DNA of 64,000 nt from Candidatus Polarisedimenticola svalbardensis (lineage in GTDB: Bacteria; Acidobacteriota; Polarisedimenticolia; Polarisedimenticolales; Polarisedimenticolaceae): contig JACXWD010000013.1 of the NCBI GenBank assembly GCA_014764515.1, forward strand, positions 1 to 64,000, in the 5' to 3' direction. A program made the translations under genes and the position numbers. The notes beneath the pieces were generated by a model, which saw only the letters and a program-made list of their open reading frames with translations, had not been told where the DNA came from and did not search any database. Below are positions 1 through 64,000 of the stretch, piece by piece (position 1 is the first letter of the stretch; each line of letters opens with the position of its first letter).

Positions 1-207
1 AGGAAGGGGAGCCTCACGCTCGATCTGCACCGGCGCCGGTTCCGGTTCCGGCTCTTTTTCCACGATTACTTCCGGTTCCGGAGTCTCTACTTCGACCGGG
101 GGTTCGGGAACGACTTCCGGTGGCTTTTGGCTGCCCTTGCAGCCGGCCATGGTGACGAGAAGCGCGAGCATCAACACATAAGAGAGGATCGGCATTCGAC
201 GGAACAT
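1..207 (-). CDS. pal: Peptidoglycan-associated lipoprotein Pal, N-terminal part (cut by window edge)
   Basis: The first 69 codons of a minus-strand gene that runs off the left edge. The translation has a basic start (MFRRM), a hydrophobic stretch and a lipobox VTMAGC, so it is a predicted lipoprotein with Cys23 as the lipidated residue. A long Pro/Glu/Val-rich linker follows, as found between the lipid anchor and the OmpA-like domain of Pal. The OmpA domain itself is outside the window, so the name rests on this layout and on the position directly after tolB. Pal anchors the outer membrane to peptidoglycan and binds TolB. A GGAGGT ribosome site lies 9 bases before ATG 207, and a separate promoter with a perfect TATAAT precedes the gene. 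Confidence 0.75.
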   Translation of the reverse strand, partial: MFRRMPILSYVLMLALLVTMAGCKGSQKPPEVVPEPPVEVETPEPEVIVEKEPEPEPAPVQIEREAPLP

Positions 208-269
208 GATTGCAGGACCTCCAGGCTCGAAGGACCGGTCCGGATGTGGAACGGCCGGAGACACTTTAG

Positions 270-297
270 ATTATAGAAAACAGGCGGTATTCCGCAA
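270..297 (-). promoter_or_regulatory. Promoter of pal
   Basis: On the minus strand the tolB-pal gap holds TTGCGG (292-297), a 16-base spacer and a perfect TATAAT (270-275), about 60 bases before the pal start. The -35 overlaps a small GCGG-AATA-CCGC inverted repeat followed by TGTTTTC, which could act as a weak tolB terminator. Pal can therefore be expressed apart from the tolQRAB transcript. Confidence 0.5.
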
Positions 298-304
298 CAA
301 GTAT

Positions 305-1618
305 TTATCTCGACCAGTCCGGGGTCTCCCCGGAAACGCCGGTGGTCAGCTGCCGGATGTTCCCGCCGTCGGCCCGCATGGTGTAGATGTGGTAGACGCC
401 TTCCCGGTTGGAGGCGAATACCAGGTGCCGGCCGTCGGGAGACCAGGCCGGGTTCTCATGGTTCCAGTTCCCCCGTGTCAGCCGGGAGAGGGTTCCGGAA
501 TTAAGATCCAGAACGACGATCTGGTGGCGGCCCTCGATGCGGGAGACCCAGGCAAGACGATCGCCGCTGGGGGACCAGGCCGGCGAACTGTTGTACGAGC
601 CGGATTTCGACACTCTTCGGACATTGGTCCCTTCCGGGTCCATGGTGTAGATCTGGGGCCCACCGGAGCGATCTGAAGTGAAGGCGATCTGCCGCCCGGT
701 GGGGGAGAAGTCGGGCTCGGTGTCGATGGTCGGTGAGTAGGTCAACCTGCGATTTTTGCCGCTGCTCAGATCCAGGGCGTAGATTTCAGCATTCCCGGGA
801 TGGTCATGGGTTGTGACGTACAGCATTTTGCTGCCGTCGTTGGACCAGTCCGGTGACGTGTTCAGTTCGCCGGCCAGGATCGGTACGGTCCGGAATGTGC
901 CGTCCGGCTCGATGATGTAGAACAGCTGCCTCTTGTTCCGCCAGGAAACCAGGGCCAGGCGGTCTCCTACCGGCGCCCAGGACGGGGTAGTGTTGATCAC
1001 TCCGGTATCGGTCATGCGGCGGATGCGGCGTCCGTCGTAATCCATCATGTAGAGTTCTTTGGCATTCCCGTGCCGTGAAATGAAGGCGATGGTGGTGGAG
1101 GCGATCCCGGTGAGGCCGTCATAGCTTCCAAGAATCTCGTCTGCAATCTGGTGGGCCAGCCGCCGGACCAGATCGGCGGATCCGCCGTAACGCTGGTGGA
1201 GAATCCTGGACCTGCCTGCAGGATCGAACATCCGGACGTCGATGGAGTAGCGCTCGTCGGCCAGACGGACCTGAATCAGGAGCAGGGCTTCGGCCCCGGT
1301 GGCCAGCCAGGCTGCAAAATCCGGATCGCCACCGGCGGCAGCGTTCTGCAGCGCTTCTTCTTCGGTGTAGTGCAGGGAGAAGTAACCGCTGAACGCCAGG
1401 TCGTCCCGTATGGTCTCCACCAGTTCCCGGGCAAAGGTGACGGCGCCTGCACTGGTAGCGGCGGTGGGGACGGCGATCCGGATCGGATCGATTCCGGCTT
1501 CTTCGATGACGTTGGTGATCTCCGGACCCTGGGCCGGGACGGCGGAGCCGGACCCGGCCAGGAGGAGGCACGCAGCCAGGATCAGGGACCAGGTCGATTT
1601 GACGCACGGATCGGGCAT
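305..1618 (-). CDS. tolB: Tol-Pal system protein TolB
   Basis: Periplasmic beta-propeller component of the Tol-Pal system, 437 aa. The start at 1618 is chosen because GGGGAAAGGAA lies just upstream and a signal peptide (hydrophobic ILAACLLLAG, cleavage near VPAQG) begins at once; an upstream start would add 15 residues. After the signal comes a TolB N-terminal domain (about residues 30-150), then five or six WD40-like PD40 blades with recurring W-SPxGxxIAF-S-R and IYxMDxxG motifs (about 165-437). Known role: TolB binds Pal and links it to TolA during outer-membrane constriction. It lies 26 bases after the tolA/tonB stop and before pal, the usual order. Confidence 0.93.
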   Translation of the reverse strand: MPDPCVKSTWSLILAACLLLAGSGSAVPAQGPEITNVIEEAGIDPIRIAVPTAATSAGAVTFARELVETIRDDLAFSGYFSLHYTEEEALQNAAAGGDPDFAAWLATGAEALLLIQVRLADERYSIDVRMFDPAGRSRILHQRYGGSADLVRRLAHQIADEILGSYDGLTGIASTTIAFISRHGNAKELYMMDYDGRRIRRMTDTGVINTTPSWAPVGDRLALVSWRNKRQLFYIIEPDGTFRTVPILAGELNTSPDWSNDGSKMLYVTTHDHPGNAEIYALDLSSGKNRRLTYSPTIDTEPDFSPTGRQIAFTSDRSGGPQIYTMDPEGTNVRRVSKSGSYNSSPAWSPSGDRLAWVSRIEGRHQIVVLDLNSGTLSRLTRGNWNHENPAWSPDGRHLVFASNREGVYHIYTMRADGGNIRQLTTGVSGETPDWSR

Positions 1619-1644
1619 GGAAGGTTCCTTTCCCCTGTCGGGGA

Positions 1645-2394
1645 TCAACGTTGAGGGTGCCACCGGAACTCAAACCGGGCCGGGAGCACGCTGGCGTTCA
1701 GTTGGGGCGGTATCCGGGGCAGGGGCGCAGCATCGTAAACCGCCCGCAGGACGGAGCGGTCTACCGACGGTACCCCGCTGCTGGTCAGGATCTCGACGCC
1801 GGTGACCGAGCCGTCCTTGCGAATGGTGAAGCCGACTACCACGGAGAGTGTCTGTTTCACGCCACCCAGGAGCGGGCGCTTCCAGTTCCCGGTCAGCTTG
1901 GATGTGACCGAAGAGTTGTACCAGGCGAACTCGCTGCCCAGAATGTCCAGGGAGGCGACACTGCTGCTGCCGTCGCCGTCGCCCGGTCCTTCAAACAACG
2001 GTTCGTCGGCGTTGTCCTCGGAACCGGTGGTGTCGGTTGCCGACGGTTCTGGAGCCTTTTCAGACGCCGCATCCGGACGATCCGGTGTTTCTTCAGGCCG
2101 GCGGTCCGGTTTCTGGTCGGGAGCAGGGGCTGTCTTTTTTTCCGGCGGCGGTTTCGGTTTCGGCTTTTCGACCTTCGCCGCAGGGGCCTGGACCCTGGGT
2201 TTCGGTTTGGGACCAGGCAGGGCGACGATGGAGACCGGTATGGCGTTGGGGGCTATCCGAGCGCCGCCCTTGACCGCCGGGGCGAACATTACCGCCGTGG
2301 CCAGGGCGGCGTGGACCAGGAACGATCCGGCGACGAACGGTGTCAACACCGAACGCTGGGGTCGGATTTTCGCCACCAGCCGGATCTTCGCCAC
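1645..2394 (-). CDS. tolA: TolA/TonB-type energy transducer
   Basis: Periplasm-spanning link between the TolQR motor and TolB/Pal, 249 aa from GTG 2394. That GTG has GGAGG nine bases upstream; a TTG at 2403 in the same frame overlaps the tolR stop but sits right on the GGAGG. The first residues contain a small duplication (VAKIR-L-VAKIR). A single membrane segment follows (about residues 18-38), then a Pro/Lys/Glu/Asp-rich linker (about 50-130), then a TonB/TolA C-terminal domain with FTIRKDGSVTGVEI and a final ARFEFRW. The fold could serve TonB or TolA; the position between tolR and tolB argues for TolA. Confidence 0.82.
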   Translation of the reverse strand: MAKIRLVAKIRPQRSVLTPFVAGSFLVHAALATAVMFAPAVKGGARIAPNAIPVSIVALPGPKPKPRVQAPAAKVEKPKPKPPPEKKTAPAPDQKPDRRPEETPDRPDAASEKAPEPSATDTTGSEDNADEPLFEGPGDGDGSSSVASLDILGSEFAWYNSSVTSKLTGNWKRPLLGGVKQTLSVVVGFTIRKDGSVTGVEILTSSGVPSVDRSVLRAVYDAAPLPRIPPQLNASVLPARFEFRWHPQR

Positions 2395-2399
2395 CGGTC

Positions 2400-2831
<432 letters not shown>

Positions 2832-2833
2832 AA

Positions 2834-3526
2834 TCAGCCCTTCCTGCCCTGGACACGGTGGGTGAAGTCGGCGATGAACTCGTCGATCCTCGCATCCACA
2901 CTGCGGAGGCGGCCCAGGTAATAGTTGTACCCGATTACCGCCGGGATGGCGGCGGCCAGGCCTGCGGCGGTGGCGACCAGCGCCTCGGCGATTCCAGGAG
3001 CGTAAGCCGCCAGGGAGGCTGTGCCGGACACGCCGATGCCCCGGAAGGCGTTCATGATCCCCCAGACCGTACCGAACAGGCCGATGAACGGGGTGGCGCT
3101 TGCGGTGGTCGCCAGGAAGCCGAGGCTCCGTTCCAGGTCGTTGATCTGGACTGCGGCGCTCTTGCGGAGCATGCGGGCGAAGGCGTCCAGGGAGACGCCG
3201 GTCAGGACCGAGCCCTCCGGTGGGGGGTTCAGGCTGATTTCGCGGAAGCCGGCTCGAAATACTTCGGCGATCGGGCTCCAGGAGAGGCCCTTGGTGTCGT
3301 CCTGGGTGGAGGCCAGCCCGCCACCTTTATGAAAGCGGTCGAGGAAACGCTCGTTTTCCCGATCGGCGTTCCGAAACATGCGGAACCGCTCGGCAATAAT
3401 GCCCCAGGAGACCATCGAAAAGATGATGAGCACGATGAGGACGAATTTGGAGACCGGGCCGGCCTCCAGAACCAGATCCCAGACATCCAGACCGCCGGGG
3501 GCGGCCGCCAGGTACATGGAAGTCAC
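2834..3526 (-). CDS. tolQ: Proton channel protein TolQ (MotA/TolQ/ExbB family)
   Basis: Inner-membrane motor subunit, 230 aa, near the usual TolQ length. It has an N-terminal membrane segment (about residues 25-45, FVLIVLIIFSMVSWGI), a cytoplasmic loop and two C-terminal membrane segments with the family motifs SATPFIGLFGTVWGIMNAF and a stretch starting GIAEALVATAAGLAAAIPA. The start is GTG 3526 with AAGGAG five bases before it; an ATG three codons in is an alternative. It is the first gene of the minus-strand tol operon and diverges from recN. With TolR it turns proton flow into force for TolA. Confidence 0.93.
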   Translation of the reverse strand: MTSMYLAAAPGGLDVWDLVLEAGPVSKFVLIVLIIFSMVSWGIIAERFRMFRNADRENERFLDRFHKGGGLASTQDDTKGLSWSPIAEVFRAGFREISLNPPPEGSVLTGVSLDAFARMLRKSAAVQINDLERSLGFLATTASATPFIGLFGTVWGIMNAFRGIGVSGTASLAAYAPGIAEALVATAAGLAAAIPAVIGYNYYLGRLRSVDARIDEFIADFTHRVQGRKG

Positions 3527-3562
3527 GGTGTCTCCTTGCGGCTTGATTGCAACAACATACCA

Positions 3563-3591
3563 ATGCTAGACCAGTGCTCTCGACCGGTCAA
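3563..3591 (-). promoter_or_regulatory. Promoter of the tolQRAB operon
   Basis: On the minus strand TTGACC (3586-3591), a spacer of exactly 17 bases and TAGCAT (3563-3568) stand about 37 bases before the tolQ start. This is a close match to the sigma-70 consensus in the divergent tolQ/recN gap. Confidence 0.6.
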
Positions 3592-3613
3592 AGAATCCGG
3601 CTGCAGTTTCCGG

Positions 3614-3619
3614 TATGAT
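3614..3619 (+). promoter_or_regulatory. Candidate -10 box of recN (leaderless arrangement)
   Basis: TATGAT is followed by only six bases before ATG 3626, so transcription would begin at or next to the start codon. No good -35 is visible 16-18 bases upstream and there is no Shine-Dalgarno sequence before the ATG. The spacing is identical to that of the nfeD promoter (TATACT, six bases, ATG). Confidence 0.4.
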
Positions 3620-3625
3620 CTCTCC

Positions 3626-5364
3626 ATGCTCAAGTCGATCCGTGTGCTGAACCTGGCGGTTATTCAGGAGGCTGTGGTGGAGTTCGGCCCCGGCCTTAAC
3701 CTGCTCACCGGGGAGACCGGCGCCGGAAAATCGATCCTGGTGGATGCTCTTGGCCTGGTCGGGGGAGACCGGGCTGATACGGGGCTGGTGCGATCGGGAA
3801 GCGATCGAGGACTGGTGGAGGCGGTGTTCGACCTCCCGCCTGACGACCCGGCCGTCGAAACGCTGCTGGACCGGGGGCTGGCTGCCGCCCCGGCAGGAAA
3901 TGGTGACGTCGAGCTGATCATCCGGCGGGAGATCAAGGCGACCGGGAGCGGGAGGGTGTTCATCAACGACTCGCCCTGCACCCTGTCCACCCTGCGGGAC
4001 GTCGCCGGGATGCTGCTGGACATGCACCGACAGCACGACCAGCAGAGCCTGTTGTCCAGGGAATACCACCTCCGGACGCTGGATCGGTTCGGCGGCCACA
4101 GGTCGATCCTCGACAGGACGGCGGAAGCGTTCCGAGAGGTGACGGCTGCAGTGGAACGGCTCGCGGAACTCAGGGAACTGGCCGGTCATCGCCGCACCCG
4201 CATGGAAGAACTGGAAACCCAGATCCGCGAAATCGAGGATGCAGCGCCTCTCCCCGGAGAATCGAACGATGTCGCCGCAAGGCGGAGGATCCTCAAGAAC
4301 AGGGACCTGCTCCATGAGCAACTGCTGAGGCTGGAGCCACTATTGGACGACGGTGAGGGTTCGGCTGCCGGCTGCATTTCGGCCGCGGCCTCCCGTGTTG
4401 GGCTGCTGGCCGAACTTGACGACGGCCTGGCCCCGTTACTGGAGCAACTGGAAAGAGCCCGGATCGAAGTGCAGGATGTGGCCTCTTCGTTGCAGGACTA
4501 TCGGGGCGCTGCTCTCCCTGATTCCGGGGAATCGCCTGGAGCGGCCCTTGAAAAACTTGAGACCCGGGCCGCTCTTCTGGATCAACTCCTGCTGCGGTAC
4601 GGAGCCGATGAGACCGAAGTGCTGGCCTATCGGGACCGGGCGTCCGCCGAGCTGGCCACATTGAACGATCTGGACGGTGAGGTCCGCAAGGTCGAAGAAG
4701 AAAGACAGGCGGCGGCGGACCGCTACCTGAAACGGGCCGTGGAACTGACGTCGGCCCGGAAGCGCGCCGCCAGGCGGCTGACTCCGGCGTTCCGATCCGG
4801 CTTGAGGGAACTGGCCATGAGTCATGCAGCGGTGGAAGTCCGTTTCCAGGCAGCTGCCGGTGAGATGGTGCGTTCCTCGGAAGGCAAGGAACAGGTTCTC
4901 TCGCCTCGTGGCGGGGAGAGGGCCGAGTTCCTGCTGGGCGCGAATCCGGGTGAGCCGGCGGTTCCACTGGCAAAGGCGGCGTCCGGGGGCGAATTGTCCC
5001 GGGTGATGCTGGCGTTGCACGGCGTCCTGGGAAAAACAGGCGCGGCAGGCCGTATCCTGGTGTTTGACGAAATCGACACCGGGATCGGCGGCGAGGCGGC
5101 GGATCGTCTCGGCGCCCGGCTCAAGGAGCTCTCCAGGTCCCACCAGGTGCTGTGCGTTACCCATCTTCCCCAGGTGGCCGCTTACGCCGATTCCCACCAT
5201 TCGGTGGCCAAGGCGGTGGCCGGCGGAAGAACCCGGGTTCAGGTAGTGGCACTTGACGATGAGCGCCGGATAGGGGAACTTGCCCGGATGCTGGGCGGCA
5301 AACGGATTACCGAAGCGACCCGGAAGAACGCCGCCGAGATGATCCAGGCGGCCGGGAGGGAAGC

Positions 5365-5368
<4 letters not shown>
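3626..5368 (+). CDS. recN: DNA repair protein RecN
   Basis: SMC-like ATPase for double-strand break repair, 580 aa. The open frame extends far upstream, but homology begins at ATG 3626 (MLKSIRVLNLAVIQEAVVEF). Visible parts are the Walker A motif GETGAGKS (residues 31-38), a long central coiled coil (about 155-380) rich in Glu, Arg and Leu, and a C-terminal ATPase half with the signature ASGGELSRVMLAL, Walker B VFDEIDTGIGG and the RecN pattern VLCVTHLPQVAAYAD. Its GTGA overlap with coaD indicates cotranscription. No LexA box was recognised upstream. Confidence 0.95.
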
Positions 5369-5867
<499 letters not shown>

Positions 5868-5868
<1 letters not shown>

Positions 5869-7154
5869 TGCCTGCCGGCGGCCTGTCTGCGCTGCCGTAC
5901 GGCGCCGGCCATCTGGACCTGCCGACTGCTCTGGCCCGGCTGGACCCCGTGGAATCCATCGGCCCTGCCGAACCTGCCTCGGTTCTCCCGGCGGCGAAAA
6001 TGGAAGACGCCGTACGGCAACTGGCGGAAGCCGTTCTGACGCGCTCCGCCGGAAACCGGCAGTCCCTGCTGATCGTGGTTTCCGACGCCAGCCGCCGCAC
6101 AGGTGTCCAGCACTACCTGCCCGGCCTGGTTGCCGGGCTCGAGGAGCGAGGCCGGTTCGATATCCGGTTCATTGTGGCAACCGGGCTGCACCGCAGGCCG
6201 GACCGTGATGAGGAACGGAGGATACTCGGCCGCGACCTGGCGGCGCGATACCCGGTCTTCCATCACGACCCGGACGATCGGGATCATCTCGTGGAGCTTG
6301 GGACAACCACCAGGGGCACAGCGGTGGAAGTCAATCGACACCTTCTGGAGCACGGCCAGGTTCTTCTCACAGGCGCAGTCGGGTTTCATTATCACGCCGG
6401 TTTTTCCGGAGGTCGGAAGTCGCTTGTGCCGGGTCTGGCCGGCAGGAAAACCATCGTCGGGAATCATCTGAAGACGCTGAGGGGCGATGGCTCCCGGCAT
6501 CCGGGCAGCCGCGCCGGCGCCCTTGACGGGAACCCGGTACACGAGGACATGCTGGAAGCGGCGTCCATGGTTTCTCCTCCTTTGACCGTCAACGCCGTGC
6601 TGGATCCGGACGGTTCGTTCGAAGGTATCTGGGCAGGTGAGATGGTTCAGGCTCATGGCGCGGCCTGCCGTTACCTCCTCCGTACCCGGGCCCTCCGGTT
6701 GGCTCCACGGAGACTGGTGGTGGTGGCGGCCGGGGGGTACCCGACCGACATCAACCTGATTCAGGCGCACAAGGCGTTTGAGGCGGCGTTTCCCGCCGTC
6801 ACATCCGGAGGCACGGTTATTCTGGCGGCTGCCTGCCCTGAAGGGCTGGGTGATGAAGAATTCCGACAGGGCATCCTGGCAGGGTCGGAAGCGGAACTGG
6901 CCGCTTCCCTTTTATCTGATTACCGTGTATATGGTCAGACCGCTCTGGCCTGGCGGCGGAAACTGTCCGAATGCCGACTGATTCTGGTTTCAGGTCTGGA
7001 GCCGGACCTGGTCTGCAAGACCGGGGCCGAGCCAGCAGCATCCCTTGCGGAGGCCTCTGAAATGGCGGCAGCCGGGGGGGACCGGGTCGAACCGGGATGG
7101 CTGTTCAGCAATGGTTCGCGCTGGCTGGTGGAACCGGAACGAACCGCAGTGTGA
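5868..7154 (+). CDS. larA: LarA-family nickel-pincer racemase (lactate racemase-like)
   Basis: 428 aa protein of the LarA/DUF2088 family, whose founding member interconverts D- and L-lactate with a nickel pincer nucleotide bound to a lysine. The residues known in Lactobacillus plantarum LarA appear here with the same numbers: His108 in TGLHRRP, His174 in GFHYHAGFSGGRK, the cofactor-bearing Lys184 and the nickel ligand His200 in VGNH. The fold and cofactor site therefore look intact, but family members act on several 2-hydroxy acids, so the substrate is open. No larB, larC or larE maturation gene is in the window. It overlaps coaD by one base. Confidence 0.85.
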
Positions 7155-7167
7155 AGGAGTGACAAGA

Positions 7168-9396
7168 GTGGCGCAGCGATTACAGGTGATTGGGCTTCTG
7201 CTCGTGGGTCTTGCCATGTTCGGTTGCGGGGCAACGGTCCCTCCGGAGGAGCGGTCGGTCATTCTCATCACGGTGGATACGACCCGGGCCGACCGGCTGG
7301 GTCTCTACGGCGGCACCGCGGTGCCGACACCCAACCTGGACCGGCTCGGCAGCCTGGGCGTAGTTGTCGAGGAAGGGATCAGCCAGGTCCCTCTGACCCT
7401 CCCGGCCCACAGTTCGATCATGACCGGAAAGTACCCGGCATCCCACGGAGTTCATCACAACGGCATCTTTCGCCTGCCTGAAGGGACCGGGACCCTGGCT
7501 GCCCGGCTGCGGGATGAAGGGCTGGCCACCGGCGCCTTTGTATCCGCGTATGTGCTGAACCGCGGGTTCGGGGTGGAACAGGGGTTCGACACCTTCAGCG
7601 ATGTTCCCGTGAACCGTTTCGAGGGTGGCCGTGATCAGCTCTTTTCCGCAGAGCGGACAGCGGCGGAGACCAACGAAAAGGTCTTCCCCTGGCTGGAGGA
7701 GAACAGCGACCGGCGATTTTTCCTCTGGGTGCATTATTACGACCCCCACGAACCGTACGCCCCACCGGAGGACCGGGAGCTTGAGGGCGAGGGCTACGAC
7801 CGGGAGATCAGTTACCTGGACTCGGAAATCGGTGCGCTGCTGAACAAACTGGAAGACCTGGACCTGCTGGAGCGATCCGTTCTGGTCCTGACCGGTGATC
7901 ACGGTGAGAGCCTGGGGGAGCATGGTGAGCTGACCCATGGCATCTTCCTTTACGAAAGCGCAGTGCATGTCCCGATGTTCTTTCTGGCTCCCGGCCTGCT
8001 CCCGGAAGGAACGCGGCTCAAGGGAACCGTGGAGCTGGTGGATATCCAGCCGACGGTTCTGGATCTGCTCGGTCTCCAGCCGCTGCCGGGAACGGAGGGG
8101 GTCTCCCAGGTCGAGCGCCTCGAGGGCAACGAGGATATCGCCGCAGGCCCTGCCCACGCCGAGACCCTGATGGGGCGCCTGGAGTTCGGCTGGGCAGAAC
8201 TGCACATGGTGCGTGACGGACGTTACAAGTACATCGAGGCCCCGACGCCGGAGCTGTACGATCTGAGGGAGGACCCGTCGGAATCGGTCAACCTCGCAAC
8301 CAACGACCCGGAGAGGGTCGGTGAAATGGCGGAACTGCTGGGCGAGTGGAAGAGCATCACCGAGGCGGCAGCGGACCCGGACCAGGCGACCCGTTCCCTT
8401 ACTTCCGAAGAGGAAGAGGCGCTGAGAAGCCTGGGGTATCTCTCGGGGGGATCCTACAAGGAAGAGGGAGCCGACCAACTCCTTCCCGATCCGAAGGATA
8501 TGATCCAGGAGCTTCGCAGGCTGGGGAACGCCAAGGCCCTCGCCCTCGGCGGCGATCATGACGGCGCCCTGCTCGTGTTCGAAGAACTGCTCCGTGCCCA
8601 CCCTCGAAACCACCAGGCCAGGCTGAGCAGGATCACCTCGTTGATCAATCTGAAGCGGCATGCCGATGCAGAAGAGGAAGCACGGGCCGGCCTGGTTCTT
8701 GCGTCCCAGGAAGGTGACGCCGCCGGCAGCCAGGAGGAAGACCTGTTGGGGTTCCTGGCCACGCTGGCGTTCCTTCAGAACCGGAACGGCGAGGCGGAGG
8801 AGATCTATCGGGACCTGATCGCCAGGGACCCGGAGAACGATTTGGCCGGCGTGGACTATGCCCGGCTGCTCATCGAAACCGGGCGGGAAGAAGAGGCGCT
8901 CAAGCGACTCAACGCGATCCTGGCCAGGACCCCCGGGAACGGCATGGCGCTGGCGGCCCGATTCCAGGCAGAGCGGATCCTGGGCATGCAGGAGGAGATG
9001 CTCCGAACTGCAGAGGAACTGGCCGATGCCCAGGCCGGAGATTTGATGACCCTGGAACTTGCCGGGGACCTGCTGATCGGTTCCGGGGACCCCGCCCGGG
9101 CAGCTGTCTGCTACGAGATCGCACAGGAGCAGCTGCCGGATCTGTCTCCCAGGCTCCTGATGAAACTTGGGCAGGCTCAGGCGGCTGCCGGTGACCTGGA
9201 TTCGGCGGAACAGACGTTTCTGGCCTGCAACAAACTGATGCCGAGAGATCCCCGGCCCCCGTTTTATCTCGGGCTCATCGATCAGCAGCGCGATGATCCG
9301 GAAAAAGCGGGCCGGCGATTCCGGGAAGCGCTCAACCGCAATCCACGGTTCGCTCCGGCGCGGGAAGCTCTGGCCCGCATCGGCGCAACGCCCTGA
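7168..9396 (+). CDS. Sulfatase-superfamily lipoprotein with C-terminal TPR domain
   Basis: 742 aa lipoprotein: start GTG 7168 (AAGGAG upstream), signal peptide and lipobox LAMFGC with Cys20. Residues 30-380 form an alkaline-phosphatase/sulfatase-superfamily domain with ILITVDTTRADRLG (metal Asp37), VPLTLPAHSSIMTGKYP, VHYYDPHEPYAPP and TGDHGESLGEHG. The nucleophile position is Thr77 in TLPAH, not the Cys/Ser of CxPSR, so formylglycine-dependent sulfatase chemistry is unlikely; Thr is used by phosphoglycerol and phosphoethanolamine transferases. Residues 430-742 hold about six to eight TPR units. The upstream in-frame extension is rejected because it overlaps larA and would bury the signal peptide. 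Substrate unknown. Confidence 0.82.
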   Translation: MAQRLQVIGLLLVGLAMFGCGATVPPEERSVILITVDTTRADRLGLYGGTAVPTPNLDRLGSLGVVVEEGISQVPLTLPAHSSIMTGKYPASHGVHHNGIFRLPEGTGTLAARLRDEGLATGAFVSAYVLNRGFGVEQGFDTFSDVPVNRFEGGRDQLFSAERTAAETNEKVFPWLEENSDRRFFLWVHYYDPHEPYAPPEDRELEGEGYDREISYLDSEIGALLNKLEDLDLLERSVLVLTGDHGESLGEHGELTHGIFLYESAVHVPMFFLAPGLLPEGTRLKGTVELVDIQPTVLDLLGLQPLPGTEGVSQVERLEGNEDIAAGPAHAETLMGRLEFGWAELHMVRDGRYKYIEAPTPELYDLREDPSESVNLATNDPERVGEMAELLGEWKSITEAAADPDQATRSLTSEEEEALRSLGYLSGGSYKEEGADQLLPDPKDMIQELRRLGNAKALALGGDHDGALLVFEELLRAHPRNHQARLSRITSLINLKRHADAEEEARAGLVLASQEGDAAGSQEEDLLGFLATLAFLQNRNGEAEEIYRDLIARDPENDLAGVDYARLLIETGREEEALKRLNAILARTPGNGMALAARFQAERILGMQEEMLRTAEELADAQAGDLMTLELAGDLLIGSGDPARAAVCYEIAQEQLPDLSPRLLMKLGQAQAAAGDLDSAEQTFLACNKLMPRDPRPPFYLGLIDQQRDDPEKAGRRFREALNRNPRFAPAREALARIGATP

Positions 9397-9427
9397 TCCC
9401 AACGCCGGGGACCTAAAGTATTGTTCG

Positions 9428-9456
9428 TTGAGCTTTTATCCGGCCCCGGATATACT
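9428..9456 (+). promoter_or_regulatory. Promoter of the nfeD-slipin-dgc-spor-prfB group (leaderless)
   Basis: TTGAGC (9428-9433), a 17-base spacer and TATACT (9451-9456) lie directly before the nfeD start, with six bases between the -10 and ATG 9463. Transcription would start at or just before the ATG, giving a leaderless mRNA. No Shine-Dalgarno sequence is present. Confidence 0.6.
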
Positions 9457-9462
9457 CGGGGC

Positions 9463-10797
9463 ATGGTTCGCAAGATCCGTTTCCTGCTGATGTGCGGGCT
9501 GCTTCTGGCGGCCACAATGACGCTGTACGCAGCGGAAACCGGTTCCATCGTCCGGGTGGTGGAGATTCGCGGCGCCGTGACTCCGGTGACCCGGGTCGCC
9601 GTGGAGCGTGCCGTCGAGGAAGCGGCCGAGAACTTGGATGACCTCATCCTTATCGTGATCGACACTCCTGGAGGCATGGTGACCTCCATGGAGGCGATCG
9701 TGCAGGCGATTCTCGGATCGGAAGTGCCGGTGGTGGTCTGGGTCGGGCCTGCGGGAGCCAAGGCGGCCTCCGCAGGGTTCTTCATCCTGATGGCGGCCGA
9801 TGTCGCGGCTATGGCGCCGGGGACACACACCGGCGCCGCCTCGGTGGTCGTCCTCGGCAGCGAAAACCGGGATGACGACATCCTGCTCAGAAAGGCCAAC
9901 AAGGACGCCGGCGCCCTGATCCGCTCCCTGGCGGAGCGCCGCAACCGGAACGTGGAGGCGTGCGAGAAGGCGGTTGCCGACGCCGATGCCTTCACCGACA
10001 AGTACGCTCTCGACAACGGCCTGATCGATCTCGTGGCAGGCAGCCGTGAAGAACTGATGGAACTGCTGGATGGGCGGGAAATCACACGGCTGGATGGCAC
10101 GGCAGAGAGCCTGACCACTGCCGGGCCTGAATTTGTTGAATCGAGCTTCAGCATGAAGCAGGCGATCATGGAGTTTCTGGCGTCGCCGATAGTTGCCTAT
10201 GCACTGCTGCTACTCGGGCTTGCAGGAATTTTCATCGAGTTCACCCATCCCGGACTGATCGTGCCCGGTGTCCTGGGCGGGCTGTTTCTTGTCCTCTTTG
10301 CCATTTCGGCATCCCTCCTGCCGATCAGCCTCCTGGGTCTGGCCTTGATCGCACTGGCGATAGTGCTGTTCGTGCTTGAAGTGAAGATCGTCTCGTACGG
10401 CCTCCTCACCATGGGAGGGGTGGTTTGCCTCGTTTTCGGATCGGCTTTCCTGGTGGATGGTCCGATACCCGAACTGAGGGTTCCCTGGCCGGTGATCCTG
10501 CCCATGAGCCTGACCATGGCGGCGCTGGTAGGAGTTGCGGTCTTCATGACACGCCAGGCTATGCAAACCAGGGTGCAGACCGGCGTCGAAGGGCTGGTGG
10601 GCGAGATCGGTGTGGTCTCGGAAACGCTTTCACCGGAAGGCAGAATCCTGGTGCACGGCGAGATCTGGAATGCGGTGTGCGGATCAGGGGAGGCTGCCGT
10701 CGGAACCCGTGTCCGCATCGTCCGAGTGGATGAGATGACTTTATTCGTCGAACCCCGTCAAGGCGCTACGCCTCGGGGAACGGCTGGAGAGGTGTGA
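9463..10797 (+). CDS. NfeD-family membrane serine protease (ClpP class)
   Basis: 444 aa long-form NfeD protein. A signal peptide (residues 1-24) is followed by a ClpP/SppA-like protease domain with IDTPGG (67-71), the nucleophile region KAASAGFFI (Ser103) and a [19 protein letters not shown] segment that carries the probable partner Lys (144 or 147). Four or five membrane helices follow (about 225-375), then an OB-fold NfeD C-terminal domain (about 380-440, [21 protein letters not shown]). Known family: such proteases are encoded beside stomatin-like slipins and cleave their C-termini, and a slipin follows one base after this stop. Confidence 0.9.
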
Positions 10798-10798
10798 A

Positions 10799-11557
10799 AT
10801 GAATCCCATGACCATCGGATTGGTCGGCGCAATAGTAGTCCTGATCATCGTGTTCGCCAATGCCGTCAGGGTGCTTCCCGAGTACCAGCGTGGCGTTGTG
10901 TTCCGCCTGGGCCGGTTGCGGCCTCAGGACTACGGGCCGGGACTCTTCCTCCTGATCCCGTTTGTCGATCGCATGGTTCGGATCTCCCTTCGAACCATAG
11001 TCCATGACGTTCCACCCCAGGACATCATCACCAAGGACAACGTATCCGTGAAGGTCAACGCCGTGGTGTATTTCCGGGTCATGAACCCTCGCAAGGCGGT
11101 TGTGGAAGTGGAAAACTACCAGTACGCAACAAGCCAGCTGGCCCAGACCACGCTGCGGTCGGTGCTGGGACAATTCGAGCTGGACGAATTGCTGTCCGGC
11201 AGGGACAAGATCAACCACCAGCTCCAGGGCATCCTGGACCGGCAGACCGATCCGTGGGGGATCAAGGTCTCGTCGGTCGAGGTCAAACACGTTGACCTCC
11301 CTGTGGAGATGCAGCGGGCCATGGCGAAACAGGCAGAGGCGGAGCGGGAGAAACGGGCCAAGATCATCCACGCCGAAGGCGAAAAATTGGCGTCGGTCAG
11401 CCTGGCGGAGGCGGCCGAGCAGATGGGCAGCAACCCGGTAACGTTGCAGCTGAGGTATCTTCAGACCTTGACCGAGGTGGCGGCGGAAAAAAACTCCACC
11501 CTGATTTTCCCGATCCCCATCGATTTCATGAAATCGCTGATGCAGCGGGACAAGTGA
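10799..11557 (+). CDS. Slipin (stomatin/prohibitin-family membrane protein)
   Basis: 252 aa SPFH-domain protein. An N-terminal membrane hairpin (about residues 5-22) is followed by [17 protein letters not shown], typical of bacterial slipins, the SPFH domain (about 25-185) with [15 protein letters not shown], and an Ala/Glu-rich coiled coil (about 185-225). Slipins form oligomers in membrane microdomains. The immediate upstream neighbour is the NfeD protease that classically partners this family, and GGAGAGG lies before the start. Confidence 0.93.
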
Positions 11558-11567
11558 TCCGGGTCGG

Positions 11568-12593
11568 TTGTTGAAGAACGTGCATTCAAACCTGGACATC
11601 CCTCGCTGCCTCCTGAAGGTCTACAGGCATCTGGATCTGTCGGACCAGTTCCGGGAAATCCTGACCCTTGCGGTGGCGTGGACCGGCGCCGATGCCGGCT
11701 ACGTGTTCCGTGCCGGTGAAGATCCGGAAATCTTGAAACGGACCGATTCTTCGCTCCCCAAACCGGACCCGCGACACGAGGCGGTGAACGATATCCTGCG
11801 ACGACAATTGCCTGCCCTGGACCGGCCGGAGGTCGTCCTCGAGGGCCTGGGGCCTGCGGTCGTCAGCGAAGAAGCGTGGGGTGGCCCGTTGCCGGCGTGG
11901 TCGGTGGTCGTACCGCTGCGAGGCGAGCAGTCCGGAATGGCGGGGCTGCTGCTCCTTGCCGGCGTTCCCGAAGATCCTGCCGGGAGGGAAAACCTTCATG
12001 CACTGGTCGCCGGCTGCAAGGACGCCGTCGACTCTGCGAGACAAGTGGAGGAAATGCGGGAGTTGATCATCCAGGACGATACGGCGTCCTGCTACAACCG
12101 CAGGCACTTCGAGGCCTCTCTTCCGGAGGAGATGGCCCGCGCGGCACGTTTCGGGGCGCCGCTGTCGATGATTTTCTTCGATATGGACAATCTCAAGAGG
12201 GTCAATACCGAACATGGACACGCCATGGGCAGCCGCTCCCTCTACGAGGTGTCTCTCCGTGTGCGGTCCAAGATCCGGAAATTTGACAAACTGTTCCGTT
12301 TCGGCGGAGACGAATTTTGCATCATTCTCCCGGAGACCGAATGGCATGGGGCCCTGGAAGTTGCGGAACGCGTGCGGGAAGCGATAGCGGGACGGAAGTT
12401 CCTGGTTGGGCTGATATCGGAGCCTGACGGGGCATCCATGACCGCCAGCATGGGGATCGCGTCTTATCCGCTCCATGCACGAACACCGGAGGACATGGTG
12501 GTGCGGGCCGACCGTGCGATGCAACGGATCAAGACCGGAACCAAGAACTCCATCGCCATTGCCGAGATTCAGGGAGATGAAGATGATGGATGA
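11568..12593 (+). CDS. Diguanylate cyclase (GAF-like sensor + GGDEF)
   Basis: 341 aa cytoplasmic protein. Residues about 20-155 look like a GAF-type sensory domain, and residues about 165-335 form a GGDEF domain with FFDMDNLKRVN, an intact GGDEF motif (246-250) and an inhibitory RxxD site (Arg237-Asp240) five residues before it. It should make cyclic di-GMP from two GTP and be product-inhibited. The start is uncertain: TTG 11568 gives the full frame, and TTG 11571 and GTG 11580 are alternatives. No cyclic di-GMP effector was recognised nearby; pilT about 10 kb away is a plausible but untested output. Confidence 0.85.
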   Translation: MLKNVHSNLDIPRCLLKVYRHLDLSDQFREILTLAVAWTGADAGYVFRAGEDPEILKRTDSSLPKPDPRHEAVNDILRRQLPALDRPEVVLEGLGPAVVSEEAWGGPLPAWSVVVPLRGEQSGMAGLLLLAGVPEDPAGRENLHALVAGCKDAVDSARQVEEMRELIIQDDTASCYNRRHFEASLPEEMARAARFGAPLSMIFFDMDNLKRVNTEHGHAMGSRSLYEVSLRVRSKIRKFDKLFRFGGDEFCIILPETEWHGALEVAERVREAIAGRKFLVGLISEPDGASMTASMGIASYPLHARTPEDMVVRADRAMQRIKTGTKNSIAIAEIQGDEDDG

Positions 12594-13179
12594 ACACAGG
12601 ATGGACAACGACGGGCCGGTCCGCGAATTTCAGCTGGAAGGGATGACGCTGTATATCATCATCGCCATCCTCCTGGTGGTGCTGGCAGGGGTGTTTTATC
12701 TGGGGAGACGGTTCGAGCGGGTGCGCTGGACATCAGGAGAGGCCCAGGCGGAGGGACTGAGCGGCGAGACCGGGCTGCTCGGTGATCCGGTGGACGGCGG
12801 TCCGGTGGAAGAGGTGCCGATCGAAGAGCAGATCGACTTCTTCGACACGGTGCCCGGGGACGGCAACAACGCCGAACCGGACCGGGAAGCGATGGCCCCG
12901 GCTCTGACGATCACGCCTCCTGCGGCGGCGGCACAGGGCAGCGCCGGCCCGTTCTTCATACAGGTGCTGGCGGCCCGGGACCGGCGGGCCGCCGAGGCGC
13001 TGGAGTCGAAACTGGATGCTGCAGGGTTTCCGGCCCGGATCTACACCGAGACCGACGGCGCCGGCGCCTGGTACAAGGTGCAGGTCGGCGGGTACCCGGA
13101 CCGGGATGCGACAGAGCCGGTACTGGAAAAATTGAAACAGGCGGGATATAAGGGCGCCTGGACGACCCGGGTCGACTAA
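12583..13179 (+). CDS. SPOR-domain membrane protein
   Basis: 198 aa bitopic protein: short cytoplasmic N terminus, one membrane helix (about residues 21-42, TLYIIIAILLVVLAGVFYLG), an acidic and Pro/Ala-rich linker and a C-terminal SPOR domain (about 120-198, PFFIQVLAARDRRAAEAL ... WYKVQVGGYP). SPOR domains bind glycan strands stripped of stem peptides at division sites. ATG 12583 is preceded by AGGGAG, with ATG 12586 as an equal alternative. It overlaps the cyclase gene by 11 bases. A cell-division or cell-wall role is inferred from the domain only. Confidence 0.85.
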   Translation: MMDEHRMDNDGPVREFQLEGMTLYIIIAILLVVLAGVFYLGRRFERVRWTSGEAQAEGLSGETGLLGDPVDGGPVEEVPIEEQIDFFDTVPGDGNNAEPDREAMAPALTITPPAAAAQGSAGPFFIQVLAARDRRAAEALESKLDAAGFPARIYTETDGAGAWYKVQVGGYPDRDATEPVLEKLKQAGYKGAWTTRVD

Positions 13180-13213
13180 ACGGCTCCGGCAAACCAGGAC
13201 GGGAATACCAAGC

Positions 13214-14342
13214 ATGGCGAACCATGATCTCCAGGAGCAGGCGGACCGCCTCACGGCGCTGAAGGACAAGGTCCAGGCGCTTCGGAGGTTCCTTTGATGT
13301 CGAGGATAAAAAGCGGCGCCTGGCGGCTGTCGAACAGGAACTGAACGACCCGGACATCTGGAACGATCAGGACAAGGCTCGTGAGATCCAGCAACGCAGG
13401 GCACGGATCGTAGCCGTTATCACCAGGGCGGAGCACCTGGATGACGCCCGGGAAGAGGCCCAGACCTATCTCGAGCTGGCCCGGGAAGGCGAGGATGTCG
13501 TCGCCGACCTGGGGACAGCGGTAGGGCGCCTTGACGAACTGGTGACAGGAATCGAACTGGACACCCTGCTGACCGGAGAGCACGACGCCAGCGACGCCAT
13601 CGTCGAGATCCACCCGGGGGCCGGCGGCACCGAATCCCAGGACTGGGCCGAGATGCTCTACCGGATGTATTACCGCTGGGCCGAGGGCCGCGGGTTCACC
13701 GTGGAGACCCTCTATTACCAGAACGGCGAAGAGGCCGGCATCAAGAGCGCCACCCTGGAGATCAAGGGAGAGAATGTTTACGGCTACCTCAAGGTCGAAA
13801 GGGGAGTTCACCGCCTGGTCCGGATCTCGCCCTTCGACGCCCAGGCACGCCGCCACACATCCTTCGCATCGCTGGACGTCATCCCGGTAATCCAGGACGA
13901 CATCGATATCGTGCTTGAGGACAAGGAGCTTCGTGTCGACACCTACCGCTCTTCCGGCGCCGGTGGCCAGCATGTCAACGTGACCAATTCTGCGGTCCGG
14001 ATTACACACCTGCCTACCAACACCGTGGTGACATGTCAGAATGAGCGCTCCTACCACCGCAACAAAGAAGTTGCCCTGCAGGTTCTCAAGGCGAAGCTGT
14101 TCGACAAGGCCCGGCAGGAAGCAGACGCAAAAATGGCCCAGGAAGTCGGGATAAAGGGAAAAATTGAGTGGGGAAGCCAGATCCGGTCCTACGTCCTGGC
14201 CCCGTACCGGATGGTCAAGGATCACCGTACCGGTTTCGAAATCGGCGCCACGGACAGGGTTCTGGACGGGGACCTGGACGGATTCATCCGATCGGCCCTG
14301 ATGCATCGCCGGGAACAGGAAATGCCAGGTAAGTCGTCCTGA
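13214..14342 (+). CDS. prfB: Peptide chain release factor 2, with programmed +1 frameshift
   Basis: RF2 reads UGA and UAA stop codons. Translation starts at ATG 13214 and meets an in-frame TGA at 13295 after 27 codons. Skipping the T at 13295 enters the +1 frame, which continues with GAT GTC GAG to the stop at 14342, for 375 aa in all. The second frame carries the RF2 recognition tripeptide SPF (RISPFDAQARR) and the catalytic GGQ (SSGAGGQHVNVTNSAV). Both halves are needed to give normal RF2 length, so this is one gene. It is last in the nfeD group; hrcA has its own promoter. Confidence 0.95.
13284..13298 (+). promoter_or_regulatory. RF2 autoregulatory frameshift site
   Basis: An internal Shine-Dalgarno GGAGG (13284-13288), three bases (TTC), the slippery CTT (13292-13294) and the stop TGA with T as next base (13295-13298). 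This is the arrangement of the E. coli prfB site, where low RF2 slows termination at the TGA and favours the +1 slip. Confidence 0.93.
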
Positions 14343-14344
14343 CC

Positions 14345-14373
14345 TTGATTCAGGGGCGGCCGCTCCCTAAACT
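14345..14373 (+). promoter_or_regulatory. Promoter of the hrcA-grpE-dnaK-dnaJ operon
   Basis: TTGATT (14345-14350), 17 bases, TAAACT (14368-14373), beginning three bases after the prfB stop and 25 bases before the hrcA ATG. I see no CIRCE inverted repeat (TTAGCACTC ... GAGTGCTAA) here. Much of the sequence is shared with the pilT promoter at 21650. Confidence 0.55.
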
Positions 14374-14398
14374 TGACTCTGATGGTGGTAAATTGTTG

Positions 14399-15481
14399 AT
14401 GGACAATAAAAATGTCCGCAGGGGGCAGTTTGACCTGAACCTGCGGGAGACCGAGATCCTGCGTTCGGTCCTGAAGGCCCATGTGCTGTCCGGCGAGCCG
14501 GTGGGCTCAAGGACCGTCTCAAAAGGCCTGCGGATGGATCTCTCGCCGGCCACGATCCGCAGCATCATGTCCGATCTCGAGGACCGGGGTCTTCTCTGCC
14601 AGCCCCATACCTCTGCCGGCAGGGTGCCGACGGAAGGCGCTTACCGGTTCTACGTGGACCGGCTCATGCGCCCACCGCGACTGCAGCGCTCAAGGGTAGA
14701 GATCATCGATGCGGCGCTGCACGACCACCAGGGCGAGATCACCGACCTGCTGGAGGAAGCCTCCCGCCAGTTGTCCAGGTTCTCCGGGAACGTCGGTATC
14801 GTGTTGGCGCCGGAGCTGAACCGGATCGTGGTTGAAAAGATGGAATTTGTCCGGGTTGCCGCCGGCAGGGTCGTTGCGATCCTGGTAGGTCGCTCCGGTG
14901 TGGTCCACAACCGACTGCTGGAACTGGGCGGCGGCTGGTCCCAGGCCGACCTGGATCAGATGGGCGCGTATCTTTCGGAACAGTTTTCCGGCTGCACCCT
15001 CCCGGAGATGCATCATGAGGTGCAGCGACGGCTGAGGGAAGACCGGGCCAGCCTCGACCGCCTGAAACGCAAGAGCATGCAGCTTGGAGAGAAGGCCGTT
15101 GAGGGAGGCGAAGGCAGCGGGGCTATTTTCGTGGACGGCACATCGAACCTTCTGGATTCTCCCGAATTCGCCGATGTCCGAAAGATGAAATCGCTGTTCA
15201 AGGCTCTGGACGAGAAGAAGCGCCTTGTGGACCTGTTGGGCAACGTCCTGGACGGGGAGGGTGTTCAGGTTACTATCGGCCGGGAGAATAACCTGGCGGA
15301 TCTGAAAGATTGCGCCCTTGTGGCCTCACCCTACCAATCCGGAAACCGGGCGGTGGGAACCGTGGGCATCGTAGGGCCCACTCGTATGGAATACGTTCAG
15401 GTGATAGCACTTGTGGACCATTTGGCTAGAGTTCTGACCCGGTTTCTTTCCGGGGATGAACCGGAGGCAGCCAGTACATGA
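14399..15481 (+). CDS. hrcA: Heat-inducible transcription repressor HrcA
   Basis: 360 aa winged-helix repressor that in other bacteria binds CIRCE elements before groE and dnaK operons. Residues about 10-90 hold the helix-turn-helix with LSPATIRSIMSDLEDRGLLCQPHTSAGRVPT, most typical of HrcA. The rest is the GAF-like and dimerisation part, ending with VTIGRENN and the family ending GTVGIVGPTRMEYVQVI. ATG 14399 is preferred over the TTG 18 codons upstream because that TTG is part of the promoter -35. It overlaps grpE by four bases. Confidence 0.93.
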   Translation: MDNKNVRRGQFDLNLRETEILRSVLKAHVLSGEPVGSRTVSKGLRMDLSPATIRSIMSDLEDRGLLCQPHTSAGRVPTEGAYRFYVDRLMRPPRLQRSRVEIIDAALHDHQGEITDLLEEASRQLSRFSGNVGIVLAPELNRIVVEKMEFVRVAAGRVVAILVGRSGVVHNRLLELGGGWSQADLDQMGAYLSEQFSGCTLPEMHHEVQRRLREDRASLDRLKRKSMQLGEKAVEGGEGSGAIFVDGTSNLLDSPEFADVRKMKSLFKALDEKKRLVDLLGNVLDGEGVQVTIGRENNLADLKDCALVASPYQSGNRAVGTVGIVGPTRMEYVQVIALVDHLARVLTRFLSGDEPEAAST

Positions 15482-16068
15482 AGAACGAGGAGCGCAACGA
15501 CGATATCGAGATCCTGGAGATCGTCGGTCTGGACGAGGACGGGGAGGAGATTACGTTCGAGGAGGATCCGGCGCCGGAGCCGTCTCCCGTCGATCCCGAT
15601 CCCGTTTCCGCCTCCGAGGATCGGGAGCGCCTTCTCAGGCTCCATGCCGATTTCGAAAACCTCAAGAAACGATCGGAAAAAGAGCTTGCCGAACAGCGAA
15701 GGTTCGCATCCACCGCGGTGGTGGAACGGCTCCTGCCGGTCATCGACAATTTCGAGCGGGCCCTGGCCATGGAACCGCCCGGCGAATCCGACCGTTCCTT
15801 CCGGGAGGGTGTGGAACTTATCTGCCGGCAACTGCTGGAGGAACTGAAGAGGGAAGGGTTGACGCCTGTCGACGCCCTCGGTTGTCCCTTTGATCCGAAT
15901 CTCCACGAGGCTGTTGAAACGTGCAGCAGCGGCGATCATCCGCCGCATACGGTTATAGAAGAATTACTGAAAGGTTATCGCTTTCAGGATCGACTACTCA
16001 GACCTTCCATGGTGAAGGTGAGCGTGGCTCCCGAAGAGAGCAGCGGTACGGAACCGCAGACGGAGTAA
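15478..16068 (+). CDS. grpE: Nucleotide exchange factor GrpE
   Basis: 196 aa DnaK cochaperone that releases ADP from DnaK. An acidic disordered N terminus (residues 1-45) is followed by a coiled coil with LRLHADFENLKKRSEKE and a C-terminal beta domain with ALGCPFDPNLHEAV and VEELLKGYRFQDRLLRPSMVKV-like sequence. ATG overlaps the hrcA stop (ATGA); dnaK begins three bases after the grpE stop. Confidence 0.95.
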   Translation: MKNEERNDDIEILEIVGLDEDGEEITFEEDPAPEPSPVDPDPVSASEDRERLLRLHADFENLKKRSEKELAEQRRFASTAVVERLLPVIDNFERALAMEPPGESDRSFREGVELICRQLLEELKREGLTPVDALGCPFDPNLHEAVETCSSGDHPPHTVIEELLKGYRFQDRLLRPSMVKVSVAPEESSGTEPQTE

Positions 16069-16071
16069 GTC

Positions 16072-17943
16072 ATGGGCAAGGTTATAGGAATCGATCTGGG
16101 CACCACCAATTGCTGCGTGGCGGTGATGGAGGGCGCCAAGCCGAAGGTCGTCGTCGGTAAGGAAGGCGGTCGGACCACGCCGTCCATCGTGGCGTTTACC
16201 GGAAGGGGAGAACGTCTGGTCGGCCAACTGGCCAAGCGCCAGGCGTTGACCAATCCGCAGAACACGATCTACGCAGTCAAGAGGCTGATCGGGCGCAAGC
16301 ACGACTCCGGGGAAGTAGCCAAGGCCAAGCAGATCGTACCGTACGAGATTGTGCCCTCTCCCAATGGAGACGCCTGGATCAAGGTCCGGGACAAGGATTA
16401 TTCGCCACCGGAAATTTCAGCGTTCGTACTTTTGCGGTTGAAGGAAATGGCCGAGGACTACCTGGGCGCCGAGGTGACCGAGGCGGTGGTCACCGTACCG
16501 GCGTATTTCGACGATTCCCAGCGTCAGGCCACCAAGGATGCCGGACGGATTTCCGGCCTCAATGTTCTCCGGATCGTCAACGAGCCAACCGCTGCGGCGC
16601 TGGCTCACGGCATGGATGAAGGCACGGCGAACCGCACCATCGCAATCTACGATCTGGGTGGCGGAACCTTCGATATCTCCATCCTCCAGCTCCATGACGG
16701 CGTTTTTGAAGTCAAGTCCACATCCGGGGATACCTTCCTGGGCGGCGAGGACTTCGATCAGCGTGTCGTGGACTGGCTCCTGGGCCAGTTCGAGACCGAG
16801 ACCGGGATTGACCTGCGCTCCGATCGACTGGCCCTGCAGCGCCTCAAGGAAGCTGCGGAAAAGGCCAAGTGCGAGCTGTCCTCGGAAAACTCGGCGGAGA
16901 TCAACCTGCCGTTCATCAGCGCCGATGAAAGCGGCGCCCGGCATCTCCATACGTCTCTTGACCGGGAAACTTTCGAACAACTGGTTGAAGATCTGGTGGA
17001 ACGGACCCGCAAACCGTGCGAGGAGGCTCTCAAAATGGCCGGCATGACGCCGGACATGGTCAACGAGATCCTGCTTGTCGGCGGTCAGACCCGGACACCC
17101 CGCGTTGCCGCGGTGGTGCAGGAGATTTTCGGCCAGGAACCGGACAACCGGATCAACCCGGATGAGGTCGTAGGCGTCGGCGCTGCGATCCAGGCAGGGA
17201 TCATCAAGGGCGACGTCAAGGACCTGGTGCTCCTGGATGTAACCCCTCTGTCCTTGGGAATCGAAACCCGTGGCGGCATGTTCACCAAGATCATCGAACG
17301 CAATGCCACCATCCCGACCCGGAAATCCCGAACGTTCACTACCGTGACCGACAACCAGACCAAGGTGAAGGTCCACGTCCTGCAGGGTGAGCGTGAAATC
17401 GCCGCCCACAACAAGGCACTGGGTGAATTCGAGCTGGTGGGGATCCCGCCGGCGCCCAAGGGAGTCCCGCAGGTAGAGGTAACCTTCGATATCGATTCCA
17501 ACGGGATTGTGAACGTCCACGCCAGGGACATGGCCACCAACCGGGAACAGAAAATCATCGTCACGCCCTCCGGCGGGCTGAATGAAGACGAGATCATCAC
17601 CATTATCGAAGACGCGAAGGTCCACGCCGACGAGGACCGGCGCAAGGCGGAATACATCCGCACCCGGTCCCGGCTGGAAGGGATGGTGGACAGCAATCAG
17701 AAGACTTTCAACGAGTTTGGCGCGATGCTTTCGCCGGAGAACCAGGAAATTGTCCGCACGATCCTGGAAAACTCGAAGAAAGCGGTGGAAAGCGGCAGTA
17801 ATGACCGTTGTTACGAGGCACTCGAGAAACTGGCCGAGGTCGGTGTTATCCTCTCGGAGGTCATACTCTATGACCCCGGCGCCATCAGCGCCGACCCCGA
17901 TGAGCCGGCCTCTGACAAAGCCGGGAGCGCTGAGGAGGCCTGA
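16072..17943 (+). CDS. dnaK: Chaperone protein DnaK (Hsp70)
   Basis: 623 aa Hsp70 ATPase. The N terminus has the phosphate-1 motif [13 protein letters not shown], followed by [17 protein letters not shown], the [13 protein letters not shown] and [14 protein letters not shown] signatures and [11 protein letters not shown]. The linker [16 protein letters not shown] leads to the substrate-binding domain. The C-terminal tail is short and acidic-Ala rich without the EEVK-type end of E. coli DnaK. Cotranscribed with grpE and dnaJ. Confidence 0.97.
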
Positions 17944-17948
17944 GTCCC

Positions 17949-19058
17949 TTGTCCGACAACGAGTACTACGAGATTCTAGGTGTGGATCGGTCTGCCGACG
18001 GGCCGGAAATCAAGAAGGCGTACCGGCGGGCGGCCCTCAGATACCATCCGGACAAAAACCCTGGAGACGCCGAAGCCGAGAAAAGTTTCAAGCTGGCGGC
18101 CGAGGCCTATGCTGTCCTCTCGGATGACGAGAAACGCCAGATTTACGACCAGTATGGGAAGCAGGGTCTCTCCGGGCAGGCATTTCGGGGTTTCGACCAG
18201 GATGTTTTCGGGGACTTCGGAGACATCCTGGGCCAGATGTTCGGCATGGGGAATATTTTTGGAGGCGGCCGTGGCCGCAGCCGGGGCCGGGCCGGACGCA
18301 ATCTGCGTTTCGATCTCGACCTGGATTTCGAAGAAGCCGCCCTCGGTGTCACCAGGACCGTGCGGATCCCCAGGGCCGAGGTCTGTGAAACGTGCGACGG
18401 ACGTGGCAGTGAATCGGCCGACGGGGTCAGGACCTGTGCCCAGTGTGGCGGCCGGGGGCAGGTCGCCATCCAGTCCGGATTCTTCAGTGTGGCGCAGACC
18501 TGCGGGAACTGCGGAGGGGACGGTCGTGAGGTCGTGGATCCCTGCGGCAGCTGCAGCGGCAGCGGTCGCGTCCGTCGGGAGAAGGAACTGGAACTGAAGA
18601 TCCCGGCCGGCGTGGACGACGGCACGCGCCTGCAGGTTACCGGCGAGGGTGAGCCTGGGTCCCATGGCGGACCTCACGGCAGTCTTTTCGTCGTGATCCA
18701 GGTTCTGGAGCATGACAGGTTCACCCGGGACGGCCTCGATATAATTTGCGAAGCCCGGGTTTCATTCCCCAGGGCCGCACTGGGCACGAAGATATCGGTG
18801 CCGACCCTGGATGAAGACGTCGATCTGGATATCCCGGCCGGCACCCAGAGCGGAACGGTGTTCCGGCTTCGCGGCAAGGGGGTGCGCAACCTCCACGGCC
18901 CGGGCAGGGGAGACCAGAAGGTTTTGGTGGTCGTGGTCACGCCCACCGCCCTGGATCCTGAACGTCGTGAACTGCTGGAGCGGTTGGTTGAACTGTCCGG
19001 GGAAGAGGAAGAAAAGGATACCGGGCTGTTTGACCGTGTCCGGAACATCTTCCACTGA
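17949..19058 (+). CDS. dnaJ: Chaperone protein DnaJ
   Basis: 369 aa Hsp40 cochaperone. It has a J domain (residues 1-70) with YHPDKNPGD, a Gly/Phe-rich linker, four zinc-binding repeats ([32 protein letters not shown]; about 140-210) and the C-terminal substrate-binding domains. The start is TTG 17949, with GGAGG at the dnaK end upstream; translation begins [17 protein letters not shown], the expected DnaJ beginning, and no ATG is nearby. Confidence 0.96.
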
Positions 19059-19059
19059 T

Positions 19060-19935
19060 ATGCCCGGGTCGCCCAAGGAATGGAAGGCGGTTGCCCTGCG
19101 CGTTCCGACCCGGTGCGAAGACGATCTGGTCGGTATGCTCTCCCACCTGGTTCTGGGGATCCACGTCGAGCCCGGTGACGGCGGGATGAGCGGTGTGGAG
19201 CTGTACGTGGAATCCGACCGGGAGGTCGCCATGGTGCGCCAGGCCCTGGCCGGAGCCTTCTCCCGCCTGGGGATCAAGGGTGAAGGCAGTGGGACCGTGG
19301 TCCGCTCGGTTCCCGACGGCCGCTGGGTGGAAAACTACCAGGAGTCGCTGCGACCCTTCACCGCCGGGGACAGGTTCGTGATCCATCCAGGGGATGAGCC
19401 GCCTGATCCCTCCGGGAGCCGTATCCCTATCGTACTCGTCCCGGGCCGGGCGTTCGGGACCGGAGAGCATGAAACCACTCGGCTGTGCCTGTCGGCACTG
19501 GAGCGCCAGGTGGCGCCTGGAAGCCACTGGCTGGACGCAGGGTGCGGCAGCGGTATTCTCAGTGTGGCGGCAGCCATGCTGGGGGCCGCCCAGGTCACGG
19601 CAGTGGATATCGACCCCGATTCGGTGGACGTCTGCAGGGAGGTTGCCGCCGTCAACGGTGTTACCGACTCCGTCCAGGTCCTGGAGGGATCCCTGGACCA
19701 GGTCGCCGATTCAGGTTTCGACGGCGCCGTGGCGAACATACACGCCCCGTTCTTCCTGCAGCAGGCCGCAGGTCTTCATCGGCTGTTGCGAACGGAGGGG
19801 GTCCTGGTTTGTACCGGTTTTCTGGAGAGCGATCTTCCGGCTATCGTTTCCGCCCTTGAAACGGGAGGCTTCGCCATCCGCTCCAGCGGCAGGGACGGAG
19901 AGTGGGCCCTGATCGAGGCGGAATCGTTGCCATGA
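19060..19935 (+). CDS. prmA: Ribosomal protein L11 methyltransferase
   Basis: 291 aa SAM-dependent methyltransferase that trimethylates ribosomal protein L11. The start is ATG 19060, one base after the dnaJ stop. The N-terminal substrate domain covers about residues 1-110. The catalytic domain has PGRAFGTGEHETTRLCL, motif I LDAGCGSGILSVAAAMLGA, VDIDPDSV and a VANIHAPF motif in place of the usual NILA. Directly after dnaJ, a placement of prmA seen in many bacteria. Confidence 0.93.
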   Translation: MPGSPKEWKAVALRVPTRCEDDLVGMLSHLVLGIHVEPGDGGMSGVELYVESDREVAMVRQALAGAFSRLGIKGEGSGTVVRSVPDGRWVENYQESLRPFTAGDRFVIHPGDEPPDPSGSRIPIVLVPGRAFGTGEHETTRLCLSALERQVAPGSHWLDAGCGSGILSVAAAMLGAAQVTAVDIDPDSVDVCREVAAVNGVTDSVQVLEGSLDQVADSGFDGAVANIHAPFFLQQAAGLHRLLRTEGVLVCTGFLESDLPAIVSALETGGFAIRSSGRDGEWALIEAESLP

Positions 19936-20672
19936 AAGCCTGGCGGGCATACCACGATGGTCCGATGTCGGCCGGCTCTCTGGTTTCCCTGTCCGCAGAT
20001 GAAGCTCACCACCTGACCCGGGTGGTCCGCCTGGGGACCGGCGCAGACATCCGCCTGTTCGACGGCAGGGGCTCGGAGTGGCGCGGTACGGTGGAGACGA
20101 TGGATGAAACCGGTGTAGAGGTCAGGGTCGGCCCTGCCGTTGCCAACCGGGTGGAACCTCTCACCCGGTTAACACTGTTGCAGTCGACCTGCCGGGCCGA
20201 CCGCCTGGAGTTGGTCCTTCAGAAGGGCACGGAACTGGGGGTCTCGGAGTTCCGGTTGGTGCAGACGGCGGCATCGGAGCGTGTGCGGGTCACGCCTTCC
20301 AAAATGAAGCGCTGGGACCGGATCATCCTTGAAGCGTGCAAACAGTCAGGCCGGAGACTCCTCCCGGCCCTGATCGGCCCGGAAAACCTTGCGGCGGTGG
20401 CGGGAGCCTTCGACCTGTCGGAAGGGGCTGCCGTCGTACTCCACCCCTCCGAAGATGATTGCGGGATCGCCGGTGTGCCGGGGATGTCCGGTGACGGCCC
20501 GGTCCGGGTGCTGGTAGGGCCCGAGTCCGGTTTGGAGGATGAAGAAATCGGCCTGCTCCTTCGGGAGGGTTGGCAGCCTGCAGGGTTGGGCCCGAGGACA
20601 TTGCGCACCGAGACCGCCGGCCTGGTGGCGTCAGCGGTGATCCTGGCGATTCGAGGGGACCTGGGACCGTAG
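19932..20672 (+). CDS. rsmE: 16S rRNA (uracil-1498-N3)-methyltransferase RsmE
   Basis: 246 aa SPOUT-class methyltransferase for m3U1498 of 16S rRNA. The start is ATG 19932, overlapping the prmA stop. An N-terminal PUA-like domain has LSADEAHHLTRVVRL. The SPOUT part has ADRLELVLQKGTELGVSEF, the knot motif LVGPESGLEDEEI and a C-terminal GPRTLRTETAGLVASAVIL. The prmA-rsmE pair is a common arrangement. Confidence 0.94.
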   Translation: MKAWRAYHDGPMSAGSLVSLSADEAHHLTRVVRLGTGADIRLFDGRGSEWRGTVETMDETGVEVRVGPAVANRVEPLTRLTLLQSTCRADRLELVLQKGTELGVSEFRLVQTAASERVRVTPSKMKRWDRIILEACKQSGRRLLPALIGPENLAAVAGAFDLSEGAAVVLHPSEDDCGIAGVPGMSGDGPVRVLVGPESGLEDEEIGLLLREGWQPAGLGPRTLRTETAGLVASAVILAIRGDLGP

Positions 20673-20677
20673 CGTCG

Positions 20678-20683
20678 TATAAT
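20678..20683 (+). promoter_or_regulatory. Candidate -10 box of ilvE
   Basis: A perfect TATAAT six bases after the rsmE stop and 36 bases before the GTG start of ilvE. The matching -35 at 17 bases is poor, so the call rests on the -10 and on its place in the gap. Confidence 0.4.
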
Positions 20684-20719
20684 CCGGCAGGCCCGTTACC
20701 GGCCGGCATGGAGGATTCT

Positions 20720-21646
20720 GTGGCGCTTCAACCGAGTAAATCGATCTGGTTCAACGGAAAACTGATCCCCTGGGACGAAGCCCGGGTCCACGTGCTCAGC
20801 CACGTGATCCATTACGGCTCCTCGGTGTTCGAGGGGATTCGCTGCTACGAGCAACCGGTCGGCTCGGCGGCATTCCGTCTTGAGGACCACATCCGGCGGC
20901 TTTTTGATTCGGCGCGGATTTATCGCATGGAGATTCCCTGGAGCCGGGATGAGGTGGTGGAAGCCTGCGTGGAGACGGTTCGAGCCAACGGATTGAGCTC
21001 CTGTTACATCCGGCCGGTGGTGTACCGCGGCTTCGGCTCCATGGGAGTCAACCCGCTTCCGTGTCCGGTGGAACTGGTGATAGCCGCCTGGGAATGGGGA
21101 GCGTATCTGGGCGATGAGGCGCTGGACAACGGTGTGGACGTCCAGGTTTCCACCTGGGCCCGGATGGCCCCGAACACGATCCCGGCCATGGCGAAGGCAG
21201 GGGCGAATTACGCCAATGCCCAGCTGGTCAAGATGGAGGCGCTGTCCAACGGCTTTGCCGAGGGCGTTGTTCTGGACGTCGACGGTTTCGTTTGCGAGGG
21301 CTCCGGGGAAAATATCTTCCTGGTGCGGGAAGGGAAGGTCTTCACGCCGCCCCTGGGCGCGTCGATACTATCCGGCATCACCCGGGCGTCGGTCATCGCC
21401 CTGCTCCGGGATATGGGGCTGGAAGTCGCCCAGACCAAGGTGCCTCGTGAAGCGCTGTATTTGGCCGATGAACTGTTCTTTACCGGTACGGCGGCGGAAA
21501 TTACGCCGATCCGCAGTGTGGACCGGCTCACGGTGGGGCCGGGTAAACCAGGGCCCATCACGAAAAAGATCCAAAAAGCTTACCTTTCTGTTCTGAAAGG
21601 GGAGTCCGGGGACACCCGGGGCTGGTTGCACCCGGTGACCGCCTGA
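20720..21646 (+). CDS. ilvE: Branched-chain amino acid aminotransferase
   Basis: 308 aa fold-type IV PLP aminotransferase that makes Val, Leu and Ile from their 2-oxo acids with glutamate. The PLP Lys is residue 159 in APNTIPAMAKAGANY. Other motifs are HVIHYGSSVFEGIRCY near the N terminus, GSGENIFLV and FFTGTAAEITPI. GTG 20720 is preferred (GGAGG six bases upstream, giving VALQPSKSIW as in IlvE); ATG 20708 in the same frame overlaps that ribosome site. Confidence 0.93.
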   Translation: MALQPSKSIWFNGKLIPWDEARVHVLSHVIHYGSSVFEGIRCYEQPVGSAAFRLEDHIRRLFDSARIYRMEIPWSRDEVVEACVETVRANGLSSCYIRPVVYRGFGSMGVNPLPCPVELVIAAWEWGAYLGDEALDNGVDVQVSTWARMAPNTIPAMAKAGANYANAQLVKMEALSNGFAEGVVLDVDGFVCEGSGENIFLVREGKVFTPPLGASILSGITRASVIALLRDMGLEVAQTKVPREALYLADELFFTGTAAEITPIRSVDRLTVGPGKPGPITKKIQKAYLSVLKGESGDTRGWLHPVTA

Positions 21647-21649
21647 GGG

Positions 21650-21678
21650 TTGACTCAGGTCGGCCCGGTCCCTAGATT
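21650..21678 (+). promoter_or_regulatory. Promoter of pilT
   Basis: TTGACT (21650-21655), 17 bases, TAGATT (21673-21678), starting four bases after the ilvE stop. The predicted 5' leader is about 48 bases. The spacer resembles that of the hrcA promoter. Confidence 0.55.
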
Positions 21679-21732
21679 CCACTTGAGGGGCAAGAACGCC
21701 AAACCGCGACTTTCCGCGTACCGGAGACCGGC

Positions 21733-22905
21733 ATGCATATTAATGACCTTCTGAAGGTAGCCACCGAGCTTGGAGCATCGGATCTTCATCTCAAAGTTGG
21801 CAGCCACCCGGTAATCCGGGTCAACGGGCGTCTGCGCCCCCTTACCGATCAGAAGCGTCTGATGCAGGAAGACACCATCGCCATGGCGTTCAGCATCATG
21901 AGCGCCAGGCAGAAGCAGAAGTTCAAGGATCACTTCGAGATCGACATGGCGTACTCGGTTCCCGGCCTGGGCCGGTTCCGTGTCAACGTGTTCCAGCAGC
22001 GGGGCACTGTCGGCCTGGTGCTGCGTGTCATTCCGGTCCGGATCCTGACCACCAAAGACCTGCTGCTTCCTCCGATCGTCGACAAGATCGCCGGTGAGCG
22101 ACGGGGACTGATCCTGGTCACTGGAACCACCGGTTCCGGTAAGTCCACCACCCTGGCGGCGATGATCGATCATGTGAACTCGACCCGCACCGAACACATC
22201 ATGACCATTGAGGATCCGATCGAATTTCTGCACCGGGACAAGAAAAGCCTGGTGAACCAGCGTGAGGTTGAGGTAGATACCAAGAACTTCGCCCTGGCGC
22301 TCCGCTCGGCGCTGCGGCAGGACCCGGACGTGATTCTGGTCGGCGAGATGCGGGACTATGAAACCATCGAGACCGCTCTGACCGCCTCGGAAACCGGTCA
22401 CCTGGTGCTCTCCACCCTGCATACCCTGGACGCTACCGAAACCATCAACCGCGTCATATCGGTCTTCCCTCCCCATCAGCAGAAGCAGATTCGACTGCAG
22501 ATGTCGGCTGTGCTCAAGGCGATCATTTCCATGCGCCTGGTCCCCAGGGCCGACGGCCGTGGCCGGGTGCCGGCAGTGGAAGTCCTGCGCTCCACGCCCT
22601 ACATCCGGGACTGCATCGAAAACAAGGAAAAGACCAAGATGATCCGGGACGCCATTGCGGCCGGCACCTCCCAGTACGGCATGCAGACCTTCGACCAGTC
22701 GTTCTTCAACCTGTACAAACAGGAGCTGATCACCCTGGAAGAGGCGTTGCGGCAGTGCACCAACCCGGACGAGTTCAAGCTCAAGGTCGCAGGAATCCAG
22801 TCCAGCGCAGACAGCGCACAGCAGGAGATGGAGCAGTCCTTGAAGCACGGCACCGACCTGGATCCCCAGAGTCCGGAATCGCCCTTCGAGTTTACGAACA
22901 ACTGA
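21733..22905 (+). CDS. pilT: Type IV pilus retraction ATPase PilT
   Basis: 390 aa hexameric ATPase that drives pilus retraction and twitching. N-terminal PAS-like domain (about residues 1-100, starting MHINDLLKVATELGASDLHL), Walker A GTTGSGKSTT, the Asp box, Walker B ILVGEMRD and a His box TGHLVLSTLHTLDATETINR. The C terminus extends about 30-40 residues beyond the usual PilT core. No other pilus structural gene is in the window, so this is a detached pilT; closely related PilU cannot be excluded. Confidence 0.92.
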   Translation: MHINDLLKVATELGASDLHLKVGSHPVIRVNGRLRPLTDQKRLMQEDTIAMAFSIMSARQKQKFKDHFEIDMAYSVPGLGRFRVNVFQQRGTVGLVLRVIPVRILTTKDLLLPPIVDKIAGERRGLILVTGTTGSGKSTTLAAMIDHVNSTRTEHIMTIEDPIEFLHRDKKSLVNQREVEVDTKNFALALRSALRQDPDVILVGEMRDYETIETALTASETGHLVLSTLHTLDATETINRVISVFPPHQQKQIRLQMSAVLKAIISMRLVPRADGRGRVPAVEVLRSTPYIRDCIENKEKTKMIRDAIAAGTSQYGMQTFDQSFFNLYKQELITLEEALRQCTNPDEFKLKVAGIQSSADSAQQEMEQSLKHGTDLDPQSPESPFEFTNN

Positions 22906-22935
22906 CTGTAAACTATCGGCCGGGAGATCCTGCCG

Positions 22936-23433
22936 ATGGCCGACCGCTCCAATCCGTACGTCGAGGCGGTTCGCCGCCTCTGCCGCCGTCCGCTCACTGT
23001 CCGGGAAATCCGGGACCGGCTGGAACAGTCCGGCCATTGCGAGGCGGAAGTCGAGGCGGTCCTTGAACGGTTGCTCGCCGACGGTTCCCTGAACGACCAG
23101 GCCCTGGCCTCCCACTACATGGCCGCCCGGATGGAGCGTTTGGGCCACGGCCCCCTTCGCCTGGTCAGGGAACTGGTCCGGAGAGGCGTGGAAGAGTCGG
23201 TTGTCCAGGCAGCCCTCTGTGCCGGTCTGGCCCAGGGTGATCTCGATCCGGAACGGGTCCTGCGGCGGGAGGTCCACCGTCGGTTCAGTCATGAAACGGT
23301 CACTCCGCGGGAATACCGCCGCGTGTATAATGCGATGCTTCGCGCCGGGTTCGAGCCGCTCTCGATCAGGAGCGCCCTGGACCGATACAGCCGGGACCCA
23401 GGTTTCAATGAGTCTGAATACCCTCAAGAGTAA
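22936..23433 (+). CDS. recX: Regulatory protein RecX
   Basis: 165 aa all-helical protein of the RecX family, which inhibits RecA filaments. Three-helix repeats are visible, with RPLTVREIRDRLEQ, VEAVLERLLADGSLNDQALA and LRLVRELVRRGVEES. It sits between pilT and alaS; recX beside alaS is common in many bacteria, where recA often lies next to both. recA is not in this window. A TATAAT at 23326 inside this gene could serve alaS. Confidence 0.85.
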   Translation: MADRSNPYVEAVRRLCRRPLTVREIRDRLEQSGHCEAEVEAVLERLLADGSLNDQALASHYMAARMERLGHGPLRLVRELVRRGVEESVVQAALCAGLAQGDLDPERVLRREVHRRFSHETVTPREYRRVYNAMLRAGFEPLSIRSALDRYSRDPGFNESEYPQE

Positions 23434-23437
23434 AAAG

Positions 23438-26107
23438 ATGAAATCCACCGACGTACGCAAGACATTCCTCCAGTACTTCGCGGAACGGGGTCACCGCCTG
23501 ATCCCCAGTTCACCGCTGGTGCTGCCCAACGATCCGACCTTGCTGTTCGCCAACGCCGGCATGAACCAGTTCAAGGATGTGTTTACCGGGCGGGAGTCCC
23601 TCGAATGCAACCGTGCGGCATCGTCTCAGAAGTGCATGCGGGTATCCGGCAAGCATAACGATCTGGAAATGGTCGGGAGAACGCCCCGCCATCACACATT
23701 TTTTGAAATGCTGGGCAACTTTTCCTTCGGCGATTACTTCAAGGAAGATGCGATCCGGTTCGCCTGGGAACTGCTCACGGAGGTTTACGGCCTCGATGCG
23801 GACAGGCTCCGGGTAACGGTATTCGGAGGTTCCGCGTCGGCTGAAGCCGACGAGGAGGCGTACCGCCTGTGGCGAGACGGCATCGGCGTGAAGGAAGACC
23901 GGATCCTCCGTCTAGGAGAGAAAGAGAATTTCTGGCGCATGGGGGACACAGGTCCGTGCGGGCCGTGCACCGAACTGCACTACGACCTGGGAGAGGCGCT
24001 GACGTCGGTGGAAGGCGAGTCGAACCCGGAGACCGACGACAACCGTTTCATGGAGATCTGGAACCTGGTTTTTATGCAGTTCGACCAGCAGAAGGACGGC
24101 CGGTTGGCCCCGTTGCCGGCTCCCAGCGTTGACACCGGCATGGGGCTGGAGCGGATATCCGCCGTACTGCAGGGCGTAACCAGCAACTACGAGACCGATC
24201 TGTTCACGCCGATCCTTGAAGCTGTCGCCAGGCGGGCAGGAGTGAGTCAGGGCTCCGACCCGGAGATGGACGTCTCCATGAGGGTCATCGCAGACCATGC
24301 CAGGGCGATGTGTTTCCTCATCGCCGACGGCATCATCCCGGCCAATGACAACCGGGGTTATGTCTTGAGGCGAATCCTCCGGCGGGCGATTCGTCATGGC
24401 CGGAAGCTGGGGATCGGGGATCCGTTCCTCGCCGACGTCACGCCTGTAGTCCTTGAAAGCCTGGGAGGATGCTATCCGGAGATCGTCACAGCGGGAGATG
24501 CGATCCTGGAGATCGGCCGGCTCGAGGAACGGCGGTTCTCCGAAACTCTGGGAACCGGGCTCCAGATGCTGGACGACGCCTTTTCGGAAACTGCCAAGGG
24601 CGGAGGGAGAACCCTTGCGGGTAAGACGCTGTTTCGCCTTTACGACACTTTCGGACTGCCGCTGGACCTGGCGCGGGACGTTGCCGAAGAGAAAGGGTTC
24701 GACCTGGACGAGGCCGGGTTTGAAGAGGAGATGACGCGACAGCGCACCAAGGCCCAGGCTTCCTGGAAAGGGGTCGCCGACGGGCAGGTGCCGCCGGTTT
24801 ACCGGGAACTGGCCGAGTCCGGCGGCAACAGGTTCGACGGTTACGCTCACGTCGCCCTGGACGGCGCATTGATTCGGGCGATCCTGGTGGAAGGAGTCCC
24901 GGTGGATTCCCTTTCGGAAGGAGAAAAAGGGGAGGCGATACTGGATTCTACACCCCTTTACGCCGAGGCCGGCGGCCAGGTCGGTGACACCGGAGTCCTG
25001 ACAGGTCCCTCGGGACAGGCGGCGGTTCAGGACACGCGGATGCCGGTTTCGGGTCTGAACATTGCCTGCATCCAGGTCCTCTCAGGTTCACTCCAGGTCG
25101 GGGAAGCGGTAGTCGTGGATGTTGATACCGATCGTCGGGATGCCATCCGTAGAAATCACACCGGGACCCACCTGCTCCACGCCGCCTTGCGGGTAGTGGT
25201 CGGCCCCCACGTCAAACAGGCCGGCTCCAGGGTCGGGCCGGATCAGCTGCGGTTTGATTTTACCCACTTTGCAGGCTTGACCGACCAGGCGCTGGAGGAC
25301 ATCGAAGATCTGGTGAACCGCAAGATCCTGGAAAACATCCCGGTCACCACCGAGGAACGGGGGATTGACGAAGCGGTCCGGATGGGAGCCATGGCGCTGT
25401 TCGGAGAAAAGTACGGTGAGACGGTCCGGGTTGTGCGGGTCGGCGACTTCTCCCTGGAGTTGTGCGGTGGTACCCATTGCCTGACCTCATCGGAAATCGG
25501 TTTGATGAAAATTACTGGTGAGCGGGGTATCGCATCCGGGGTTCGGCGGATAGAAGCGGTCACCGGCGCAGGGGCACTGGCACTGTTCCGGACCACGTCG
25601 GCGGTGGTGCGCCGCATTGAAGGGATACTGGCGGTGCCGGCATCCGAGCTGGGAGAAGAGATCGGAAGGCGCATGGATCAGTCCCGCAACCTGCAGCGGG
25701 AGCTGGACCGCCTGAGGGTTGGTGCGGTGAGGCAGTCCCTGATGGCCCAGGCCGAGGATGCACCGAAAGTGGCTGGAATCCGGCTTTTAGCCGCTCGGGT
25801 GGACGGAATGAAACCGGCGGAAATGAGAGAGCTTGCCGATGAGCTGCTCCGGAAACTAGATTCAGGAGTGCTGGTCCTCGGCAGGGCCGAGGAGGCCAAG
25901 GCCTCCATTCTGGTAGGAGTTTCCAAGGATCTGACCGACAAACTCCATGCCGGGAAACTGGTCAAGTCCCTGGCGGAGATCATCGGCGGCGGCGGTGGCG
26001 GCCGCAAGGATATGGCGGAGGCCGGCGGGAAAGATTCAGCCCGTCTTGACGATGCGTTGGCGGCGGCGCCGCAGCAGGTGACCGCACAACTGGAGGCTGC
26101 GAAGTGA
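23438..26107 (+). CDS. alaS: Alanyl-tRNA synthetase
   Basis: 889 aa class II synthetase. The frame extends upstream through recX, but homology begins at ATG 23438 (MKSTDVRKTFLQYFAERGH). Motifs are NDPTLLFANAGMNQFKD and FFEMLGNFSFGDYFK in the catalytic core. The editing-domain zinc sites are HTGTHLLHAAL and CGGTHC. The C-terminal region holds a coiled coil and a DHHA1 domain with a GGGGGGRKDMAEAGG loop. Length is close to the usual 875 aa. Confidence 0.97.
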   Translation: MKSTDVRKTFLQYFAERGHRLIPSSPLVLPNDPTLLFANAGMNQFKDVFTGRESLECNRAASSQKCMRVSGKHNDLEMVGRTPRHHTFFEMLGNFSFGDYFKEDAIRFAWELLTEVYGLDADRLRVTVFGGSASAEADEEAYRLWRDGIGVKEDRILRLGEKENFWRMGDTGPCGPCTELHYDLGEALTSVEGESNPETDDNRFMEIWNLVFMQFDQQKDGRLAPLPAPSVDTGMGLERISAVLQGVTSNYETDLFTPILEAVARRAGVSQGSDPEMDVSMRVIADHARAMCFLIADGIIPANDNRGYVLRRILRRAIRHGRKLGIGDPFLADVTPVVLESLGGCYPEIVTAGDAILEIGRLEERRFSETLGTGLQMLDDAFSETAKGGGRTLAGKTLFRLYDTFGLPLDLARDVAEEKGFDLDEAGFEEEMTRQRTKAQASWKGVADGQVPPVYRELAESGGNRFDGYAHVALDGALIRAILVEGVPVDSLSEGEKGEAILDSTPLYAEAGGQVGDTGVLTGPSGQAAVQDTRMPVSGLNIACIQVLSGSLQVGEAVVVDVDTDRRDAIRRNHTGTHLLHAALRVVVGPHVKQAGSRVGPDQLRFDFTHFAGLTDQALEDIEDLVNRKILENIPVTTEERGIDEAVRMGAMALFGEKYGETVRVVRVGDFSLELCGGTHCLTSSEIGLMKITGERGIASGVRRIEAVTGAGALALFRTTSAVVRRIEGILAVPASELGEEIGRRMDQSRNLQRELDRLRVGAVRQSLMAQAEDAPKVAGIRLLAARVDGMKPAEMRELADELLRKLDSGVLVLGRAEEAKASILVGVSKDLTDKLHAGKLVKSLAEIIGGGGGGRKDMAEAGGKDSARLDDALAAAPQQVTAQLEAAK

Positions 26108-26787
26108 ATCGAAGTTCCTGGCTCGCCATTCCGGTGTTTGCGGCCGTGCTGGCCGTTTCGATCCTCCCGCTGGAGGCGCAGGAACTGTTCTATTACGTAG
26201 ATGACGGCCGGGTGGTGATCACGAATACTCCCAGCCGGGCCGATATCCGCACCGTTCCCGGTTTCAGCGGGCGGGTGATGAAAGCGATGAAGGGTGATCT
26301 GCCCGCCACCCGGTTCGATCCGACCATCCGGATTCTCGCCTCGCGCTACAACCTCGATCCGAACCTGATCAAGGCCGTGGCCTACGTTGAATCAGCCTTC
26401 AAGCCGGATGCCGTCAGCCCCAAAGGGGCCGTCGGGCTGATGCAGCTCATGCCGCCCACGGCAGCGATGTACGGCGTGACCAACCTGACCGACCCGGACC
26501 AGAATCTGAAGGCAGGCGCAAGGCATTTGCGGAGCCTCATGGACGAATTCAACGGCGACCTGACACTGGTGCTGGCAGCTTACAACGCCGGGTCCGGAGC
26601 TGTTCGGCGATCCGGGGGCGTACCTGCCTATCGCGAAACCAGGAATTATGTCCGCAAGGTTCGGGAGCGGCTCGGCGCACCGGATCTGCGGACAACCGCT
26701 GCGAACCTGCCTCCGCGTGCTGGAGCGGACCGGAAGGTTATCCGGCGCACAACCGATAGTGACGGCACTGTCCGCTACACCAACTGA
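26104..26787 (+). CDS. Lytic transglycosylase (SLT domain)
   Basis: 227 aa secreted murein lytic transglycosylase. GTG start overlaps the alaS stop (GTGA). A signal peptide (residues 1-26) is followed by a short DUF4124-like strand pair (LFYYVDDGRVVITNTP), then the lysozyme-like domain (about 70-195) with catalytic Glu96 in VAYVESAFKPDAVSPKGAVG, GLMQLMP and LAAYNAGSGAV. The protein ends with a second DUF4124-like motif (DSDGTVRYTN). It cleaves glycan strands to 1,6-anhydromuramyl products. Its stop is six bases from the stop of the convergent protease gene. Confidence 0.88.
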   Translation: MNRSSWLAIPVFAAVLAVSILPLEAQELFYYVDDGRVVITNTPSRADIRTVPGFSGRVMKAMKGDLPATRFDPTIRILASRYNLDPNLIKAVAYVESAFKPDAVSPKGAVGLMQLMPPTAAMYGVTNLTDPDQNLKAGARHLRSLMDEFNGDLTLVLAAYNAGSGAVRRSGGVPAYRETRNYVRKVRERLGAPDLRTTAANLPPRAGADRKVIRRTTDSDGTVRYTN

Positions 26788-26793
26788 CCGTAC

Positions 26794-28272
26794 TCAGCGG
26801 CTCCTGACTGCATCCAGTGCAGCGGCAAGATCCAGGATTCCGGCTCCCGTATCCGGATCCCGGCCGGCCGGCGGCAGGTCTCTGGCGGTCCGGATCAGAA
26901 TTTCCTCCAGCTCCTCAGGCGTAAGGTCCGGATCGGCCTCGATGAGAAGAGCCGCAGCGCCGCCTACCAGTCCGGCGGCCAGGGAGGTGCCGTTCCCGGT
27001 GCCGTAATGGTCCGCCGTAGGCGGATAGGCGAACGGAAGGTCGGCGCCTGGCGCGGAAAGAGTGGGGAACGGCTGTCCTCCGCAGGAATTGGGCCCCCTG
27101 GAGGAGTGGGTAAAGACCTGGACCCCGTTTTCCGACCGGTCCAGCCCGCCGGTGGAGAACACCGGGCCGCCATGGGGGACCGTACCGGCGAGGTTGGCAG
27201 GCGATTCATCGGAGCCGGGTGAAGGGCCGGCGTTACCTGCGGGAAAGACCACGAACATGCCGGCTGCCTTCCAGGCGTTGATAAACGGCAGATCAAAGGA
27301 ATTGCATTCCCCGTGGGAATCGGACCAGGCGTTGATCACCACGTCCGGACGCACCGTGCGCAGCACCCAGTCGGCGGCCCGGGTCATCCGGGACCGTGAG
27401 TAAAAATTGTTCCAGTTCCCCAGGGCGACGGCCCATTCGGCTTCAGGGGCGACACCGATGGTTTTGCCGGCCGTATTGGCTCCGACGGCCAGCGAAAGGA
27501 CGGAGGTGCCGTGGCCGTGATTGTCATATGGGTCCTGTCGACCCTCAACCGGATCCAGCCAGCCGCGACCGTCAGGCAGCATCCTGCCCCGGAGCTGCTC
27601 GTGGTCGCCGAACACACCGGTGTCGATAGCCGCGACCACGACGCCTTTCCCTTTCAGCCCCTGACGCCAGAGTGCAGGCGCCCCGATCGCCTCAACGCCC
27701 CAGGAAGTAAAGCTCTCACCCAGGAGCGGACTCCCGCCTTCGACACGGCCGTTCTCTCTGAAAAGACGCTTTTCCGAACTCCAGTCAGGGAGGACCGACG
27801 CCACAGCCGGGTGGCGGGATAGCTCCAGGATCCCGGCGGCGCTTCCTTCGACGATCAACCGGTTCACGATCGCTACCGGCCGGACGTAATCGATCACACC
27901 CCGTTCGATCAGTTCATCGAGGAATGGCTGAAGTGTCCGTTGCTGGTCCGCAGCCACAGACTCCAGGCTTTCTATGACTGTGCGGCGCCGGGTCAGTTTG
28001 TCCCGGCCCTCTTTCCGGAGCTGTTCCACCAGCAGGGTCAGATCAACCTGCCGGGTAAGGTCTACCAGAACCCTGAACGGCCTGTTCTCAGGGGAAGACC
28101 GCACGAGAACGTCGAAATCCCCTTGGAAAACAGGTTGGGACACGGCCAGGACCCGAACGGGCACCCCGCGGCTTGAGCGGCGGTTCCTGTGGTCTGCCGG
28201 GCAGCCCGAAAAAAGAAGGCTGACTGCAACGGCCAGACCGAGGATCCTGACTGAAAAACAGGCACTTTTCAT
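26794..28272 (-). CDS. Subtilisin-like serine protease lipoprotein (S8 family)
   Basis: About 492 aa. The signal peptide ends in a lipobox (LFSGC, Cys25 counted from the in-frame GTG one codon upstream), so it is a predicted lipoprotein. Residues about 45-165 resemble an inhibitor-I9/bacillopeptidase F-like propeptide (VNRLIVEGSAAGILELSRHP). The catalytic domain has an intact triad: Asp218 (AAIDTG), His255 (NHGHGTS) and Ser431 (GNGTSLAAG), with oxyanion Asn348 (PAGNAG). It diverges from the giant surface protein. Likely an envelope-anchored protease; maturing that neighbour is only a guess. Start is ATG 28272 or GTG 28275; no ribosome site is obvious. Confidence 0.88.
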   Translation of the reverse strand: MKSACFSVRILGLAVAVSLLFSGCPADHRNRRSSRGVPVRVLAVSQPVFQGDFDVLVRSSPENRPFRVLVDLTRQVDLTLLVEQLRKEGRDKLTRRRTVIESLESVAADQQRTLQPFLDELIERGVIDYVRPVAIVNRLIVEGSAAGILELSRHPAVASVLPDWSSEKRLFRENGRVEGGSPLLGESFTSWGVEAIGAPALWRQGLKGKGVVVAAIDTGVFGDHEQLRGRMLPDGRGWLDPVEGRQDPYDNHGHGTSVLSLAVGANTAGKTIGVAPEAEWAVALGNWNNFYSRSRMTRAADWVLRTVRPDVVINAWSDSHGECNSFDLPFINAWKAAGMFVVFPAGNAGPSPGSDESPANLAGTVPHGGPVFSTGGLDRSENGVQVFTHSSRGPNSCGGQPFPTLSAPGADLPFAYPPTADHYGTGNGTSLAAGLVGGAAALLIEADPDLTPEELEEILIRTARDLPPAGRDPDTGAGILDLAAALDAVRSR

Positions 28273-28275
28273 CAC

Positions 28276-28556
28276 TGGTCAAGGTATCACGAAGGGCAGG
28301 CGGAAGGCAGGCGCCGTCGTCCGGATTAAAAATCTTAAATATTCCCGTGGCTTATAGGCAATCGGTCTTTTTCCGTCGGATACCCAAATTATCATGGTCA
28401 GGCGGCTTGAATCAGGTATATCAATACAGGCTGTCCGAAGATAATTGAATGGGGAGGGGGTCCCCTGGCCTGTCGCCATCATAAAAGGTGCAGGTGTCCG
28501 GCAGGAGTACGTCAAGTAGGATCCTGGCCGAACGCGTTTATGAAGGTAGGAGTACC
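28276..28556. other. AT-rich divergent intergenic region
   Basis: This 281-base gap separates the divergent protease and giant surface-protein genes and is the longest non-coding stretch in the window. It is more AT-rich than its surroundings, especially 28325-28440. Several -10-like boxes occur but no unambiguous -35/-10 pair. GGGGA-GGGGG-TCCCC near 28453 could form a short hairpin. GGTAGGAG just before 28557 is the ribosome site of the giant gene. I see no tRNA and no recognisable riboswitch. Confidence 0.5.
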
Positions 28557-31500
28557 ATGACCCTTATCTCTAATGTTATCGGTAAGCTCTGCTCCCTGTC
28601 CGGGAGATCCTTTCTGGCAGCAGCCGTTCTGCTCGCGGCCGTTTCCGGCCCCGCCCTGGCCCAGTCCGCCTGGACCACCGTGGATATGAGCCTGAACAGT
28701 CAGGACCATACCGGGTACGGCATAACGACAGGGGATGAGACCGGCACCACCACCCACATGGCCGACCTGAACGGCGACGGGATGGCGGACATGGTAATCC
28801 AGGCCCGGTTGGCGGCAGGTCCGGGGGACAGCCGCGGGTACGGAACCGGCGAGGTCTACATCCGGTTCGGCACCAAGGGCTACAACCTGACACAGGACTA
28901 TTTCAACGAACCGCCTGACGTTGTGATCTACGGCGTTGAAGGCGGGGACTTCATGGGCGACACCCTGGCCACCGGCGATCTCAACAATGATGGCCTGGTT
29001 GACCTGATCCTCGGCGCGCCCCTGGCGGACGGCCCTTCCAACGGACGTCCCGGGGGAGGAGAGGTCTATGTTCTGTACGGGCGGGAGAGCTGGCCGTCGG
29101 TTTACGACCTCAAAGATCCGGATCCCCAGGCCACCAACGCAGACGTTACGATCTTCGGCGGAGAAGAGAGTCACCGATTGGGCTCGGGGATAGCCACCGG
29201 GGACGTCAACGGCGACGGCATTACTGATCTTGCGCTGGGCGCAATCGGTGTCGATACCGGCACCGGCTCCAACACCGCCTTCGAAGCAGGCGCCGTCTAT
29301 ATCCTTTACGGCGGCAGCCTTGCCGGAACGATCAGCGTGATCGGCGGCGCCGACGTCAGGATCGACGGCAGCGTCACCGATGATCTGCTGGGCGCCGACC
29401 TGGCCATCGGCAACTTCAACGGAGATATCTTCCTGGATGTCGCCGTCACCATTCCCGGCGCCGACGGTCCCAGCGACGACCGCTCCGATGCGGGGCGTGT
29501 CGCGATTTACCTGGGCAGCGACACCCTTGGAGCGGTGCTCGCTTATCCGGCAGATGCCGATCTGCTTATCGACGGTGCCGATGCCGGCGACAACGCCGGT
29601 GAGACCATCGTGTTCGGGAATTTCAACGGCGACGCCTGGGAAGATCTCGCTATCGGGTCGAATTTCGGAGACGGGCCCCCTGCGAATTTCAGATCTTCGG
29701 CTGGTGAGATTGCGCTGGTATACGGGCAGGAGATCCCTCCGGCCACCCTGGACCTGGCCACCGAAGCCTCGGTGACGATCTATGGCGCGGAAGAGGGAGA
29801 TATCTTCGGCAGTTCACTGGCCCTGGCCAACGTCAATGCTCTCAACGAGTACTTCGATGTCGGCCTTCTGGACTTCGTTTACCTGGCACTGGACGACATT
29901 ATCGCCGGCGCGCCCCAGGCCGACGGCCCCGACCATGAATGTGAACTGTTCGGGGTCTGCCGGTTTGGCGCCGGAGACTTGGTGGTGATTCACGGCCGGG
30001 CGGAGCAGTACGATCCCAGCCCTGCGGTGATCGACCTGGATCTCACGCTGGCGGACGCCATTTTCTACGGCAAGAGCGAAGTAGACTCCCTGGGCAATTC
30101 CGTTGCTGCAGGTGACGCAAACGGCGACGGCTATGACGAAATCCTGGTCGGTTCCTACACCGCCGACGGCCCCCTGGACGCCCGCGACCGGGCCGGTGAC
30201 ATCTGGCTGGTCACGCCGTTCGATCGGGACGGCGACAATGTTCGCGGCGTGCAGGACAACTGCATCGAAATATTCAACGGCAACCAGAACGATGGGGATG
30301 GCGACGAGGTCGGTGACGCGTGCGACAACTGCATGAACGACGCCAATACCGCTCAACTTGATACCGACAGCGACGGCGCCGGAGACGTTTGCGACCCCAA
30401 CGACGATGGTGACGCCTGGCCCGACACATCGGACAATTGCCCCCTGGTGTCCCAGAGCGACCAGCTCAACAGCGACACCGACACCCTGGGAGACTTGTGT
30501 GACAACTGTCCGACTGCGGACAACCCGTCACAGCTGGATACCGACGGCGACGGCCAGGGCGATGCCTGCGACACCGACGATGATGAAGACGGTGTCGAGG
30601 ATGGCAGCGACAACTGTCCGCTGATCCCCAACGACACCCAGATCAATAGTGACGGCGACACACTGGGAGACGCCTGCGACAACTGCTCGACAATCGACAA
30701 CGAGACCCAGTTGGACGGTGACGCCGATGGTATCGGCGATGCCTGTGACAACTGCGCCACGATCCCCAATAAATCGCAGACCAACTCGGACGCAGACGAT
30801 GTGGGCGACTTGTGCGACAACTGTCCTGTCGACTCCAACTCCACACAGGATGACCTGGACGGCGACGGTGTCGGCGACGCCTGCGACAACTGTTCCGACG
30901 ACCTCAACGCCGACCAGTTCGACTCCGACGGCGACGGTATCGGGAACTCCTGCGACAACTGCCCATTCAACTCCAACACGACTCAGGTGGACGGCGACGG
31001 CGACCTGATCGGCAATACCTGCGACAATTGCGGCGGTGACGCGAACCCTGGCCAGGAAGACCAGGACCTGGACCTGGTGGGGGACGTTTGCGACAACGAC
31101 CTTGATGGGGACGGCGCTCCCAACAGTTCGGACAACTGCCCCAATATCAGCAATCCGGCCCAGGCCGACCCTGATGCGGATGGTTTCGGGAATGCCTGCG
31201 ACAACTGCCCCGGACTGTTCAACGACCTGCAGGAAGATGTGGATGAAGATGGATTCGGCGATCTCTGCGACAACTGTCCGACCCTGAAGAATTCCCGACA
31301 ACGGGATCCCGACGGCGACCTGTTGGGCAACCGCTGCGATCCGGACGACGACAACGACGGCGTCGATGATGTTCTGGATAATTGCGACTTTACGGCCAAC
31401 CCGGGTCAGGAGGATGACGACGGCAACGGAATCGGCAACGTCTGCGACTTCACCGACATCGATTTCGCAACCGACTTCAAGGACATCAGGATTTACGGCG

Positions 31501-34500
31501 AGCAGCGCGAAGATCAGTTGGGCTCCGCCATTACCTCGGGTGACTTCAACGGAGACGGTATCGACGATGTCGCCGTCGGCGCGAACACTTCCAACGGGCC
31601 GAATGACACCCGTACCCAGGCCGGAGAAGTCTACATCTTTTTCGGAAGCCCGGGCTGGCCGAATCCGTACGAACTGGAGTTCGATGCAGCGGATGTGACC
31701 ATCTACGGGCCGGACCCTCGGGACAACCTCTCCCAAAGCATGGTGGCCGGAGACTTCAACGGCGACGGCATCGACGACCTGGCGATAAACGCCCGGTTCG
31801 GCGACGGCCCTAACAACGCGCGAACCAATTCAGGTGATGTGTACCTGCTGCTCGGGAGACCCGAATGGGCGGCGACCGTGGACCTGTTCAGCGAGGACGG
31901 ATCCCTGACCAATGCCGATTCCACCTTCTTCGGCGAAGACAGCGGTGATCGCTTCGGCCGTGACCTCTCCATGGGTGATTTCAACGGCGACGGTCTGGAC
32001 GATCTCCTGATCTGCGCCCCGGCTTCGGACGGATCGAATGAAGGTCGTCTCGGTTCCGGCGAGGCGTTTCTGATCTTCGGTGAAGCGGCGCCTGCGCCGG
32101 TGTACGACACTGCCAACAACGGTGTGGTGGATGTGAGGTTCGAGGGCGATCAGAATGACGATCTGTTCGGCTGGACCTGCGCCAGCCTGGATTACAACGG
32201 TGACGGTTTCGCCGATTTCGCCATGGGAGCCATCAACAGTGACGCCGGCGGTGGACTGGACGCCGGCGCGGTTTACGTGATTCTCGGCTCAGCGACGCCT
32301 GCGTCGGCCTATGATATGCGGTTCGACAATTATCACGTGGCCTATTTGGGAATCGATGGTACAGACTTCGCCGGACAAGGCCTTGCCGGCGGTGAATTCG
32401 GAGATGAGGCGGCGGCCTGCCCGTTGTGTGAGGACCTTGTTATTTCGGCTCCGGACGCCGACGGGCCAACGGCCGTCGATGTCCGCATCGACAGCGGAGA
32501 GGTGTATGTCGCCCGCGGGCGCAACGACGTAACGCCCGGAACTGCGGTTTCTTTGACCGATGTAGGGGTTGCCCCGTTCTACCTGTTGTCCACCATCTAT
32601 GGAGCCGAGATCCAGGGTCGGCTGGGCTCAACGATCGCTACCGGCGACATCAGCCTGGGAGGCTCGGACGACCTGATCCTGGGAATGCCTCTTGCTGACG
32701 GGCCGGGCGCCAGGAGCAGCGCCGGGCAGGTTCGCGTGCTGAACGGCGAACTCGGGTTCCCCACCGTGCTGGACCTGGTGTTCGATGAAGCCGACATCGT
32801 GCTGTCAGGCCCTCTGGCGTTGGGAAACTACGGCGCGAAAATCGGTTCGGGGGATGTGAACGGAGACGGTTTCCTGGACATCCTGTCGACCGCCAACGCA
32901 GTGCCGAACCTGAGCGGTGATCAATTTGCCGGTCAGGTATATCTCGTCACCATGGTCGATTCCGATGGTGACGGCTTCCGCAATCTGGGCGACGTATGCC
33001 CGGATATCGTGGATCTGCTGCAGGAAGACAACGACGGGGACGGGCGCGGCAACCTGTGCGACAACTGTCCGGCCGATCGTAACGGAAAGCAGGAAGATGC
33101 CGACGGCGACGGTATTGGCGATGTATGCGATCCCGACGACGACCAGGACGGTGTAGACGATGTCGTGGACAACTGTCCGGGGATCACCAACCCCTTGCAG
33201 ACGGACAACGACAGCGATGGTCTGGGCAACGAATGCGACAACTGTCCCGATGTTTCCAACGTCCTGCAGATCAACACCGACGGCGACCCGGACGGAAATG
33301 CATGCGACACCGACGACGATGAAGACACGATCCTGGACGGCGCGGACAATTGCCCGTTGCATGCCAACGATCTCCAGGAAGATGCCGACTCCGACGGTGT
33401 GGGCGACGCCTGCGACGTCTGCGTGAACGACGAAGATCCGCTGCAGGAAGATGACGACAACGACGGCATCGGCAATCTCTGCGACAACTGTGATCAGAAC
33501 GGCAACTTCAATCAGACCGATACCGACGGCGACCTTCTGGGCGATGCCTGCGACAATTGTCCGTTGACCTCAAACGACCTCCAGGACGATACCGATAGCG
33601 ATGGTGACGGCGACGCCTGTGACCTGGACGACGATAACGACGGTATCTTCGATGACGGCGACGTGTCCGGACTTCCGGACGACAAGCCGTGCATCACCGG
33701 CCAGACCTTCGCCTGCGACGACAACTGCCCCCTGGTGCCAAACACGGACCAGACCGACACCGAAGGCGACGGTCTCGGTGACATCTGCGACGATAACGAC
33801 GACTTCGACTCCATCCTGGACGATGTGGACAACTGTCCCATCACGGACAACGAAGACCAGTTGGACGACGATCTGGATCTCGCCGGAAACGCTTGCGACA
33901 ACTGCCCTGGAGTCCCGAATCCGGGGCAGGGAGATGCCGATGGCGACGGCGACGGCGACCTGTGTGACAGCGACGACGACGCCGACGGTCTGGATGACGG
34001 TGTGGACAACTGCCCCCTGGTCTACAACAACCTCCAGGAAGACGGAGACCTCGACGGGACAGGCGACGTTTGCGACAACTGCGAATTCCTGTCCAATGTG
34101 GGCCAGGCCGACGGAGACACTGACGGTGTCGGTGACCTGTGCGACAACTGTTCCCTGGTCGCCAATCCGGCACAGACCGACACCGACCTGGATGCCGAGG
34201 GTGACGCTTGCGACACCGATGACGACAACGATTCCGAGCCCGACGTCAGCGACAACTGTCCGCTGGTGTCAAACAACCAGGCCGATGATCTGGACCTGGA
34301 CGGTGTGGGCGACGCCTGTGACAACTGTCCCGGCACCCAGAACCCGAGCCAGGCCGACAGCGACCAGGACGGGCTGGGCGATGTCTGCGACAACTGTTCC
34401 ACCGGGGCGAACGCCGGTCAGGAAGACAACGACAGTGACGGCCAGGGCGACCTGTGCGACATCGATGACGACAACGACTCGGTGCCCGACGTCAACGACA

Positions 34501-35321
34501 ACTGCGCGCTGGTCCAGAACCTGAACCAGGTCGATTCGGACAACGATCTCATCGGCGACGCCTGCGACAATTGCACCGGTACCTTGAATCCGGAGCAATT
34601 CGACGACGACGGCGATCAGATCGGAAACCTGTGCGACAACTGTGTGCTGATCTCGAATCCGGCTCAGGTCGATACCGATCTTGATTTCCAGGGCGATGTC
34701 TGTGACGACGACGACGACAACGACACGGTCCTCGATGTGGCCGACAACTGTCCTCTGATTTCAAATGTCGGTCAGGGCGACTCCGATGCGGATACCATCG
34801 GAAATGTCTGCGACAACTGTGTCGACGACGCCAACACGCCGCAGGTCAACTCCGACTCCGACTCCCTCGGAGATGTTTGCGACAACTGCGATCTGGCCGA
34901 CAACGAAGCCCAGGCCAACTTCGATCTGGACGCCGACGGTGACGTTTGCGACCCGGACGACGACAACGACGGGGTTACCGATCTCCAGGATTGCGCCCCG
35001 TTTGATGCGGCCCTTAGCGGGCCGCCGGCCACGGCGGATGGTCTGGTCTGGTCCGACCACGACAACTTCAACTGGAATACGATTCCCCAGGCGGCTGAAT
35101 ACAATGTCTATCGTGGAACGATCCCGGCGTTAGGCATCAACGTTTACGATCACGCCTGCTACGAGAACGGTTCGGTGGATAACGCCGGTTTCGATTCGGT
35201 AATGCCTCCCGGCGGCAGCGGTTACTACTACCTGGTATCGGGCCAGAACAGTTGCGGCGAGGGCGACCTGGGGCAGGACTCCCAGGCTGCCAACCGTCCC
35301 GGCGGCTCGGTTTGCCCCTGA
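28557..35321 (+). CDS. Giant secreted protein: two seven-bladed FG-GAP propellers each followed by a thrombospondin type 3 array
   Basis: 2254 aa. Start ATG 28557 follows GGTAGGAG; a signal peptide (residues 1-36, ending PALAQ) follows. Residues about 40-550 carry seven FG-GAP/integrin-like blades (xGDxNGDGxxDLxxGAP). Residues about 554-964 hold some 15 thrombospondin-3-like repeats (DxDGDGxGDxCDNC). Residues about 964-1464 form a second set of seven FG-GAP blades and about 1464-2144 a second array of about 21 repeats. The last 110 residues form a separate module with [27 protein letters not shown] and a final CP. Asp-rich loops predict heavy calcium binding. No membrane anchor or PEP-CTERM signal is seen. 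Inferred role: adhesin or surface fibre. Confidence 0.9.
30220..31450 (+). repeat. Thrombospondin type 3 repeat array 1
   Basis: About 15 units ending in the DNC motif (codons GAC AAC TGC/TGT) within the giant gene, spaced by 23-36 residues. The DNA repeats only loosely (recurring TGCGACAACTG), so the units have diverged and this is not a perfect tandem repeat. Confidence 0.85.
32955..34990 (+). repeat. Thrombospondin type 3 repeat array 2
   Basis: About 21 DNC units plus one CDVC variant. Long units containing a DPDDDxDGVxD insert alternate with short ones. One unit carries an insertion (near 33650-33715) with an extra cysteine-bearing segment, [20 protein letters not shown]. Confidence 0.85.
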
Positions 35322-35328
35322 TCCGGGG

Positions 35329-36735
35329 CTATCCGTCGTTCAACATCGCAAGGGCGGTCCGGGCTGCGTTCCGGACCGCCTCCGCGTCATCGGACCGGGC
35401 TGCCTTGAGTAGTGCCTCGGATCCGCGATCGCGCAGCCGTCCCAGCTCGGTGATGGCGGTAATCCGGACCGACATGTCCTGATCGCCTGCTCGCTCCCGA
35501 ATGATCTCGGTGGCCGCGGCCGTATTCTGGGCTGCCAGCCCGCGAATCGCCTCCATGCGCATGTACGGGTCGGGATCGGCGGCTGCAGATTTAAGCAGGG
35601 GCAGAGCCCCGTCTCCGCCGATACGGCCGGTGGCGGTGACGGTTGCGATTTTTACCGAGAGATCCCGATCGGCAAGGAGCTTCTTCAGCGTCGGCAGGCC
35701 TTTTTCGGAACCTGTGGTTCCCAGTGCGATGGCGACTGCTGCCCGGACCCTGGCCGATTGGTCCACCGCCAGTGCGACGAGATCCTCAAGATGTTCAGCA
35801 GCACCGCGGTCCGCGAGGGTCTGGACGGCGGCGGAGCGTACGCGCTCATCGCCGTCCTTGAGCAAGCCGAGAAGCAACTCCTCGGCGCCTTCCGCGCTGT
35901 TTGATTCCAGGGCCCTGGCGACGAGGGTCCGAATCGCAGGGTTCCCGGAAGTTGCAGCCTTCGCCAGGATCGTCACAGCACCGGGAGATGGATGGTTCTG
36001 GAGCGATACCAGCAGGCTCCTGGTAATCGGTTCGGATCCCGAATCCAGCAGGCCTGCCAGGCGTTCGGCATATTTCTCCGTCCCGCCCAGTGCCGGGATC
36101 GCCGAAGCCGAGGCGGTTACGAGCCGTTCTTCGTCGGAATCCAGCAGAAGGGCGACCCTAGGGAGAGCCGCCGGGTTGCCAAGCCTGGCGAGGCCGGCAA
36201 CTGCGGTGGTTGAGACCTGCAGATCGCCGTCGGTAGTGGCAGCCATGAAAAACGGGAGGCACTCGGGGGTACCCAGCGCCTGGAGCGCCAGCAGTACGGT
36301 TCGTCGGAGGGACGCGTTGCTTTCCGAAAGCAGAGCGCCGGTTTCCGGTATGAACCGGGTGTCGTTGCGATCGGATACGGTGGAGATAACCTGGGCCTTG
36401 AACGAGGCGGACCGGTCCGGGGAAGACAGGGCGGCCCGGATTGCCGCCTCCGCCTTGTCATTGTGTGTTTCCAGAAGAACCCGGGTTGCCGTCAGAGCGA
36501 CGTTATCTTCAGGATCCCGCGTCATCCCGATCAGCACATCGCCCATGGTGTCCCAGAGCAACTGGATGGCGAGAGCACGGTTTTTAGGGTCGTCGTGGGC
36601 CAGTTCCGGCAGAAGCCGGCGTATTTCTTCCTGAGCAGGCTCTGCAGCAGGAGGTTCATCCGCCGCGACAGGCAGTGTCAAGCTTGCCAGGGCCAGGAGA
36701 AAGGCGGCTATCACCAGTTTCGGATACGGGCTCAT
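35329..36735 (-). CDS. Secreted HEAT-repeat protein
   Basis: 468 aa. ATG 36735 has GGAG seven bases upstream; an in-frame TTG two codons earlier is the alternative. A signal peptide (about residues 1-25, cleavage near PVAADE) is followed by ten or more HEAT/PBS-lyase-like helical repeats across the rest of the protein, with recurring units such as VRAAVAIALGTTGSEKGLPTL. HEAT arrays are protein-binding scaffolds and no catalytic motif is seen. It converges on the giant gene with seven bases between the stops and diverges from the XRE-TPR regulator. Confidence 0.85.
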   Translation of the reverse strand: MSPYPKLVIAAFLLALASLTLPVAADEPPAAEPAQEEIRRLLPELAHDDPKNRALAIQLLWDTMGDVLIGMTRDPEDNVALTATRVLLETHNDKAEAAIRAALSSPDRSASFKAQVISTVSDRNDTRFIPETGALLSESNASLRRTVLLALQALGTPECLPFFMAATTDGDLQVSTTAVAGLARLGNPAALPRVALLLDSDEERLVTASASAIPALGGTEKYAERLAGLLDSGSEPITRSLLVSLQNHPSPGAVTILAKAATSGNPAIRTLVARALESNSAEGAEELLLGLLKDGDERVRSAAVQTLADRGAAEHLEDLVALAVDQSARVRAAVAIALGTTGSEKGLPTLKKLLADRDLSVKIATVTATGRIGGDGALPLLKSAAADPDPYMRMEAIRGLAAQNTAAATEIIRERAGDQDMSVRITAITELGRLRDRGSEALLKAARSDDAEAVRNAARTALAMLNDG

Positions 36736-36930
36736 GTTCAACTCCGTTGCTTGTAAATAGTCTTGTTGTTCAAGAAGGGTACGACTGAACGGCTGTTATC
36801 TCAACTTCGCTTTCTGCGGACGGTGGGACCGCACATTCCCGGGCCGTTTCAAAATATTCCTTGACCATGCCGATTAGTTTCAATACATAAAGGGGGCGGA
36901 TCTTCTCCGGTCCGGGAATCAGGGGGGTCT
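36736..36930. other. Divergent intergenic region
   Basis: This 195-base gap between the HEAT-repeat gene and the XRE-TPR regulator contains one candidate promoter in each direction. On the minus strand TTGAGA (36799-36804), 17 bases and TACCCT (36776-36781) precede the HEAT gene; the plus-strand promoter is listed separately. No repeat or RNA gene was recognised. Confidence 0.45.
36861..36889 (+). promoter_or_regulatory. Promoter of the XRE-TPR regulator
   Basis: TTGACC (36861-36866), exactly 17 bases, TACATA (36884-36889), about 41 bases before ATG 36931. AGGGGGG stands just before the start as ribosome site. Confidence 0.55.
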
Positions 36931-38163
36931 ATGAGCCTGGGCAATCTGGTTCGTGCCGGAAAACCCCGAGCAGCGGAAACTTCAGGCTCCAGCAGCCGAT
37001 TGGGTACCTACCTGCGTCGCCTGAGGGAAGGGTACGGATACACCCTCCGCAAGGTAGAGGAACGTGCCGATATCCTCGGCGAGTCCATCGACAACTCTCA
37101 GCTGAGCCGGTTTGAAAAAGGCAAGGCGGTACCCTCCTTCGACAAATTGAGGGCTCTGGCCAGGATATTCAACATACCTGTTCAGACATTTTCCGACGTC
37201 CTGGACCTGGAAGAGTACGAGCCGTTCAAACCGTCCCGGGGCGACTACGACGAACTGATCTCCGCAGGGGCCGGCCTGGTTTCCCGGGGCGAATTCGGCA
37301 GGGCCTACGTTTATTATGAACGGGCTCTGGAGGTGGCGGCGGACCGGGCCGCCGGCGCCGAGAGGGATGAAGCGATCGCCGACTCCCGCTGGCGGATGGC
37401 CACGACGCTGAAGCGCCTCGGCAAGCTCTCCATGGCTGAGCACGAGCTTCGCGAAATCCTGAAGGAATGCAAGCGGCTGGTTCCCCGGACAAGGATGCGA
37501 ACCCTGCTTCAGCTGAGCTACCTGTACCGGGAGTTGGGAGACCTGTTGCTGTCTTCCATTCTTGCCAAAGAGGCGCTGACCCTATCCAGAGAGGTGCAGG
37601 ATCCCACCACCGAAGCGGGTGTGCTCAACACCATGGCCAACATCGCTCATGCGGAGGACGACTTCGCTGCCGCCGTTGAAGCTTACGGCCAATGCCTCCG
37701 GCTTCTCCGGAGCATCGGCGGAAGCCGGGAGATGGAAGCGATCGTATCCGTCAATCTGGGCGGGTGCATGGTTCAGGCCGGCCAGACAGCTAAGGGTATG
37801 GATCTGTTGCGCCGGGCCCTCTCCGATGCTCGCAAGAACGGATACCGCAGGGCCTCTGCCCTGGCGCTGACCCGGCTGGGGGAAGCGTTCCGGGAGCAGG
37901 GCGATGCGAAACAGGCAATGACGAGTTTCAGTGAATCGGATGTCTTCGCCGCGCGGGGGAACAACTGTTACCACGATATTCTGTTCCTCAACGCCTACCG
38001 GCGGTGGGAAATGGCGCGGAGCGAAGAAAACGGAACCAGGGAAAAAATCGCCTTCGGGAGGCTGCGACACCTTAGATCCCTGTTGCAGAGAAGATTCCCG
38101 GAAGTGGATGCGTTCGACGCCCACGTCGACTGCTATCGGGGGCGTTATGAAGTTGCGGAATAA
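36931..38163 (+). CDS. XRE-family HTH regulator with C-terminal TPR domain
   Basis: 410 aa. Residues about 24-93 form an XRE/Cro helix-turn-helix (LGTYLRRLREGYGYTLRKVEE ... NSQLSRFEKGKAVPS). From about residue 105 to the end there are about seven TPR units (YERALEVAADRAAG, EAGVLNTMANIAHAEDDFAA, GVLNT-type helices). HTH plus TPR is the layout of peptide-sensing RRNPP regulators of Firmicutes (PlcR, Rgg, NprR), but it also occurs in regulators with unknown signals, and similarity of layout does not prove peptide sensing. It overlaps the following secreted-protein gene by 17 bases. Confidence 0.85.
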   Translation: MSLGNLVRAGKPRAAETSGSSSRLGTYLRRLREGYGYTLRKVEERADILGESIDNSQLSRFEKGKAVPSFDKLRALARIFNIPVQTFSDVLDLEEYEPFKPSRGDYDELISAGAGLVSRGEFGRAYVYYERALEVAADRAAGAERDEAIADSRWRMATTLKRLGKLSMAEHELREILKECKRLVPRTRMRTLLQLSYLYRELGDLLLSSILAKEALTLSREVQDPTTEAGVLNTMANIAHAEDDFAAAVEAYGQCLRLLRSIGGSREMEAIVSVNLGGCMVQAGQTAKGMDLLRRALSDARKNGYRRASALALTRLGEAFREQGDAKQAMTSFSESDVFAARGNNCYHDILFLNAYRRWEMARSEENGTREKIAFGRLRHLRSLLQRRFPEVDAFDAHVDCYRGRYEVAE

Positions 38164-38872
38164 AACGGCGACCGTTCTGCTCATGGCCTGCCTGGCTGTC
38201 GGGCTGTTCGCGGCCCCGCCCGTTTCGGCTGAGATCAGCGCAGAATGCGATGATCAGGGCCGCTACGTTCGCATGGTCTACAGGACCAATGCATCGGTGA
38301 AAAACCTGAAAATCTGGTCCGCGAACCGCAAGGTACGGCCCAACATCTTCCCGCTGAACCCTGAAGGCGACGCCTTGATGGACTCCTGGCCATACCATGT
38401 CGAAAACCGTCATGACGGAAACCGCCCCTACGTGGTCTGGAGCCGGTTCAACGGCTATGACTACGACCTGGTCTGGTCCCGATGGGGAGACGATGGCTGG
38501 TCCCCGGTGCAGTGGGTGGAATTCAATACTCATTTCGGTGTGGATCAGGATGCGAATCTGGCGTCCCATCCTGACACCGGACGGCCACACCTGGTCTGGT
38601 GGAGCGATGAAGGCGGGATAGGCCGTGTCTATCTCAGCATTTTCCTTCATAGCCGCTGGATGGGCCGCTTTCTGGTTTCGGACCTGGATGTGGACAGCCG
38701 CTACCCGGTGGTGGAGTTCGTGGAAGACAACAAGATCAAGGTGACCTACGACACGGTGGACGGGCCGGTCAGTCGTTTGGTCGTGTTCAATGCTCCTCAG
38801 ACCATCACCGACGACATCGATCCGATGACCCATCTGAAGAGAGAGCTGCAAAACTCCAACAACGGGTTCTGA
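38147..38872 (+). CDS. Secreted protein of unknown function
   Basis: 241 aa. ATG 38147 lies inside the end of the XRE-TPR gene in another frame and gives MKLRNKTATVLLMACLAVGL, a good signal peptide with cleavage after VSA (residue 28). The mature part has repeated beta-strand units with RPYVVWSRFNG and RPHLVWWSDEGG, like the blades of sialidase/BNR-type propellers but only two or three of them. No catalytic residues recognised. The 17-base overlap suggests translational coupling to the regulator. Confidence 0.7.
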   Translation: MKLRNKTATVLLMACLAVGLFAAPPVSAEISAECDDQGRYVRMVYRTNASVKNLKIWSANRKVRPNIFPLNPEGDALMDSWPYHVENRHDGNRPYVVWSRFNGYDYDLVWSRWGDDGWSPVQWVEFNTHFGVDQDANLASHPDTGRPHLVWWSDEGGIGRVYLSIFLHSRWMGRFLVSDLDVDSRYPVVEFVEDNKIKVTYDTVDGPVSRLVVFNAPQTITDDIDPMTHLKRELQNSNNGF

Positions 38873-38963
38873 AACCACCGGCACTCATAGCCAAGCGCCT
38901 GATTTCCGGGTAAATTAGGCGGGCCGCTCCGGTCCGGGGCGGGCGCAGCTGTGAGGTGCCTCG

Positions 38964-41369
38964 ATGATTTTTCTCCGAAGACTGGTTCTGGCTCTGTTGC
39001 CGGTGGCCATGCTGGGTCTGTACGCCAACCGGCCGGAACTGGCCTTTCTGCCCTGGATCGCCCTGGTTCCCTGGGTGGTTTTGTATACCGACGACAGGCA
39101 GGGCAAGGTCTCTTCCCTCTGGTACGTGGGAGCAGCCCTTCTGAGCTGGGTGGCGGAGTACGCAATCTTATTCGACTACGGCTGGTATTCGCCGCTGATC
39201 ATGAGCCTTTTTCTTGGTGTCATGCGGATTCCGTTTGCGCCGTTGCTGTCCAGGATCCACCATCGGTTCCTCCTTCCAAGGACGCTGACCGTTCCTCTGA
39301 TCTGGGTGGCGGTGGAACTGCTCCGGGCAACCTTCACCCTTTCCCACATGGATCTTTTCAGGTTGGGCTATTCCCAGGCCCGCTTCCCGATCCTTGTCCA
39401 GTTCGCCGACATTACCGGAGCCTATGGAGTCTCCTTCCTGGTTGCCATGGTCAACGGACTGATTGCGGACCTGTGGTTTGCGCTGCGGCACACAGGTTTC
39501 TCCGTCAAACAGAGCCTGCGGTCCAGGCGGTTGGTCGTCTCTGTCGTCTCCGTGGCGATGGTCTTCCTGGTGGTGACCGGCTACGGGCTGATCCGTTCCT
39601 CCGGCATCGAGCTGAAGGACGGTCCCAGAGTCGCCCTCGTGCAGCCGAACGTTGCGCACACGATGCGGAACCTGGTCGGCGTTCACCTGTTGCAGCTTCT
39701 CATGACGGAAGAAAACGTTCCCGAGAACGACGTTGACCTGATCGTTTGGCCGGAAAACGCGATCATGGACAACCTGGAACGCCGGGGCATCTACCTGGAC
39801 GACCTGTCCTGGATGGCCAGACGGAAGAACGCCCGTTTACTGGTAGGCGCCCTTGGGGACTCGCCGGACCGCCCGGGATACTCCATGAACGGAGCTTTCC
39901 TGGTAAACGGAGAAGGTGAGATCGAGGGTTCCTACTTCAAGCAGATGCTGTTCCCGTGGTCCGAGTTCGTTCCGGCTGATGATTTTACCCGCAAGTTTCT
40001 TCCCGCACTGTTCCGGGCCCATCGTCTGCTGACTCGAACCGCCTGGGGGTTCATGCCGACCGGGCTTCCCGGGGATGAAACGGTGGTGATGGACCTTAAG
40101 GTCGGCGACGGCACGATCCCGTTCACGTCGCTGATCTGCATCGAGAACTGCTACCCGCCGCTGGCGGCGGAGGCGGGCAAAATGGGGGCCCGGTTCTACG
40201 TCAACATCACCAGCGAAGGTGAAGTCGGCGGTTCGGTTCAGGAACAGCTTCTTCGCATCGCCATCATGCGGGCGATCGAAAACCGCATGTCTTACGTGAG
40301 GTGCGGCAATACGGGAATTTCGGGCATCATCGACCCGCTGGGCAAGGTAATCGGGATCCTGACCGCCGAAAACGGCCAGGCGATCAGCGTCCCCGGCGTT
40401 TTCATCGGGAACGTGCCGGTTTCAACCGGGCGCCGGACGGCGTACTCAGTGTCCAGGGATCTTTTCGCCAAGGTGGTACTGTCCATAACGGCCTTGCTCT
40501 TTCTCGCCTCATTCTTCCGTCGTCCGGGGCGGGGTGGGGCTATGCCTGGGACCGTGGCGCTGCTGTCCCTGGTCCTTCTACAGGCCGGTTGCGGCGGCGG
40601 AGCGTCTCTCGGCAGCGACCCGGGCGTGGTCCAGGACCGGATTGAAGCAGGAAATCGGGCGGTCCGCGAGGGACGGCACGCCGACGCCATCCCGTTGTTC
40701 CAGGATGCCTGCGCCACCGCCGCAGGTTGCGAACGAGTCCTGGAGCCGATCGGCGTCTGTTTCAGCTCCGTCCGGAAAATTGAAGGAGGCGCTGATTTTT
40801 TCAAGCTGGTTGCCGAGACCTATCCGGAGGTCGCCGCTCCGGCCCTGGCTCAGGCCGCCAGGTTCATGGAGCAGGGCCTGTTCCTCGAGGAGGCCCGGGA
40901 GTCTTACGAGCGTTCCCTGACGATGGAGGCGTCGCCTGAGGTCTACCGCCGACTGGGGAGACTGCTGCTGCGATTCGGCGCGGTTGAAGAGTCGCTGGCC
41001 GCCTTCCGCAGCGGACTCCTGGAAGATCCGGAGGATCCCCGGCTGCAGTACTCTCTCGCTCAGGCCCTGAGACAGCTGGGTAACCTGGATGAGGCCAGGG
41101 TAATTGTGGAACGGTTGCTGGAGGGCGAGGGCAACAATGCCAACGCTTGGGCGTTCCTCGGCCAGATACTCTACGAGCAGGGGCAGGAAGAAGCTTCACG
41201 GCGGGCACTGGAGACCAGCCTGGGTCTGGATTCCGGCAACATCCAGGCCCGGTTCCTCATGGCCCGGTACGCTCTTCGAGGTGGCGATCTGGAACTGTTC
41301 CGTCGTCACCTGGACCGGGTCGTCCAGGTTGAAGAGACCCTGGGCAGAGGCCCGAGGCAAGAGGACTAG
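38964..41369 (+). CDS. lnt: Apolipoprotein N-acyltransferase fused to a TPR domain
   Basis: 801 aa, against about 510-540 for normal Lnt, which adds the third acyl chain to lipoproteins. Residues 1-215 are membrane segments and about 220-480 a nitrilase-like domain with the catalytic residues Glu264 (WPENA), Lys326 (YFKQML) and Cys392 (LICIENC). A last membrane helix ends near residue 515 in FFRRPGRGG. The frame then continues without a stop into a second hydrophobic stretch with a lipobox (LLQAGC, Cys543) and about seven TPR units (560-795). Either a true fusion or two genes sharing a frame: ATG 40542 (residue 527) could start a separate lipoprotein. DUF502 follows four bases later. Confidence 0.88.
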   Translation: MIFLRRLVLALLPVAMLGLYANRPELAFLPWIALVPWVVLYTDDRQGKVSSLWYVGAALLSWVAEYAILFDYGWYSPLIMSLFLGVMRIPFAPLLSRIHHRFLLPRTLTVPLIWVAVELLRATFTLSHMDLFRLGYSQARFPILVQFADITGAYGVSFLVAMVNGLIADLWFALRHTGFSVKQSLRSRRLVVSVVSVAMVFLVVTGYGLIRSSGIELKDGPRVALVQPNVAHTMRNLVGVHLLQLLMTEENVPENDVDLIVWPENAIMDNLERRGIYLDDLSWMARRKNARLLVGALGDSPDRPGYSMNGAFLVNGEGEIEGSYFKQMLFPWSEFVPADDFTRKFLPALFRAHRLLTRTAWGFMPTGLPGDETVVMDLKVGDGTIPFTSLICIENCYPPLAAEAGKMGARFYVNITSEGEVGGSVQEQLLRIAIMRAIENRMSYVRCGNTGISGIIDPLGKVIGILTAENGQAISVPGVFIGNVPVSTGRRTAYSVSRDLFAKVVLSITALLFLASFFRRPGRGGAMPGTVALLSLVLLQAGCGGGASLGSDPGVVQDRIEAGNRAVREGRHADAIPLFQDACATAAGCERVLEPIGVCFSSVRKIEGGADFFKLVAETYPEVAAPALAQAARFMEQGLFLEEARESYERSLTMEASPEVYRRLGRLLLRFGAVEESLAAFRSGLLEDPEDPRLQYSLAQALRQLGNLDEARVIVERLLEGEGNNANAWAFLGQILYEQGQEEASRRALETSLGLDSGNIQARFLMARYALRGGDLELFRRHLDRVVQVEETLGRGPRQED
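40542..40592 (+). other. Internal start and lipobox inside the lnt-TPR frame
   Basis: ATG 40542 is in frame with lnt, preceded by a G-rich GGGGTGGGG that could serve as a ribosome site. It begins MPGTVALLSLVLLQAGC, a hydrophobic segment ending in a lipobox with the Cys codon at 40590. The short peptide lacks a basic n-region, but in the long form the preceding FFRRPGRGG supplies it. Confidence 0.45.
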
Positions 41370-41373
41370 CCTG

Positions 41374-42057
41374 ATGCGAAGCAAAATGCTGTTCCATATC
41401 AGGAGCCGCACCGTGCGGGGTCTGCTGCTGATCCTTCCGATGCTGGTTACGATCTGGCTGCTCAAGATCCTGTTCGACCTGATCAATACCTACATCACGC
41501 CCATGGTGGTGGCGGTATTCCGCGCCGCCGGCTCCCCGGACCTGGATCGCTGGCAGGCTCGAATCGGCTTTCCGATCATCGGCCTGTTGTTGACGGTCCT
41601 GGCGATTTACCTCTGCGGCCTGCTGGCCGGGAATATCGTCGGGAGAAGGCTGGTCCTGATGGTGGAGAGCCTGGTCCTGCGCATACCGGTGGTCAAGGGG
41701 ATCTACGGCGCCGCCCGCCAACTGCTGGATGCGTTCAGCTTTGCCGAGAAAAAAACCTTCAGCAAGGTGGTTCTGGTGGAGTACCCGAGAAAAGGTTTGT
41801 GGACCATCGGGTTCGTAACCACGGAGAAAGAACACGGCATTACCGGCCAATCGAGTCATGCCGTTCCGGTATTCCTGCCGACTACGCCGAACCCGACATC
41901 GGGCTGGTTGCTGTTCGTGCCTCTTGACGATCTGATCGTCCTGGACCTGCCGATGGAAGAGGCGATCAAACTGGTCGTCTCGGGGGGAATTGTCAGCCCT
42001 GACGACATCGGACCGCTGCTGAGACCGCCCGGTCGATCCTTGCCGGAGGCTCCGTGA
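41374..42057 (+). CDS. DUF502 family membrane protein
   Basis: 227 aa. The start is ATG 41374; the frame is open further upstream but overlaps lnt-TPR. Two membrane helices (about residues 15-40 and 65-90) are followed by a conserved soluble part with the family pattern RIPVVKGIYGAARQLLD, VVLVEYPRKGLWTIGFVT and VPTTPNPTSG-like FLPTTPNPTSGW. The family is widespread in Gram-negative bacteria with no established function. It ends in a GTGA overlap with the next gene. Confidence 0.88.
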   Translation: MRSKMLFHIRSRTVRGLLLILPMLVTIWLLKILFDLINTYITPMVVAVFRAAGSPDLDRWQARIGFPIIGLLLTVLAIYLCGLLAGNIVGRRLVLMVESLVLRIPVVKGIYGAARQLLDAFSFAEKKTFSKVVLVEYPRKGLWTIGFVTTEKEHGITGQSSHAVPVFLPTTPNPTSGWLLFVPLDDLIVLDLPMEEAIKLVVSGGIVSPDDIGPLLRPPGRSLPEAP

Positions 42058-42545
42058 CGGCGGACCTCGAAGCGCTTGCAGGCCGCCTGGTGGAGCTCGG
42101 GATGACCGTGGCCACCGCCGAATCGTGCACCGGAGGGATGCTGGGCGCCGCCCTGACCTCCATTCCCGGCGCCTCCGCGTGGTTTCGAGGTGGGTTGGTT
42201 GTCTATTCCGACGAGCTGAAGATCCGGCTGGCCGGGGTGCGGACCGATACACTGGAAGCCCACGGGGCGGTCAGTCCTGCTGTTGCCCGTGAACTGGCGC
42301 AGGGCGTCCGGAAGCGGTGCGGCGCCGACCTGGGGGTCGGGATCACCGGCATCGCCGGTCCCGGAGGCGGCAGCGCAGACAAACCTGTTGGGACCGTTTG
42401 CATCGCCCTGGCATCGTCCAACCGGATCCTGGACTGGACCGTCCGCCTGTCCGGTGACAGGGGAGAGGTCCGGTCGGCAGCCGTCCGATTTGTACTGGCG
42501 CGCATCGAGGACCAGACCGCCGCCGACCTTGAAGAGGGGCCTTGA
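42054..42545 (+). CDS. pncC: CinA C-terminal domain protein (nicotinamide-nucleotide amidase)
   Basis: 163 aa, only the C-terminal domain of CinA, equivalent to E. coli PncC, which deamidates nicotinamide mononucleotide in NAD salvage. Diagnostic motifs are TVATAESCTGGMLGAALTS near the N terminus and GVGITGIAGPGGGSADKPVG. The N-terminal MoCF/ADP-ribose pyrophosphatase half of full CinA is absent. GTG start overlaps DUF502 by four bases; the stop overlaps the plsY ATG by one base. Confidence 0.92.
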   Translation: MTADLEALAGRLVELGMTVATAESCTGGMLGAALTSIPGASAWFRGGLVVYSDELKIRLAGVRTDTLEAHGAVSPAVARELAQGVRKRCGADLGVGITGIAGPGGGSADKPVGTVCIALASSNRILDWTVRLSGDRGEVRSAAVRFVLARIEDQTAADLEEGP

Positions 42546-43153
42546 TGCCTGCCGACGCATCCGCCCTCGATCTTGCCCTGGCCGGGTTGCTCGCCTTCCT
42601 GATCGGCACGTTCCCAAGCGGTATGCTGGTTTGCCGTCTACTCGGAAAGCCGGCCCCCCGCCATGCCGGGAGCCGGAACATCGGCGCCACCAACGTGTTT
42701 CGGGTCGGCGGGTCGGCCGCCGGCCTGCTGACCCTGATCCTGGACGTATCGAAGGGCGCCATGGCGGTTTACATTGCGCAGGATTCCGGGGCTGCCATAG
42801 CCGCCTTCGGGGTTGTTCTTGGCCATCTGGCGCCACCCTGGCCCGGGTTCAAGGGGGGCAAAGGGGTCGCTACAGCGGCAGGTGCACTCGGAGTCCTGGC
42901 GTTTTGGCCGTTGTTGCCGGCCCTGGGGGTGTTCCTCATCCTGTTGGCTTCCACCAGGATCGTGTCGGCAGCATCCCTGGCCGCAGTGGCGGCATACCCA
43001 CTGTTCGCCGTCCTCCTTTCCGCCGGGAGATCGGTGGCCGGAGTTGGTATCCTGGTTGCTGTACTGGTGGCCTTCGGCCACCGGGACAATCTGACAAGAA
43101 TCCGTGAAGGCCGCGAACCACCGATAGGCCGTCCGGGGACGGGAGGCAGCTGA
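42545..43153 (+). CDS. plsY: Glycerol-3-phosphate acyltransferase PlsY
   Basis: 202 aa inner-membrane enzyme that transfers acyl from acyl phosphate to glycerol 3-phosphate, the first step of phospholipid synthesis. Motifs are FLIGTFPSGMLVCRLLG, SRNIGATNVFRVGG and GFKGGKGVATAAGALG, with five or six membrane helices. The ATG overlaps the pncC stop (TGATG). gpsA, which makes its substrate, follows one base after the stop. Confidence 0.95.
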   Translation: MPADASALDLALAGLLAFLIGTFPSGMLVCRLLGKPAPRHAGSRNIGATNVFRVGGSAAGLLTLILDVSKGAMAVYIAQDSGAAIAAFGVVLGHLAPPWPGFKGGKGVATAAGALGVLAFWPLLPALGVFLILLASTRIVSAASLAAVAAYPLFAVLLSAGRSVAGVGILVAVLVAFGHRDNLTRIREGREPPIGRPGTGGS

Positions 43154-43154
43154 G

Positions 43155-44195
43155 ATGAGCCGCAAGCGGCAGATCACCGCCGTAATCGGTGGGGGAGCAT
43201 GGGGGACCGCCCTGGCCGCCCATCTGGCGTCCGAGGGCCGGGAAGTCCGGCTGTGGGTTCTCGAGGACGACCTGGTGGACTGGATCCGGTCCAGGAGGGA
43301 GAATCCACTGTACCTGCCCGGCGTCCGGCTGCCGGAATCGGTTCGAGCCACCTCCGACCTGGCTCAGGCTCTCGCAGGAGTGAATCTGGTGGTGGCGGTG
43401 GTTCCGACCCAGCACTCCAGGAAGGTACTGGAGCAGGCTCGAGGCGCCATCCCGGCCGGCTGTCCGGTGATCCTGGCCAACAAAGGTCTGGAAGAAGACA
43501 CTCTGAAGCTCCCGATGGATATTGCAGCAGAGGCTCTCGCCTCCGAGGAGCATCTGGCGGTCCTGTCGGGGCCGAGTTTTGCGGGTGAGGTTGCCCGGGG
43601 TCGTCCGGCCGCCCTTGTGGTGGCTGCCGGTAGCGAGAGCCTGGCCCGGTCGATACAGGAGAGGATCTCGTCGCCTCGTCTCCGCCTGTACCGCAACACC
43701 GACCCGGTGGGGGTCCAGGTGGCCGGCGCCCTCAAGAACGTCATCGCTATCGCCGCCGGAGCGGCTGACGGCCTTGGGCTGGGACTCAATACCCAGGCGG
43801 CTGTCATCACCAGGGGCCTGGAGGAGATAACCCGGCTCGGAATGATGCTGGGAGGAAAAAGGGAGACGTTCGCAGGTCTGGCAGGACTCGGCGACCTGGT
43901 CCTGACCTGTACCGGATCGTCCTCCCGCAACCGCGCCGTCGGTATGGAACTGGGCAAAGGACGGAGACTGGCGGATATACTGGCAGGGACCCGAACGGTG
44001 GCCGAAGGGGTCGCCACGGCACGGTCCGCACAGGTCCTGGCGTCACGATCGGGAGTGGACGCGCCGATTGTGGAAGAGGTCAGCAGAATCCTGTTTGAAG
44101 ATGGTTCACCCCTGGATGCCCTGGAACGGCTGATGGCCCGGCCCCTTACCGTCGAGCTGTCCTCCCCCGGGACGGAGGAAACGACTCACGGATGA
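43155..44195 (+). CDS. gpsA: Glycerol-3-phosphate dehydrogenase [NAD(P)+]
   Basis: 346 aa cytoplasmic enzyme reducing dihydroxyacetone phosphate to sn-glycerol 3-phosphate. The N-terminal Rossmann motif is GGGAWGTALAAHLA, followed by ANKGLEEDTL and VLSGPSFAGEVARG. The catalytic Lys is in GALKNVIAIAAGAADGLG, with later GLGDLVLTCTGSSSRNR. Coupled with plsY as the substrate-making step. Confidence 0.96.
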   Translation: MSRKRQITAVIGGGAWGTALAAHLASEGREVRLWVLEDDLVDWIRSRRENPLYLPGVRLPESVRATSDLAQALAGVNLVVAVVPTQHSRKVLEQARGAIPAGCPVILANKGLEEDTLKLPMDIAAEALASEEHLAVLSGPSFAGEVARGRPAALVVAAGSESLARSIQERISSPRLRLYRNTDPVGVQVAGALKNVIAIAAGAADGLGLGLNTQAAVITRGLEEITRLGMMLGGKRETFAGLAGLGDLVLTCTGSSSRNRAVGMELGKGRRLADILAGTRTVAEGVATARSAQVLASRSGVDAPIVEEVSRILFEDGSPLDALERLMARPLTVELSSPGTEETTHG

Positions 44196-44989
44196 TTGAT
44201 ATCCATACCCACATACTTCCCGGCATCGACGACGGGGTTCAGACCGAGGAGGAAGCGATCGCCTTCGCGCGCATGGCGGTGGAAGACGGCATTACCGGGA
44301 TGGTAGCCACACCGCACTGCAAGGAAGGGTCCTACGAGAACGACCTCCCCATGGTCCTGGAAAAGATCGCCTCGCTGCGGGCCGTGCTGGAAAGTCATCA
44401 GATTCCCCTGGAACTGATACCTGGCGCCGAGGTCCACATCTGTCCTGACCTGGTGGACCGGATCCGGGATGGCCGGGCGCCGACCCTGGCCAACAACGGC
44501 AAGACGCTCCTCCTTGAACTTTCCCTGACCCAACCTCCGCCGGTGGAGCTTGAAAACCTGGTGTTCCAGCTCAAGCTTGCAGGAATCCTCCCAATATTCG
44601 CCCACCCCGAGAGGATTCAGTATTTCCGGGATGATGTGTCCAGATACAAAGAGATGATCCGCCTTGGGGCCTGGGGGCAGATTACCGCAGGTTCGGTGCT
44701 GGGCACCTTCGGCGGCTCCGCCAGAAAATTCTCCGAAGAATTGATCCGCGGGGGACTGATTCATGTTCTTGCGTCGGACGCTCACAATGTCAGGGGCCGT
44801 CCACCGCGGCTGAGGGAGGCGGCCACCGTCATCGCCGGCTGGGTCGGGGACGAGGCGGCGGAGAGGATGGTGACCTCCACACCTCAGAGTCTCCTGGACG
44901 GCCGGGATCCCCAGATTCCCGCAGTCGAGGAAGTGCGTCATGAACATCGAAAGCGTTCGTTCCTGTCCAGAATTTTCGGAAGTCGTTAA
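44192..44989 (+). CDS. PHP-domain phosphatase, CpsB/CapC type
   Basis: 265 aa metal-dependent phosphatase of the polymerase-and-histidinol-phosphatase superfamily, closest to tyrosine phosphatases CpsB/CapC/YwqE that control capsule export kinases. Metal-binding motifs are MIDIHTHILPGIDDG, VATPHCKE, PGAEVHI, FAHPERI and LASDAHN. No bacterial tyrosine kinase or capsule gene is in the window, so its target is unknown. The ATG overlaps the gpsA stop. Confidence 0.85.
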   Translation: MIDIHTHILPGIDDGVQTEEEAIAFARMAVEDGITGMVATPHCKEGSYENDLPMVLEKIASLRAVLESHQIPLELIPGAEVHICPDLVDRIRDGRAPTLANNGKTLLLELSLTQPPPVELENLVFQLKLAGILPIFAHPERIQYFRDDVSRYKEMIRLGAWGQITAGSVLGTFGGSARKFSEELIRGGLIHVLASDAHNVRGRPPRLREAATVIAGWVGDEAAERMVTSTPQSLLDGRDPQIPAVEEVRHEHRKRSFLSRIFGSR

Positions 44990-45007
44990 GAAAGCCGGGA
45001 GGTTATT

Positions 45008-45790
45008 GTGACACTACGGACTCGAATTCTCTTTGCGGTCCTGCTGTTGCCGGGGCTGATGCTTTTAGCCGGATGCGGCGGAGGGACTGTCCGGCAAGAG
45101 GCCGACAAAAATGTTCAGAACATGGACCCGGAATCCAAAGTCCGCCTGGCGCGCTCTTACTTCAATGGCGGAAAGACCGGGGAAGCGATGCGGGTACTTG
45201 AAGAGGGTATGAGAGAATTTCCCGACAATGTTCCGATCAGGAACTATTTCGGTCAGTTGTCGTTCCTTACGGGGAACCTTGAAGAGGCTGAAGCGGCTCT
45301 GCGGGAGGTGCTCCGCCTCAACCCCTTCATGACCGACGCCCACAATACGCTGGGGGCGGTCTATCAGGAGATGGGGCGCTACAACGACTCCGAAAAGGAG
45401 TACCTCCTGACCCTGGAAGACAGGTCTTACAACACACCTGAAAAGGTTTACCTGAACCTGGGACTGTTGTTCAAGGCTCAGGATCGGATGGATGAAGCGA
45501 TATCGATGCTGCGGCGGGCGGTGGAAACCGACCCTGGATACCTGCAGGCTCATTATGAGCTGGCCGGTGCACTGGAGCAGACCGGAAAATACCGGGAATC
45601 TGCCCGGGAGTACGGCGTTGCCGAGCCGGCCTATCGCAAGTCGGGAGAGTTTCATTTTCGTTGCGGGGTCGTTCACATGAAACTGGGGAACAACCTGGAC
45701 GCTGCCGAACATTTTCGAAAGGTGATCGACGTGGCTCCGGGCAGCGAGAACTCGGCCAAGGCCGACGAACTCCTCGAGTTGATTAACTGA
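45008..45790 (+). CDS. TPR lipoprotein (PilF/PilW-like)
   Basis: 260 aa. GTG start; signal peptide with lipobox LLAGC (Cys23). The mature protein is about six TPR units (residues 45-255; ARSYFNGGKTGEAMRVLEEG, AHNTLGAVYQEMGRYNDSEKEY, AHYELAGALEQTGKYRESAREY). Length and layout match outer-membrane pilotins PilF/PilW of type IV pili, which help the secretin assemble, but generic TPR lipoproteins look similar. pilT elsewhere in the window makes a pilus role plausible. ftsY starts one base after the stop. Confidence 0.75.
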   Translation: MTLRTRILFAVLLLPGLMLLAGCGGGTVRQEADKNVQNMDPESKVRLARSYFNGGKTGEAMRVLEEGMREFPDNVPIRNYFGQLSFLTGNLEEAEAALREVLRLNPFMTDAHNTLGAVYQEMGRYNDSEKEYLLTLEDRSYNTPEKVYLNLGLLFKAQDRMDEAISMLRRAVETDPGYLQAHYELAGALEQTGKYRESAREYGVAEPAYRKSGEFHFRCGVVHMKLGNNLDAAEHFRKVIDVAPGSENSAKADELLELIN

Positions 45791-45791
45791 C

Positions 45792-46727
45792 ATGGCGCTG
45801 GGCGGGATCAAAAAGCTGTTTCGAGGGCTGACCCGGACACGGGAAAGCCTGACTACCAGTCTTCAGACCCTGGTAGGCAACCGCCCGGTGGATGAGGAGA
45901 CCCTGGAAGATCTGGAAGTCGATCTCCTCGCCGCTGATCTCGGGCCGACCCTGACCCGGGAAGTAATTGACGCCCTTCGGGTCCAGGCGAAAAAAGGTTC
46001 GCTTTCCACCGCCGACCTGAGGCCGGCTCTGAAAGAGCTGCTCATGGCCGACCTCCGCGACGGCAAACAGGAGGACAGGGTGGTCCGGTCAGACGGCCGT
46101 CCCCACGTGGTGTTCGTGGTGGGAGTCAACGGCAGCGGCAAGACAACGACCATCGGAAAAATGGCGGCCCGGGAAAAGGGAGCAGGGCGGTCGGTCATGA
46201 TGGTGGCGGCCGACACGTTCCGCGCCGCGGCCATTGACCAGCTGGAGCGCTGGTCCGAAAGGTCCGGAGCCGATTTTGTCAGCCAGCGGGAAGGGGCCGA
46301 TCCGGCTTCAGTGGTATTCGACGGTCTGCAGGCGGCCCGCGCCCGTGGCACCGATCTGGTGCTTGTGGACACGGCGGGCCGGCTTCACACCAAGGTCAAC
46401 CTGATGGCCGAGCTTGAAAAGCTGACCCGTGTGGCCCGCAAGGTGATCGACGATGCACCGGACGAAGTGCTCCTGGTTTTAGACGCCACCACCGGCCAGA
46501 ACGGATTGAACCAGGCCAAGAACTTCACCAAGGCCGCCACACTCACCGGAGTGGTGCTGACCAAGCTGGACGGCACGGCAAAAGGCGGTGTGACTCTCGG
46601 GATCCGCCGTGAACTGGGCGTTCCGGTCCGTATGGTCGGCGTTGGCGAGGGACTGGACGATCTCCTGGATTTCGACGCCGAAGCGTTCGTTGACGGTCTC
46701 CTGGGGACTGCCCAGGATCCGTCTTGA
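45792..46727 (+). CDS. ftsY: Signal recognition particle receptor FtsY
   Basis: 311 aa SRP-receptor GTPase that docks ribosome-SRP complexes at the inner membrane. It consists of the N domain (about residues 1-90) and G domain only; the long acidic A domain of E. coli FtsY is missing. Motifs are GVNGSGKTTTIGKMA, DTFRAAAIDQLERW, DTAGRLHTKVNLM and TKLDGTAKGGV. First of a run ftsY-ribD-ribE-ribBA-ffh. Confidence 0.96.
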   Translation: MALGGIKKLFRGLTRTRESLTTSLQTLVGNRPVDEETLEDLEVDLLAADLGPTLTREVIDALRVQAKKGSLSTADLRPALKELLMADLRDGKQEDRVVRSDGRPHVVFVVGVNGSGKTTTIGKMAAREKGAGRSVMMVAADTFRAAAIDQLERWSERSGADFVSQREGADPASVVFDGLQAARARGTDLVLVDTAGRLHTKVNLMAELEKLTRVARKVIDDAPDEVLLVLDATTGQNGLNQAKNFTKAATLTGVVLTKLDGTAKGGVTLGIRRELGVPVRMVGVGEGLDDLLDFDAEAFVDGLLGTAQDPS

Positions 46728-46741
46728 GCAAGGCTTCACCC

Positions 46742-47866
46742 ATGGCGGATGATCGATACTGGATGGGTCAGGCCATCGCCCTGGCGACCCTCGGTTCCGG
46801 CACTACCAGGCCGAACCCGATGGTGGGCTCGGTCGTTGTGAAGGACGGGGTTCCGGTGGGGAGCGGATACCATCGGCGGGCAGGAGAAGATCACGCCGAA
46901 GTTGCGGCCCTGCGCCGTGCAGGTGACTCTGCCCGGGGAGCAACCCTCTACGTCACCCTGGAGCCTTGTATCCATCACGGGAGAACTCCTCCCTGCACCG
47001 ATGCGATTTTCCGGGCAGGCATCACCCGCGTTGTAACCGCTCTTGAAGATCCCAACCCGGCAGTGGCCGGAAGGGGGATTGCCGCCCTGGAGGCAAAAGG
47101 GGTTCAGGTCACGACAGGTGTGCTGGAGCCTGAAGCGGAGACGATCAACGGTCCGTTCCTGAACCTGCACCGGACGGGGCGGCCGCTGGTCACACTGAAG
47201 GCGGCTGTCAGCCAGGATGGCAGGATCGCCGCCGGTGCAGGTCAATCAAAATGGATCACCGGCGCCGAGGCCAGGACGTTTGCCCACCGCTTGAGATTCT
47301 GTCACGACGCGGTCCTGGTCGGGGCCGGCACCGCCCGGGTGGATGATCCGCTCATGACGGTCCGTCTGGAGGATCTGGAATTGTCCGGGGCCGGCGGACC
47401 ACTTCCGGTTTTGCTGTCCGTATCCATGGATCTCGACCCCGGGCTGAGACTGTTTGAGAATGCGGCCTCAGGTGGCACTGCGGTCCGTGTCTATACGGTT
47501 GGCGGCGGGAGTTCCCGTAGCCTGCCTGGTGCAGAGGTGGTAACGGTGCCGGCCGGTCCTGACGGTGGGCTGGATCTGGCTGCCGTGCTTGACGATCTGG
47601 GCCGGATCGGTATCCGGTCGGTCCTGGTGGAGGGCGGCGCACGTACCTTCGCAGGTTTTCTGGATCAGGGCCTGGTGGACCGCTGGGCGATTTTCAGAGC
47701 GCCGGTGGTGCTGGGGGAGGACGGCGGCACCCCGCTGGTCGCGATTCCGGCCAGCCCCTCCCCGGGAGACGGCTGGTGGATGGAGACCGAACGGACTTTT
47801 CCTCTTGGCAGGGACCGGCTGACTCTGGCCACTCCAGTGAGGTACCAGCAATGTTCACCGGTTTGA
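46742..47866 (+). CDS. ribD: Riboflavin biosynthesis bifunctional deaminase/reductase RibD
   Basis: 374 aa. The N-terminal deaminase has zinc-site motifs HAEVAALRRAG and CIHHGRTPPCTDAI (residues about 45-90); the C-terminal reductase begins near residue 145 with VTLKAAVSQDGRIA. It converts diaminohydroxyphosphoribosylaminopyrimidine to the aminoribitylamino uracil phosphate. ATG 46742 is used with AAGG upstream; an in-frame TTG at 46724 overlaps the ftsY stop and is the alternative. No FMN riboswitch fits in the 14-base gap. Confidence 0.94.
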   Translation: MADDRYWMGQAIALATLGSGTTRPNPMVGSVVVKDGVPVGSGYHRRAGEDHAEVAALRRAGDSARGATLYVTLEPCIHHGRTPPCTDAIFRAGITRVVTALEDPNPAVAGRGIAALEAKGVQVTTGVLEPEAETINGPFLNLHRTGRPLVTLKAAVSQDGRIAAGAGQSKWITGAEARTFAHRLRFCHDAVLVGAGTARVDDPLMTVRLEDLELSGAGGPLPVLLSVSMDLDPGLRLFENAASGGTAVRVYTVGGGSSRSLPGAEVVTVPAGPDGGLDLAAVLDDLGRIGIRSVLVEGGARTFAGFLDQGLVDRWAIFRAPVVLGEDGGTPLVAIPASPSPGDGWWMETERTFPLGRDRLTLATPVRYQQCSPV

Positions 47867-48453
47867 TTGAAGCGATCGGTACACTTCGCGAAAAACGGGA
47901 AGGCCGGGGTTCAACGCGGATCGCCGTTGAATCCGATCTGCCTCTCCAGTCCATGGCCGACGGGGACAGCGTTGCGGTGAACGGGGTTTGCCTGACCGTT
48001 GTGAACCGCTCCGGCAACAGGTTCCACGCCGATGTCATCCGTGAGACGCTGGAGCACACCACGCTAGGGAGGCTTCGCACAGGGGAGAAAGTCAACCTGG
48101 AGAGAGCCCTGGCGCTGGGAGACAGGCTGGGCGGGCACCTGGTGCAGGGTCACGTTGACGGAACCGGTCGGATCCGGGAAGTGGTTCGACAGGGAGACGA
48201 CTATCGACTGCGGATCTCCCTGCCTCGAGAGCTGGCCCGTTACGTGGCATGGAAAGGCTCGGTGACCGTGGACGGAGTTTCCCTGACGGTATCCGCCGTT
48301 GAAGGCGACCGGTTTGAAGTCGCCCTCATCCCGGAGACGAGGGGCAAAACCGGGCTCGGAAAGCTGGGTCGAGGTGACGAAGTCAACCTGGAAGTCGACC
48401 TGATGGCCCGTTACCTTGCAAGGCTGCTGGAAAGCACGGATAATCATCGTTAG
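47851..48453 (+). CDS. ribE: Riboflavin synthase alpha chain
   Basis: 200 aa enzyme that turns two dimethylribityl-lumazines into riboflavin. It has the typical beginning MFTGLIEAIGTL and two lumazine-binding domains: residues 1-95 (SVAVNGVCLTVV, LGDRLGGHLVQGHVDG) and 96-195 (KGSVTVDGVSLTVS). The ATG lies within the end of ribD, a 16-base overlap. Confidence 0.95.
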   Translation: MFTGLIEAIGTLREKREGRGSTRIAVESDLPLQSMADGDSVAVNGVCLTVVNRSGNRFHADVIRETLEHTTLGRLRTGEKVNLERALALGDRLGGHLVQGHVDGTGRIREVVRQGDDYRLRISLPRELARYVAWKGSVTVDGVSLTVSAVEGDRFEVALIPETRGKTGLGKLGRGDEVNLEVDLMARYLARLLESTDNHR

Positions 48454-48488
48454 CCCGGCGGGAACGACCTGGGCCATCGGAGCAACCC

Positions 48489-49721
<1,233 letters not shown>

Positions 49722-49729
49722 CCATGAGA

Positions 49730-49743
49730 GGCGGTTGGCCGCC
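49730..49743 (+). terminator. Hairpin after ribBA
   Basis: GGCGG-TTGG-CCGCC forms a perfect five-base stem nine bases after the ribBA stop. No run of T follows, so it is at best a weak intrinsic terminator. Confidence 0.25.
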
Positions 49744-49772
49744 GTTCACTGGTGGAAGCCGGTTATTGTCGC

Positions 49773-49778
49773 TATAAT
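49773..49778 (+). promoter_or_regulatory. Candidate -10 box of ffh
   Basis: A perfect TATAAT 36 bases before the ffh GTG at 49815. The -35 at 16-18 bases is not convincing. Because it lies downstream of GTG 49752, it argues against the longer ffh frame. Confidence 0.4.
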
Positions 49779-49814
49779 CCGCTGTTTTCCAAGGTAGACC
49801 GCCTGGGGGATTGT

Positions 49815-51149
49815 GTGCTCGAAGGACTGTCAGACCGCCTTTCCGGCGTCGTCAGGAATCTGACCGGCAAAGGCCGGGTCAGCGAAGGTGTGCTCGACGA
49901 AACCCTGCGGGAAATCCGCATGGCGCTCCTGGAAGCCGATGTCCATGTCTCTGTGGTCACGGCGCTGGTCAGCGGAGTGCGTGAGAGAGCACTGGGAGAG
50001 GCGGTCCTGAAGAGCCTCTCTCCCGGTCAGCAGGTCATAAAAATCGTCCGGGACGAGCTGGAGAAACTCCTGGGTGCCGGGGAGAACCGGCAGATCGATT
50101 TCGCGCCGAAGCCGCCGACGATCATCATGATGGTCGGACTGCAGGGATCGGGTAAAACAACCACTGCGGCCAAGCTTGGCCTGTCCCTGAAGAAAACCGG
50201 ACGATATCCCTACCTCGTGCCTGCCGACGTTTACCGCCCGGCGGCCATCGAGCAGCTGGTCCGTGTCGGAACTGCCGCCGGCCTGAATGTCTATAACCAT
50301 GACGGTAGCGCCACCCCGCTGGAGATCTGCCGTACCGGCATCCTGGAGGCAAGGCGCAAAGGGTTCGACACCGTCATCCTGGATACTGCCGGCCGCCTGC
50401 ACATCGACGAGACTCTCATGGGGGAACTGACCGAGCTGAAGAAAGAGCTCGCCCCGAAGGAAATCCTGTTCGTCGCAGATTCCATGACCGGACAGGACGC
50501 GGTGCGATCGGCAGGGGAGTTCCATAAGGCTCTTGGTGTATCAGGCGTAGTCCTGACCAAGATGGACGGCGATGCCCGGGGCGGAGCCGCCCTGTCCATC
50601 CGGCATGTGACCGGCGTTCCTATCAAATACCTGGGCGTCGGCGAAAAAACCTCGGAACTTGAAGAATTTCACCCTGATCGCCTGGTAGGCCGCATCCTGG
50701 GCATGGGTGATGTCCTGACCCTGATCGAAAAAGCCGAGGAGACGATCGACCAGGACGAGGCGGTCGCCCTCGAAAAGAAGATGCGGAAGAACCAGTTCAG
50801 CCTGGAGGACTTCCGCAGCCAGATCCGCATGGTCCGGAAAATGGGGCCGCTGTCCGGCATCGTGTCGATGCTGCCCGGTATGGCCCAGGTCAAGGACGCC
50901 GACCTCGATTCCGATGCGCTTGTGCGGGTTTCCGCCATCCTGGATTCCATGACGAATCGGGAGCGCCAGCAGCCGCAAATCCTGAACGGCAGCCGAAAAA
51001 AGCGGATTGCCAGGGGAGCGGGCCGGTCGGTGCCCGAGGTCAACCGGCTCCTGAAGCAGTTTTCCCAGATGAAACGGATGATGAAACAGGCCCGGAACAT
51101 TCAAAAGGGGAAACAAGGCCGCTCAAAGCTACCTTTTTTCGGTAAATAG
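49815..51149 (+). CDS. ffh: Signal recognition particle protein Ffh
   Basis: 444 aa SRP54-type GTPase. GTG 49815, with GGGGGA five bases before, gives the expected start VLEGLSDRLSGVVRNLTGKGR; the open frame upstream is not homologous. NG domain motifs: GLQGSGKTTTAAKLG, DVYRPAAIEQL, DTAGRLHIDETLM, TKMDGDARGGAAL. The C-terminal M domain (about residues 305-435) is Met-rich with SRKKRIARGAGRSVPEVNRLL, which contacts 4.5S RNA. The RNA gene itself was not seen in the window. Confidence 0.96.
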   Translation: MLEGLSDRLSGVVRNLTGKGRVSEGVLDETLREIRMALLEADVHVSVVTALVSGVRERALGEAVLKSLSPGQQVIKIVRDELEKLLGAGENRQIDFAPKPPTIIMMVGLQGSGKTTTAAKLGLSLKKTGRYPYLVPADVYRPAAIEQLVRVGTAAGLNVYNHDGSATPLEICRTGILEARRKGFDTVILDTAGRLHIDETLMGELTELKKELAPKEILFVADSMTGQDAVRSAGEFHKALGVSGVVLTKMDGDARGGAALSIRHVTGVPIKYLGVGEKTSELEEFHPDRLVGRILGMGDVLTLIEKAEETIDQDEAVALEKKMRKNQFSLEDFRSQIRMVRKMGPLSGIVSMLPGMAQVKDADLDSDALVRVSAILDSMTNRERQQPQILNGSRKKRIARGAGRSVPEVNRLLKQFSQMKRMMKQARNIQKGKQGRSKLPFFGK

Positions 51150-51199
51150 GTTATAGTGTCGTGTTTTGTGCGCCGGTGTGCGCACAGGAGGAATAAATC

Positions 51200-51445
51200 G
51201 TGTTGAAGATTCGCCTGCGGAGAATGGGATCCAAGCAGGATACCTGCTATCGGGTCGTGGTCTCCGATTCCAGGAAAACCCCGGGAAGTCGCTTTGTGGA
51301 CTCCATCGGAACCTACGATCCCCGGACCTCGCCGGGAACGATCCGGATCGATATCGACAAGGCCGACGCCTGGATCAGTAAGGGCGCCACACCGTCAGGA
51401 ACGGTGAAAACCCTGTTGGTCAAGGCCAGGAAACCGACCGTCTGA
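51200..51445 (+). CDS. rpsP: 30S ribosomal protein S16
   Basis: 81 aa. GTG start with AGGAGG eight bases upstream, the strongest ribosome site in this area, fitting a highly expressed gene. The sequence ([31 protein letters not shown]) is the S16 family pattern. A TATAGT at 51152 could be the -10 box. First gene of the rpsP-khpA-rimM-trmD-rplS cluster. Confidence 0.96.
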
Positions 51446-51471
51446 TCCGGATCCATGATCCAGGAGCCGAA

Positions 51472-51702
51472 ATGAAAGAACTTCTCGAATTGATCGCCCG
51501 GTCACTCGTGGACAGCCCGGATGAAGTCAAGGTCACCGAGGTAGAAGGTGAGCAGACGACGGTTCTGGAACTGCGGGTGGCGGCTGAAGATCTCGGCAAG
51601 GTCATCGGCAAGCAGGGCAGGACCGCCCGCTCGATACGGACGATCCTGGCCTCTTCCGGGATGAAGTTGAACAAACGGATTGTGTTCGAAATCATCGAAT
51701 AG
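51472..51702 (+). CDS. khpA: KH-domain RNA-binding protein KhpA
   Basis: 76 aa single KH domain of the KhpA/YlqC family, found between rpsP and rimM in many bacteria. The KH GxxG loop is GKQG in [17 protein letters not shown]. It binds RNA, in Firmicutes together with KhpB; no khpB is in the window. CAGGAG before the ATG. Confidence 0.93.
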
Positions 51703-51706
51703 AACG

Positions 51707-52240
51707 ATGGCGGTGCCGCTCAGTATCGGCCGGGTTCGAGGCCATCGAGGCAATACCGGGGAACTGACGGTGATTATCGCCTCGGGTCGAGCGGAACGGT
51801 GGGAGGGACTGGACAGGTTCCTCCTGGATAGCGGCTCCGGCGTGGAGCCGATCGCTTTTGAGGTTGAGGGGGCACGGGCTTACAGGGACCGGTTGATCCT
51901 CAAGCTGAAGGGAGTTGACGATCCGGGAACGGCCGCCGGCCTGAAAGGTTCGACGGTCTGGGTGGCTGGCGATGCGGTGCCCGCCCTCCCGGAAGGAGAA
52001 TATTATCTCGATCGCCTGATCGGAATGACGGTCCGGGAGGACGGGCAGGCGCTGGGAACGGTGGCGGATATCCACGAAGCGGGCGGAACGCACGTCCTGG
52101 TGGTGAAAACGGAGTCCGGAGGGGAGCTTCTGATCCCTCTGGTACAGGCGATGGTCAAGGAGGTCGAAGAGACGGGATCGAGCATCCACGTGGTGCTGCC
52201 GCCGGGGTTGAAGGAATTGGAAGAGGACAAGCTTCCATGA
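51707..52240 (+). CDS. rimM: Ribosome maturation factor RimM
   Basis: 177 aa factor for 30S assembly that binds S19. The N-terminal domain (about residues 5-90) is followed by a PRC-barrel domain (about 95-170) with [12 protein letters not shown] and [17 protein letters not shown] 51707, four bases after khpA, is chosen over GTG 51680, which would overlap khpA. It overlaps trmD by four bases. Confidence 0.93.
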
Positions 52241-52926
52241 TCACCTTCGATGTCATTTCGCTGTTCCCCGGCATGTTCGGCGGGCCGCTGGAAGACGGCA
52301 TACTCGCCCGGGCGAGACGCGCAGGGCGGGTGTCGGTCCGGCTTCATGATTTGCGGCGTTGGGGAATCGGGAAACACCGTCAGGTGGACGATACCCCCTT
52401 CGGCGGCGGCGGCGGCATGGTGCTCAGGCCGGAGCCGTTTTACGAGGCAGTGGAATCGGTGCGAGAGCGATTCCCTGTGGAAAACGATAAGGTTGTGTTG
52501 CTTTGCCCCCGTGGAAGGCAACTTGATTACGATGTTGTAACGGATTTGAGCCGGACGGAACGGATCATCCTCCTGTGTGGACGGTATGAGGGTGTTGACG
52601 AGAGGGTCCGGGAAGGGCTGGTCGACAGTGAGTTGAGTATCGGTGATTTCGTACTGACCGGCGGTGAGTTGCCGGCCATGGTGGTCATCGATGCAGTTTC
52701 GCGGTTCATACCCGGCGTGCTGGGGCAGGAATCCGCAGCGGAAAGGGATTCGTTTTCAGGAGAAGGACTGGATTTTCCTCAATATACACGCCCCGGGACC
52801 TACCGGGGCATGGATGTGCCCGAGGTTCTTCGTTCCGGTGATCATGGCGCTATCGAGAGATGGCGGGATGAGAGAGCCCGGGAGGCGACCAGGGCAAGAA
52901 GGCCGGATCTCCTGGCGGGAAATTGA
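52237..52926 (+). CDS. trmD: tRNA (guanine-37-N1)-methyltransferase TrmD
   Basis: 229 aa SPOUT methyltransferase that makes m1G37 in tRNAs and so prevents frameshifting. Motifs are [14 protein letters not shown], the flexible-loop [14 protein letters not shown] and the knot [21 protein letters not shown]-like sequence, with [12 protein letters not shown] earlier. ATG overlaps the rimM stop. Confidence 0.96.
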
Positions 52927-52965
52927 AATATTGGTCACCTCGCAGGAGGTGGAAGAGGTTGAAAG

Positions 52966-53316
52966 ATGGGCTTTATCGAGACAATTGATTCCGAGGGGCT
53001 GAAACAGGACGTCCCCCCCTTCCGTTCCGGAGACCGTGTCCGGGTCCACGTCCGCGTGGTGGAGGGAGAAAAGTCCAGAATTCAGGTGTTTGAGGGCAAT
53101 GTCATCGGTCGCCGCGGCGCCGAGGGCCTCGCGGCCACCTTTACCGTAAGAAAATCTTCCGGAGGTATTGGTGTCGAGCGGGTTTTCCCACTACATTCCC
53201 CTGTGGTGGAGAAAATAGAGGTCGTCCGGCTCGGCCGTGTTCGACGCGCTAAGCTTTATTATCTGCGGAAACTCCGCGGTAAGAAGGCGCGTATTCGTGA
53301 ACGGCGGGTCCGGTAG
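52966..53316 (+). CDS. rplS: 50S ribosomal protein L19
   Basis: 116 aa, the usual length. L19 lies at the 30S-50S interface. The family pattern [35 protein letters not shown] and the end [18 protein letters not shown] are all present. GAGG lies before ATG 52966. Last gene of the translation cluster. Confidence 0.97.
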
Positions 53317-53329
53317 CCCTCATAGACTC

Positions 53330-53348
53330 GGGAGCCATGCAGGCTCCC
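53330..53348 (+). terminator. Hairpin after rplS
   Basis: GGGAGCC-ATGCA-GGCTCCC forms a perfect seven-base GC-rich stem 14 bases after the rplS stop and 13 bases before the next gene. It lacks a T tract, so it may be an attenuator, an RNA-stability element or a weak terminator. Confidence 0.4.
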
Positions 53349-53361
53349 CGGCGGGTACCGG

Positions 53362-55683
53362 ATGGCATCGGATCGGGATAAGGCACTCAAGGCTGCGGAA
53401 AAGCTGCTCAAGGGCGGCAAGCAACCTGTGGCCCTGGCACATTTTCGGAAATTAAGCACGTCCTACCCTGAAGATCTGGTGCTTCACAACAGGATTGGGG
53501 ACATGCTCTGCCTCAACGGCCTGGGTACCGAGGCCGTGCCGTACTACGAGAAGGTGGCGTTCGCCTATCGCGATTCCGGCTTCATGCCGAAAGCGGTGGC
53601 GATGTTCAAGAAGATTCTCCGGCAGCAACCTGACAGCTTCGAAACCATGGTGGAACTGGGGAACCTCTACCTGCGGCAGAAACTGCCCGGTGAGGCACGG
53701 AACTTCCTGCTTCATGCTGCGGACCAATACATCCAGAACTCGGGGTATGACCGGGCCCGGGAGATCTACAGGACCCTGATCGATGCCGAGCCCGACAACT
53801 CCGGTCATCGCATCCGGCTTGCGGAAACCATGGCAGCAGCCGGTGAGCCCGAATCGGCGGTCACCGAGCTGCTGGCCACCGCTGAGAGCATGACCTCCTC
53901 ATCGGCAGCCGAAAGCCGTATGAAAGTCCTCTACCGGGCCAAGGAGCTTGCGCCGGCGGATCCGAAGCCGGTACTTGCCATCGCCTGTGCTCTCGAAGAA
54001 ACGGGACAGCCTGGGGAAGCGTTGCAGTTCCTCGATGAGCAGCTCAAGGAGAGCGCCGATGGAGCGCCGTTCCTGCAGGCCAAGCTGAGGCTGCTTGTGG
54101 CCGGCGACGGGCATGAAGCCGCCCTGGCTTTGCTGACCGGCCAGAGTCATGACGCATTCGGCGGCGAAGATTTTGTGGGCGTCCTCGAAACCTGCCGGAA
54201 AGGCCCGGGTGAGGAGGCCTTCTGGAGCCGAATAGATCCCTGGCTGGCAGGGGCCGGTGCTGGACGCGCACAGGATGTCCTGGAGGCCGCAGCCGGGCTG
54301 GACAGGGCCGGGCATGTACCGGCGCTGACACGGCTGATCGGCGTAGCAGGAAAATCCGGTGACACCGACCGGGAGACCACCCTGCTGGAAAGACTGGTCA
54401 CGGTCCTCCATGGCAGCAACCAGAAGGCGGAAGCGTCCGTGTTCCAGGAACGTCTCCGTGAGCTGAACCCGAATTCCCGGGTTCTGACCGAGCCTGAGCC
54501 CGAGGAAGATCCGGGTGAGGCGGTGATCGAGGAAGAGGTGGTGGTTTCGGACGGGTCGTCCGATGCCGACCTGCGCCAGGCTTTCCCGGAACTGGAAGCG
54601 CCGGCGGTACCACTGAACAAGACGGATGAGGAGTTTGCAGCCGGCCGCCTGACCCAGGCCGAAATCCTGGAAAAATACGGACTCGAGGATAAGGCGCTGG
54701 AACAGGTCCGGGAGGTTGTCGAGCGTTTCCCCGGGTTCGTGGCGGCTCAGAAGCGCTTGGTCGACCTTGTGAAAACCGGCAAGAGCAAAGAGGGTCTTCG
54801 GGACGCCTACCTGGGACTCGCCTTCGCAGAAAGAGCCTCGGGGCACCTGGACGAGGCCAGAAAAGCGGCCAAAAGAGCAGAGTCGGCCCACGCCATCGAT
54901 GATGGGACGCGCCAGGGCCTCCTGGCGTTCCACCTCATAGGCGACATCGTGGAACATCCGGTGGTTGAGACCGCACCGACTGCGGATGAACCGGCGCCGC
55001 CGCAGCCGGAAGCGGTGCAGCCGGAACCGGTGCAGGCCGCACCGCCGGTGGAGGCGCAAGAAGACATCGACGTCTGTTTCGACGAAGAAGAGCCTGAACC
55101 TGAACCGGTGCCGGAGTTGTCGTCTCAATCGATAACCGATACCGATACGGATGTTGATGGGGACGACCTTGCATCCCTGGCCGCCGCACTGGAAGGGGAA
55201 CTCTTCCTGGACGACGACGAACCGCTGGTGCCCGAGGCGCCCAGAGAGCAGTCCCTGGATGAAGTATTCGCAGCCTTCCAGAGGCAGGTCGAAAAGCAGG
55301 TCGATTCGGATGATTTCCAGACGCACTATGATCTGGGAATTGCGTATCGGGAAATGGGCCTGCTGGACGAGGCGATCGCCGAGTTCGAGCGGACCGCCCG
55401 TCCTGGCGGTTTTCAGCGTGAATCAACGATCATGATCGCCAGTTGTCATCGGGATGCCGGCAGGATATCCGTGGCTGCCGATTGGTACCGCAAGGCGCTG
55501 GACATCCCTTCCGATGATCCTGAAGCCCAAAGCGGGTTGAGGTACGACCTTGCCGAAGTGCTGGCCGAGGTCGGTGAGATGAACGAAGCCCTGGATCTCT
55601 ACCGCGTAGTACAGGAGCTGGACCCCTCTTTCCGGGATATCGCCCTGAGAGTTTCCCAACTGGAAGCCCGCCTCGGTAACTGA
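53362..55683 (+). CDS. Large TPR protein with acidic/proline linker
   Basis: 773 aa, no signal peptide, so probably cytoplasmic. TPR units fill residues about 5-370 and 420-530 (KAVAMFKKILRQQPDSFETM, EILEKYGLEDKALEQVREVV). A disordered Pro/Glu-rich linker covers about 530-620 and a last TPR block about 635-770 (THYDLGIAYREMGLLDEAIAEFE). TPR proteins with this ending occur in motility and pilus systems of other bacteria, but that is only a resemblance. No enzyme motif is seen. It precedes the NtrC-like gene on the same strand. Confidence 0.8.
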   Translation: MASDRDKALKAAEKLLKGGKQPVALAHFRKLSTSYPEDLVLHNRIGDMLCLNGLGTEAVPYYEKVAFAYRDSGFMPKAVAMFKKILRQQPDSFETMVELGNLYLRQKLPGEARNFLLHAADQYIQNSGYDRAREIYRTLIDAEPDNSGHRIRLAETMAAAGEPESAVTELLATAESMTSSSAAESRMKVLYRAKELAPADPKPVLAIACALEETGQPGEALQFLDEQLKESADGAPFLQAKLRLLVAGDGHEAALALLTGQSHDAFGGEDFVGVLETCRKGPGEEAFWSRIDPWLAGAGAGRAQDVLEAAAGLDRAGHVPALTRLIGVAGKSGDTDRETTLLERLVTVLHGSNQKAEASVFQERLRELNPNSRVLTEPEPEEDPGEAVIEEEVVVSDGSSDADLRQAFPELEAPAVPLNKTDEEFAAGRLTQAEILEKYGLEDKALEQVREVVERFPGFVAAQKRLVDLVKTGKSKEGLRDAYLGLAFAERASGHLDEARKAAKRAESAHAIDDGTRQGLLAFHLIGDIVEHPVVETAPTADEPAPPQPEAVQPEPVQAAPPVEAQEDIDVCFDEEEPEPEPVPELSSQSITDTDTDVDGDDLASLAAALEGELFLDDDEPLVPEAPREQSLDEVFAAFQRQVEKQVDSDDFQTHYDLGIAYREMGLLDEAIAEFERTARPGGFQRESTIMIASCHRDAGRISVAADWYRKALDIPSDDPEAQSGLRYDLAEVLAEVGEMNEALDLYRVVQELDPSFRDIALRVSQLEARLGN

Positions 55684-55808
55684 TCGTCCAACATCCAGCC
55701 TTCCTTTCATCGTTTACAGTGGGTAGAATGGCCGCCAGACGGCGCGATGCTCAGGCGTATACTCGATAGGCCCGGGCTGGACCTCGCCAGTGGAAGGAGG
55801 AGAGTGTC

Positions 55809-57194
55809 ATGACCCGACCGCTGTTCCTGGTGGTAAACGGTGATACGACATTTCGCGCTTCCCTGGAGAAAACGGTGCAGACGGTCGGTGGCGAATACCT
55901 TGGCGCCGCCGATGCCGACAGCGCTCTGGATATCCTTGAAGATAAAACGATCCAGGTTGCCCTGGTGGACACCGCGTTGCGCCCCGAGACCTTTGCGACC
56001 TTGATGGATGGTTTTCGGGCGAAGAAGCCGACAGCGGTGGTAATAGGCCTGGGCAGGGAGCTTGGCGCCCCGGACGCTGTCCGGCTGCTGGAGGCCGGTC
56101 TGTTCGACCTGGTACCGACCCCGGTGGAGCCGCAGCGCCTGGAACTTGCGGCCAGAAGGGCGATGGAGCAGTTCCGCCTCCTGGATTCCTGCCGGCGGCT
56201 TCGAGAAGGTGTTCGCAGACGCAGTGGGTACCAGCGCCTTGTGGGCCGGAGCTCTTTCATGGAGAATCTCCGGTGTACTCTCGAACGCCTTGCTCCCGGG
56301 GACGGTTCCATTCTCTTCTCCGGACCGGTGGGCACCGGCCGGGAGCTGGCCGCCCGTTATCTGCACCTCCATTCCGACCGCAGGGAAGGACCGTTCCGGA
56401 TCCTGGACTGCAGCGCCTTTCCTGCTCCGTCCCTGGAACTGGAGCTGTTCGGTGGGGAAGACCGCGAAGGTCTGTTGGCCGCCGGCCGGGAAGGGTCGGT
56501 GCTCCTCGAGGAGATCGGCAATCTGCCCTCCGACATCCAGAAACGGCTTCTGGACTACCTGTCACGGAACGAGGGCGGCTGCAGGATTCTCGGCTCCAGT
56601 TCGACGGACTTGCAGCAGGCGGTCCAGGCCGGCAGTTTTAGGGAGGATCTCCTGGGGTTGCTCTCGCCGGCCACCGTTTACCTGGAGCCGTTGAGTCGGC
56701 GGATGGAGGATCTCCCGCTGCTGGCGAGTCATTTCCTCGATACCATCTGCCAGATCAACGACTTGCCGCCGATCAACCTGTCGTCGTCGGCCCTGGAAGT
56801 CCTGGGCCGGCACCACTGGCCGGGCAACATCCGTGAACTGCGGAACGCCATGGAGCAGGCGGCGATCCTGGCCACCGGTACGGTCCAGCCGGAAGATCTG
56901 CCGGCGCGGCTCCGGGAGCAGGAACCCTACTTCCAGCCTGGCGTGGAAGCGGTTGCCCTGGATCCGTTCCGGGCGGCGAAGCGGAAGGTTGTGGATGCGT
57001 TCGAAGCACACTACCTCTCCGAATTGCTGATGCGGAAACGGGGAAACGTGACCGCCGCCGCCGAGCAGGCGGGAATGCTCCGGTCCGCTTTGCAACGCCT
57101 GCTTCGCAAGCACGGCATCCGGTCTTCCGATTTCAGGACGGTACGAGGAACGGGCCGGTCCGTTCAGACGGGTGAAAAGCTACCTGCGGACTAG
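55809..57194 (+). CDS. NtrC-like regulator with degenerate receiver and AAA+ domains
   Basis: 461 aa; AAGGAGGAG before ATG 55809. Residues 1-120 form a receiver-like domain: Asp54 is present (VALVDTAL), but the switch Lys is Thr (LVPTPVEP) and one acidic-pocket residue is lost. Residues about 143-370 form a sigma-54 AAA+ domain in which Walker A is GPVGTGRE (Arg178 for Lys), Walker B is LLEEIGN and the GAFTGA loop is missing (FGGEDREG). Arginine-finger SFREDLL and WPGNIRELRNAMEQA remain. A Fis-type helix-turn-helix is at 405-437. It probably binds DNA without ATPase-driven sigma-54 activation. The 3' end overlaps the convergent PBP gene by 15 bases. Confidence 0.85.
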   Translation: MTRPLFLVVNGDTTFRASLEKTVQTVGGEYLGAADADSALDILEDKTIQVALVDTALRPETFATLMDGFRAKKPTAVVIGLGRELGAPDAVRLLEAGLFDLVPTPVEPQRLELAARRAMEQFRLLDSCRRLREGVRRRSGYQRLVGRSSFMENLRCTLERLAPGDGSILFSGPVGTGRELAARYLHLHSDRREGPFRILDCSAFPAPSLELELFGGEDREGLLAAGREGSVLLEEIGNLPSDIQKRLLDYLSRNEGGCRILGSSSTDLQQAVQAGSFREDLLGLLSPATVYLEPLSRRMEDLPLLASHFLDTICQINDLPPINLSSSALEVLGRHHWPGNIRELRNAMEQAAILATGTVQPEDLPARLREQEPYFQPGVEAVALDPFRAAKRKVVDAFEAHYLSELLMRKRGNVTAAAEQAGMLRSALQRLLRKHGIRSSDFRTVRGTGRSVQTGEKLPAD

Positions 57195-59750
57195 GATGAC
57201 CCGGGCCCTGCGGCCATCGTGGCCAACCCATTCGGAAGGATCCACCCGGCGCTGAATTCTGGCCGGCAGCTCGCCGGCATCCCCGCCCGGTATTCTGCGG
57301 AGGGGAACGGTGACTCTATTCCCGGCCCCGGATGCGGTCAGGGACCTGCCGTCGGCGGACAGCTGGAAGGAGAGATTGACGGCGAGCAGTGCGTCCAGCT
57401 CCACCGACGGGATCTCCAGTTCGCCGTCCTCGTTGAATTCATAGCGCTGCAGAGAATAGGGCAGTTCGCGAACACGGTGTGCCGACCGGGAACAGTAGCG
57501 GGTCGGCTCCGAACCGGCGGCGAAAACCTCGGAAAAGACCGGTGTGCAGCCGGCTGCCGGGTTGGCCCTCAGGCCGGTGTTGCGGTCGATGGCTACCACG
57601 GTAATCCCTGGCGGTTGGCGAAACTCCACATCGTCACGTTCCGTGGTCACCGCCTCCATGAAATGTTTCCAGATGGGAAGGGCGGCCAGGGCTCCGGTTT
57701 CCCGCGAACCGAGTGATTTCTTCGCGTCAAACCCGACCCACACGCCGACTGCCAGGTCCGGTCCGTAGCCTACGAACCAGGCGTCCGTATTGCCGTCGGT
57801 GGTTCCGGTCTTGCCGGCCAGCGCCCGCTGGATATTGGAGGCCCTGCGCCCTGTTCCGTCTGTGATCACCCCGGCAAGGCAACGATTCATGAGGTAGGCG
57901 GTTTGAGGGCTGACCGCGTCCTGAACCCGTGGTTCGATCCGGCTGAGGACCGCTCCGGAGCTGTCTCGAACTTCAGTGACGAAGTGGGGTTCCACCCGCA
58001 CGCCTTCATTGGCGAATGTGCCGTACGCGCTGGTGAGCTCCAGAAGGCTGATCTCGAACGCACCCAGGCCCAATGAGGGGTACGGGCGCAGATCGGCTGT
58101 AATCCCCAACCTTTTGGCGATATCCAGGACGTTGTTGTATCCGACCTGGTCCAGCAGCTTGACGGTGGCGATATTGGCCGACTTTTCCAAAGCCGTGCGA
58201 ACGGTCAGGGTGCCGTAATAGGTGTTGGAGAAGTTTTCCGGTTGGTACGGCTCCAGGGTCCTGGGATCGAGGAACACCGTCGGCTCGTCCAGGATGGTGT
58301 CGGACAGGGTCCAGCCGTTGGCGAGGGCGGTGGCGAAAACGAACGGCTTGAATGCCGAACCGGTCTGGCGCCTGGCCTGGGTGGCCCGGTTCCACTCGCT
58401 GCGGTCGAAATCGAATCCGCCGGAAAGGGCCAGGATCTCGCCGGAAGCCGGATTCAGGGCGACCAGGGCGGCTTCCACCGCAGGTTCCTGTTCCAGGGTG
58501 ATACCGGCGGTCCCGTCTTCGTTCAGCTCCAACAGCCGGACACGCACCAGGTCTCCCGTGCTGAGTATCCGGCCTGGAGACTTGGCGCGGGTCCATGCAA
58601 TCTGGGCCTTGCGCAGGGACCCTGTGTACTCCCCGATCCGCACATCGGCCCTGGACCCTTCCACCGCGGTGACCACACCGTCAACCACCGCACCCACTTC
58701 AAGACCGTCATCCCAGGATGGCGGCGACCACAGACCCGGATCTTCCCCTTCGGGAACACGGGCCGTAACGCCCCTCCACCCCTGGCGTTTGTCCAGTTCA
58801 CGGAGGCCGAAATCCATGGCCTGGTCCGCCATGGTCTGCAGGGAGAGGTCCAGCGTCGTCCGGACCTCCAGGCCTTCCTTGTACACGCTGGTGTCCCCGT
58901 ATCGAGCCTTGAGCCAGCGCCGTACCTCCTCCACGTAATACCGGGCAGGCTTTTTCCGGCTGCGGCTGGTTGCCAGGGCCAGTGGTTCGTCCCGGACCTG
59001 AACGGCGGTGTCCGCGTCCAGGAAGCCGACCTGGACCATCCGGTTCAGGACATGGGCCCGGCGTTGCACGGCCCGTTCGGGATGGCGGTACGGCGTCAGG
59101 CTCTCGGGACGCTGGATCACTCCCACCAGCAGGCTGGATTCGCCCAGTGTCAGCTCCCGGGCCGGTTTCCCGAAATAGTGCCTCGCCGCCGCTTCCAGGC
59201 CATAGCGACCATGCCCCATGTACACCTGGTTGCAGTAAAACTGAAGAATCTCTTCCTTGGTGTAGTTCCGTTCAACTTCCAGGGCCAGGAGCATTTCTTC
59301 GAGCTTGCGCTGGATGGTTTTCTGACGCCGGTTGGTCAGGGAGCGGACCAGCTGCATGGTGATGGTGCTGAACCCTTCTTCAAGGCGCATTTTACGGAGG
59401 TCGCTCAGCGCCGCCCTCACGATCCCGCGCATCCCGACCCCGGTGTGGTCGTAGAATCCCGTATCTTCCGTGGCGATCAGCGCTTCAAGGAAGGAGCGGG
59501 GGATGTCCTGGTAGTCCACCAGGATCCGCCGTTGTTCGGCGAAGGTGTCCACCATACGGCCGTCAACGGCGTAAACGCGGGTCATGAGCGGCGGGTTGTA
59601 ATCTTCGAGGACGCGGACATCCGGCAGATCCAGCCGCATGAAGTAGCCCAGTGAGCCGCCTGCGACGGCTGCCGCCAGAACGAGGCAGGCCAGTACCAGG
59701 TACGGCTTTTTGAGTCCCTTTCGGAGACGGTTCAGCTTCGGCAGTTCCAT
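57180..59750 (-). CDS. mrcA: Penicillin-binding protein 1A (class A PBP)
   Basis: 856 aa bifunctional peptidoglycan synthase. One N-terminal membrane anchor (about residues 17-38). The glycosyltransferase domain has catalytic Glu95 in [13 protein letters not shown] and [23 protein letters not shown]. An OB-like insert (about 325-425) has the form of the PBP1A regulatory domain. The transpeptidase has Ser465-x-x-Lys468 (TGSAFKPF), SAN 524-526 and KTG 647-649, all intact. It makes and cross-links glycan strands. Divergent from uvrB with a 96-base gap. Confidence 0.95.
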
Positions 59751-59794
59751 TGTTCAAGGATAACCGTTCCCAATCCTTCCCGCACCCATATTCA

Positions 59795-59810
59795 CCAGGG
59801 TGGGCCCTGG
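59795..59810. repeat. Inverted repeat between PBP1A and uvrB
   Basis: CCAGGG-TGGG-CCCTGG is a perfect six-base inverted repeat in the 96-base divergent gap, followed by CCCGGGATCCTGG. It could be an operator for either gene or a chance GC-rich palindrome. Confidence 0.25.
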
Positions 59811-59831
59811 CCCGGGATCCTGGTATCCGGC

Positions 59832-59837
59832 TACAAT
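59832..59837 (+). promoter_or_regulatory. Candidate -10 box of uvrB
   Basis: TACAAT lies nine bases before ATG 59847, leaving a leader of only a few bases. The -35 is weak and there is no Shine-Dalgarno sequence. I found no recognisable LexA box. Confidence 0.35.
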
Positions 59838-59846
59838 CCGTGGATC

Positions 59847-61838
59847 ATGAAACCGTTTCGAATCCAATCCGACTACAAGCCCAACGGCGACCAGCCCCAG
59901 GCGATCAAGGCGCTGACCGAATCCGTCATTGCGGGAACCCGGGACCAGGTTCTGCTTGGGGTCACCGGGTCCGGCAAAACCTTCACCATCGCCAATGTGG
60001 TCCAGGCTCTCAACCGTCCGACCCTGGTGCTGGCTCACAACAAGACCCTGGCCGCCCAGCTGTACCAGGAGTTCAGCCGGTTGTTCCCGGACAATGCTGT
60101 GGAATATTTCGTCTCCTACTACGACTACTACCAGCCTGAAGCGTACGTGCCCCGCTCGGACACCTATATCGAGAAAGAATCGACCGTCAACGAGGAGATC
60201 GACCGGATGCGGCATTCGGCCACACGCTCTCTTTTCGAACGCCGGGATGTCCTGATTGTGGCCAGCGTGTCCTGCATTTACGGGCTGGGGTCGCCTGAGG
60301 CCTACCACGGCATGATGCTGCTTCTTGAGAAGGGCGCCGAACTGGATCGGGACCGGATGCTGCGCAAGCTGGTGGAGATCCAGTACACCAGGACCCCGGC
60401 CGATCTGCGCCGGGGTTCGTTCCGGGTCCGGGGAGATACGGTGGAGATCTGGCCGGCCTATTCCAACGACGCTGTCCGGCTGGAGTTCTGGGGAGAAGAG
60501 CTGGAGTCGATCTCGAAAATCGACCCTGTTCGCGGTGTGGCGGTGGAGTCCCTCGACCGGCATCCTGTGTATCCCAACACCCATTTCGTGATGCCGCAGG
60601 AGACCCGGGACAGGGCGCTTGTGACCATCCGCGAGGAACTGGACCAACGTCTGGCAGAGCTGGACCGCAGCGGGAGGATTCTCGAGTCCCGCCGGCTGCA
60701 TCAGAGGGCGCTGTTTGATCTTGAGATGCTCCAGGAAGTCGGCTACTGCCATGGCATCGAGAATTACTCCCGGCATATGACCGGACGGTTGCCGGGTGAG
60801 CCTCCTCCGACCCTGCTGGACTATTTCCCAGACGACACCCTCCTCATTGTTGACGAGAGTCATGTAAGCGTGCCCCAGGTCCGTGCCATGTTCAAAGGAG
60901 ACCGGTCCCGGAAGCAGACTCTTGTGGACCACGGTTTCCGCCTGCCTTCTGCTCTCGACAATCGCCCCCTGACTTTCGAGGAGTTCGATGCCAGGCGTGG
61001 CCAGGCCATCTATATTTCAGCAACACCGGCACCGTACGAACTCACCCTGGCAGGAGGTGAGATAGTGGAACAGGTCGTCCGTCCAACCGGGCTGCTGGAC
61101 CCTCTGCCGGACGTCCGCCCGGTGGCCGGCCAGGTGGACGATCTGCTGGCCGAAATCCGTTTGGCGGTCAAGCGTGACGAGCGCGTTCTGGTAACCACGC
61201 TGACGAAGCGTATGGCGGAGGATCTTACCGAGTACTATCGGGAAGTAGGGGTGCGGGTCGAGTACCTGCACTCCGATGTGGTCACCCTGGAGCGGATCCG
61301 GATCCTGCGGGATCTGCGAGCCGGCAATTTCGATGTACTGATCGGTGTCAATCTGCTGCGGGAGGGGCTGGATCTGCCTGAGGTCTCCCTGGTCGCCATT
61401 CTGGATGCCGACAAGGAGGGCTTCCTCCGTTCCCAGACCTCGCTGATACAGACCATCGGGCGGGCTGCCCGGCATGTCTCGGGGAAGGCGATCCTCTACG
61501 CCGACAGGGTGACCGGCTCCATGAAGCGGGCGATCGACGAGACCATGAGGCGCAGGCAGCTCCAGGAAGACTACAATCGTGAACACGGCATTACTCCGGA
61601 AACAATCCGGCGCGCCCTGGATGAACTGATGGGAACGCCTCTGGCCGCGGACTATTCCACCGTGCCGATTGAAGAGGAAGACGAAGAAGCGATCTTCGAG
61701 GATCTGGACGCTCTCGAGAAAGAGGTTTCATCCCTTGAAACGGCGATGCGGAAGGCGGCGGGCGAGCTGGATTTCGAAACGGCGGCGCACCACCGCGACC
61801 GGATACGGTTCCTTCGGGAGAAGGCGATACTGGCATGA
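59847..61838 (+). CDS. uvrB: Excinuclease ABC subunit B
   Basis: 663 aa helicase-like damage-verification subunit of nucleotide excision repair. Walker A is [12 protein letters not shown] near residue 40. The beta-hairpin region has [12 protein letters not shown], followed by [16 protein letters not shown]. Motifs IV-VI include [22 protein letters not shown] and [12 protein letters not shown]. The C-terminal UvrC-binding UVR motif is [21 protein letters not shown]-like. It overlaps the next gene by four bases (ATGA). Confidence 0.97.
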
Positions 61839-62680
61839 GTGATCGTTCCGCCACCCTGGACCTGGATCTCTCGGGGATCCACGTAAGCCTGACGGGGCCG
61901 GACGACGGCGCACTGGAGATGTTCCGGGTGGAGTGGGCGGCCTGGCTCGGTTCTCCTGCAGATCAACCGGACCTTCGAATGGAATACCGTGTCTCCGGTG
62001 AGCCGCCCCCGGACCAGACCACCCTCAGGAAGGTGCTCCATACGGCCCACGGTGACGATAGCATTACTTTCACCACAGGCGAGGGCAAGCTCGAGCTCGA
62101 GCGGTCCGGCCATGCCTCTGCAACGGTCACCCGGGGAGGGGACCGCTTCCGGTTCTATGGTCTGCAGAACCTGATGCTGGCGGCGCTGGCCCGGGTGCTT
62201 CCCGGCCGTGGAATCATGGTGGTCCACGGAGCCGGCATCCTGCTGGACGGCACCGCCGTGGCGCTGATCGGGCCGGAAGATGCCGGGAAAACCACATGGG
62301 CGCGCATCGCGGCGGAGAACGGCTTGACGGTTCTCTCCGACGACCTGTTGTTCCTCGGGCTGGACGGGGAACAGGCGTTTGCGCTGGGTTCCCCCTTCCG
62401 TTCCGCTTCCACCGGGCCTGGACGGTTCCCTCTCGGGCTGCTTCTTTCTTCTGAACATGCTCCGGAAGCTGCCGTTCGGTTGTGCAGCCGCCTCGCTTTC
62501 CAGGCATTGTTGTCGGCGAACCTCCCGTTCTCAGGTGACCTGATCGGAAAAGGCACCGGCCTGGACCGTCTGCTGGACGGTTTGCTGGAAGCCGTGCCGT
62601 TTCGAACCTTGGCCTTCGCACCGGATCCGTCGTTCCTGGATCGGATCGGCGAGAGCCTCGCAAGAAAATTCCGGGAGTGA
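61835..62680 (+). CDS. HPr kinase-like P-loop protein
   Basis: 281 aa. The C-terminal half resembles the HPr kinase/phosphorylase and PEP-carboxykinase-like P-loop fold: [11 protein letters not shown] (His131), Walker [10 protein letters not shown] (146-154) and [13 protein letters not shown] (Asp169-Asp170), in that order and spacing. The N-terminal 110 residues are not recognised. HprK-related proteins outside the sugar phosphotransferase system are often of unknown function. It overlaps uvrB by four bases upstream and uvrC by four bases downstream, so it is built into the uvrBC unit. No HPr (ptsH) gene is in the window. Confidence 0.75.
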
Positions 62681-64000
62681 ATTCCCGCCTGCAGGAGAAG
62701 CTGGATCAACTGCCGATCCGCCCCGGCGTGTACATTTATCATGGCGCCGACGACACGGTGCTGTATGTCGGCAAGGCCAAATCCCTCCGAAGCAGGGTCC
62801 GGTCCTATTTCCAGCCAGGCGCACGCCATGCTCCCAAGACCGAAAGACTGGTTCGGGAGATCTGCGACCTGGAACTGCTGGTGGTGGATACCGAACGGGA
62901 GGCCTTGATCCTTGAAGCAAACCTGATCAAGAAACATCGTCCCAGGTTCAATGTCATTCTCAGGGACGACAAGCAGTTTCCCTACCTCAAGCTTACCGCC
63001 GGCGATACTTACCCGCGGGTCACCCTGGTTCGTCAGGCCCGGCTGGATTCAAGCACCTACTACGGACCGTTCACGCCGGCATCCATCGCCCGGCGCTCTC
63101 TCAAGCTGATACCGAAAATATTCCGGGTGGCGACCTGCAACGAGGTCTTCGACGGCAAGCGCCGCCCCTGTCTGTACTATCACCTGGATCAGTGCCTTGC
63201 CCCATGCGCCGGCAAAACCGACCCTCTGGAATATGGCGCCGCCGTGCGTGACACGAAGTTGTTCCTGGAAGGGCGCCATCATGAACTGAAAACGGCGCTC
63301 AAGGATCGGATGCGAAAATCCAGCGAACGAATGGAGTACGAACGCGCCGGCCGCTACCGGGACACCATCCGGACACTGGATGCGCTGGGGGACCGGCAAC
63401 ATATGGCGTCGGTTGGCCTTGAGAAACAGGACTACATTGCCTGGCACCGGGAAGGCGGCCGGATCGCGCTGCAGCTGTTCCAGATGCGCGAGGGGAAAAT
63501 ACAGGGCCGCCGGGAATTTGCGTTCGAGGATATCGATGGGGACGACGGTCCGTTTCTCTCGGCGGTGCTGGCACAGTATTACCTCGAGGTCGAGCCGCCT
63601 CCCGAGATATATGTCATGGCCTGGCCCGAGAACCGCGACATCATGGAAAGCTGGTTGGGGGAGCGAGGCGGCAGAAGGGCCCGGCTCAAACTTCCGGTTC
63701 GTGGAATCAAAAAGCGTTTCCTGGACCTGGTGCTGACAAACGCCAGGCTGGCCTTCGAGAACCGCTTCCGCAGCGGACACGATCATGAAGCGGAGATCCT
63801 GGAAGCGCTGGCTGAACTGCTGGAGATGGATCGGCCGCCCTACAGGATCGAGTGCTTCGATATTTCAAACATCCAGGGCACCGATACCGTAGCCTCCATG
63901 GTGGTTTGGGAAGGCGGAAAGCCGTCGCGGAAGGATTACCGCTCCTACAACATCCGTTCGGTGACAGGGTCGGATGATTTCGCTTCCATGGCGGAAGCGG
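62677..64000 (+). CDS. uvrC: Excinuclease ABC subunit C, N-terminal 441 codons (cut by window end)
   Basis: Starts at GTG 62677 inside the previous stop (GTGA) and is open to the right edge. The N-terminal GIY-YIG nuclease (about residues 10-95) has RPGVYIYHGADDTVLYVGKAK and SLRSRVRSYF. The Cys-rich stretch RRPCLYYHLDQCLAPC follows, then a UVR motif (about 200-235) and the start of the C-terminal RNase H-like nuclease (YRIECFDISNIQGTDTVASMVV). UvrC makes both incisions around damage recognised by UvrAB. The helix-hairpin-helix end is outside the window. Confidence 0.96.
   Translation, partial: MNSRLQEKLDQLPIRPGVYIYHGADDTVLYVGKAKSLRSRVRSYFQPGARHAPKTERLVREICDLELLVVDTEREALILEANLIKKHRPRFNVILRDDKQFPYLKLTAGDTYPRVTLVRQARLDSSTYYGPFTPASIARRSLKLIPKIFRVATCNEVFDGKRRPCLYYHLDQCLAPCAGKTDPLEYGAAVRDTKLFLEGRHHELKTALKDRMRKSSERMEYERAGRYRDTIRTLDALGDRQHMASVGLEKQDYIAWHREGGRIALQLFQMREGKIQGRREFAFEDIDGDDGPFLSAVLAQYYLEVEPPPEIYVMAWPENRDIMESWLGERGGRRARLKLPVRGIKKRFLDLVLTNARLAFENRFRSGHDHEAEILEALAELLEMDRPPYRIECFDISNIQGTDTVASMVVWEGGKPSRKDYRSYNIRSVTGSDDFASMAEA

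Follow-up and report, generated by a model that had tools for sequence, protein, structure and literature searches.

The window analysed here, a stretch of 64,000 nucleotides from Candidatus Polarisedimenticola svalbardensis, encodes a lipoprotein N-acyltransferase (Lnt) that runs on in frame into a TPR domain behind an internal lipobox. This fusion is a real, conserved variant, of single origin, of a known enzyme; it was found in 10 copies in 6 genomes, all from one class of Acidobacteriota. Our preferred reading, to which we give a probability of about one half, is that the fusion is made as one precursor with an internal type II signal peptide, which would be lipidated at C543 and probably cut by LspA.

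The reading frame (Table 1) has an ATG start, a TAG at 41367-41369 and no internal stop in its 801 codons. In it a full Lnt is followed by basic residues, then by a hydrophobic segment with LLQAGC at its end, and finally by the TPR domain. A preliminary description, made from the letters of the DNA, had claimed this in-frame continuation as well as an Lnt with Glu264, Lys326 and Cys392 as catalytic residues. Both claims hold: the residues are found exactly there, and the Lnt models score above their cut-offs. The NCBIfam model TIGR00546 (lnt) gives 202.8 bits (cut-off 132.9) and is matched by 9 of 9 aligned members. Pfam finds LNT_N at 19-166 (E = 2e-20), CN_hydrolase at 222-470 (9e-20) and TPR_19 (4e-17), all above cut-off; TPR_16, TPR_2 and TPR_14 likewise exceed theirs. 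The hydrolase domain also contains E334 and E394, which match E343 and E389 of the E. coli enzyme. An AlphaFold model, computed from a 27-row alignment of the window protein with proteins from related loci, has a mean pLDDT of 88.6 and a pTM of 0.88; it shows two well-folded halves and, at the junction (521-545), a pLDDT below 50. By Foldseek the first half of the model is an Lnt fold (5n6m and 8aq2, P. aeruginosa and E. coli Lnt; TM-score against the solved Lnt structures 0.73-0.78 by target length), and the second half is a TPR superhelix whose helical repeat matches CTPR structures.

Table 1. Position of the fusion gene, its parts and its neighbours in the window
Feature	Position	Strand	Remarks
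HTH (XRE-type)-TPR regulator	36931..38163	+	conserved upstream neighbour
241-aa protein	38147..38872	+	apparent signal peptide; no Pfam match; conserved upstream neighbour
Lnt-TPR fusion gene	38964..41369	+	801 aa; Pfam and NCBIfam
Lnt membrane domain	38964..39605	+	residues 1-214; Pfam LNT_N 19-166, helices in model
Periplasmic carbon-nitrogen hydrolase domain	39627..40373	+	residues 222-470; Pfam CN_hydrolase
Catalytic E264	39753-39755	+	context IVWPE264
Catalytic K326	39939-39941	+	context SYFK326Q
Catalytic C392	40137-40139	+	context LIC392IE
Loop VNITSEGEVGGSVQ replacing the canonical TNDAWFG loop	40200..40241	+	residues 413-426; motif table
TM8, last Lnt helix	40461..40517	+	residues 500-518; model; aligned Lnts stop shortly beyond
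Internal lipoprotein-signal-peptide-like segment	40518..40589	+	basic RRPGRGG, then hydrophobic AMPGTVALLSLVLLQAG
Internal in-frame ATG	40542..40544	+	not conserved among fusions
Lipobox cysteine C543	40590..40592	+	aligned in all fusions
TPR domain	40620..41342	+	residues 553-793; Pfam and model
DUF502 membrane protein	41374..42057	+	begins 5 bases past the fusion stop

The search of related genomes for fused Lnts that the preliminary description had suggested as a check yielded nine copies beyond the one in the window. They lie in 5 further genomes, are 30-84% identical to it, and eight of them are uninterrupted, with a junction free of stops. The gene is present once in the window's genome (G000), once in its congener (G001) and once in Acidobacteria bacterium Mor1 (G004), which belongs to the same family and is assembled as a single contig. 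There are three copies in G009, from the same order as the window's genome, and two each in G010 and G013. The arrangement named beforehand as speaking against a fusion, a stop between the two parts together with a separate TPR lipoprotein gene in relatives, did not turn up. The recurrence of this layout in six genomes of the class and the alignment of C543 across all copies place it beyond chance, and its retention by distant relatives indicates a genuine arrangement under selection. The two congeners show low dN/dS on either side of the junction (0.09/1.07 in the Lnt part, 0.19/1.43 in the TPR part).

An assembly or sequencing error near 40520-40545, by deletion of a stop or by a frameshift, can practically be dismissed: four other genomes of the class, including one assembled as a single contig, have fusions with no interruption. 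What could be cited for such an error comes from the congener, where a contig ends within the gene: the fusion is divided between the ends of two contigs, with the break at residues 551-552, and the TPR piece (L032, contig C287 of G001, reverse strand) carries a TAA some 80 bases short of its contig's end. This TAA could be an error of the contig end; it could also be a genuine lesion. As far as the contig break, frame and lipobox of the congener are intact.

A non-exhaustive search through 396 Acidobacteriota genomes gave no fusion outside the class, and a single scan of genome contigs with one peptide pattern, likewise non-exhaustive, returned fusions in Acidobacteriota records only. More than 100 other Lnts were examined, and in all but one the frame closes shortly after TM8. 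The exception (L061, JAPDKE010000018.1, match 10001-11227) is extended by about 235 aa into a transferase-like domain with hexapeptide repeats, of the left-handed beta-helix type. Within its class the fused gene duplicates readily, as judged from the three copies in G009 and from G010, where the two fused genes stand in tandem on contig C276 (L039, 11581-14019 and 14052-16457). The literature searched, largely from outside the subscription journals, gave nothing relevant on Lnt-TPR fusions or internal lipoboxes.

In a tree of 49 Lnt sequences, including the ten fused ones, the fused Lnts form one clade (support 96/93). The sister group of this clade consists of unfused Lnts from family f5 of the same class, and both have TSEG in common, which occupies the place of the canonical NDAWFG. 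Among the genomes searched, this second type of Lnt seems to be specific to the class. The f5 sister Lnts (L127-L137, L142, L143) are of the TSEGW type, and both of the f5 genomes that were checked also contain a canonical Lnt.

E264, K326, C392, E334 and E394 are invariant in all fusions. The equivalents of W237 (KW), Y388 and F416 are not retained in most of them, and E394, the equivalent of E389, is retained. Of the E. coli Lnt variants, Y388A and F416A show no activity, and Y388W gets as far as the acyl-enzyme and fails afterwards (PMC5500890); W237 has been reported as important or essential (PMC5500888). With the triad kept and these three equivalents lost, the fused Lnt likely retains the acyl-enzyme chemistry and has an altered acceptor side. 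Acyl transfer from it to an ordinary apolipoprotein is not assured. Since every fusion-bearing genome also has a canonical Lnt of the NDAWFG type, the housekeeping role appears to be covered elsewhere. The window's genome has two of these, one on contig C51, which adjoins ftsA/ftsZ-like genes, and an NDAWWG variant on contig C87. This third homologue (L166, 4307-5467) has ISRSLE where others have RAIEN.

Compared with the Lnts of E. coli and P. aeruginosa (TIGR00546, PF20154 and PF00795), the fused protein has the whole fold, the Glu-Lys-Cys triad and the equivalents of E343 and E389. It differs from them in the TSEG motif, in the three lost residues, in about 280 additional residues after TM8 that contain lipobox and TPR domain, and in its coexistence with canonical Lnts. 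The preliminary description was right as to the triad, with the qualification that the enzyme is no standard Lnt: it is a diverged paralogue next to canonical Lnts.

The alignment of the fusions (A1) was made without any help at the position of the lipobox. C543 is invariant in it, and past Y494 only C543 and A575 are; apart from C543, junction and TPR part are poorly conserved. In 10 of 10 copies the Cys is preceded by a stretch with 2-5 K/R and then by a hydrophobic run with a mean Kyte-Doolittle value of 1.6-3.2. G stands directly before the Cys in eight copies, and in several a Gly/Ala/Pro-rich tether follows. A strict PROSITE-like lipobox lies within the segment in half of the copies (ASGC, TTGC, LAGC twice, ISC), and the pattern-fitting lipoboxes of relatives include ALAGC and TLAGC. 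The two copies from the window's genus (LQAGC, LQGGC) have Q at -3, which is outside the strict pattern, and three further copies deviate from it as well (LPGC, MPGC, ICC). The window's genome encodes two Lgt and two LspA proteins, all over the Pfam cut-offs. From these features, lipidation at C543 is a well-supported prediction for the fusion family as a whole; we are less sure of LspA cutting in the window's own genus. A search over CTN leucine codons found no LQ[AG]GC in ordinary N-terminal lipoproteins of the window's genome, and we count this against cutting in the genus. No paper on LspA cutting behind a multi-pass membrane domain came up in a search that left most subscription journals outside. 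Of the earlier statement that the internal lipobox is of the kind on which Lnt acts after LspA cleavage, the lipobox-like Cys is supported, since the relatives keep it.

Could the segment be an ordinary ninth transmembrane helix after TM8, with no lipidation and with the Cys used otherwise, for example in a disulfide, or conserved by chance? A hydrophobic segment with a linker is a common arrangement, and a good lipobox is missing from some copies. Yet the Cys persists in all copies amid varying neighbours and mostly with its preceding G, the hydrophobic run is short, and the tether behind the Cys recurs, which makes a plain helix improbable. Still more so is a separate TPR lipoprotein started at ATG 40542, so that two proteins would share one frame. 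This second gene start had been offered in the preliminary description, and there is a G-rich stretch ahead of the ATG. However, a comparably placed ATG (-20) occurs only in one of the G010 copies (G010a), the sole nearby ATG of the congener falls within the hydrophobic run, and one of the G013 copies (G013b) has no ATG, GTG or TTG across the 45 codons preceding the Cys. This suggestion is given up, since the start lacks conservation and a peptide begun there would have no basic n-region. The signal-peptide-like segment is not N-terminal but sits behind about 520 residues of Lnt.

In Lnt crystal structures both termini are cytoplasmic (PMC5500888). RRPGRGG after TM8 fits such a cytoplasmic C terminus, and hence the hydrophobic segment that follows is expected to point outward, with the TPR part in the periplasm, as had been proposed earlier on the same ground. 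The TPR domain contains a pair of cysteines, C583/C589, which is kept in the six nearer fusions (from the window's own family and order), as expected for a periplasmic disulfide.

With a profile of the TPR part, the ten fused copies score 270-321 bits and the next best protein in the class 107 bits; this search found no close stand-alone homologue of the domain in the class. At the nine loci examined, no TPR homologue of the fused type lies beside sister-group Lnts; at L155, one of the sister-group loci, two weak TPR matches lie several kb off. An ancestral split arrangement of Lnt and adjacent TPR lipoprotein gene was also considered, and was rejected on the nine sister loci examined and the lack of a close stand-alone homologue in the class.

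We propose that the fusion is made as one precursor of a diverged, second-type Lnt and a TPR lipoprotein. The Lnt part would insert like E. coli Lnt, with 8 helices and a cytoplasmic C terminus. The basic-then-hydrophobic segment past TM8 would serve as an internal type II signal peptide and bring the TPR part into the periplasm. Lgt would attach diacylglycerol to C543, and LspA may then cut before this residue. By this, a released TPR lipoprotein would arise beside an Lnt-like acyltransferase, which may N-acylate it or cooperate with it. Somewhat more tentative is a further version, a polyprotein with a mid-chain type II signal peptide behind eight transmembrane helices that is cut by LspA, gives enzyme and lipoprotein at 1:1 and has an acceptor site specialised for its partner.

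N-acylation requires a free amino group on the lipidated Cys, which is available only after the LspA cut. In an uncut fusion the nitrogen of C543 is in a peptide bond, and thus the fusion cannot serve its own Lnt as a substrate at this residue. The earlier idea of an enzyme attached to its own substrate is chemically sensible only for the stage before the LspA cut, with the restriction that C543 cannot be N-acylated as long as the chain is uncut. We favour cutting over a form in which the chain stays whole, with C543 maybe diacylated by Lgt as an extra anchor, no LspA cut, and the TPR domain as a periplasmic arm for recruiting or choosing particular apolipoproteins or for regulating Lnt. TPR domains commonly bind proteins, this one is never found apart from Lnt in the class, a diverged acceptor side would suit a specialised substrate, and the lipobox of the window's genus is atypical at -3. 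On the other hand, five relatives have strict-pattern lipoboxes, LspA is present, and an invariant Cys would be superfluous in a pure tether. We regard the uncut chain as rather unlikely, though it is the chief competitor of the cut precursor. On cutting, one gene would yield equal numbers of enzyme and new lipoprotein next to each other; in the uncut protein, the TPR part would stay with the enzyme as its periplasmic arm, perhaps anchored by a lipid.

A second functional domain C-terminal to Lnt is known from mycobacterial Ppm1 (BCG_2070c, Rv2051c), in which Lnt is fused to a polyprenol-monophosphomannose synthase (PMC3850990). The two systems also have in common a second Lnt homologue in the genome. 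The Ppm synthase domain of Ppm1 lies on the cytoplasmic side, whereas here a signal-peptide-like segment with a lipobox is followed by a TPR domain that is expected in the periplasm. Pfam gives no glycosyltransferase match in the extension, as a Ppm1-type synthase would call for. A lipobox Cys followed by a TPR superhelix is also the build of small periplasmic TPR lipoproteins of the PilW, Tgl and GltE types, which, unlike the fusion, start with an N-terminal signal peptide. The NCBIfam models of these types match 5-9 of 9 members weakly, and the window protein stays far under the curated cut-offs (PilW 20.2 of 154 bits, GltE 18.4 of 225). NF058595, the "lipo-invert putative C-terminal anchoring domain", has a weak local match at 500-551 (E 0.0016), which spans TM8, junction and lipobox. 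This assignment was rejected: the score is 18.8 bits against a cut-off of 37, the family is absent from the 25 most-matched families of the other members, and no paper on it was found.

Lnt is usually viewed as a general enzyme that is indifferent to its protein substrate. If our reading is true, a diverged second Lnt would be genetically tied to one lipoprotein as a dedicated pair. Lipoprotein signal peptides would then be usable, and perhaps open to cutting, within a multi-pass membrane protein, and lipoprotein prediction based on the N terminus would overlook a class of lipoproteins. The natural variants and the extension-free sister group make this directly testable.

From its surroundings in the window the fusion gene looks like part of an operon. 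The genes for the regulator and the 241-aa protein upstream overlap by 17 bases, and downstream of the DUF502 gene follow CinA, PlsY, GpsA and CpsB/CapC-type genes. A promoter and terminator scan gave no promoter-like site, and terminator-like sites were no commoner than in shuffles. The order regulator, 241-aa protein, fusion is retained in G001 and G013 only, and the other loci differ; the neighbourhood was therefore dropped as a functional clue. The two upstream neighbours are 38-48% identical to their G013 counterparts. The XRE-type regulator is 46-48% identical to its positional counterpart in G013 and 85% identical to that in G001. The 241-aa protein, which lies immediately upstream of the fusion in these two genomes as well, has WS/VVW-rich repeats.
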